A stretch of DNA of 33,539 bases, taken from a virus. The translations under genes were made by a program, and so were the position numbers. The stretch is taken from IMG/VR virus record IMGVR_UViG_3300005613_000242, positions 1 to 33,539 of that record; one strand, 5' to 3'. Shown here piece after piece: positions 1 through 33,539 of the stretch (position 1 is its first letter; each line of letters begins with the position of its first letter). A model generated the notes under the pieces. That model was not told the DNA's origin and ran no database searches. It worked only from the letters and a program-made list of their open reading frames with translations.

Positions 1-33
1 ATTACAAAAAATAGAAAAGGATGTTTTAGCCCT

Positions 34-639
34 ATGCAAACAAAAGAAGCTTTAAAACTAGTTGGCGGTTTAAGTAAACCCTCCAAGATGCCTGGCTGGG
101 CATATGGTATACCAGCCGCGGAATGCAAGACTGGTAAGAAGCTACAGAACGTAGAAGGCAGCACGTGCTATGACTGTTATGCTTTAAAAGGTTGCTATGT
201 TTTTAAAGTTGTGCAGGAAGCACAATACAGGCGCCTGGCTTCCATTCGGTCCGCTGTCTGGGTTGATGCAATGATTTTAATAATCAATTCTAAAAAATCA
301 AAGGAATTTAGATGGCACGATTCTGGTGACGTACAGGACCCAGAGCATTTAAAAAAGATCTATGAAGTATGCAAAGGCACGCCAGGCATCAAGCACTGGA
401 TGCCGACGCGGGAATCGTGGGTCAAGCAATACCTGGACCAGAAGCCAGACAATTTGGTGATAAGGTTTTCAATGCCGATGGTGGACCAGGAAGCAGCGGC
501 AAGCTGGCCGAACACTTCAACGGTTGTGACTGACAGCGGCAAGCGTACCTGTCCAGCACCGGACCAGAACAATGAATGCGGAAGCTGCAGAGCGTGTTGG
601 GACCCGAACGTTAGGAATGTAGCATATGGCCAGCACTAA
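34..639 (+). CDS. Gp88-family phage protein (cysteine-rich)
   Basis: A 201-residue protein resembling the phage 'gene product 88' family; its biochemical role is unknown to me. It is cysteine-rich, with one cluster near the N-terminus (C31, C45, C48, C54, including the CYDC motif) and another at the C-terminus (C173, C182, C185, C188, including CGSCRAC). This layout suggests a metal or iron-sulfur site (inference). The ATG at 34 is preceded by AAAAGG about 13 bases upstream, a rather long spacing; an ATG at 21 is closed at once by a stop. Its base composition is close to half GC, clearly richer than the AT-rich replication and structural genes of the window, which suggests recent acquisition or different selection. 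It is the first gene of a short rightward unit that runs into the heptamer array. Confidence 0.75.
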   Translation: MQTKEALKLVGGLSKPSKMPGWAYGIPAAECKTGKKLQNVEGSTCYDCYALKGCYVFKVVQEAQYRRLASIRSAVWVDAMILIINSKKSKEFRWHDSGDVQDPEHLKKIYEVCKGTPGIKHWMPTRESWVKQYLDQKPDNLVIRFSMPMVDQEAAASWPNTSTVVTDSGKRTCPAPDQNNECGSCRACWDPNVRNVAYGQH

Positions 640-793
640 ACCATATATTAAAAAAAGAAGATGGCGGATTATAGCTGATAAAATACACGATGAATGGTGT
701 ATCCAGAACGGCTACCCAATCAAGATCCAAGCACCAAGCTTCAAGCCACAAGCACCAAGCACCAAGCCGCAAGCTTCAAGCAACAAGCGTTAG
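626..793 (+). CDS. Small basic ORF with a repeat-encoded tail
   Basis: A 55-codon ORF starting inside the last codons of the gp88-like gene (14-base overlap, shifted frame). The first 32 residues are basic and Trp/Arg-rich (start MASTKPYIKKRRWR). The remainder, about 23 residues, is a low-complexity run rich in Q, A, P, S and K that is simply the translation of the CAAGCNN heptamers. I do not recognise it. The tight overlap argues for translational coupling, while the repeat-derived tail argues that only the N-terminal part, or none, is under protein selection. Confidence 0.45.
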   Translation: MASTKPYIKKRRWRIIADKIHDEWCIQNGYPIKIQAPSFKPQAPSTKPQASSNKR

Positions 794-878
794 GCGCCAA
801 GCACCAAGCCGTCAAGCATCAAGCGGAGCGTCAAGCAACAAGCGTTGAACGTGGTCCCAGTCATCAAGCGCCAAGCAA
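721..878. repeat. CAAGCNN heptamer tandem array
   Basis: There are 17 exact copies of CAAGC. Nine consecutive units (starting at 728 and every 7 bases to 784) are in perfect 7-base register, each followed by two variable bases. A degenerate unit at 791 keeps the register, and units at 798, 805, 813, 820, 832, 839, 865 and 872 follow with small shifts. The array lies where the rightward gp88 unit and the leftward nuclease gene converge, and both reading frames enter it. It is GC-rich compared with the rest of the window. Function unknown; candidates are an RNA- or DNA-binding iteron array, a packaging or replication site, or a slippage-prone simple repeat. Confidence 0.9.
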
Positions 879-1189
879 GGTGTTTCCCGGTGATCGATCA
901 ACAAGCCTTGGACCGCGGCACTCTCATAAAGTTTAATGGACAGAGGATCGAGGGTCTGAAGAAGGATAAAGTTTCGCTTTGTGTGGGTAAGATGAAACAG
1001 TTTTTGGTGTGGTGAAAATGATACTTTATTCGTCTTTGTAACTTTTAATTCAACAGTAAAAAAACCACAATTATCATTGTAACCTAACAAATCTGGTACA
1101 CCAAAGGATGCCCAAGATTCAAGTCTTGTCCACGTAATTTTAGGTGTTTTTTTCTTAACTAATTTCCAGAATTTAGATTCGTTTTTCAA
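812..1189 (-). CDS. VRR-NUC-like nuclease (PD-(D/E)XK)
   Basis: A 125-residue protein with the pattern of a small PD-(D/E)XK / VRR-NUC nuclease of the Holliday-junction-resolvase fold. Visible motifs are G-V-P-D at 30-33, a strand ending E47-L-K49 (FTVELKV) and Q62 in SPHQ; these would be the metal and catalytic residues. In phages such enzymes act on branched DNA during replication, recombination or packaging. The only in-frame start is TTG at 1189, without a convincing ribosome site, so the N-terminus is uncertain. The last residues (LLLDAPLDA) are encoded by the reverse strand of the heptamer array. It is the last gene of a three-gene leftward unit driven from the 1553-1585 promoter. Confidence 0.7.
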   Translation of the reverse strand: MKNESKFWKLVKKKTPKITWTRLESWASFGVPDLLGYNDNCGFFTVELKVTKTNKVSFSPHQKLFHLTHTKRNFILLQTLDPLSIKLYESAAVQGLLIDHRETPCLALDDWDHVQRLLLDAPLDA

Positions 1190-1197
1190 TGTAACAG

Positions 1198-1389
1198 CTA
1201 ATCAACCAAGATGAATAATCTATGGGATTCTTTTGCACCAATTAGTTTATTTGTTATAAGTTTTACTTCTCTAATATCTTTAGGATGTTTCCAGTTTGCA
1301 CGTGAAACTATTTGCACTTTTGAGTTTTGACCAATCTCAGAATTGTCTACAAACTTTTTAAGTATTTGTATAAGTAATTTAGTTTGCAT
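1198..1389 (-). CDS. Hypothetical small basic protein
   Basis: 63 residues, lysine-rich, no motif I recognise. Its ATG overlaps the stop of the upstream coiled-coil gene as TAATG, and AAAGG lies about 10 bases upstream, so it is probably translated by coupling. It ends 8 bases before the nuclease start, forming a compact three-gene leftward unit. Confidence 0.6.
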   Translation of the reverse strand: MQTKLLIQILKKFVDNSEIGQNSKVQIVSRANWKHPKDIREVKLITNKLIGAKESHRLFILVD

Positions 1390-1550
1390 TAAAGAGCACC
1401 TTTATTTCTAAATTGACTAACAATATCAGAAACTTTTTGTTCTATTTCTTTTATTTTTTCTTGTAACTTATTTATTTCTTTTTCTTGTTTTCTAATGACT
1501 ATTTCAAGATCACTAGGTTTCATATCGTACAAATCTCTCATCTTTTGCAT
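1389..1550 (-). CDS. Small coiled-coil protein, probably leaderless
   Basis: The frame is open from 1646, but I place the start at the ATG at 1550 (53 residues). The longer form would run across the divergent promoter and into the terminase gene. With the start at 1550 the predicted transcription start on the minus strand falls on the A of the ATG. The protein is a nearly uninterrupted Glu/Lys/Ile helix (EIVIRKQEKEINKLQEKIKE) with heptad character, so a coiled coil is likely. No function recognised; later ATGs at 1541 and 1523 are alternative starts. Confidence 0.6.
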   Translation of the reverse strand: MQKMRDLYDMKPSDLEIVIRKQEKEINKLQEKIKEIEQKVSDIVSQFRNKGAL

Positions 1551-1552
1551 AA

Positions 1553-1585
1553 TTGACTTATAGCGTAACATAAGGTATGAGTCAA
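1553..1585. promoter_or_regulatory. Symmetric divergent promoter / operator
   Basis: An inverted repeat with 10-base arms (TTGACTTATA at 1553-1562; TATGAGTCAA at 1576-1585; 9 of 10 positions pair) around a 13-base centre. Each arm supplies the -35 box of one strand and most of the -10 box of the other. Plus strand: TTGACT, 17-base spacer, TATGAG. Minus strand: TTGACT, 17-base spacer, TATAAG. Counting 7 bases past each -10 box puts the transcription start on the ATG at 1588 (+) and the ATG at 1550 (-). The two promoters overlap fully, so they probably compete or share one operator-binding regulator. Confidence 0.7.
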
Positions 1586-1587
1586 GT

Positions 1588-2181
1588 ATGGGAAGACCAA
1601 AGGAACTCACTCCAAAACAGATGAAGTTTGCAGAGTTGTTAGTCACTAACGAAGGTAAACTGACTGCAACAGAAGCTGCAAAGCAGGCTGGCTATGAACC
1701 AGAACGTGCAAGATTTACTGCATCTGAACTACGTAATCCAAATAGATATCCATTAGTTGTTAAATACATTGGTGAATTAAGAACAGAACTGCAAAAGAAG
1801 TATGAAGTTACTTATGAAAACCACGTATCAGAACTAGCTAAGATTAGAAATGATGCATTAAAAAAAGGTGCTTGGTCAGCGGCTGTAAATGCAGAAGTTG
1901 CAAGAGGTAAGGCAGCTGGATTGTATGTAGAACAGAAGATAATCAAACACGGTAGACTCGAAGATATGACTGAAAAGGAATTAGAGTTGAAGATGAAAAC
2001 AATCATTGAAGAACACAAAGGATTATTGATTGAAGCAGATTTCGATGATATCAAAGAGGAAGTAAATGACAATGGACCTGATAAATCAGATAGCGGAGGA
2101 AACGAGAATAGCGAACAATCCGAACTCGACAAAGGAACAGAAGAAGATAGCGACGAAGAGATGGTACGAACTAGTCACTAA
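1588..2181 (+). CDS. terS: Terminase small subunit-like DNA-binding protein
   Basis: 197 residues. The N-terminus (MGRPKELTPKQMKFAELLV, then TATEAAKQAGY) matches the helix-turn-helix region of phage terminase small subunits, which recognise the packaging site and feed DNA to the large subunit. A helical oligomerisation region follows (about 60-150), then a very acidic tail rich in D, E, S, G and N. The ATG at 1588 has no good ribosome site and coincides with the predicted transcription start, so translation may be leaderless. No large terminase follows; the next gene is convergent and overlaps by 11 bases. Standing alone and opposite to the structural operon is unusual; a transcriptional regulator with a TerS-like HTH is the alternative. 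Confidence 0.7.
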   Translation: MGRPKELTPKQMKFAELLVTNEGKLTATEAAKQAGYEPERARFTASELRNPNRYPLVVKYIGELRTELQKKYEVTYENHVSELAKIRNDALKKGAWSAAVNAEVARGKAAGLYVEQKIIKHGRLEDMTEKELELKMKTIIEEHKGLLIEADFDDIKEEVNDNGPDKSDSGGNENSEQSELDKGTEEDSDEEMVRTSH

Positions 2182-2470
2182 GTTTAGTAAGTTTCTTAAT
2201 GCAACCAATTGGAATGATATTTCTATCTCCAAAAGTTAAGTTGCCGTTCTCATCCTTATCGTAAGTTGCAAAAAATTTAAGAAACTTTTTATCCTTAGAA
2301 TATACCCAGGCTTCAGACGTAGGACTTGCAATAGTCATCTTATCAAACTCAAACTTATCAGCCCAACCAGTTTCACCGCAAGGATCTATCCATTCAATTC
2401 TGTATTTCTTATAAGGGAAGGCCCTGTCTGAACTCAGTCTTGATTCAAGCTTTTTTCTTTTCCTAGGCAT
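2171..2470 (-). CDS. Hypothetical protein
   Basis: 99 residues with a basic N-terminus (MPRKRKKLESR) and a likely beta-rich body containing aromatic residues. I recognise no family. The ATG at 2470 is immediately preceded by AGGGAGG, too close for a normal ribosome site, and by the left 26-bp arm of the inverted-repeat element, so expression may depend on that arm. It converges on and overlaps the end of the TerS-like gene by 11 bases. Confidence 0.6.
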   Translation of the reverse strand: MPRKRKKLESRLSSDRAFPYKKYRIEWIDPCGETGWADKFEFDKMTIASPTSEAWVYSKDKKFLKFFATYDKDENGNLTFGDRNIIPIGCIKKLTKLSD

Positions 2471-2473
2471 CCT

Positions 2474-2739
2474 CCCTATATAGAATATTTTTAGGACTTT
2501 ATCTACTCACGAAAATTTTCCGAAGGTAATTTGCAACCGTCTATGAAAAGTGTTGATTTTATTGAATAATAATCGAATGTACCGTTTTTTCGGTAACAAC
2601 GGTAACACCTCGGTACAAAAAAATCGTCTATAATCGTTGCTATACAACACTTCTAGCGTTTTGTTACCAAATTACCGTCGATTTTGACTTTTGAAAATTT
2701 TTTTGAATACAACAAGTCCTAAAAATATTCTATATAGGG
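2474..2739. repeat. 266-bp element with perfect 26-bp inverted ends
   Basis: Bases 2474-2499 are the exact reverse complement of 2714-2739 (26 of 26). Read outward, each arm ends in TATTCTATATAGGG. The 214-base core is non-coding and contains GGTAAC-type sites in both orientations: GTACCG at 2579, CGGTAAC at 2591 and 2600, CGGTAC at 2611, GTTACC at 2663 and TTACCG at 2672. It also has an AAGTGTTG/CAACACTT pair (near 2550 and 2645) and GAAAATTTT next to each arm. No target-site duplication flanks it. Replication origin, divergent phage promoters or operators, or a MITE-like element are the options; the iteron-like core favours an origin or control region. Confidence 0.85.
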
Positions 2740-2745
2740 CGGTAC

Positions 2746-2798
2746 ATTGTGGCAATTTTGTGTCATCCACGGTCCTCGGGCCACGATCCTGCCACAAT
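2746..2798. other. GC-rich hairpin in the intergenic region
   Basis: A 9-bp stem, ATTGTGGCA (2746-2754) with TGCCACAAT (2790-2798), encloses a GC-rich loop that carries the direct repeat CCACGGTCC (2767) / CCACGATCC (2781). It lies between the inverted-repeat element and the end of the leftward gene at 2818. No U-run follows on either strand, so it is a poor intrinsic terminator. A structured RNA or protein-binding site is equally possible. The remaining non-coding bases to 2817 show nothing else. Confidence 0.5.
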
Positions 2799-2817
2799 TG
2801 CCTTAATTCTATCACAA

Positions 2818-3234
2818 TTAAATAAGTTTAGTAGCTTCATCAAGATACAAGTCTGCAACACGTTTCAACTTAAAGTTGTTTGATGTAAAGTGGGTAGTGT
2901 GTGGTAAGTCCTTTTCATACCAAACTAATTTGCGTTTAAGTTGTTTTAAGTTCCACGCATAGTATGAACCGTCATTAAACTTGACAATGTACCCTGGTAT
3001 CCTATTATATTGTTTAGCTCTTTCCATTAACGGTCTGTACTTAATCTCCTCGATAAGTGAACCGTTAAATGCGAAGGGTGAGTAGTTCTCCCTGTTCTTT
3101 AACTCAATAACATATACCTGATTATAAGTATCATAAGGATTAAAGTTACCAGTAGATTGTATAAGTCTATCTTTTTTAAATACTCTTTCATTAAGTTCTT
3201 GAACCATTTGGCTTTCATTTTTCCTCCAATTCAT
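2818..3234 (-). CDS. Putative PD-(D/E)XK nuclease-like protein
   Basis: 138 residues. The stretch QVYVIELKNRENY (about residues 39-51) looks like the strand with E-x-K catalytic residues of restriction-endonuclease-like folds. It is followed by EEIKYRPLMERA and YIVKFNDGSYYAW, which fit the remainder of such a core. No clear upstream catalytic Asp can be assigned, so the call is tentative. The ATG overlaps the stop of the preceding gene (ATGA, 4 bases), and it is the last gene of the leftward nuclease-rich operon. Confidence 0.5.
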   Translation of the reverse strand: MNWRKNESQMVQELNERVFKKDRLIQSTGNFNPYDTYNQVYVIELKNRENYSPFAFNGSLIEEIKYRPLMERAKQYNRIPGYIVKFNDGSYYAWNLKQLKRKLVWYEKDLPHTTHFTSNNFKLKRVADLYLDEATKLI

Positions 3235-3602
3235 ATGATATAATCATAACCATTTTTCTTGAATGCGTTTTTCATAGCCATAATAATTCTTCCCCTGTTA
3301 TCAGCTATTAATCTATTTAATACAAAAACTGGATCATTTTTACTTTTTGGTATTTTTTCATATTTTTCTTTAAATTCTTTTGATTCAACGACTGCACGTA
3401 CGGCTTCAATCTTAGAACCAAAAACGTGATCATATCCTCTTTCTTTTTGTTTTATTCTTTCCTTTGCATACATATCAAGTCTTTCTTCTAACCATCTTGT
3501 TCTAAAACCGTTTTTATTAACATAAGTAACCATTAAATTCATAGCTTTATCCAAAGTTACATTATTTGCTTCACAATAATTTTTTAACTTATTCCAGTTC
3601 AT
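3231..3602 (-). CDS. Hypothetical basic helical protein
   Basis: 123 residues, very lysine-rich and predicted mostly helical; no motif recognised. It overlaps the end of the HNH gene upstream by 14 bases and the start of the nuclease-like gene downstream by 4, so it belongs to the same translationally coupled string. AAAGG lies about 10 bases before the ATG. Confidence 0.6.
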   Translation of the reverse strand: MNWNKLKNYCEANNVTLDKAMNLMVTYVNKNGFRTRWLEERLDMYAKERIKQKERGYDHVFGSKIEAVRAVVESKEFKEKYEKIPKSKNDPVFVLNRLIADNRGRIIMAMKNAFKKNGYDYII

Positions 3603-4026
3603 TTTTTATTTGCCTTTCTATTTCTATTTCTATTAATCGTTTCCACAAACTAAGTGTGGACCCATTCTTCAAACTATTACATCTACTACAACAAAACATT
3701 ACATTACCTTTTTTGTAAGTTATATCTGTATTAAATCTATCTACTGAAAAATTAGTTGGCACTCTCTTTTGCGTACCTGTTCTAATGAAAGTTAATTCTA
3801 TGTCACAGTATCTACAAAGTTTACCAAACTTTGCTTTATGTTGTTCCCACTCTTCAAAAACCTCTGGTTTAGTCATCTCAGGAATCCAACCTTTTCTTAC
3901 ATAATTATAGCCTTTTCTAACTTTTGGGTACATTGAACTAGGTTTAAAGATCCTATTAATTGAGGCCCTAACAAAGTTAGTCTCATTGTTCATATACTTT
4001 AGATCAGACTTACGTCTATTTTTCAT
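3589..4026 (-). CDS. HNH endonuclease
   Basis: 145 residues. Zinc and HNH features are C71-x2-C74 (CRYC), D96 in SVDRF, G-N108-V-x-F and C113-x2-C116-N-x2-K (CSRCNSLK), in the usual order of phage HNH / endonuclease VII-like proteins. The usual His of the first motif is replaced by the DR pair, as in several phage members. It may act in packaging, in intron-less homing or on branched DNA. The ATG overlaps the stop of the RecB-like exonuclease (ATGA). An internal ATG at residue 12 is a second possible start. Confidence 0.75.
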   Translation of the reverse strand: MKNRRKSDLKYMNNETNFVRASINRIFKPSSMYPKVRKGYNYVRKGWIPEMTKPEVFEEWEQHKAKFGKLCRYCDIELTFIRTGTQKRVPTNFSVDRFNTDITYKKGNVMFCCSRCNSLKNGSTLSLWKRLIEIEIERQIKNELE

Positions 4027-4709
4027 TCTTTCGTCTGTTGCATCTCAAAGTATTCATCAAGTCGTCTTAAGAATTTATGTTTTAATAACCTAAACTCTGG
4101 TCCTTCTATGATGAATTCTTGATAATTATTATCAGGCGTACACATCATAATGACGCCTCGATCCATATTGGTCCCATACAAATAATCGTGTGCCATAGCA
4201 TAAGCAGATAATTGTAAGAAATAATCCTCGATCCACTCTCTACGTTTCAATTTATTTGATTGCTTAAAGTCTATGATGGCTTCCTTACCTTGATGTACTC
4301 CTGCAAGGTCCGTTGATCCTGCGTAAAGACCAGGGTAATGCAAAGTTACTTCTAAGCCAAAATATTCTTCTATGTTTTGTAGTCCGCGTTCAATGATGGT
4401 AGAAGCCATTGAATGTGCTTCCTTACCGATGTCCGTTAAATCTTGATATCCTTCACCTTTGATGTGCATCTCAATGATTTTATGCATAGCCGTACCACGC
4501 GATGAAGAAACATTAAATACTTTCGTAGCTTCTTCCTCACCTACCCTATGCTTCCATTCACTAAGTTTTAATCTAGATTCTAAAGGTTTGGTTGCGGATA
4601 AGATCGTAGTAACTGATGGTAATCTCATACCACTTACTTCATACAATCTTCTTCCATCAACCGTAGCCCTTGTTGACGTAGGATAAATAAATTTATCATT
4701 ATGCTTCAT
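4023..4709 (-). CDS. RecB/Cas4-like PD-(D/E)XK exonuclease
   Basis: 228 residues counted from the ATG at 4709. Motifs are GTAMHKIIEMH with H76, GSTDLAG with D134, AIIDFKQ with D147 and K149, and QLSAYA with Q166: the full H...D...DxK...QxxxY signature of RecB-like/Cas4-like nucleases used by phages for recombination and host-DNA breakdown. Start choice: the frame has an earlier ATG at 4721, but that one lacks a ribosome site. The ATG at 4709 has GGAG six bases upstream and overlaps the stop of the small zinc-protein gene as ATGA. Heads a nuclease cluster with the HNH protein. Confidence 0.85.
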   Translation of the reverse strand: MKHNDKFIYPTSTRATVDGRRLYEVSGMRLPSVTTILSATKPLESRLKLSEWKHRVGEEEATKVFNVSSSRGTAMHKIIEMHIKGEGYQDLTDIGKEAHSMASTIIERGLQNIEEYFGLEVTLHYPGLYAGSTDLAGVHQGKEAIIDFKQSNKLKRREWIEDYFLQLSAYAMAHDYLYGTNMDRGVIMMCTPDNNYQEFIIEGPEFRLLKHKFLRRLDEYFEMQQTKE

Positions 4710-4864
4710 TGTGTGCTCCATATGGTATTAGACAAGATGATCCTAAGTTCATCGTCATCTAATTCACCTTGACTGTCACATTGGTTACAATCCGTAAAAG
4801 TTTCTCCAACTTTTATGTATCCATTGCCATTGCAATGTTGACAAATTTTATTTTGCTTTTCCAT
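4706..4864 (-). CDS. Small zinc-ribbon protein (DnaJ-finger-like)
   Basis: 52 residues. Two CxxC pairs, CQHCNGNGY near the N-terminus and CNQCDSQGE about 18 residues later, resemble a single DnaJ-type CxxCxGxG zinc finger, followed by an acidic tail. It begins inside the end of the ribbon-helix-helix-like gene (17-base overlap) and its stop shares bases with the exonuclease start (ATGA), so it is embedded in the operon. Partner and role are unknown; DNA or protein binding is likely. Confidence 0.7.
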   Translation of the reverse strand: MEKQNKICQHCNGNGYIKVGETFTDCNQCDSQGELDDDELRIILSNTIWSTQ

Positions 4865-5015
4865 TTGACTTCTCTCCCTTGTTCTCTTTAAAGAATCTAA
4901 TCAAACGTCCGATCATCTTAGATCGCGTTCTATTCGTCTTGTCTGCTAACATTCCAAGTTCTTTCCAGTCCTCGATGTTTACTGACAATGACTTGTACTT
5001 ATTTGGGTTTGCCAT
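4848..5015 (-). CDS. Ribbon-helix-helix-like small DNA-binding protein
   Basis: 55 residues. The pattern KYKSLSVNIEDWKELGMLAD, followed by KTNRTRSKMIGRLIRFF, fits the beta-strand/helix/helix layout of Arc/MetJ-type (CopG-like) proteins with a basic tail. AGGAGAG stands just upstream of the ATG at 5015. As the first small gene in front of the zinc protein and exonuclease it may be a repressor or a DNA-binding accessory of this operon (inference). Confidence 0.65.
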   Translation of the reverse strand: MANPNKYKSLSVNIEDWKELGMLADKTNRTRSKMIGRLIRFFKENKGEKSNGKAK

Positions 5016-5023
5016 TTTCTCTC

Positions 5024-5323
5024 CTATCTTTTTTGTAAGTAATATTCGTAAACGATTTCATTCTTTGCATCATCAGGATGCGGTAAGTATGTTTTATTTG
5101 GATCACTTCTAATTCCCGATATTTTTTTATGCACGACATCAATGATGGGTCTTTTATATTTTCCATCTTCTGCCTTTGTCGTTGCAAAGTCGTTAATTAG
5201 TTTAACCATTCTTTTTATTTGAAATTCTCCATCACTTTCTTTAGATAAAAAACCTTTGTAATACATAGTTTTTTCACCTTTTTTTGATGTTTGAATCCAT
5301 TTTTCTACTTGTTCGTATGTCAT
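5024..5323 (-). CDS. Hypothetical protein
   Basis: 99 residues from the ATG at 5323, which has AAAGGAAA a few bases upstream. The frame extends to an ATG at 5353, but that codon lies in the -10 box of the promoter at 5348-5377, so the shorter start is preferred. It is basic and mostly helical, with a Pro/Asp-rich segment (YLPHPDDA) near the C-terminus. No family recognised. Confidence 0.6.
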   Translation of the reverse strand: MTYEQVEKWIQTSKKGEKTMYYKGFLSKESDGEFQIKRMVKLINDFATTKAEDGKYKRPIIDVVHKKISGIRSDPNKTYLPHPDDAKNEIVYEYYLQKR

Positions 5324-5347
5324 ATTGTTTCCTTTCTTTTTGTTTAT

Positions 5348-5377
5348 TTTCATTATATGGGAATCTATACTAAAATA
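5348..5377 (-). promoter_or_regulatory. Promoter with two-block motif
   Basis: On the minus strand the order is TATTTTAGT, 9 bases, then CATATAATGAAA, which contains a perfect TATAAT. A weak -35 (TTGTTA) stands 18 bases upstream of TATAAT. The same two blocks recur at 6469-6497 with an 8-base gap. The predicted start gives a leader of about 24 bases to the ATG at 5323. Confidence 0.6.
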
Positions 5378-5437
5378 ACAAGTGTTGCAAGAATATATTT
5401 TTTATGATAACTTGGTGCTTCTCTTCACCTTTTGTTT

Positions 5438-5466
5438 GCTCGTCTTACCTTTCTGGTAAGACGGGC
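5438..5466. terminator. Intercistronic hairpin
   Basis: Stem CGTCTTACC (5441-5449) with GGTAAGACG (5455-5463) around TTTCT, extended by a G-T and two G-C pairs to 12 bp. It lies just after the leftward gene ending at 5476 and before the promoter at 5348-5377. No U-run follows, so it may be a processing or stabilising hairpin rather than a classical terminator. Bases 5354-5475 contain no gene. Confidence 0.55.
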
Positions 5467-5475
5467 ACAAATTAA

Positions 5476-5688
5476 TTAAATTAATTCTAAAGGTTTACAG
5501 CTAAAATTAACTATTAACTTTTGAGAGTTTACTTCTTCAGGACCTATTTCTCTTAAAAAAGACATACCTTTAATAAAACCTGCAGTTGCACAGTCATAGT
5601 GAGTGTTATAGGTTGGATAAAATTCTACAGGATTAGTGCATTGCTGCGTTATTACAGAACATATTTGTACTATTAATAAAAATCTCAT
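5476..5688 (-). CDS. Small exported or membrane-anchored Cys protein
   Basis: 70 residues with a hydrophobic N-terminus (MRFLLIVQICSVI) that could be a signal or anchor, then a short soluble part with cysteines (C33, C64). The ATG overlaps the stop of the small basic gene upstream (ATGA). It resembles in layout two other small ORFs here (6532-6747 and 17688-17885): a hydrophobic start followed by two spaced cysteines. Function unknown; periplasmic or inner-membrane host modulation is speculation. Confidence 0.55.
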   Translation of the reverse strand: MRFLLIVQICSVITQQCTNPVEFYPTYNTHYDCATAGFIKGMSFLREIGPEEVNSQKLIVNFSCKPLELI

Positions 5689-5819
5689 TTGCCTTGTCCA
5701 CGATCCGCTTTCCTACGCGTAGTTCTCTTGTTATATTTTTTATTGTGTCGTCCTGGTCTTTTCTTAGGAGTTTCTTTAAAAAAGGTTATGGCACCAATGC
5801 TAGATTTCTTTTTCGCCAT
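5685..5819 (-). CDS. Small highly basic protein
   Basis: 44 residues, about a third K or R (starts MAKKKSSIGAITFFKETPKK, then an Arg/Asn-rich tail). I recall near-identical short basic ORFs in other marine phage genomes, without a function. It starts inside the end of the zinc-ribbon gene and its stop overlaps the next ATG as ATGA. Nucleic-acid binding is likely from charge alone. Confidence 0.65.
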   Translation of the reverse strand: MAKKKSSIGAITFFKETPKKRPGRHNKKYNKRTTRRKADRGQGK

Positions 5820-6012
5820 CTACCCTCATATCAAATCTCGTTTTTTTATCCGCTAGAACGTATTTTATTACTCCATTAACCTTTTGTTCTAAATCAGATC
5901 CACACGAGGTGCATCGATAGTGCGTTGGATGTAAACTTATCAGCAACGTAAAATCACTACACTCAGGACAAATGCCTGATACTACTTCGGTAGAAAAAAT
6001 TTTTGTGCTCAT
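5800..6012 (-). CDS. Zinc-ribbon protein
   Basis: 70 residues with CPEC (residues 15-18) and CTSC (34-37), a classic four-cysteine zinc ribbon, then a basic/acidic tail. The ATG overlaps the stop of SpeD copy 1 (ATGA, 4 bases). Such small ribbons often bind RNA polymerase or nucleic acid, but nothing here decides which. It overlaps the following basic ORF by 20 bases. Confidence 0.65.
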   Translation of the reverse strand: MSTKIFSTEVVSGICPECSDFTLLISLHPTHYRCTSCGSDLEQKVNGVIKYVLADKKTRFDMRVDGEKEI

Positions 6013-6413
6013 TTTTTATAATTAAGTATACCATCAGAGATGTCAGTAAGTCCAGTCTCACGGTTTAAATATTTGTATTCTATCTTAGTTAGTTCAAAAT
6101 CTTTTGCTATTTTTTTGCATATGTCATTCTCATCAAATTCACCACAAGAATAAACATCAAATTGTATCATTGCAGGAACAGGTTCGTCCCAAGTATGCAT
6201 TACGATGTGTGAAGTTTCTATGATTGCTGCGACAGTTAAACCTCTGTTACCAGGTACGTCTAAGTATTTTGCGTATGGTCCCATTAATACTTTCATTCCA
6301 ATGGAATCTACAAAATCTCTCATCCAATCTACAATGTGTTCTTCGTCTTTAGGTGGTCGTTTTGATTCAGCTCTTACGATTAAATGTTTATGAACTAATA
6401 AGTTAGTTTTCAT
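6009..6413 (-). CDS. speD: SpeD-like pyruvoyl decarboxylase, copy 1
   Basis: 134 residues from the ATG at 6413; the longer frame would need a TTG start, and the second copy begins at the equivalent residue. Homologue of bacterial S-adenosylmethionine decarboxylase (spermidine synthesis), a self-cleaving pyruvoyl enzyme. The processing segment is IIETSHIVMHTWDE: S68 would become the pyruvoyl group, H73 and C90 (YSCGEF) are the other catalytic residues. The usual Glu before the Ser is Thr67, with Glu66 one place earlier, and two residues are inserted before the Cys. About three quarters of residues match copy 2 (18441-18818). Phage SpeD homologues can act on other substrates (ornithine or arginine decarboxylases are known), so specificity is open. 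Confidence 0.8.
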   Translation of the reverse strand: MKTNLLVHKHLIVRAESKRPPKDEEHIVDWMRDFVDSIGMKVLMGPYAKYLDVPGNRGLTVAAIIETSHIVMHTWDEPVPAMIQFDVYSCGEFDENDICKKIAKDFELTKIEYKYLNRETGLTDISDGILNYKK

Positions 6414-6460
6414 CAGGACACTGGCATTGCTTGATGCCAAATAATTTACAAATGATTTTC

Positions 6461-6532
6461 TTAATTAGTTTCATTATATGCCCAATACACTAAAATACAT
6501 ATGATTACAATAGCTATGCCTAGTGTTTCCAT
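6461..6532 (-). CDS. 23-residue single-span membrane peptide
   Basis: A very short ORF (METLGIAIVIICILVYWAYN...) that is one hydrophobic span. It is coupled to the gene upstream by TAATG. Its last codons coincide with the TATAAT block of the promoter for SpeD copy 1, so either the DNA serves both uses or the ORF is accidental. Confidence 0.4.
   Translation of the reverse strand: METLGIAIVIICILVYWAYNETN
6469..6497 (-). promoter_or_regulatory. Promoter with two-block motif (SpeD copy 1)
   Basis: Minus strand: TATTTTAGT, 8 bases, CATATAATGAAA, matching the element at 5348-5377 in both blocks. TATAAT occupies 6473-6478. The leader to the SpeD ATG at 6413 would be about 50 bases. No good -35 hexamer is visible at the normal distance, so the TATTTTAGT block may be an activator or alternative recognition element. 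Confidence 0.5.
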
Positions 6533-6747
6533 TACTTCATTATTAACTTTTTAATGGTTATAGTGCCATCAATGTTAACATCTATTTCTGCATCTGTCTC
6601 TATGCATTGAATGTTTTTATTAGTCATACTCATATTACGAGTAATTAATCTTTTATGTTTTAAACATTCAGATATGGAGTCTTGAATTCTATGTTCTACT
6701 AATTTGTCATTTATAAAAAATAACAATACAATAACAGTTTCAATCAT
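6532..6747 (-). CDS. Small protein with hydrophobic N-terminus
   Basis: 71 residues. The first 12 (MIETVIVLLFFI) are hydrophobic, followed by a charged helical region and C28 and C48. The layout is similar to the small ORFs at 5476 and 17688. The ATG overlaps the stop of the gene upstream (ATGA) and the stop overlaps the next ATG (TAATG). No family recognised. Confidence 0.55.
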   Translation of the reverse strand: MIETVIVLLFFINDKLVEHRIQDSISECLKHKRLITRNMSMTNKNIQCIETDAEIDVNIDGTITIKKLIMK

Positions 6748-6920
6748 ACAAATTTTCCTTTATTTGGGCCTTTTTTAATCATATATTTAGATGTACCATT
6801 GGCACCTATTTCTACTTCCTTACGAAGCATTTGAAAAAATTTAATTTCTTTTTTAGATTCTAAAGATTCTTGTGCGTATTTAATACTTTTGTATTGATTT
6901 ATTTTATCTCTGTCAGCCAT
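6744..6920 (-). CDS. Hypothetical small basic protein
   Basis: 58 residues from the ATG at 6920, which has GGAGG five bases upstream; the open frame could begin at a TTG 12 bases earlier, but the ATG is better. Lysine-rich, ending in MIKKGPNKGKFV. Coupled on both sides (TAATG before, ATGA after). Function unknown. Confidence 0.6.
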   Translation of the reverse strand: MADRDKINQYKSIKYAQESLESKKEIKFFQMLRKEVEIGANGTSKYMIKKGPNKGKFV

Positions 6921-7021
6921 TACATCCTCCAATATTCAGTTATTTGTTTCCACTCACATTCAAAATCTTCACAGGTATAATCATATTCTTGAAAGGTCCC
7001 TGCGTTAATGCCCGTTTCCAT
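6920..7021 (-). CDS. Tiny acidic ORF
   Basis: 33 residues, acidic and rich in Glu, Tyr and Trp, with two cysteines (EYDYTCEDFECEW). It starts within the end of the membrane/coiled-coil gene and its stop is shared with the next ATG as TAATG. Support is only the exact coupling on both sides and the absence of any other gene in the gap. Confidence 0.45.
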   Translation of the reverse strand: METGINAGTFQEYDYTCEDFECEWKQITEYWRM

Positions 7022-7388
7022 TCCCATTAGTAAATTTAATATCTCTTGTTGCGTCTTTAAGCTTTTCAACATCTTTTTTTAACTTTTCAATATCTTGTCT
7101 AGCTGCTTCCAACATAACTTTAACGTGTAAGTTTTCATCTAACAACTGTTGTTGTTTTTCTGTATCTTCGGCCAGGGCTTCTAACAAAAAGAATTGTTCT
7201 TTGTCAACAGGTACTTGATCTGCTTTTTTTAATAAATCTGCTTCCATTAACTGAAGTCTTGTCTCTAAAGTATTAATAGTATTAGTCATACCAATATACA
7301 TATAAACTGCAAAACCTGCCGCAGCTATTAATGAACCAATAGTTTTAATATCTGTTTTTACAGATGTGTCTTCAGTTATCTTGGACAT
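7005..7388 (-). CDS. Membrane-anchored coiled-coil protein
   Basis: 127 residues: a short cytoplasmic-type start, one membrane segment (about residues 17-33, SLIAAAGFAVYMYIG), then a long heptad-rich helix (about 36-115) and an Asn/Gly/His tail. The topology suits a holin accessory, a spanin-like or a cell-envelope protein, and lysis is plausible because a 22-residue membrane-active-looking peptide is coupled directly upstream. Not a recognisable family member. Confidence 0.6.
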   Translation of the reverse strand: MSKITEDTSVKTDIKTIGSLIAAAGFAVYMYIGMTNTINTLETRLQLMEADLLKKADQVPVDKEQFFLLEALAEDTEKQQQLLDENLHVKVMLEAARQDIEKLKKDVEKLKDATRDIKFTNGNGNGH

Positions 7389-7456
7389 TATTTATAAAAG
7401 CCTTTAAAGACCCAGTCTATAAATTTTTGCCATTGTTTTTTAAACCAGTTAATCAT
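7388..7456 (-). CDS. 22-residue cationic amphipathic peptide
   Basis: A 22-codon ORF with an excellent ribosome site: AAGGAG with a 7-base spacing to the ATG at 7456. It overlaps the end of the gene upstream and shares TAATG with the gene downstream. The peptide (MINWFKKQWQKFIDWVFKG... ) alternates aromatic and Lys residues: three Trp, three Phe, one Tyr and five Lys. As a helix it would put the aromatics on one face, like membrane-disrupting peptides. Function unknown; a small lysis or membrane effector is the natural hypothesis. Confidence 0.6.
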   Translation of the reverse strand: MINWFKKQWQKFIDWVFKGFYK

Positions 7457-8099
7457 CTTTTTTCTCCTTAAGTTCGTAAAAGAAGTCGTCCGTATCAGCG
7501 GTCCTCCATTTACGGTTATCTTCAACATTCCATTCAGAAGTCTGCACTTTCCAATCAGGCACTTCATCCTTCACAGTAAATGAAGGTAAGTTCCATATGA
7601 TTCGATTGTTTGGCTGGGCCGCATAGTTGCCGTCGTCTAAAGCAAGTATGTGCGCACACTTATGTTCGTGCGGGATCTCTGAATGATCAGTGTCAAGTAT
7701 ATTACTATCAGGATGTGCAAAGTCAACAGTAAATAAATATTTACCGTGATGCCATTTCTTATCTTTCCCTATATATTTTCCAGATGCAGGACCTAAAATA
7801 TCCCAATGAGTAACAGCAGGATAATAACTGAAAGAATTCCAAAGCTCCAATTCATCAAGTCGTCTGGTGGGAACTCTTGTTGGGTCATATCCTTTTTGAA
7901 TAAACGCGCTAATAGGAAGGCGATAAAACACTGCGCCGTTTTCCATAATAGCGTGAAATAATATAGCCCTCCCTGTGAGAGCTGATAAACCAAAGATAAT
8001 GCAGTTTTCAACTTCTCCTTGATGTTTTTTAAGATCATATAAATATTCTCTACGAATTTGACAATATATCGGTGGTGTGTTCGCATTTAAATAAGCCAT
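7449..8099 (-). CDS. Conserved phage hypothetical protein
   Basis: 216 residues, soluble, mixed alpha/beta, with many Trp and Tyr and an acidic Lys/Asp tail. Notable segments are HWDILGPASGKYIGKDKKW and VDFAHPDSNILDTDHSEIPHE. The His/Asp density could suggest a metal site, but I cannot name a family. It overlaps the SET-domain gene upstream by 13 bases, belonging to the same leftward operon. Confidence 0.6.
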   Translation of the reverse strand: MAYLNANTPPIYCQIRREYLYDLKKHQGEVENCIIFGLSALTGRAILFHAIMENGAVFYRLPISAFIQKGYDPTRVPTRRLDELELWNSFSYYPAVTHWDILGPASGKYIGKDKKWHHGKYLFTVDFAHPDSNILDTDHSEIPHEHKCAHILALDDGNYAAQPNNRIIWNLPSFTVKDEVPDWKVQTSEWNVEDNRKWRTADTDDFFYELKEKKDD

Positions 8100-8452
8100 T
8101 TGTTAATACTTTCATCAAAATCCCTATAATTTACTGTTATTTCGTCTCCGATATTTATATTTTTTAAAGCAATTCCATTATCATCAACACTTGGATCATC
8201 GCTATGATTTAAATATTTTTCATTATCAATTCCTAAAACTAACATTTTAGATCCTTTTTCTTTTTCGTATGCATGACTATCAATAAATCTTGCAAGAGCT
8301 AAAGGCATTTTAGGTAAATTTTCCTTATCAAATTCTATTTCAAATTCAGATCTTACTTCTTTTATTTTTGTGCCCCTTTTTATATTTTCTTTTGAAAAAA
8401 CTCCAACACCTTGAATTTTACTTTTGTCTAAATAAGTATCAATTAATAACAT
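8087..8452 (-). CDS. SET-domain protein (putative lysine methyltransferase)
   Basis: 121 residues from the ATG at 8452, right after the polymerase stop; a longer frame to 8476 overlaps the polymerase end. It has the order of SET motifs: GVGVFSKENIKRG (15-27, the usual G-x-G-[VL]-[FY]), LNHSDDPSV (81-89, the NHSCxP-type cofactor/pseudoknot motif, with Asp in place of Cys) and GDEITVNY (102-109, ending in the catalytic Tyr). SET enzymes transfer methyl groups from SAM to lysines. A minimal domain with no pre- or post-SET cysteines is typical of bacterial and viral members. Possible targets in a phage are the polymerase or host proteins (speculative). Confidence 0.75.
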   Translation of the reverse strand: MLLIDTYLDKSKIQGVGVFSKENIKRGTKIKEVRSEFEIEFDKENLPKMPLALARFIDSHAYEKEKGSKMLVLGIDNEKYLNHSDDPSVDDNGIALKNINIGDEITVNYRDFDESINKWLI

Positions 8453-8454
8453 AA

Positions 8455-10311
8455 TTAACCGTAAATATCTCCCCAATTCTCACCCGATTCATAATCGACT
8501 TTGTTTGGGACTTCTAGTGTAACAGCATTTTCCATAATTTCAATTATTTTTTTTGCATGTTCTGGAGATTCCACTGATAAATCTAACTCATCGTGAATTT
8601 GTATGTGAGCAATAATTCCTTCTTTATATAAATCTAACATTGCTTTCTTAGTCATATCAGCAGCGCTACCTTGAATTAATTTATTTAATGCTTTGTATGT
8701 GTAAGCTCTTTTAATCCCTGGTCCGTGTTCCTTGAGCGCTTCTTCATGAGGCAATGCTTTGTGCATACCAAACATATTAGGTTCCCATAAATGAAACCTA
8801 CATAATCTACCAAGTAAAGTTCTTATCTGACCATGACTCTGAGCTCTGTTAGATGCTGAGTTCATTAATTGTTTAACAAAAGGTACTTTCTCATGATACT
8901 GATTAAATAATTCATTTGCTTTTTCTTTTGTCACACCTAATTCTGCTTGTAGTTTTGTTTTACCCATTCCATAAAATAAGCCTAAGTTAATAGTCTTAGC
9001 TTGTGTTCTAGGTATGTTGGCCATTTCAGCTACTGTTTGGTGGAAGTCTGTATCCACATCTTCGTTATAAGCATCAACAACATCATAAACAGATGGAAAT
9101 TTATGTAATGCTGCGTAATGTACAACTAGCCTTGGTTCCTGTTGTGAGTAGTCAAAACAACCCCACGTACAACCTTCTTCTGGTAAAAATAAAGAACGGA
9201 TTAGGGGACCGAGATCTTTATTTCTTGCAGGTAATTGCTGTAAGTTAGGGTTGTTGTAACTAAAACGACCTGTGACGGTTCCTCCGGCATCAGAACGAAT
9301 TTGGTTAATTTCTGCATGTATTCTACCTTTGTGTTGAAATCTTAAAATAGTATCAATAAAAGTAGTGTGAGCCTTGTTTATTTCTCTTGCTTGTGCTATT
9401 TTTTGTACAACAGGATTTGAATGTTCAGAAAGAAAATTTTTAGTAAATGAAGGTGACTGTGTTTTCTCAGTTCTATCGTAGGGCAAGGAGAGCTTATCAA
9501 ATACTTTGGCAATCGAACGAGCAGCCCAGATTTGTGGTTCTATTCCTGTTGCTTGTTTTACTTCTAGCAATAGATTGTTTTCTTGTTCTTGTAGTTGCTG
9601 TTTCAGTATTGCAGCTCTGTCTGCATCTACTCGCACTCCTTTAAATCTCATATCAACTAAACAAGGAAATAAATCTGTTTCAAGATTAAAAATAGATTCA
9701 ATATCTTGTTGGACAATTTCTGTTTTAAATTTTTGCCATAACTCTAAAGTAAGTTCAGCATCTTTTTCTGCGTAAGCACCTACGTACATAGGTGGAAGTT
9801 TCCACATATCTGCTTTAGGATCTAGTCCTCTAGATTTTGCTTCTTCATTTAATGCAGCTTCATTTTTACCGTGACCTAAATAATCCCAAGATAATGCATT
9901 TAAACTAAATGCAAATCTATTTTCATCAATTAAACTTGCAGCAATCATTGTATCTACAATAAGGCCATTGATCTTAATACCCATAGACCTAATCCAACAT
10001 ACATCGTACATTGCATTATGAAATATTTTTGTAGCTGATGTTGCCATTGTATCTTTAAACCATTCTAAGGTTTTCTTTTTATCCATATTGCTCCCTGATC
10101 CGTGAGCAATTGGAAAATAAAATTTTCTACCTGGTACAGCTACAGCAATACCTACTACTTCACCATTACCAATTACAGATCCTGATCCTGTTGTTTTTAA
10201 ATTTGGATCTCGTGTTTCTAAGTCTACTGCAATCTCATCATATGATCTTAAATCTGGATATTCTTCTGGTTCAATCCATTCTGTTTGTGCTGTGAATAGT
10301 GGTATTTTCAT
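8455..10311 (-). CDS. polA: DNA polymerase, family A (with 3'-5' exonuclease)
   Basis: 618 residues; replicative polymerase of the phage. Exonuclease motifs: VDLE (D30, E32), N99-x3-D103 and Y180-x3-D184. Polymerase motif A is DYSQQE (387-392); motif B is AKTINLGLFYG with K439; motif C is HDE (573-575). In motif B the residue equivalent to E. coli Pol I Phe762 is Leu443. That substitution is common in marine viral polymerases and has been linked to slower, more accurate synthesis and possibly to lysogeny. No 5'-3' exonuclease domain is present. AAGGAG stands 9 bases before the ATG at 10311, which overlaps the upstream stop (TAATG). Confidence 0.95.
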   Translation of the reverse strand: MKIPLFTAQTEWIEPEEYPDLRSYDEIAVDLETRDPNLKTTGSGSVIGNGEVVGIAVAVPGRKFYFPIAHGSGSNMDKKKTLEWFKDTMATSATKIFHNAMYDVCWIRSMGIKINGLIVDTMIAASLIDENRFAFSLNALSWDYLGHGKNEAALNEEAKSRGLDPKADMWKLPPMYVGAYAEKDAELTLELWQKFKTEIVQQDIESIFNLETDLFPCLVDMRFKGVRVDADRAAILKQQLQEQENNLLLEVKQATGIEPQIWAARSIAKVFDKLSLPYDRTEKTQSPSFTKNFLSEHSNPVVQKIAQAREINKAHTTFIDTILRFQHKGRIHAEINQIRSDAGGTVTGRFSYNNPNLQQLPARNKDLGPLIRSLFLPEEGCTWGCFDYSQQEPRLVVHYAALHKFPSVYDVVDAYNEDVDTDFHQTVAEMANIPRTQAKTINLGLFYGMGKTKLQAELGVTKEKANELFNQYHEKVPFVKQLMNSASNRAQSHGQIRTLLGRLCRFHLWEPNMFGMHKALPHEEALKEHGPGIKRAYTYKALNKLIQGSAADMTKKAMLDLYKEGIIAHIQIHDELDLSVESPEHAKKIIEIMENAVTLEVPNKVDYESGENWGDIYG

Positions 10312-10478
10312 TATTTATTCTCCTTTTTATGTGTGTAAACTTCATACCAAGCTTCACATTTTTTATTAGTGCATTGATACATAGATACTATTTGATGTTC
10401 TGAATCAGGATATGTATCCTCAGTATCAAAATCATTTTGCCAAAGTAATTCTTTTTTACAATGAAAGCATTTAAACAT
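10311..10478 (-). CDS. Small zinc-ribbon protein
   Basis: 55 residues with CFHC at 4-7 and CTNKKC at 36-41, a likely zinc ribbon with an acidic middle (DTEDTYPDSEH). It overlaps the gene upstream by 8 bases and shares TAATG with the polymerase, so it is co-translated with it. It may be a polymerase or nucleic-acid partner, but only the coupling hints at this. Confidence 0.6.
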   Translation of the reverse strand: MFKCFHCKKELLWQNDFDTEDTYPDSEHQIVSMYQCTNKKCEAWYEVYTHKKENK

Positions 10479-10629
10479 TATTTTTATTTCTTTTTTTTCC
10501 TGTTAACTTTTGTTCCCATTCTTTTTCCGTCATTACATTTTTCTTTTTAAAAATATCATCATAGTTATTTTTATATTGTTCGGTAGCTATTCTGGACCTA
10601 CCGTCCCATCTTCTTCCTTTTTCCTTCAT
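10471..10629 (-). CDS. Small basic protein with GRRWDGRSR motif
   Basis: 52 residues from the ATG at 10629, which has AAGGAA just upstream; the longer frame to 10668 lacks a ribosome site. It begins MKEKGRRWDGRSRIATEQYK; I recall similar R-x-W-D-G-x-S-R short ORFs in other marine phages, function unknown. It overlaps both flanking small zinc ORFs. Confidence 0.6.
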   Translation of the reverse strand: MKEKGRRWDGRSRIATEQYKNNYDDIFKKKNVMTEKEWEQKLTGKKRNKNNV

Positions 10630-10717
10630 AATTTTCCTTTTTATAACATTTTTTACATTTGAAAGCACAATTGTATGCCATGTTTTTTTTATGACATAGG
10701 ATGCACTTATATTTCAT
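10598..10717 (-). CDS. Tiny Cys-rich zinc-binding ORF
   Basis: 39 residues with CILC (5-8) and CAFKCKKC (17-24), followed by a basic tail. It starts as ATGA overlapping the DUF3310 stop. It overlaps the next ORF by 32 bases in another frame. The two cysteine pairs make chance unlikely. Confidence 0.55.
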   Translation of the reverse strand: MKYKCILCHKKNMAYNCAFKCKKCYKKENYEGKRKKMGR

Positions 10718-10962
10718 TTCTTACTTTTCATATCTTTTATCTTCTTTATTTCTAATTCGCAATAGTGAATTATTTTTTCTAAATCTTCTATTCCATTTTT
10801 ATTCAAGTACCTACAAACGTACTTCACAACATTACCCTGGAAGAAGCTGAGATTATTTTTAGATATAAATTCATACGGTTGAATGTGGAACGATTTATAG
10901 TGACTTCCACCTATCTGCTTTTCTTGTGGGAAAGCTTTTTCAAACATATCTTTTGTTGTCAT
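10714..10962 (-). CDS. DUF3310 protein
   Basis: 82 residues from the ATG at 10962, chosen because it overlaps the helicase stop as ATGA; the longer frame lies inside the helicase gene. IGGSHYKSFHIQPYEF (17-32) and the following FFQGNVVKYVCRYLNK with a Lys/Glu helix are the hallmark of DUF3310, a small phage domain often annotated as nucleotide-kinase-like although no activity is established. It commonly sits in replication/nucleotide-metabolism modules, as here. Confidence 0.85.
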   Translation of the reverse strand: MTTKDMFEKAFPQEKQIGGSHYKSFHIQPYEFISKNNLSFFQGNVVKYVCRYLNKNGIEDLEKIIHYCELEIKKIKDMKSKK

Positions 10963-12431
10963 AACTGATATCCATACCTTTCTTTTTTTGGTTTTAATAA
11001 ATACAAGTTTTCTTTGGCTCTTGTTGCACCCACATACCATACTCTATGTTCTTCATCTGCTTTTTCTATGTTGTTTTCTACAGACTCTCTTATCTTTCTA
11101 GCATTATCTAATACTAAAATAACATTATCACATTCACCACCTTTGGCTGCGTGAATAGTTGATACTTCAATTCTTGCGCTTTGACTTAATCTTTCGTTAT
11201 TACTTAACATTGTTCTTATATAAAAACATTCCTCCTGGTCTGCCTTAACAAAAATTTTATACCAAAGATCATCCGGCTGATAACCAAAGTCTTCTAATTT
11301 ATACAAAGCTTTATTATCTTTAAACTTTGGATTATTTGGAATGTATTCATATAATTCTTTAGCATCATTTAAAGATATGGAAGATCCTTTACATAGGTGG
11401 CCAAAATTAATTATAGATTTATACAATCTAGTATTAAAACTTTTACCAAATCTATTTTTATAATATAAATTTTTTTCTCTTAAATATTTTGATATTTCAT
11501 CAGAACGATAAACAGTTCTAGTTAGTATTAACCAATTATGTTTTGTAAAATCTATATGGTCCATACTAAATATAGGCTCTACGTTCCCTGGTGATCCTTT
11601 TTTAGCAAAGTATTCTTTTTGTTTTCTAGTATGTATTCTACTTACGATGACATTTGATACCTGTTGTATATTTTTTGGTACACGATTTGAATAAGGTAAG
11701 ACTTGTTCTTCTGCTGGTTCATTTAAAAATCTATTAACATCTGCACCAGCCCAGGCAAATATTGCTTGGTCATCATCTCCAGCAAGATAAATATCTTTAG
11801 ATTTTTCTTTTAAGATATCAAACATCTTCCATTGTATGGGTGATAAATCTTGAGCTTCGTCTATAAAGACAACATCAAACTCTCTGCATTTTTCTTTTTG
11901 TAAAACAAACTTTTCAATCATGTCATTGAAGTCATCTAAAACAAATTGTTTTTTAAAATGATTGTAGTTTAAATAAATGTGTCCTAATGTTTCATAGTCT
12001 ACTTCTCGACTCCATTCATTTGTATTAAACTCAGACTCTACAGATATATCTTTGACCCTAGCTTTATTTATAAGTTTAAAGTACTCACTATTAAAATCTA
12101 AATAACCAGACTCATCTCCTGAGTCTGTAACTCTTAAGTTTAACTCTCTGCCTATTTGTTCGTAATGAACCGGTTGCATAACATTTTCTTCACTCATTCC
12201 CAATGTATGAAATGCAAATGAATGTAGCGTTTGAAAATATCTTAAATCTTTTTTATTTAAGTCTGGGTGTTTATCTAACATTCTTTCTTTTGCTTCATTC
12301 GCTGCCTTTCTTGTAAAAGCAAAGTAACCAATACGATTTAAACTTGTTCCTTTTTTAATATACTCATCTACTAAATTTAATAGTGTTGTAGTCTTACCTG
12401 TACCTGGAGGTCCAAATATTTTTTTAATCAT
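10959..12431 (-). CDS. UvrD-like superfamily 1 DNA helicase
   Basis: 490 residues. Walker A GPPGTGKT (7-14), motif Ia around FAFTRKAA, Walker B FIDEAQD (189-195), motif III GDDDQAIFAWAGA (218-230), motif V TIHAAKGGE (425-433) and motif VI YVGATRAKE (466-474). All are in UvrD/Rep order, and the compact size resembles phage Dda-type helicases. It would unwind DNA 3'-5' (UvrD-like) or act in recombination. The ATG overlaps the primase stop (TAATG) and the stop overlaps the DUF3310 start (ATGA). Confidence 0.92.
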   Translation of the reverse strand: MIKKIFGPPGTGKTTTLLNLVDEYIKKGTSLNRIGYFAFTRKAANEAKERMLDKHPDLNKKDLRYFQTLHSFAFHTLGMSEENVMQPVHYEQIGRELNLRVTDSGDESGYLDFNSEYFKLINKARVKDISVESEFNTNEWSREVDYETLGHIYLNYNHFKKQFVLDDFNDMIEKFVLQKEKCREFDVVFIDEAQDLSPIQWKMFDILKEKSKDIYLAGDDDQAIFAWAGADVNRFLNEPAEEQVLPYSNRVPKNIQQVSNVIVSRIHTRKQKEYFAKKGSPGNVEPIFSMDHIDFTKHNWLILTRTVYRSDEISKYLREKNLYYKNRFGKSFNTRLYKSIINFGHLCKGSSISLNDAKELYEYIPNNPKFKDNKALYKLEDFGYQPDDLWYKIFVKADQEECFYIRTMLSNNERLSQSARIEVSTIHAAKGGECDNVILVLDNARKIRESVENNIEKADEEHRVWYVGATRAKENLYLLKPKKERYGYQL

Positions 12432-14125
12432 TAAAATATTTCCTCCTTACCTTTTAGTTCCATTAATTCTTCTTTTGGTTTTGTATCTGATAATAAACTT
12501 GGAAACTTATCTAAAGGTAATTGTAAAACATTAACTGGATTATTGGAGCTATCATCAGTTTTCTTTTTAGGAAATCTTTTATCAACACCAAGTACTGCTT
12601 TATATAATCTTTCTATACGTTCTCCTGTCTTACCTCTATTCTCTTTCCATTCTTTATTTTTTAAAGTTGCATAGAAAGAAGAATAAACAAAAAATGCTTG
12701 ATTGTTTTCTATAAATACAGCACCTGTTTTAAATGCTGCAAATGTTTCTGCCTTTGGTCCATTTAAATATTGTAATAAATATTCATGTAATAATTCATCT
12801 GGTGTAGTTCCTTTAGGTGGTGAAGTAATAATTTTTGGTGGAAACAGATTATCTAGTATATCTTGAAATTCATCTTGTTTTATTTTTGGTGGTACCTTAT
12901 CAGCTGCAGCACCTATGATGGCTCTAATATTTTCTATTTCAATAATTTGTTTTATATTTTTTGCTCTAACTTCTTTAGTTGTTTGACCATCATCTAATGT
13001 AACATTGAATGTATATTCAGGTTCAGGATATGTTATTTTTTGCAATCCGCTTAATGGTGGAAAGGTTCTTCTGTTATAAGATAGGTATCCAAATTTTTTA
13101 TTTCTACATACAGCTTTCATACATACTGGCTGTATTGGATCTTCATTACAAGTATATCCTTTAATATTTCTTGCCCAAGATTTTAATTTCTTTTTAGTTT
13201 TTTCTTCTGACCAATCTAAAACTCCATTAGCATCTGATTTAAAATATTTATTAGGTGCAGCGATAACCATCTTCTCCCAATCATCTGGATATTTCTTTTT
13301 GGCAAACACTGCATAGTTATATAAAAACCTATCTCTGCCATCTGTTAATTTATCTTTAGTTAATATTGCAAGACAAGGTGGTCCATCATTAAACTCTTCT
13401 CCACCACCTATTAATATTTTTCTAGTATGTTCTATTGCAAACTCTTCTAAATCATCTGATGAATAAGTATTTGCTTTAATAACTTCTGCAAATTGATCAA
13501 AGTTAAAAGTTGTACCATCTAAATTAAAACCAACTCTTTCTGTTTTGTTGTAATAAGGTAAATTAATAAATTGTCCATTAACATAATTACCTTCTGGATC
13601 TTGTCCTAATTCAGTTTGTTTTGGATATATCTCAATGTTTGTTGGAAGTTTTAAAGTAAATAATAATTTTTCTAAAAATCCTCTAATGAAAACTGCTTTT
13701 GCTGGTTCCTTTAAAAATAAATATAAATGTAAACCACCACTTTTAGATTTAACAGGAACTAATGGAAGTTTATTTTCTGCTATAATATCTAAATATTTTT
13801 TATAAGGAAAGTTAGAATAGCTATGTTGTTTATCATCAATATCAATTGCACCAAATCTTGCCATACCTTGATCATCACAAGGTTGTACACCAATAGATTG
13901 TCTACCTGTTAAGTGATCTAAATAATCTTGATTAGTTAATTCTCTATGAGTCCAACCATAAATAGGTTTAACCTTTCCTGTAGTTGGATCTATTTTAGTT
14001 TGTGTAAGATCTGCTGCTCCAAAGTTTCTTTGAAGTCCACTAAATGCTTGTATAAAAATTTTTTCTTTATGCCCTAATTCCATAATTGCTTTCAAATCTA
14101 TGTGGGCGATTACTCGCCCACACAT
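12431..14125 (-). CDS. AEP-superfamily primase (TOTE/prim-pol type)
   Basis: 564 residues if started at the ATG at 14125, 550 if started at 14083. The N-terminal half has the archaeo-eukaryotic primase core: AIDIDD with D95 and D97, SKSGGLHLYLFL (127-138) with H133, and IEIYPKQTEL followed by GQFINLPYY, as in TOTE-type primases. The C-terminal half contains TDGRDRFLYNYAVF and a Cys-containing segment. Neither has a named function to me; a primase-associated helical domain is likely. It would prime synthesis for the family A polymerase. Start is uncertain: neither ATG has a good ribosome site, and a perfect hairpin covers the first codons of the longer form. Confidence 0.8.
   Translation of the reverse strand: MCGRVIAHIDLKAIMELGHKEKIFIQAFSGLQRNFGAADLTQTKIDPTTGKVKPIYGWTHRELTNQDYLDHLTGRQSIGVQPCDDQGMARFGAIDIDDKQHSYSNFPYKKYLDIIAENKLPLVPVKSKSGGLHLYLFLKEPAKAVFIRGFLEKLLFTLKLPTNIEIYPKQTELGQDPEGNYVNGQFINLPYYNKTERVGFNLDGTTFNFDQFAEVIKANTYSSDDLEEFAIEHTRKILIGGGEEFNDGPPCLAILTKDKLTDGRDRFLYNYAVFAKKKYPDDWEKMVIAAPNKYFKSDANGVLDWSEEKTKKKLKSWARNIKGYTCNEDPIQPVCMKAVCRNKKFGYLSYNRRTFPPLSGLQKITYPEPEYTFNVTLDDGQTTKEVRAKNIKQIIEIENIRAIIGAAADKVPPKIKQDEFQDILDNLFPPKIITSPPKGTTPDELLHEYLLQYLNGPKAETFAAFKTGAVFIENNQAFFVYSSFYATLKNKEWKENRGKTGERIERLYKAVLGVDKRFPKKKTDDSSNNPVNVLQLPLDKFPSLLSDTKPKEELMELKGKEEIF
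14101..14122. promoter_or_regulatory. Perfect hairpin at the primase start
   Basis: TGTGGGCGA (14101-14109) pairs with TCGCCCACA (14114-14122), a 9-bp GC-rich stem with a 4-base loop, in the mRNA just after the upstream gene ends. No U-run follows, so it is not a standard terminator. It overlaps codons 2-8 of the longer primase frame or lies in the leader of the shorter one, and may lower primase translation or mark an RNA processing site. Confidence 0.6.
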
Positions 14126-14134
14126 CGTTGTTGA

Positions 14135-14944
14135 CTAGAAGTGAGAAGCCTCTTGGGAATTTTCTGTACTCTCGCCATGTTTAACATTAACGTCTCCTTT
14201 TGAAACGCTTTCTGCGAAAGATTTTGCTTGTTGATACAATGCTGCATCTTGCACTGGACCAATTTTGCTAACTTCCCATCCAAACCAAGTACCTTTGTCA
14301 TTTGACATTTGAGTAGTTCTTAGTTTGTAAGTATGACTAAAGAAAGCTGGAGTAAACATTCCATTCTTTCCTTTCATCTTTATACTAGCCATCATACTAT
14401 TCCACTTTCTACTAATCTTTAATTGCGTTGATTTCATGGCAATCAAAGCTGTAGATGGTGTGTTACTATTAACAACTACAAAGTGACTCGCTGTCTTTTC
14501 AATATAATTACCATTTGGTAATCTATCTTTATAAGACGCATCTCTTTTTGTTTTAGTAAGTATGTCGCTAGACGATGGATGGATAGCAACTGGAGCTCCA
14601 GAACCTTCGCCTCTATCTTGCCATTCAATATATTCTAATTTGTAATGACAAGGAATGACTTCGATTCCTTTTTCTCCATCAAACAACTCTCCTGTTACAG
14701 AGTTATAAATCATTCCAGGTTCAGCACCTTGAACATATTTACCATCTCTTTTATTAACTTCAGGAGATAATTGTCCTAGTATTTTTAAGAATGGTAACGC
14801 TAAATCTTCATGAGTTAGATTATCCACTCCTTTGTTTGCATCTGCCTCAAATACATTGACAGATAGAGCACCTGCAGCAACTTTTTCAGCTACTGCTGTG
14901 TTTGTCCTTGGTTCTTGTTTCGTTTTTATTTGTTCTTGTTGCAT
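14135..14944 (-). CDS. Conserved phage protein, possibly ssDNA-binding
   Basis: 269 residues from the ATG at 14944, which has a strong AAAGGAGG seven bases upstream; the frame is open to a GTG at 14965 that is inferior. Features: LALPFLKILGQLSPEV near residue 50, then GAEPGMIYNSVTGELF and EVIPCHYKLEYIEW, a pattern I know from phage replication modules where such proteins are often labelled possible ssDNA-binding or recombination accessory. A Lys-rich middle (KISRKWNSMMASIKMKGK) and acidic/Ser C-terminus also fit an SSB-like protein, but the assignment is inference. Confidence 0.6.
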   Translation of the reverse strand: MQQEQIKTKQEPRTNTAVAEKVAAGALSVNVFEADANKGVDNLTHEDLALPFLKILGQLSPEVNKRDGKYVQGAEPGMIYNSVTGELFDGEKGIEVIPCHYKLEYIEWQDRGEGSGAPVAIHPSSSDILTKTKRDASYKDRLPNGNYIEKTASHFVVVNSNTPSTALIAMKSTQLKISRKWNSMMASIKMKGKNGMFTPAFFSHTYKLRTTQMSNDKGTWFGWEVSKIGPVQDAALYQQAKSFAESVSKGDVNVKHGESTENSQEASHF

Positions 14945-14957
14945 ATTTTTTCCTCCT

Positions 14958-15509
14958 TTATGCACGGGTTATTTTTGTTCGGTTTCCTGCGAACACATTA
15001 AATAGGTCAGAGGGCATATCTTTCCCAGACTCAATACGCTCTCTGACCAGAGCCTTAAGTGTCATAGGTTCAACCTTCAACTTCTGGGTAGGTTGATACC
15101 CTTGACCTTGCGCAAGGACAGCATATTCTGCCGCCTTGTTATCTTCGTTACGACCAAAGGAAACAGTGACCTCATTTTTAATAAGATCGCCTAGGCCTTC
15201 TTTACGAAGCCAGTTAAATGCTTCTTCCTTTTTATCTGCAGGAATAGAAGCACCGTAGATGGGCTTGACTTCAATAGCCGAGCCATCTGCTAATTTTAAT
15301 GTAGAGATATTCATTTCTGTCATCATTGTTGGAATGATTTCACCAGAAAGAAGATCCTCTTGTTTTTTTAATTGCTTTAGATTTTCTTCAGCAATTTTTA
15401 TTTTATCTTCCAAGTCTCTTAGTTTAACAACTTGTTCAGATAAAGTTTTTGCATCATTAGTCTGAGTTATAGACTCAGTCTGATCTGCTTCGAAATTAAT
15501 ATTGCTCAT
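14958..15509 (-). CDS. Conserved phage protein with N-terminal coiled coil
   Basis: 183 residues. Residues about 20-60 form a coiled coil (LRDLEDKIKIAEENLKQLKK). The C-terminal half contains NEVTVSFGRNEDNKA and KVEPMTLKALVRERIESGKD, which I recall in many phage replication modules without known function. A near-consensus promoter lies about 65 bases upstream (15583-15611), suggesting this is the first gene of the core replication transcript. Confidence 0.65.
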   Translation of the reverse strand: MSNINFEADQTESITQTNDAKTLSEQVVKLRDLEDKIKIAEENLKQLKKQEDLLSGEIIPTMMTEMNISTLKLADGSAIEVKPIYGASIPADKKEEAFNWLRKEGLGDLIKNEVTVSFGRNEDNKAAEYAVLAQGQGYQPTQKLKVEPMTLKALVRERIESGKDMPSDLFNVFAGNRTKITRA

Positions 15510-15807
15510 AATATTTTATCTCCTTTGTTAGCGTTATTATTTCTTTCTTTGCTTTTTTTAATATGTAAAAAGCTTTGTACCTAGTATAGTAATATCCGAA
15601 TACAATGTCAAGTCCTGTTAGGAATAATGATAGAACATCCCATATATAACTAAAAATATTTTCATCTTTTTCTTTCTTTAACAAAGTATAATTATTTAAA
15701 AAATTATAATGTACTTCTGTTCTTTTTATAAATTGTTCTAACTCTGACTTTTTTGCTTTCATATGATACAGTTTATTCTGTATTTTCCATTTTTCATTAT
15801 CCGTCAT
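15496..15807 (-). CDS. Hypothetical protein with hydrophobic segment
   Basis: 103 residues from the ATG at 15807, with AAAGGA upstream; the frame extends to a TTG at 15825. A Lys/Glu helix is followed by a hydrophobic stretch (IWDVLSLFLTGLDIVFGY, about 57-74) that may enter the membrane and then another Lys-rich helix. Its 3' half contains a promoter for the next gene. No family recognised. Confidence 0.5.
   Translation of the reverse strand: MTDNEKWKIQNKLYHMKAKKSELEQFIKRTEVHYNFLNNYTLLKKEKDENIFSYIWDVLSLFLTGLDIVFGYYYTRYKAFYILKKAKKEIITLTKEIKYYEQY
15583..15611 (-). promoter_or_regulatory. Strong sigma70-type promoter of the replication genes
   Basis: Minus strand: TTGACA (15606-15611), exactly 17 bases, TATACT (15583-15588). 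It is the best sigma70 match in the window, lying inside the upstream coding sequence. The predicted start near 15576 leaves a leader of about 65 bases to the ATG at 15509 and would drive the SSB-like, primase, helicase and polymerase genes. Confidence 0.65.
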
Positions 15808-16189
15808 CAATGTTTCCTTTTTCAAATAGATTTATTTCTATTGGGTAATATGTATGCTCTTGTCGGTCCCATTTCAAGAGGTTATATTTACCTCCCGTTA
15901 TATCTGCGACAATTGAGCACGCCACTCCAATAATTGCGGGATCGCCTGTAAGTAGTAAATAATCATTTGTTGTATAGTCTTTTAATAATTTTCTTAACTT
16001 AAATATTAATGGACCAGGTGACAAAATAATTTGGCTAAATTCAGGCAACAATGTAACTAGTTTGCCATATTTTTGTGCGCCCATAATATTAAATTTTGGA
16101 TTACCAGATCTTGTTCCTGGTAATTCTTGTATAATATAAACTATAGGATTTTTAGATATAGTTGTATTAGTTAAATTAGATGCTCTCAT
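15797..16189 (-). CDS. Conserved marine phage hypothetical protein
   Basis: 130 residues, compact alpha/beta with many aliphatic strands: NPIVYIIQELPGT, NPKFNIMGAQKYGKL, SQIILSPGPLIFKLRKLL, YLLLTGDPAIIGVACSIVAD. The last resembles a nucleotide or ligand pocket loop, but I cannot assign an activity. It is the first leftward gene from the divergent promoter at 16209-16245 and overlaps the next gene. Confidence 0.6.
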   Translation of the reverse strand: MRASNLTNTTISKNPIVYIIQELPGTRSGNPKFNIMGAQKYGKLVTLLPEFSQIILSPGPLIFKLRKLLKDYTTNDYLLLTGDPAIIGVACSIVADITGGKYNLLKWDRQEHTYYPIEINLFEKGNIDDG

Positions 16190-16208
16190 TTATTTTTTAC
16201 TTTCAAAC

Positions 16209-16245
16209 TTGACAAGTAATTATAACTTAATATATAACTTGTCAA
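16209..16245. promoter_or_regulatory. Divergent promoter with inverted repeat
   Basis: TTGACAAGT (16209-16217) and ACTTGTCAA (16237-16245) form a perfect 9-base inverted repeat 19 bases apart, each carrying a consensus TTGACA -35 box. Plus strand: TATATA after 16 bases or TATAAC after 18. Minus strand: TATAAT after 15 bases or TAATTA after 17. They serve the SNF2-like gene (ATG 16264) and the leftward gene (ATG 16189). The symmetry suggests a shared operator. Confidence 0.65.
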
Positions 16246-16263
16246 TAGAAAGCAATATAAATT

Positions 16264-17697
16264 ATGAATTATAAATTTAAAACAAAGCCTTATGGGCATC
16301 AAATTACTGCGTTAGAAAAATCTTGGAATAAAGAGGTTTTTGCGTACTTTATGGAAATGGGTACTGGAAAATCTAAAGTACTTATAGACAACATATCTAT
16401 GTTATATGACAAAGGTAAAATTAATGGTGCATTAATTATTGCACCTAAAGGTGTTTACCAAAATTGGTATGATACAGAAATACCTACTCATATGGTAAAA
16501 CATATTGAGAAAGAAGTTATATTATGGAAAGCTACTATTAATGAAAAACAACAAAATCTTTTAAATAAATTATTTGTTGCTGATGAAAAACTTCACGTAT
16601 TAATTATGAATGTTGAAGCTTTGTCTACAAAAAAAGGATTAGAGTTTGCTGCTAAATTTTTAAGATCACATAATACTTTAATGGCAATAGATGAATCTAC
16701 TACAATTAAAAATCCTGATGCTAAAAGAACTAAAAATATTGTAGCGCTTGGTAAACATTCTAAATACAGAAGAATATTAACTGGTTCACCTGTAACTAAA
16801 TCACCTTTAGATTTATTTAAACAATGTGAATTTTTAGATGAATACTTATTAGACTATTCATCTTACTATGCATTTAGAACTAGATATGCAATTATGAGAT
16901 CAGCAAACTTTGGTGGACGTTCTGTTCAAATTGTTGTTGGTTATAAAAATTTACCAGAGTTATCTAGTAAGCTAGAACCTTTTTCTTACAGATGTTTAAA
17001 AGAAGATTGTTTAGATTTACCTGACTATACTTATACAAAACGTATTATTCAATTAACACCTGAACAAAAGAAATTATATCAACAAATGAAAATACTTGCT
17101 TTAGCAGAATTAGATGGAAAACAAATGACAACACAATCTGCTATGGTTCAATTGATGAGATTACATCAAATAACTTGTGGTCATTTTACTTCTGATGATG
17201 GAACAATTAAAGAAATTAAAAATGAAAGATTGTCTGCACTCATAGACATATTAGATGAAGTAGAAAATAAAGCAGTTATTTGGGCCCACTATAGACACGA
17301 CATTAATGCTATTGTTAAAGCTGTAGAAAAACATTTTGGTAAAGAATCATATGTAACTTATTATGGTGATACGACAAATGAAGAAAGACAAAATGCAATT
17401 AAACAAATTCAAGATCCAAATAGTCCTGTAAGATTTATAATTGGTACACCACAAACGGGTGGATATGGTATTACATTAACTGGTGCTAATGTAATGGTAT
17501 ACTATGCTAATGGTTATGATTATGAAAAAAGAATACAATCAGAAGCTAGAATTAATAGAGCAGGTCAAACTAGAAAAATGACTTATATTGATATTATTGC
17601 AGAAGATACAGTTGATGAAAAAATTGTTAAAGCTCTTCGTAATAAAATGAACATTGCAACTAAGATTACAGGAGATGAATTAAAACAATGGATCTAA
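16264..17697 (+). CDS. SNF2-like superfamily 2 helicase/ATPase
   Basis: 477 residues. Motif I MGTGKS (32-37), motif II DEST (143-146, DExx box), motif III TGSP (173-176), then a C-terminal RecA domain with TPQTGGYGITLTGANVMV (motif V) and QSEARINRAGQ (425-435, motif VI), the SNF2-type signature. Phage members are thought to remodel or translocate on DNA during replication or repair. Only a weak GAAAG ribosome site precedes the ATG. It is the main gene of a rightward unit between two leftward blocks. Confidence 0.9.
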   Translation: MNYKFKTKPYGHQITALEKSWNKEVFAYFMEMGTGKSKVLIDNISMLYDKGKINGALIIAPKGVYQNWYDTEIPTHMVKHIEKEVILWKATINEKQQNLLNKLFVADEKLHVLIMNVEALSTKKGLEFAAKFLRSHNTLMAIDESTTIKNPDAKRTKNIVALGKHSKYRRILTGSPVTKSPLDLFKQCEFLDEYLLDYSSYYAFRTRYAIMRSANFGGRSVQIVVGYKNLPELSSKLEPFSYRCLKEDCLDLPDYTYTKRIIQLTPEQKKLYQQMKILALAELDGKQMTTQSAMVQLMRLHQITCGHFTSDDGTIKEIKNERLSALIDILDEVENKAVIWAHYRHDINAIVKAVEKHFGKESYVTYYGDTTNEERQNAIKQIQDPNSPVRFIIGTPQTGGYGITLTGANVMVYYANGYDYEKRIQSEARINRAGQTRKMTYIDIIAEDTVDEKIVKALRNKMNIATKITGDELKQWI

Positions 17698-17885
17698 AAA
17701 TAATAACAGTATTATTTTTATTATCTACAGGAGAACTTGAATATAAAGAATACAAGATAAAAGAATCTTGTGAAGATTGGTATATGAACAAACTAGTTCA
17801 TCTAGATAAGTATAATATTAATTTAATAGAGGGTTTACCTGCGGTAGGATATTATTGTGGGGCGATCGAAACCGCCCCAAATTAA
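17688..17885 (+). CDS. Small protein with hydrophobic N-terminus
   Basis: 65 residues, starting inside the SNF2 gene (10-base overlap). Hydrophobic start (MDLKIITVLFLL), charged middle and two cysteines (C28, C57; SCEDW and YYCG). In layout it resembles the small ORFs at 5476 and 6532. The last codons form one arm of the terminator hairpin. Confidence 0.55.
   Translation: MDLKIITVLFLLSTGELEYKEYKIKESCEDWYMNKLVHLDKYNINLIEGLPAVGYYCGAIETAPN
17858..17879. terminator. Shared bidirectional hairpin terminator
   Basis: TGGGGCG (17858-17864) pairs with CGCCCCA (17873-17879), loop ATCGAAAC, followed by an A/T-rich stretch. It lies exactly between the convergent rightward ORF and the leftward Hsp20 gene and can serve both. 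Confidence 0.7.
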
Positions 17886-18314
17886 TTATTTAATTTCTAT
17901 ATCTTTAGCTTCAATAGCTTCTGGTTCATTAACACCTAATTTGATTGTTAATACACCATCTTCCATCTTAGCTTCATTAACAACTGCGCTATCGTTTAAC
18001 GCAAATTGTTTAAAGAATTTTCTAAATGCTAATCCTTTTTCTAAGTATTCTTTTTCTTGATCATTAACTTGACCAGAAACAGTCAATACACCATCTTTAT
18101 ATTGAACTTTAACATTCTTCTTATTGAATCCTGCTAAACCCAATTCAATGCCGTATTCACCTTTGCCATACTTCACAACATTGTGAAAAGGAAAAGATTG
18201 AGCTGAACCCATTGCTAAATTACTAAACATGTTATCAAACACATCTCCAAATAATTTATCTGAATGACTCCAGACGTCTTTGTTGAATTTATTTATTAAA
18301 TCTAGTGCTGTCAT
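17886..18314 (-). CDS. hsp20: Small heat shock protein (Hsp20/IbpA-like)
   Basis: 142 residues. N-terminal FDNMF-type helix (25-35), FPFHNV (41-46) at the start of the alpha-crystallin domain, LAGFNKKNVKV, KDGVLTVSG, and the domain-closing MEDGVLTIKLGV (117-128), with a C-terminal I-E-I motif (139-141) that docks between dimers. Binds unfolding proteins as an ATP-independent chaperone; in marine phages it may help capsid or replication protein folding. It has its own leader: consensus promoter at 18372-18399 and AAGGAGG upstream of the ATG, so it is likely strongly expressed. Confidence 0.93.
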   Translation of the reverse strand: MTALDLINKFNKDVWSHSDKLFGDVFDNMFSNLAMGSAQSFPFHNVVKYGKGEYGIELGLAGFNKKNVKVQYKDGVLTVSGQVNDQEKEYLEKGLAFRKFFKQFALNDSAVVNEAKMEDGVLTIKLGVNEPEAIEAKDIEIK

Positions 18315-18371
18315 ATTATCCTCCTTATATTAAGCAAGTTTAATCGGCCACATTATTGTGCACCTGCAATA

Positions 18372-18399
18372 TATATAGGGGGTTATCTAAGTATGTCAA
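18372..18399 (-). promoter_or_regulatory. Promoter of Hsp20
   Basis: Minus strand: TTGACA (18394-18399), 16 bases, TATATA (18372-18377). The leader to the ATG at 18314 is about 50 bases and contains an excellent ribosome site. Confidence 0.65.
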
Positions 18400-18440
18400 T
18401 AGGTCGATTTGTTAATCCTGGGGCTTCTATGGAAGACTTT

Positions 18441-18818
18441 TTAAAGGTCAATTAGCCCTGTTTCGCGATTTAGGTATTTATATTCAATTTTGCGTATATC
18501 AAAGTCTTTACTAATTTTATCACAAATTTTATGTGGATCAAACTCCCCACAACTATAAACATCAAATTGCATTAACGCTGGATTAACTTCATCCCAGACG
18601 TGCATAACAATGTGTGATGTTTCAATAATAGCTGCACCAGTTATTCCTCTATTACCTGGTACGTCGTGATATTTAACATAAGGACCCATTAATACTTTCA
18701 TATTAATTGATTCGATAAAATCTCTTAACCAATTAGACAAAACTTCTTCATCCATTGGTGGCCTCACAGCTTCAGCTCTAACAATTAAATGTTTATGAAC
18801 CAAAAGACTATTTTGCAT
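18441..18818 (-). CDS. speD: SpeD-like pyruvoyl decarboxylase, copy 2
   Basis: 125 residues, collinear with copy 1 (6009-6413) and identical at roughly 92 of 125 positions by eye. The processing Ser68, His73 and Cys90 are conserved, as is the unusual Thr67 before the Ser (ETSHIVMH). Copy 2 lacks the C-terminal SDGILNYKK extension. AAAGGA is 7 bases before the ATG. It lies in the late region next to Hsp20 and the holin-like gene, while copy 1 is in the early/small-gene region, so expression times probably differ. SAM decarboxylation or another amino-acid decarboxylation are the candidate activities. Confidence 0.8.
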   Translation of the reverse strand: MQNSLLVHKHLIVRAEAVRPPMDEEVLSNWLRDFIESINMKVLMGPYVKYHDVPGNRGITGAAIIETSHIVMHVWDEVNPALMQFDVYSCGEFDPHKICDKISKDFDIRKIEYKYLNRETGLIDL

Positions 18819-18830
18819 ATGTAATCCTTT

Positions 18831-19082
18831 CTATTTTAAAAATAGATTAAATAATCCAACCAAAGTCAATATTGTTGTAAGTGCCGCTCCTATGATCCAG
18901 TACAATAAATTTTTTTGGTCACTAACGACTGTATCTACTTTTTTATCTATCTTGTCAATATCCTCGTGCATATGGCGGATATGATTGTCTTTCAAAATGA
19001 AGATGTCTTTTTTTAATCCTGTTACGTGTCCGTATAAATCTTGAAGTTGTTCTCCAGTAGTTTTAGGAATACGTTTAGGCAT
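18831..19082 (-). CDS. XhlA/holin-like membrane protein
   Basis: 83 residues: a basic N-terminus, a Asp/Lys/Ile helix (about 20-52) and one C-terminal membrane segment (WIIGAALTTILTLVGLFNLF, about 58-78). This is the layout of XhlA/haemolysin-like small proteins that assist phage lysis. No endolysin is adjacent, so lysis is inferred only from topology and the late position. Confidence 0.65.
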   Translation of the reverse strand: MPKRIPKTTGEQLQDLYGHVTGLKKDIFILKDNHIRHMHEDIDKIDKKVDTVVSDQKNLLYWIIGAALTTILTLVGLFNLFLK

Positions 19083-19083
19083 A

Positions 19084-19605
19084 TTAATCTCTGCTTAAAT
19101 CAAAACTTCCAAAGTCTGTAGAAACAGTATTTCCTTCAGATCCAAAGCCCTGACTACTAAAAGTTGATTCTGATGCTCCTCCTGTTCCACTTCCTCCAGT
19201 TCCTGAATCATCATAACTGTATGTTCCTGGTTTAGTTACAGCATTAATTCCTTGTGAATTTCCACTAAATTGATCTATAAAATTGCCAAAAGCATTAGCT
19301 CCTTTCATAGCTAAATTTAAAGGAGTTGGTAACTGTTGGTATAAATCTATTAATTGTGCAATACCACCTTGAAGAGTAGGACCTACTCCATAAGCATCAG
19401 CTTCATAATCATAAAATCCTTTACCTACATTAGGATCATAAGTAGGCATTGTTGGCCCATTATTATCACCTGAGTCTTGTTGACCTATAGGTAGTATAGG
19501 TTTTACTACTGGCACAATAGGTTGAATTGTTTCTATACCTTGAGCTACGACAGGTTTTGTAAAACCTTGGTTTACGTATTGTTGAAATATCTCATCAAAT
19601 GTCAT
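19084..19605 (-). CDS. Low-complexity virion-type hypothetical
   Basis: 173 residues: Pro/Val-rich N-terminal third (IQPIVPVVKPILPIG), a middle with one likely helix, and a Gly/Ser/Thr-rich tail (DSGTGGSGTGGASESTF). Composition is typical of minor virion or tail-associated proteins. It begins two bases after the end of the giant virion gene. No ribosome site is obvious. Confidence 0.5.
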   Translation of the reverse strand: MTFDEIFQQYVNQGFTKPVVAQGIETIQPIVPVVKPILPIGQQDSGDNNGPTMPTYDPNVGKGFYDYEADAYGVGPTLQGGIAQLIDLYQQLPTPLNLAMKGANAFGNFIDQFSGNSQGINAVTKPGTYSYDDSGTGGSGTGGASESTFSSQGFGSEGNTVSTDFGSFDLSRD

Positions 19606-19607
19606 AA

Positions 19608-22600
19608 TTATAATCCAAAATCTCTCATTCTTTGTAATTTATCTGCGGTTGAAAGTAAATTAAATTGTTGACCCAATGTTGGTTGTTGTTGAACAGCTGA
19701 CACATTGCCTTGAGACAGATCTGGAGCAGGTAAGCTCACTGATCCTTGATCCGTGGGTGTAAATAATTGACCCCCTGTAGGAAGACGTCTAACTCCAGGT
19801 AATGATGGTCTTAATATTCTATCTATTCTATTAGATAAACTTTCCATAGAACCATTTAATCTTAAATAATCTAAACCATATTTAGTGTTATCAAAAAGAT
19901 CTGTAACTCTATCTATGTTTCTTTGTAGTCTAATAGAAGCTCTTATGTCTTCATTAGCAACCCTACTAAGTAAAGAATTAAATCTTTCTTGTGAATAGTT
20001 AGGTGGTTTGAATTCACCTCTCATTAATCGTTCCGTTTCATTTTTATTTTTTAATCGATCCATAACTAATGTTTGTATTTCATATTCTCCAACGCCTAAA
20101 TTTCTGGCATCACGGACAGTGTTATACAATTTAGTTTGAGAATCATAAGACTCTAGTACATAAGTCTTCCAAGCAGATAAAGATTGTTCTGGAGTTATGT
20201 TTGCTGAATAAACCTCACTAGCAAATTTATTACCAATGTTTTGTTTATCTTTTGAATAAGAAGATAGAATGAAAGGCATACTTGCTAATGGTTTTACTTC
20301 TTGTACACGAACACCTGACATCAATGCAGTTAATTCATCAACAGTATTTCTAGCTGTACCTGCATCTGTAAATTGCCCTGTTGCACCTTCCCATACTCTT
20401 CTTGCTTGAGTAAATGCACCCGGTTCTAATCCACCAATAATGTGATTTAAACTTTTTGATATTTTAACTGATGTAGGATCTTGAGGAAAATATATTCTTG
20501 ATCCATTAATAGATTGTCCTTTTCTTAAAGTAACATCAGTAACTCTCTCTGTACCAATTGATTCTGAAATAAATGGCGCAAAAAATTCTGATAATGCTCC
20601 TGGTCTTCCTGTAACTGGATCTCCAAATAAAGAATTAAATACAATCTCATCTGCAGAATCTTTAGTTAAAGTACCATCTGCAATTGCTCCAATGATTGCA
20701 TTAAAAGGTCTTACTAATGAATCATATGGATTAGAGTATGAAAAATTAAAATATTTAAATTTACCTTGTCGATCTGGTGCAGATAAAGGAATTAAAGTTG
20801 CATTCTTTTCATACACAGGAACGAATGATCTTTGTGCAGCTTTCATTTTATCATCATCTACTCCTGTTACAAACTCAGCTGTTTTTTGTACTACAGTTCC
20901 AATACCACCCAATGTTGCAGAAGAACCTATTAATCTTCTTGCTCCCATTTGTCTTATAAAAGGATTTGCACTTGTCATTTCTCTTGCACCTAATAATAAA
21001 ACATTAGATGTTGTTCTTAAAATTTCAGCCGGGAATGCTATAAAGTTACCTAACGGTAAATTTCTAATTGCTTGAATAACTTGAGGAACTTTAGAGTAAG
21101 TCGGAATTGTATTTGTAACTAAATAAGCAGATACATCTTTTAAAGCTTCGTTTGCTGTTTTAGCTTGACCTGTGTAAATGTTGTTTGGAATAAAATCTTC
21201 TTTAGCAACTGTTCTGTACCAATCTTTTATATTTTCTAAAACTAAATCATCTGTTCCGCCTTTAAGTCCTCGTGCTGCTTGAGAAGGAGAAACATAACCA
21301 AAAGCATCTTTCAATGCAGATTGATAAAATTTATCAGAATAAATCTTCCATATGTTATCACCCCCTTGATAGATATCTACAAATTTTTTAACTGTTGCAT
21401 TGTTCATAAAAGATTCTAAACTTAGAACACCATCTTTTGCTTTATTTAAAATACCTCTAATTTCATTCGCTTGAATGTTTTGATCAAGAACACCTCGCTT
21501 AATCATATCATCTATTTCAGCATTTAACTTTGGTAAATTGGTTTTAGCTCCAGTAAAAATATCTTCTGCTACTAGTTTCCAAGCATCACCTACAGAAGAT
21601 CTACTTCCAATCAATCCACTCATTAATGGAAAGAAAGAGGCTGTGGATACGTTTCTTACTTGAGTCATTGGAGAAAAAATTGTTTTAGCAATTTGAGCTC
21701 CTGCTTTTACTGTCATAAGAGACTTATAACCAGGCAATTTAAAAAAATTATCAAAAGCAACTTTAGTTTCAATTAGAGCATTAGCTATTTCTGGAAATGT
21801 ATATAAAGTTTCTTGACCTTCTTTAAATAAAGAACTAGTAAAAGCCGCGTCTACTTTTGGGTTTGCTCCAGTTACTTTATTATACTTAGCTATAATAGGC
21901 TGTAAGGTTGGTCTAATAGCTTGATCTTCTTTTGTAAATAAAGCTCCTTTATCTCTTAAAATTTTTTCAATTTGATCAAAATAATTTTTTGAATAATATT
22001 GGTTAGCTTGATACATAACAGTATCTATCATAGCATTTTCATAATCTTTATTTATAAATTTTGCATTTCGTTCTTGATTTAAAAATCTTTTAATTGCGTC
22101 AGGAAAGGTTTCACCTGGTTTTAATAAACTAGGTTTCATAGCTTCATCTGTTTTTAAAATTCTAGCGATTCTTGTAATAAACTGTTCTGGATTAACTGTT
22201 GCTCTAATTGATGCAAATTTAATTTCTTTTAAAAGTTTAGTACTGTATGCAGTTAATGCCTTATCAAACTCAGGTCCAGACGTCACACCTTTTGATAATT
22301 TAGCAACTGCTTCTCTATAATTTCCATCTCTTGATACAATTTGTTTTACTGCTTGAAGAGCTTTGCTTCCTATTGGTCCAGTTACTGGATCAAAATCAAA
22401 AGACTTATTATTAAAAGCAGCAAATCTTTGTTTTAAAAACCCATCTGCATTATCTACTAAAGCTTTAGCTAATTCTTTGTATGAATCACCAGGAGCTGCT
22501 GCTATTAAATTATAGTATCGTTTATTAGAATCTATTAATATTTTTTTAAGCTCTTTAGCTTCATTTCTTACAGCTGGATTAACTTTCTCTAATGCTTTTG

Positions 22601-23798
22601 GTATATCTTTTCCTTGAGCCACTAAGTAATCAAATATGTTATTTTTTTCACTTGTAATTGTATCCATTACATTTGTATAATTACCAGTACGGCTAACTTT
22701 AAACACTGCTTCATCATAAATGTTTGTTTTAAAATTTTTAACAACATTATTTAAAGTATTATTAATTCGTTCTTGAATTCTTTTTAAACTCTTAGCTTCA
22801 GCCTGAACACCCAGGTCAATTTCTGTTTGAATCTTTTTAATTTCAGGAAATTGAATATCACCCGTTGAAGTAAATTGTCTTTTTACATTATCTAATCTTT
22901 TTAAAACTTTTTCAGTAAAGGTTCCAGATTGCATATCAAAACTTTTCCATTCACTTACAGGAGGTAATCCTGTCTTGTCGTAAGCTTTTTGTAATAAATT
23001 TCCACCTTTAGAAACAATATCAGAAGCTAAAGATTTACTTCCTTTACCAGCAATGACTTGTGATAATGGATTAACTACAGTTTTATCTAAAAGATTTAAT
23101 GTTCCGCCTACAACAGGAGATACTACTTTTGCTGCAGGTACAATTCCGTATTTGTATCCAAGTGTTCCAGCTGCTGGTAATAATGGAATAGCACCACCAA
23201 TAACAGCACCTTCAGCTCCAAACTTTAATTTTCTTTTAAATAATTCAGCTGCTCTTTCTCTTCCATCTAAAGCATCTATATCAACTGATTCTGTTAAACC
23301 TAATAAATCAGACAAAGGTTGTTGTTCACTTGTTGAAACAGCAAGATCTGAAACACCACCTATTGCTCCAAAATATCCAGCTCTTCTTACTAGCTCCGTA
23401 CCTTTTGATAATCCTGGTTTTGTTAAATTAGTAACTTGTGCACCTCTAAGAAGTTTTAAACCACCACCTACTTTAGCAGCTACACCTAATGGTAATCCAA
23501 ATTGAGTTAATGTTTGAACAACTTCTCCAATACCTGTTTTAGCATCAGGGGTCCATTTCTCAAATATATTATCAATTGCTTTTGTAATATTAGTATCAAA
23601 AGCATAGTCTATTGGTAATGCGCCAAGTGTTAATAATCCTTGAACAGCATCACTTAAACCTCCAACAGGAGCTCTAACAATGTCAGCTATATAATCACCA
23701 AAACTAGTTTGTTTTGGTACGGGTGCGGTTTCTTTCTCTACCTGAAAAAAAGGTTTTTCAAGACCAAGTTCTAGTTCTAGATCTAGTATGTCAGCCAT
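19608..23798 (-). CDS. Giant internal virion / ejection-type protein
   Basis: 1396 residues, the largest gene here. The first 250 residues are Gly/Ala/Leu-rich with several hydrophobic stretches (LTQFGLPLGVAAKVGGG; AEGAVIGGAIPLLPAAGTLG), which could enter membranes. The rest is long and mainly helical, Lys/Asn-rich, ending in a Gln/Pro-rich tail. Length, position at the end of the structural operon and composition match the large internal or ejection proteins of short-tailed phages (T7 gp16-like role), probably passing with the DNA into the cell. No transglycosylase motif was found by eye. AAGGA lies about 10 bases upstream. Confidence 0.7.
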   Translation of the reverse strand: MADILDLELELGLEKPFFQVEKETAPVPKQTSFGDYIADIVRAPVGGLSDAVQGLLTLGALPIDYAFDTNITKAIDNIFEKWTPDAKTGIGEVVQTLTQFGLPLGVAAKVGGGLKLLRGAQVTNLTKPGLSKGTELVRRAGYFGAIGGVSDLAVSTSEQQPLSDLLGLTESVDIDALDGRERAAELFKRKLKFGAEGAVIGGAIPLLPAAGTLGYKYGIVPAAKVVSPVVGGTLNLLDKTVVNPLSQVIAGKGSKSLASDIVSKGGNLLQKAYDKTGLPPVSEWKSFDMQSGTFTEKVLKRLDNVKRQFTSTGDIQFPEIKKIQTEIDLGVQAEAKSLKRIQERINNTLNNVVKNFKTNIYDEAVFKVSRTGNYTNVMDTITSEKNNIFDYLVAQGKDIPKALEKVNPAVRNEAKELKKILIDSNKRYYNLIAAAPGDSYKELAKALVDNADGFLKQRFAAFNNKSFDFDPVTGPIGSKALQAVKQIVSRDGNYREAVAKLSKGVTSGPEFDKALTAYSTKLLKEIKFASIRATVNPEQFITRIARILKTDEAMKPSLLKPGETFPDAIKRFLNQERNAKFINKDYENAMIDTVMYQANQYYSKNYFDQIEKILRDKGALFTKEDQAIRPTLQPIIAKYNKVTGANPKVDAAFTSSLFKEGQETLYTFPEIANALIETKVAFDNFFKLPGYKSLMTVKAGAQIAKTIFSPMTQVRNVSTASFFPLMSGLIGSRSSVGDAWKLVAEDIFTGAKTNLPKLNAEIDDMIKRGVLDQNIQANEIRGILNKAKDGVLSLESFMNNATVKKFVDIYQGGDNIWKIYSDKFYQSALKDAFGYVSPSQAARGLKGGTDDLVLENIKDWYRTVAKEDFIPNNIYTGQAKTANEALKDVSAYLVTNTIPTYSKVPQVIQAIRNLPLGNFIAFPAEILRTTSNVLLLGAREMTSANPFIRQMGARRLIGSSATLGGIGTVVQKTAEFVTGVDDDKMKAAQRSFVPVYEKNATLIPLSAPDRQGKFKYFNFSYSNPYDSLVRPFNAIIGAIADGTLTKDSADEIVFNSLFGDPVTGRPGALSEFFAPFISESIGTERVTDVTLRKGQSINGSRIYFPQDPTSVKISKSLNHIIGGLEPGAFTQARRVWEGATGQFTDAGTARNTVDELTALMSGVRVQEVKPLASMPFILSSYSKDKQNIGNKFASEVYSANITPEQSLSAWKTYVLESYDSQTKLYNTVRDARNLGVGEYEIQTLVMDRLKNKNETERLMRGEFKPPNYSQERFNSLLSRVANEDIRASIRLQRNIDRVTDLFDNTKYGLDYLRLNGSMESLSNRIDRILRPSLPGVRRLPTGGQLFTPTDQGSVSLPAPDLSQGNVSAVQQQPTLGQQFNLLSTADKLQRMRDFGL

Positions 23799-23804
23799 AA
23801 GCGA

Positions 23805-25382
23805 TTATCCTTTCGCAGGTGGCAATATTAAATTAACCCCATATTTAACATTAAAATTATTTATGTCTTGTTGTGTTCTAATATAAGCAAAATCTTGTAA
23901 GGCTTCTTCGCTAGTTGCAATTAAACTAACTACATCATCTGTAATTTCTTTTGGTAGTCTATTTCTTAATTCAGCAAAAGATAATTTTTCTACAGTCTTA
24001 GTTGGAAATTCATTTGAAGCACCCTCTATATTTTGAGATTCTAATTCAGATTCCATTTGAGTTCCATTAGCATAATTAACTCTTCCACCTTCTTTTAATT
24101 TTAAACTGCCAAATCCTGTTAGTTGTTCAAGAGTTTTAAGAAGTTCTAATTCTTTTTGTGCGTCTGCTAATGCTTTAGCATCTTCAACATTTAATTTTTT
24201 ACCTTTTGAAAGCTCTGCAATTTGTGCCTCAAGAGATGGTATTCTTTGTTTATTAGTAATATAATAATCATAGTAAGCTTTTTGTTGAAGCTTTTCTAAA
24301 TAGTTATCTTTTTCTAAATAACTTTCTAAGCCTTGCATTTCTTTTAATTGAGTTGGACTTAGTTTAGCAGGATCAGTAGCTTGTAATTCAGCTAATCTAT
24401 TTATTACCTTACTTATACCAGGAAGTTCTCCTGCTTTAATCTTAGCAATATCTTCTTCCTTAACAGTTTTGTAAGCAAGTAATTTAGCTGCTTGTCTTTC
24501 TTGGCCTTTACGTTTGATTATACCACTTGCATCCTTAAGTGCATAATCAATTTTATCACTTAAACTACCACCTTGTTTTAAAGCTTTTGAAACAAGTAAT
24601 GCAGCTTCTGCTCTATCTAAATCTTTATCTTGTATAACACCTAAGATTTCATCTGCTTCTTTTTGAAGTCTAGATCTATTGTCTGCTTCTTTATAAGTTG
24701 TCTCTGTTTTTTCACCTGGATCTTTATTTAAAGCATTATTTACAACTTCTGTAGTTTTTTTATCTTCTTGCATTTTTCTTTGAGCTTCTAGTCTAGAAAG
24801 AAATCTTTTCTTTTCACCTGCAGCTTCTTCGTCTGGTTTTTTAAACATATCAAAGAATCCTATCTCTGGTCCAACTTTAGATAGTCGTTCTCTTTCTTTG
24901 TAGTATTCTGTTAATTGATCTGGGCTCATAGTTTCATCTAAAGCTCCAAACTCTCTAGCAAAATCTAATTCCGCTTGAGTCTTAGGTTTGTTAGCGTACA
25001 AACTTAATCCTGCAACAGATAAAGGTAATGCAGCAGTAATACCTACACCCCCAGTTGTAGATGTTGCTACTGATGGAGGAATTCTTAATTTATCTAATCC
25101 AAAAAATCCAGCTGTTCTACCACCAGCACCTCTTAAAAGATCTATGCCTCTTGTTCCATATTTCTGCATAGCAGAAATTAAATTTTGTCTTGCGAGGTTT
25201 CCCTTTTGAACACTAGTTTGTGGTGGGTTAGGTCTAGCTTGAGCTTCATAAGCCATACCTTGGCTTACTAAACCATATGCACCTAAATTATAATTTCTTC
25301 TAGGTTCAACATGAGACATAATTCCTGTACCTTGAGTAGATCCACCACGTTTAAACATAGGTCTTTTAAATACGTTATACAT
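23805..25382 (-). CDS. Virion/ejection-type protein with GGR motif
   Basis: 525 residues. The N-terminus (FKRPMFKRGGSTQGTG) is a pattern I associate with marine phage virion proteins. Most of the body is charged helix (Lys/Glu/Ala/Leu). It carries one copy of the motif shared with the 597-residue protein, KEGGRVNYANG (residues 430-440). Coupled to the upstream Q/A-rich gene by TAATG. Probably an internal virion or ejection protein; function inferred from context. Confidence 0.65.
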   Translation of the reverse strand: MYNVFKRPMFKRGGSTQGTGIMSHVEPRRNYNLGAYGLVSQGMAYEAQARPNPPQTSVQKGNLARQNLISAMQKYGTRGIDLLRGAGGRTAGFFGLDKLRIPPSVATSTTGGVGITAALPLSVAGLSLYANKPKTQAELDFAREFGALDETMSPDQLTEYYKERERLSKVGPEIGFFDMFKKPDEEAAGEKKRFLSRLEAQRKMQEDKKTTEVVNNALNKDPGEKTETTYKEADNRSRLQKEADEILGVIQDKDLDRAEAALLVSKALKQGGSLSDKIDYALKDASGIIKRKGQERQAAKLLAYKTVKEEDIAKIKAGELPGISKVINRLAELQATDPAKLSPTQLKEMQGLESYLEKDNYLEKLQQKAYYDYYITNKQRIPSLEAQIAELSKGKKLNVEDAKALADAQKELELLKTLEQLTGFGSLKLKEGGRVNYANGTQMESELESQNIEGASNEFPTKTVEKLSFAELRNRLPKEITDDVVSLIATSEEALQDFAYIRTQQDINNFNVKYGVNLILPPAKG

Positions 25383-26254
25383 TATCTAAATAAACTCCCC
25401 AATCCATAGATACCAAACGCACTTGATAATGCAGAGCTTAACGGACCTGCTGTTGCTGCAGCCGGAGCTTGAGTTGATGTCATATAGGCTTGAGGCTGAC
25501 CAGATAACATTTGTCCAATTGCTGAACCTAAGAATTGTAATCTGTTGTAAGGTTCGTATGCACTCATCTGTTGACCTTGAGCCGCTGCATCTAAGATTGC
25601 TTGTTGGTATGCTAAATTTGAAGTTCCTGCAGCACCTAGTTGTTGTATTTGCGATTGTGCTAAGCTTGGTTGCAATGAAGCTAAACCTGCTTGTTGTGCT
25701 TGAGCTGTGGCTGCAGCTTGTTGAGCTTGAGCAAAACCTTGAGATCTTAATTGTGCTTCAAGTAAAGCTCTGTCTTGTAATGATTGAGCAGCAAATTCTC
25801 CTTGGGCAATTTGTCCTCTACCTTGGCCAAAGGCTCCTTGAGCAATTTGTGTTCCTGCTAATTGTTGTTGAGCAATTTGTCTTTGTTTATCAAATTCTGA
25901 TAATGAAGTACTGATTACATCTTGTTGATATGGAGACATAAACTGTTGGTAAGCTTGTGGTCCAGAGTAAGCAGCTGCTGCTTGTAAGAATGGTTGATAG
26001 CCAGCAACTCCAGTTCCTGTTCCAATACCGGATACAGCACCTGTTGTTGGATCAAATTGTAAAGCTCCTAATCCAGCTTGTGTTGCAGCTTGTTGTTGTG
26101 CAGCTTGTGTTAATACGTTTTGTCCAGCAATCGTTGGAGCAAATTTACTTGTATCAATAGGTTGTGCCGCTAATTGTGAAGTTAGGTCTACAAACTTTTC
26201 ACCTGCAGCTTCTAAATACGGGGCCGGTCTTGATATTTGAACTGTTTCAGCCAT
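25382..26254 (-). CDS. Gln/Ala-rich virion/ejection protein
   Basis: 290 residues, dominated by Q, A, G and S in long helical runs (QQQAATQAGLGALQ; GFAQAQQAAATAQAQQAG). This is typical of T7 gp14/P22 gp7-type small ejection proteins that insert into the host envelope. Coupled at both ends by TAATG to the 597- and 525-residue virion genes, which supports a three- or four-part ejection complex. Confidence 0.7.
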   Translation of the reverse strand: MAETVQISRPAPYLEAAGEKFVDLTSQLAAQPIDTSKFAPTIAGQNVLTQAAQQQAATQAGLGALQFDPTTGAVSGIGTGTGVAGYQPFLQAAAAYSGPQAYQQFMSPYQQDVISTSLSEFDKQRQIAQQQLAGTQIAQGAFGQGRGQIAQGEFAAQSLQDRALLEAQLRSQGFAQAQQAAATAQAQQAGLASLQPSLAQSQIQQLGAAGTSNLAYQQAILDAAAQGQQMSAYEPYNRLQFLGSAIGQMLSGQPQAYMTSTQAPAAATAGPLSSALSSAFGIYGLGSLFR

Positions 26255-28047
26255 TAGACTACTTTTCCTTCTAGTTGTTTCATAAGTGCGTACATTTTTT
26301 GTGCACCTTTATTTACACTTCCACCACCTGCTGCTCTTACGGCATCAGCTGTGAATACAAATTCGTTATTAGATAACATTGCAGGAATGTCATCCGCCTT
26401 TTCTTTTACACCAATTGGTGGAACAAATCCACCTGTATTTCTAAAATCCATTTCTCTTACTCCTGCTTGATTCTCTCTTACAGGTACTTCAGAACCCATC
26501 ATAAAACCCATTCTACCGCCATCCTTTTTACCCATAATTGCTTTAATAAATTCTTTTAAAATAGTAGCATCTTTTAAGTTTGCTGCTGGGTTATCCATAA
26601 TGGCTTTTGCTTCAGGGATAGTTACACCTAATTCTTTATAAGCTGCTGTACCCTTTCCTCTGCCTGCTAAATTTCTAATGACTAAAGTTTTTTCTGCTGA
26701 TGTAAAAGTAGGAACTCCTTTTGACATTATCTTAGCTAGTCCAGGTGCCATGATTCCTGCGCCAGGGCCAAGTAATTCTTCTAAGTCATCTTGCATTGGA
26801 TTAATAGAAACAATACCTTCTTTTGTTGGTCCATCTTTAAAACCAATTCTTCCACCATCTTTTTTACCCATTAACAATCTAATTTCATCTTGAATTTGTT
26901 TTCTGTAATCTTCATCAATAGTTGGGTCTTCTAATAAAGACATTAATTGAGCAACTCTATTTTTACTTAAACCTGCAACTTCTGTATTATCTTGTTTAGT
27001 TAATGTAATGCTTGGAATACCACTTTCTTGGCTAGGGGTTCCATAAGCAAAACCTACTCTGCCACCATCTGCTTTACTTGTAATACCAAATGCTTCTGGA
27101 GTTAATATCTGAGAATAATAATTAGAATATCTAGATTTATCTGCGTCATACATTTCTTCAGTGTATTCATCTGCATTATCTACTATTCCTGCTTCTTCTG
27201 CTAATTTTTTAGCTTCTAAGTAACTCATACCTCCAGCAATAGTTGCACCTATTGCAAGTTTATCTATTTGAGTTTCACCAGGTGATCCTGGTACTGGTTT
27301 TGTATAAATATCTTTTAATGCTTTACCACCTAATTGTTTTAAAGCTTGAGTTTTTTGTTGTGCATCTCCGCTTAATACTTGTTTAACTAAATCTATATAT
27401 CCAGGTGTTTTTGCTTTTTGAGCTGCTGTTTGAGCTGCCGTTTGACCTGCTGTAGTTATACCTGTTGTTGCTTGTTCCAATGGCAATGCTTCAGTTGCAA
27501 AGTCTGTTGGATAATAAGCTTTACTTGAATCAATTCCTGTTGCAATGGATCCTTCACTTGCTAAAGGTGGTTGTCCAGATGAAACAATTTCTTGTGTTGG
27601 TGTTCCACCAAACATTTTATATTGACCTAATCTTAATCCTGTTTCAGTTCCAATAGGAGATGTACCTAAACTTTGAATGCCCGATAAAAATCCTCCAGAA
27701 AAATCTGCTCCAGCAAATGGGTTAATACCTTCCTGGAATCCTGCACCACCTAAATATCTTGCTAATTGTCCACCACCATAAGTCAAAGCACCTCTGGTTA
27801 AACCTTTAGTTAAACTTCCAGTTTGATCAAATGAACCAATACCAGACATAGCTCCAGCTAGTAATGGGTTAAAAGGTGCAACAAAAGGTGCAGCCTTAAC
27901 AGCTATTTCAGATACTTCATTAGGAATAATTTTTCTTACAAATTTTTTAAGTTTACTTCCTAAACCATATTTACTTCTAGGTGTTAATGTTATAATTCCA
28001 CCACCTTCATATAATTGTCTATCCATTTGCATTCTTGATATTGCCAT
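26254..28047 (-). CDS. Virion protein with three KxDGGR-x-GF repeats
   Basis: 597 residues. The N-terminal 130 are Gly-rich with hydrophobic stretches; the body has Ala/Gln and helical parts. The striking feature is three copies of K-(A/K)-D-G-G-R-(V/I/M)-G-F-x-x-G at residues 325-336, 395-406 and 507-518, each before a linker. The C-terminal PAMLSNNEFVFTADAVRAAGGG is also a pattern I recall from other marine phages. First gene of the ejection-type block, with a candidate promoter upstream (TATAAT at 28063). Role inferred from context only. Confidence 0.65.
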   Translation of the reverse strand: MAISRMQMDRQLYEGGGIITLTPRSKYGLGSKLKKFVRKIIPNEVSEIAVKAAPFVAPFNPLLAGAMSGIGSFDQTGSLTKGLTRGALTYGGGQLARYLGGAGFQEGINPFAGADFSGGFLSGIQSLGTSPIGTETGLRLGQYKMFGGTPTQEIVSSGQPPLASEGSIATGIDSSKAYYPTDFATEALPLEQATTGITTAGQTAAQTAAQKAKTPGYIDLVKQVLSGDAQQKTQALKQLGGKALKDIYTKPVPGSPGETQIDKLAIGATIAGGMSYLEAKKLAEEAGIVDNADEYTEEMYDADKSRYSNYYSQILTPEAFGITSKADGGRVGFAYGTPSQESGIPSITLTKQDNTEVAGLSKNRVAQLMSLLEDPTIDEDYRKQIQDEIRLLMGKKDGGRIGFKDGPTKEGIVSINPMQDDLEELLGPGAGIMAPGLAKIMSKGVPTFTSAEKTLVIRNLAGRGKGTAAYKELGVTIPEAKAIMDNPAANLKDATILKEFIKAIMGKKDGGRMGFMMGSEVPVRENQAGVREMDFRNTGGFVPPIGVKEKADDIPAMLSNNEFVFTADAVRAAGGGSVNKGAQKMYALMKQLEGKVV

Positions 28048-28062
28048 AATTTAATTGTTTGT

Positions 28063-28111
28063 ATTATATATAAAAGAGCAGGGAATGAAACCTGTAAATA
28101 CTACTATTTAC
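28063..28111 (-). promoter_or_regulatory. Possible promoter and small hairpin
   Basis: The 60-base gap before the 597-residue gene has a perfect TATAAT (28063-28068, minus strand) without a convincing -35, and, at the end of the glycosyltransferase gene, a 7-bp hairpin GTAAATA-CTAC-TATTTAC (28094-28111). Together they may separate the tail/glycosyltransferase genes from the ejection genes. Confidence 0.35.
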
Positions 28112-28953
28112 TTGATTTTATTAGAATCGTCAATCTTTTTGAGATTGGTCTGCATATCAACCATTAGATTACCTTCATAGCGATATTCACCTATATGAAC
28201 AATATCATCTAGTACATATAGATAACATTTACCGCCTATTTGTGTCCATCTTTTACAGAAACCAAAGTCTTCTCCGTAATATCTTTTAGTTCCTGGTTCG
28301 TGATATGTATCAAAAAAATTATAATAATAAGGCCTTGTATCTTCTTTTCCATTTATCATAGTAGGTTGTTCTATCTTTAAATCAGGATAAGCTTTAATCA
28401 TTTTCTCAAATACGTTTCTTTTAATTAACATACATCCTGTTGGCGCATGAGATACTTCCATAACACCTTTTTTTACTAGGATGTTATTTTGATTCTCTAA
28501 TTTAATTGGCCAGATAAAACCCATTTTTGCTAATAGCTCTGGTGACATTGTTTCTATTTTATCCTTAACTCTTACGTGTATCTTATTCCAATCGATTGAT
28601 TTAAGTGGATAAGGAGCTGCGATAACATCTTTGTCTGCTTCAATCATACTAAAGATTGTTTCAGGTTTAAATTCTATATCTGAGTCAATAAATAAAAAAT
28701 GAGTATAAGGCTCAGCTGCTTCCATAAAATTAGATACGCATAAATTTCTACCTTGAGTTACTAAAGAAGATTTTAATAAAGAAAAAGAAACCATAATACC
28801 GTTACTCATACAAGCTTGTTGAAATTTTAATAAAGCCTGTGTGTAGTGAATAGAACATTCACTATGAACCGGAGTTGCTACAAAGATAATAGGTTTTCCT
28901 GTAGGAGCAATAGTTTGTTTATTAATCCAAATAGGTTTACTAGGATCTTGCAT
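28108..28953 (-). CDS. GT-A-fold glycosyltransferase
   Basis: 281 residues. FLFIDSDIEF contains the D90-S-D92 (DXD) motif that binds the metal and nucleotide-sugar. GRNLCVSNF (69-77) precedes it; GCMLIKRNVF (173-182) and RYYGEDFGFCKRW (224-236), with E228-D229, supply acceptor and catalytic residues, and H253 may complete the metal site. Likely transfers a sugar to phage DNA, virion protein or host surface. Overlaps the second glycosyltransferase by 14 bases. Confidence 0.85.
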   Translation of the reverse strand: MQDPSKPIWINKQTIAPTGKPIIFVATPVHSECSIHYTQALLKFQQACMSNGIMVSFSLLKSSLVTQGRNLCVSNFMEAAEPYTHFLFIDSDIEFKPETIFSMIEADKDVIAAPYPLKSIDWNKIHVRVKDKIETMSPELLAKMGFIWPIKLENQNNILVKKGVMEVSHAPTGCMLIKRNVFEKMIKAYPDLKIEQPTMINGKEDTRPYYYNFFDTYHEPGTKRYYGEDFGFCKRWTQIGGKCYLYVLDDIVHIGEYRYEGNLMVDMQTNLKKIDDSNKIK

Positions 28954-29872
28954 TTAATGCCCCTTTCAAAAAGTTAGTCCAAACGCCACTTTGTTTTTTC
29001 CAGTTATAGTATTGATTTGCATATTCTATTTGACATCTTAAATGAGACTTAACTCCTTCTTCATTTATTTTCTTAGCCGCAGCTTCAATAGCATAAGCAA
29101 AGTTTTGAGCTAAATTATTGTAGGATTTTTGATAAGGTACATAAGAAGAAAATTCTGCACAAGTTTCATATAGAGCTCCATAATCAGTTGTTATAATATA
29201 TAGACCTGCAGCCATAGCTTCTAATGCTGATATACAAAAAGTTTCTTCCCATATATTTGGATAAGCAAAGATATCGTATTCGTGTAAATGTTCTTTTATG
29301 TATTCATTTGGTTTGTAACCAATATAGCTTACATTAGGTAGTTCTTGAGCTTGTTTATATAGCTCTTCATATTGTTTATCATTAGCTTCCTTAAAAGCTT
29401 TGCCATAAACTTCCGTAGATGAATATACGTCTAAATGTATTTTAGGATTTTTAATGTATTGCATAGCTGCTAACATTACATTTAATCCTCTCCAAGGTGT
29501 TGGATGAAATATCAATTTTACTGTGTCTATTTGTTTATTTAAATTTCTTGGTTGTATATTATCTATACCATTTTTAATGACCAAACATTTTTCAGTAGGT
29601 ATATCAAAATGGTTTCTAAAATTTTCGTAGTTCCAATGTGAATTAAAAACATACCAATCGTATTTTTTATGATTTTCTTTTTTACCAAACCAGGGATTAA
29701 TGTTGGGTTGATCCCATGAATTCTTTTGCCAAAGAATATTCATCTTAGTTGGATGTAAAGGGATCTTTTCTGGAACAGATGTTGTTATCTGTACTTGATC
29801 CAAAAGATCTTTAGATACATACTTTCTTAAGTATTCAAATTGTAATTCGGTCCCACCTCTAGGTGCTTCCAT
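28940..29872 (-). CDS. GT-B (GT4-like) glycosyltransferase
   Basis: 310 residues. Hallmarks of GT4: NGID (101-104), TPWRGL (125-130), a Rossmann C-domain with VSYIGYKPNEYI and E210-x7-E218 in EETFCISALEAMAAG (209-223), followed by ITTDYGALYE. The short N-terminal domain is less than full length for GT4 but has a plausible acceptor half. Sits among tail and ejection genes, so glycosylation of a virion component or the host envelope is the likely task (inference). Confidence 0.85.
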   Translation of the reverse strand: MEAPRGGTELQFEYLRKYVSKDLLDQVQITTSVPEKIPLHPTKMNILWQKNSWDQPNINPWFGKKENHKKYDWYVFNSHWNYENFRNHFDIPTEKCLVIKNGIDNIQPRNLNKQIDTVKLIFHPTPWRGLNVMLAAMQYIKNPKIHLDVYSSTEVYGKAFKEANDKQYEELYKQAQELPNVSYIGYKPNEYIKEHLHEYDIFAYPNIWEETFCISALEAMAAGLYIITTDYGALYETCAEFSSYVPYQKSYNNLAQNFAYAIEAAAKKINEEGVKSHLRCQIEYANQYYNWKKQSGVWTNFLKGALNARS

Positions 29873-30060
29873 TAATTTTTTCCCATTACTTTTTGTAATA
29901 AATCTAAACCTTCGTTTGTTACTGTCACTATTGTGTCTACAGCTAAATCATCTTCTGTATGATTCTTTAAAAATTCTTCTTTAGAATCATAAACTTTATT
30001 AGTTGATTTACTTCTAAAGGTATGTTTAGTTTTTGTTTCTATGTTTACTACTTTATCCAT
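29872..30060 (-). CDS. Hypothetical small protein
   Basis: 62 residues: a basic beta-type N-terminus (MDKVVNIETKTKHTF), then TNKVYDSKEEFLKNHTEDD and a helical end. No family recognised. The start overlaps the upstream virion ORF by 8 bases, and the stop overlaps the glycosyltransferase ATG (TAATG). Confidence 0.55.
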   Translation of the reverse strand: MDKVVNIETKTKHTFRSKSTNKVYDSKEEFLKNHTEDDLAVDTIVTVTNEGLDLLQKVMGKN

Positions 30061-30388
30061 TCTCTTGCGATCTATCTATCATAAGATAACTCACTTGTCC
30101 AGACGCTTTATTAGCAACATCTGCTTGAACTTTTAAAATATCTCCAGCTTCCATATTGATTACCGGTATTGCAAGATTTTCTGTAGTTTTATTTAAAAGT
30201 TTATGAGATATTTCAATATCAGAACCACCTGATTTTTTTAAAAATAAATCTATGTCCACATTGGTATTATCTATTACACACACCTGAACAGATCTAACAA
30301 TAGCAATAGAACTTGCATTAATTGTTAACACGGTGGTTAAGTTTGTTGTAGTTAAATCAAAAGTATCGCTTTTATAAAAATTTGCCAT
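30053..30388 (-). CDS. Beta-rich virion-type protein
   Basis: 111 residues, almost all predicted beta strands with Thr/Asn/Ile (TFDLTTTNLTTVLTINASS, then DIDLFLKKSGGSDIEISHK). It looks like a small jelly-roll or Ig-like decoration or tail component that often follows tail genes. Coupled by TAATG to the 54-residue ORF upstream. Role inferred. Confidence 0.55.
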   Translation of the reverse strand: MANFYKSDTFDLTTTNLTTVLTINASSIAIVRSVQVCVIDNTNVDIDLFLKKSGGSDIEISHKLLNKTTENLAIPVINMEAGDILKVQADVANKASGQVSYLMIDRSQENG

Positions 30389-30552
30389 TAACTAAAAAAC
30401 CACTCCAATCTTGCTTGTTCATCTTTTAAATCTTTTTGATATCCAAAGTTTAATTCATTCTTCAATGTATCTAAACCTTCTCGTAATTGTCTTGCATTAG
30501 ATTCATTATACTCTTGAGATGGTTCTGGTATAACTGCTGTAATCTTTGCCAT
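30388..30552 (-). CDS. Small hypothetical ORF behind the tail gene
   Basis: 54 residues (MAKITAVIPEPSQEYNESNA...), one long charged helix ending in LEWFFS. It begins TAATG on the stop of the large tail gene and ends TAATG on the next. Exact coupling at both ends and the absence of other genes in the gap support it. Function unknown. Confidence 0.6.
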   Translation of the reverse strand: MAKITAVIPEPSQEYNESNARQLREGLDTLKNELNFGYQKDLKDEQARLEWFFS

Positions 30553-32489
30553 TATCTTCTACCTCCTGCTTGTATATCTAATCTTAAAGTTCCATATCTC
30601 CAAGATTGATTTACTGCATCATTTTCTATTTTCAAACTAACCTGTCTTCCTCTAACTCTTGTACTTACAAAAGTTGTGGTACTATTACACGTAAATGGAC
30701 CTGTAATCAATGGACCATTGGAATCTGATTGTTCTGCTTGATTAGGATAATTTCTAAAGAACATAGTAACTTTTGCATTACCTGATAAATTTTTAAAATC
30801 AGGTATGAATCTAGATACTCTCATTATGTTTTCACCATCTCCAGCCATACCTTGTTGAACATCTAAATCATAATCTCCTGATTGAATGTAAGAAGTTATT
30901 GCTGTTGAAACTCCATTTGCATCTACTTCATTAACGCCTATTTCGTGTGCCCAGTATTTAGATGAGCCATATGTATTAGTAGCTCCATTAATTGTAGGAA
31001 AACTAGGTACAGTATTAACTGTAAATTGAGTTGCATAAGGTAATGCATAAGTATGATTATCATTATAACTTGTTCTAGCTAATGATCCTGTAGTCCAAGT
31101 TTGTTCTAAAAAATTAAATACAACATTCCTATTAATCTGTTGCGAGCCGCTTGCTGCATAGTACCAACCTACTTCATTATATAATGAGTTATGATATCCA
31201 TAAGCAATTTGATTAGCATCATAGTTAATTCCTAATGCATCACCTTGAGTAGTAAATACAAAATCTTCAACAAGTGATGGTAATTGTTTAACCGTACCAT
31301 CATACATAAAGAAGCCTCCACCAAATCCCATCCAGAAGACAGCACCTTGTGCATAGACTGCAGCGTGTTGACCTAAACAACCACAGTTAGAACCTACTTG
31401 TCTAATACTAAATGTAAAAGGTGGTCCTACGAATTGAATTTGATATGCTGCTTGATCTGTTAATACCAAGACATAATCTTTACCTTGAACGGCTGTAATG
31501 ATTTCATTTCCTTGGTCTAATAAAAAAGTACCGGCGGTATTAGTTGCAGTAGGATTCCAAACGTTAATGTCTTCTTGATTTGAAAATCTTATGAACATTT
31601 TATTTTGAGTTGAAGGACTTCCAATGGTTGTCTCTGTTCCCATTAAGAATAAATGTCTATCTCTATCTGATACTAGACTCATTAATGAAGTTGTAGGTGC
31701 ACCTGATACGATTGCAGCTCTTATATCTAAAGCACCTGCTGTTGCTGGGTTCCAAGTATATGTTGCACCATTTCTAACCGTTGCTACTAGCAACTGGCCA
31801 TAGTTATCGAGTGACCAGGAGCCTGGATCAAGTGTTACGTTTGTAACTGAAGACTCTTCTCCCCACGCACCTGCTGACCAAGTATCCGTACCCCAACCAT
31901 AAGCAGGAGTTTGAAATACTGGACCTATTGTAATGTATGAATTTAAAGTTGCTGAACCTTGAGCTGACATACCTGTGCCACTTTCATTTGATGGCATAGT
32001 AATTGTAAAAGTATTTCCAGTTGGCGTTGCAATGACTTCAAATACATTCGTTGTAAAATCTGCTGTAGTATATCCAGTTACTCCTCCACCTGGTAAGGTA
32101 ACTGTTTTAAATTTAAAATAATCTCCTGCCGATAATCCGTGAGAAGTTAAATTAACTGTAACTGTTGCTGAACCTGTTGTTGAATCAAAAGTACATCCTG
32201 TTTGATCTGCATTGATAGGTGTAATGTCATAAAAACCACCTTCATAATAAATAATTAATACTTTGGATGTACCTAATGCAGCGTATTTTTTACCTGTTAA
32301 ATCCGTCCAAGTGTGTTGATCTCTAACAGGACCTGCTAAAGTTTCGTCTACAAGTTGTTGCCAACCACCTATCTTTTCAGGTTGACCATATCTAAACCTA
32401 ACATTATCACCATCTACCCATTGCCCTTCAGCTCCGGTTTCTGTGGCTTGTTTATTAAATCCTGGCTTGAATTGTATCTTTTGTAACAT
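30552..32489 (-). CDS. Tail/stabilisation-like virion protein
   Basis: 645 residues, beta-rich throughout, with Gly/Thr/Asn/Trp and few Lys. The N-terminal KIQFKPGFNKQATETGAEGQ and VDGDNVRFRYGQPEKIGGWQ match what I know of phage tail hub or P22 gp10-like stabilisation proteins, which plug the portal and form a beta-propeller. A repeat-like region (VTVNLTSHGLSAGDYFKF ... NTFTITMPSNESGTGMS) resembles an inserted carbohydrate- or Ig-like domain. It supports a short-tailed morphology. Portal and capsid genes would be expected to its right, outside the window. Confidence 0.7.
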   Translation of the reverse strand: MLQKIQFKPGFNKQATETGAEGQWVDGDNVRFRYGQPEKIGGWQQLVDETLAGPVRDQHTWTDLTGKKYAALGTSKVLIIYYEGGFYDITPINADQTGCTFDSTTGSATVTVNLTSHGLSAGDYFKFKTVTLPGGGVTGYTTADFTTNVFEVIATPTGNTFTITMPSNESGTGMSAQGSATLNSYITIGPVFQTPAYGWGTDTWSAGAWGEESSVTNVTLDPGSWSLDNYGQLLVATVRNGATYTWNPATAGALDIRAAIVSGAPTTSLMSLVSDRDRHLFLMGTETTIGSPSTQNKMFIRFSNQEDINVWNPTATNTAGTFLLDQGNEIITAVQGKDYVLVLTDQAAYQIQFVGPPFTFSIRQVGSNCGCLGQHAAVYAQGAVFWMGFGGGFFMYDGTVKQLPSLVEDFVFTTQGDALGINYDANQIAYGYHNSLYNEVGWYYAASGSQQINRNVVFNFLEQTWTTGSLARTSYNDNHTYALPYATQFTVNTVPSFPTINGATNTYGSSKYWAHEIGVNEVDANGVSTAITSYIQSGDYDLDVQQGMAGDGENIMRVSRFIPDFKNLSGNAKVTMFFRNYPNQAEQSDSNGPLITGPFTCNSTTTFVSTRVRGRQVSLKIENDAVNQSWRYGTLRLDIQAGGRR

Positions 32490-32504
32490 AGATACCCTTT
32501 ATAT

Positions 32505-32819
32505 CTAATTTTTTGCCAAAAATATAGTCCATTCTAGCTTAGATATCAAATCATTTAGCTTTAAATCCTTAGTATTATTTTCTTTTATATATTGATGTAA
32601 TTCTTCGATATCAACAATAATATACTGGTCTTCAATATCAAAAACCATTTTATCCGCTTTGGTTTTAAAACTTCCAATTTTAATATTATTTTGAATTGGT
32701 CTAGTATCAAATTTAAATTTTTGATTATGTAGTATACCTTCTACATCCCATAACTCGGTCTTTTTTTGTTTTAAATTTGCTAATTTATAATTTTTTAATT
32801 TATTATAAAAATTTTTCAT
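32505..32819 (-). CDS. Hypothetical basic protein
   Basis: 104 residues, Lys/Asn/Ile-rich (MKNFYNKLKNYKLANLKQKK), alpha/beta; SFKTKADKMVFDIEDQYIIVDIEELHQYI may be a small DNA- or protein-binding fold. No family. The ATG lies 2 bases from a strong hairpin and has no ribosome site, so expression is probably restrained. Confidence 0.5.
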   Translation of the reverse strand: MKNFYNKLKNYKLANLKQKKTELWDVEGILHNQKFKFDTRPIQNNIKIGSFKTKADKMVFDIEDQYIIVDIEELHQYIKENNTKDLKLNDLISKLEWTIFLAKN

Positions 32820-32821
32820 TT

Positions 32822-32876
32822 CTTATAAAGGATGCAGTAATGTGGTATGTGGTGGTATTACTGCACCCATTATAAG
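32822..32876. promoter_or_regulatory. Long hairpin between oxygenase and 104-aa gene
   Basis: A 20-base arm at 32822-32841 pairs with 32857-32876 at 18 of 20 positions, including TGCAGTAAT with ATTACTGCA, around a GT-rich 15-base loop. No U-run follows; it stands directly before the ATG at 32819. A transcription attenuator, RNA processing site or translation-control element is likely. Confidence 0.65.
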
Positions 32877-32882
32877 ATTATA

Positions 32883-33506
32883 TCACCGTTTAAACCAAGA
32901 TGGAAGACCTAAATGAATACGTTTGTCAAACATATTATCTTTTGCTCCTGGTGTTTTACGATTATTATAATGTAAGAAAACTTGAATACATTCCTCACCT
33001 TTGAACTTTTCTCTCCAATGTTCTAATTCACAACCATAATATACTAACATATCTCCTGGTTTTAAATCTACTTTGATACCTTTCATACCTTCTTTACCAG
33101 ACGGCTCTAAATAAATTGGCCAATCATCACCACTTAAATTCATAGTCGTAGAAATTTCACAGCTAAATCTATCTTTATGTCTTTTAAGTTCATCACCTTT
33201 TTTATAAATTCTTGCATAGGTATATGCAGGATATAATTTTAATCCTGTTGCTTTTTCCATAACTGGCTGACACTTTAATAATAAAGTTTCCATTGCTATA
33301 TCTGAATAACAAGAATAGGTGTTTGGTATCTGTTCATTTTGACCTTCATAATAACCCAATAAAACTTCATATGGAGAAATATATCTAGCTTGAATACAAG
33401 TATCATAAACTTGTTTTTTCATAGAAAAATAGTTTGCAACAAACATAGCTAAATCTTTTGAGATTGCCTGACGAATAACTGTGTATTTATTTTTTTTAAA
33501 AGACAT
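32883..33506 (-). CDS. 2-oxoglutarate/Fe(II) oxygenase
   Basis: 207 residues of the 2OG-Fe(II) dioxygenase (prolyl-4-hydroxylase-like) type. The iron ligands are H110-K-D112 in RHKDRF and the distal H163 in LEHW; LKPGDMLVYYG precedes it as in the double-stranded beta-helix. A clear 2OG-binding Arg about ten residues after H163 is not obvious; a nearby Lys or Arg may do this. It could hydroxylate nucleic acid or protein in the virion-gene region. Its start is preceded by AAAGAG. Confidence 0.75.
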   Translation of the reverse strand: MSFKKNKYTVIRQAISKDLAMFVANYFSMKKQVYDTCIQARYISPYEVLLGYYEGQNEQIPNTYSCYSDIAMETLLLKCQPVMEKATGLKLYPAYTYARIYKKGDELKRHKDRFSCEISTTMNLSGDDWPIYLEPSGKEGMKGIKVDLKPGDMLVYYGCELEHWREKFKGEECIQVFLHYNNRKTPGAKDNMFDKRIHLGLPSWFKR

Positions 33507-33539
33507 CTTTTACTATCTCTTTTTGCACCGCTTGAATCT

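Follow-up and report, generated by a model that had tools for sequence, protein, structure and literature searches.

A Candidate Iteron-Type Replication Origin with Lineage-Specific Repeats in HTVC023P-Type Pelagiphages

Introduction

What is the function of a 266-bp non-coding element, bounded by two exact inverted repeats, in the genome of a phage that infects SAR11, the most common bacteria of the ocean? The element is found at positions 2474–2739 of the window (the whole stretch of 33,539 nucleotides that was analyzed), between the open reading frames at 2171–2470(−) and 2818–3234(−). The window is a 33.5-kb viral contig and a fragment of an HTVC023P-type pelagiphage (SAR11 host), for which the closest isolate is Pelagibacter phage HTVC027P. 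The window was recognized as part of a larger genome because a sister contig, G001 (IMGVR 3300034418_004388; L116, L117), overlaps positions 1–7388 and carries the genes for TerL and the capsid. The two contigs represent closely related phage genomes, of which they cover overlapping and complementary parts. Eighty complete HTVC023P-type genomes have been published, and genomes of this type are 58.8 kb on average (PMC9599517). The genes at 6009–6440(−) and 18441–18818(−) of the window encode related proteins, S-adenosylmethionine decarboxylase-like by eye, that both match a single gene of G001.

An earlier note on this DNA had offered three explanations for the element: a bidirectional origin, a pair of divergent phage promoters, or a set of operators for one regulator. 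An origin was found to fit best, operators are a lesser possibility, and the promoter pair is unlikely. The text of the searched literature on HTVC023P-type phages makes no mention of a replication origin, of promoters, or of intergenic features. In this report, we propose that the element is, on balance, probably an iteron-type replication origin of the HTVC023P-type pelagiphages and that its repeats are probably read by the phage primase; we infer both the origin function and the reader protein.

Results

Arms and Folding of the Element. The features of the element and of the relevant genes are collected in Table 1. The exact inverted arms and the non-coding nature of the sequence between them, as described in the earlier note, were confirmed by an arm search and by the map of open reading frames. 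The arms are exact reverse complements, and no other match is found in the window at up to three mismatches (0 expected by chance). Chance cannot explain these arms. The symmetry continues to 55 nt at 84% (2471–2525/2688–2742), and an inner inverted pair of 13 nt is located at 2521–2533/2668–2680. Reading of both arms and flanks also upheld the observations that the outward ends are alike, with CTATATAGGG outward in both arms, and that no target-site duplication is visible on either side of the element. The single strand folds far better than shuffled sequences (z of −9.4 as DNA and −9.8 as RNA). No known RNA family or tRNA was found within the window, and a scan of 2100–3300 for σ70 promoters and terminators returned matches at the level of chance only. 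On the right flank, a leftward reading frame of 138 amino acids ends 78 bp past the right arm, the outward direction of which opposes the strand of the genes facing it. Directly outside this arm, at 2740–2815, there is an inverted pair, TTGTGGCA...TGCCACAA, with TCCACGG/CCACGATCC in between, and other lineages have comparable GTGGCA/TGCCAC pieces after the far arm.

Table 1. Features of the Element and Genes Considered in This Work
Feature	Position	Strand	Comment
Terminase small subunit (terS)	1588–2181	+	neighbor in most relatives; not likely the iteron reader
99-aa pelagiphage gene, function unknown (phrog_25889)	2171–2470	−	borders the element
Left 26-bp arm	2474–2499	+	outward on the minus strand reads CTATATAGGG; ATG of the 99-aa gene is 3 bp away
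Inner inverted-repeat arm	2521–2533	+	holds iteron-like GGTAAT (2525)
Center motif copy	2545–2574	−	minus strand TTCAATAAAATCAACACTTTTCATAG; IHF-like in sister L006
Main iteron cluster	2579–2618	+	GTACC(−) 2579, GGTAAC 2592, GGTAAC 2601, GGTAC 2612; steps of ~9–13 bp
Second center-like motif	2626–2660	+	TATAATCGTTGCTATACAACACTTCTAGCG; related to TATACCAACACTTCTAGAC of L008
Second iteron set, inverted	2664–2680	−	GTTACC and ATTACC
AT-rich stretch	2681–2713		82% AT; beside the right arm; possible unwinding region
Right 26-bp arm	2714–2739	−	inverted repeat of the left arm, without mismatch; degenerate in L006, lost in L007
Ribbon-helix-helix (RHH) protein, 55 aa	4848–5015	−	considered as reader; DNA-contact strand does not track the motif
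Archaeo-eukaryotic (TOTE-type) primase (AEP)	12431–14125	−	residues ~432–548 predicted winged helix; proposed iteron reader

Core of the Element. The GGTAAC-type sites that had been noticed in both directions within the core were confirmed as seven GGTA[AC] sites (2525, 2579(−), 2592, 2601, 2612, 2664(−), and 2672(−)). This number compares with 1.07 expected per 266 bp at the window's own rate and with at most 5 elsewhere, for a pattern that was picked after inspecting the sequence. The arrangement of multiple short repeats as two sets that flank a middle part is present, weakly so for exact 7-mers in the window's element, where these alone are not above shuffles. The AT content of the whole element is 69%, hardly above the 67% of the genome. 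Only about nine elements have a center motif clearly above shuffles, with IHF-like matches in related elements. In a genome-wide ranking of 7-mer clusters the element is not first in either the window or HTVC027P. The top cluster of the window is formed by dense, degenerate CAAGC-spaced repeats (CAAGCACCAAGC...) at ~720–870 near a GP88-like gene; these repeats are also found in L001, L007, and L044 and recur in many of these phages.

Conserved Position and Changing Repeat. The element is present at or near the same place, beside terS, in dozens of related contigs and in the isolates HTVC027P and HTVC023P. The layout is constant, with two sets of short repeats around a center, and the repeat is specific to the lineage: GGTAACA, TGGTACA, TTGTAACA, TTGAGACA, TTGTAGGAA, TGTGCCA, CTAGGAA, and others. 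A comparison with sister phages had been suggested in the earlier note, and the case in which the sisters are without the arms does not hold. Two near-identical sister contigs carry the same element with the same 240-bp arm spacing. Sister L006 (91% TerS identity) has its element in the same position, with a core that has changed from GGTAAC to TGGTACA, in six exact copies. L007 has kept the left arm alone, with TGACCA and GTACCA as core sites, and a 20-bp core of the left arm is conserved in both.

Upstream of the 99-aa gene, which belongs to a family that is nearly confined to pelagiphages (31 of 32 records), other contigs carry arrays of TTGTAACA, TTGAGACA, GTGTGACT, TGTTCCA, GTTGTAC, or GATCACC, and further arrays of CGTGGCG, TTGTAGGAA, TTGTAGTAA, or ATGTCGCA. 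Across the relatives the repeat unit is 7–10 bp long, and many arrays consist of at least three direct copies ~11 bp apart, a center (for example, AATATCAACACTTT or TATACCAACACTTCTAGAC), plus one or two additional copies. In HTVC027P the layout is found at 14.7–14.95 kb, in the gp27–gp28 intergenic region, with TTGTAACA iterons. The TGTGCCA array of 023Pt_psg01 (seven copies) and the CTAGGAA array of HTVC023P (five copies) are the top-scoring 7-mer repeat clusters of the 20 and 14 kb read, respectively. The neighboring gene is a different one in HTVC023P, and the element is therefore not tied to one promoter target. Homing endonuclease genes, HNH- or LAGLIDADG-like by eye, are found near the element in several lineages and differ in type (window 3589–4026(−), L007 4895–5332(−), and L130 14079–14537(+)).

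Perfect arms are found in the window's subgroup only, and those of HTVC027P are degenerate. The paired arms of the same element match each other above shuffles in L006, L028, L042, and L061. Arms as a universal feature were rejected, since 8 of the 18 elements tested show an arm match no better than shuffles. The general feature is the combination of lineage-specific iterons and a center; the perfect arms are a feature of the window's subgroup.

Which Protein Reads the Repeats? Across 26 genomes, the distance between primase C-terminal domains correlates with the distance between repeats with r = 0.69, or 0.34–0.39 given PolA. The corresponding partial correlations with motif distance are 0.53–0.63 for the RHH protein and 0.32–0.62 for TerS. 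Co-variation does not single out the primase domain, and the partial correlation is not decisive. G006 and G022 have the TTGTAACA repeat in common, yet their reading domains are only 41% identical.

The RHH protein gives the best correlation but was disfavored as the reader, since the same contact strand occurs with different repeats: it is identical between the window and 023Pt_psg01 and between TTGTAACA and TTGAGACA lineages. The gene for this protein is below the cutoff of the list of open reading frames and is present in nearly all of the related phages examined, in which the contact strand is almost fixed (KYKSLAV, KYKSLSV, or KYKNVSL). TerS was also disfavored; its recognition helix is essentially unchanged across different repeats (G047 with TTGAGACA and G010 with TTGTAACA).

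We infer that the primase is the reader because arrays adjoin primase genes in other phages, because of the predicted fold, and by analogy. In phages of Klebsiella, Salmonella, Pseudomonas, Providencia, and Acinetobacter, whose primase is a distant relative of that of the window (~24–27% identity), arrays of TGGAACG, ATGGAAC, and CGGTTGC occupy the non-coding gap immediately 5′ to the primase gene. These arrays are above all 300 shuffles in five of seven phages (Kokobel2, K21lambda1, PSA28, PMBT28, and DMU1). Those of JeffCo and Barton, which have the GGTAAC repeat of the window, are not above shuffles (p = 0.06–0.29). DSL-LC04 has no clear array at its primase, and Pan1 was left out of the test with a gap upstream of the primase that is too short.

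The C-terminal domain of the window's primase (117 residues, 432–548) is predicted to be a winged helix with a core pLDDT of 91–95. Its structural matches include TcpK with oriT (Z = 8.2), the C-terminal domain of the SaPIBov1 replication initiator (8tch; Z = 7.0), and SCCmec Cch (Z = 6.6), at a level (Z of ~7–8) that is within reach of unrelated models and can reflect a common arrangement. The winged helices of ORC are also among the structural neighbors. The most variable parts of the domain are residues 66–77, a putative recognition helix, and the wing. The predicted structure suggests a resemblance to the origin-binding domains of initiators. The primase gene is ~10 kb from the element in both the window and HTVC027P, in which the proposed initiator is not beside the iterons.

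Discussion

Under the proposed mechanism, the repeats would be bound by the winged helix at the C-terminus of the AEP primase that the phage itself encodes, and the bound primase would open the neighboring AT-rich DNA and prime synthesis there together with the phage SF1/SF2 helicases and PolA. A joint change of the repeats and of the domain that reads them would account for the lineage-specific repeats. The perfect arms probably either contribute, as accessory elements, to the same nucleoprotein structure or serve as outward-directed host promoters. The genes to the right of the element run toward it, which we count against an origin, as we do the ~10-kb distance to the primase gene and the small difference in AT content between the whole element and the genome. 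The GC-skew analysis suggested in the earlier note revealed no switch at the element in HTVC027P, where the skew follows gene strand and nothing beyond it.

The main rival reads the repeats as operator sites through which a phage regulator controls divergent host-type promoters located in the arms; the element would then switch between transcription programs rather than serve as an origin. We regard this explanation as unlikely, though not negligibly so. In many lineages the near arm terminates in CTATAGG, CTATGG, or CTATATAGGG, a short distance from where the 99-aa gene starts, fast turnover is also seen in the operators of repressors, and the distance between RHH proteins correlates best with motif distance. 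On the other flank of the element, HTVC023P gp20 looks by eye like a small DNA-binding protein, although it matched no family. Against a role as operators stand the constancy of the RHH contact strand across different repeats, the outward right arm, which faces genes that run in the opposite direction, and the arrays that adjoin the primase gene in phages of unrelated hosts. The last of these also argues against a packaging site (pac or cos) read by the terminase small subunit, as does the near-identity of the TerS recognition helix across different repeats; the adjacency of terS in most relatives speaks for such a site, which we consider improbable.

A pair of divergent promoters for a single-subunit, T7-type RNA polymerase is very improbable. 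The outward sequence TATATAGGG, which we take to resemble a T7 start, was counted in its favor. In both the window and the sister contig, the 19-bp promoter-like core is confined to the two arms of the element and is not repeated at several operons. The earlier note had called for a search for such a polymerase: HTVC027P, the closest isolate, lacks an RNA polymerase of its own and depends on the host enzyme (PMC12753301), and a PF00940 profile search of 13 records gave no match, though the control was silent too. A non-autonomous mobile element (MITE) would have perfect terminal repeats with no internal reading frame, as seen here, and was named in the earlier note as a case in which copies would be scattered in other genomes. 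A search of 84,980 bacterial and archaeal genomes gave no copy of the 26-bp arm, and among viral contigs only four others contain it. Each genome has a single copy of the element, always in the same position and without a target-site duplication, and the core changes by lineage. We therefore rejected a mobile element, to which we assign almost no probability.

If the element is an origin, as we favor, a layout with two iteron sets, which in 2018 was held to be unique to phage-inducible islands among known replicons (PMC6092414), also occurs in HTVC023P-type phages. The prediction for a cultured phage is then precise: the origin of HTVC027P would be at 14.7–14.95 kb, where it is open to a direct test. 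With a repeat that turns over fast inside a conserved frame, these elements would provide a natural series for studying the change of partners between initiator and origin. More tentatively, and with less than an even chance of being correct, these elements may form an origin family of fixed layout in which each lineage has exchanged its iteron "password" along with the winged helix of an AEP primase. Co-infecting ocean phages would then possess mutually blind replication systems, and the same logic would apply to phages of several other proteobacterial hosts.

The closest known systems are the SaPI/PICI origins, in which two sets of short iterons flank a middle region and the iterons differ between members (PMC6092414). 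The pelagiphage element has the same two-set layout with member-specific iterons, and the C-terminal domain of the window's primase aligns to that of the SaPIBov1 initiator, as noted above. Unlike the SaPI/PICI origins, which are found beside the rep gene, the pelagiphage element is distant from the primase gene, and unlike the Rep or Pri-Rep initiators the candidate initiator of the pelagiphages is a primase of the AEP (TOTE) type, in which Pfam showed no helicase domain. The α protein of satellite phage P4, a primase with several domains, uses a winged helix to bind the repeats of the origin (PMC4234260), as proposed here for the pelagiphage primase. The likeness is one of logic; P4 α is a bacterial-type primase with its own helicase. 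ORF904 of pRN1 is, like the window's protein, an AEP primase with a C-terminal winged helix (PMC4234260), and the pRN1 origin differs in being a stem-loop without iterons. Within the pelagiphages, the gp27–gp28 intergenic region of HTVC027P belongs to the same element family in a cultured phage and differs from the element of the window by its TTGTAACA iterons and its degenerate arms.
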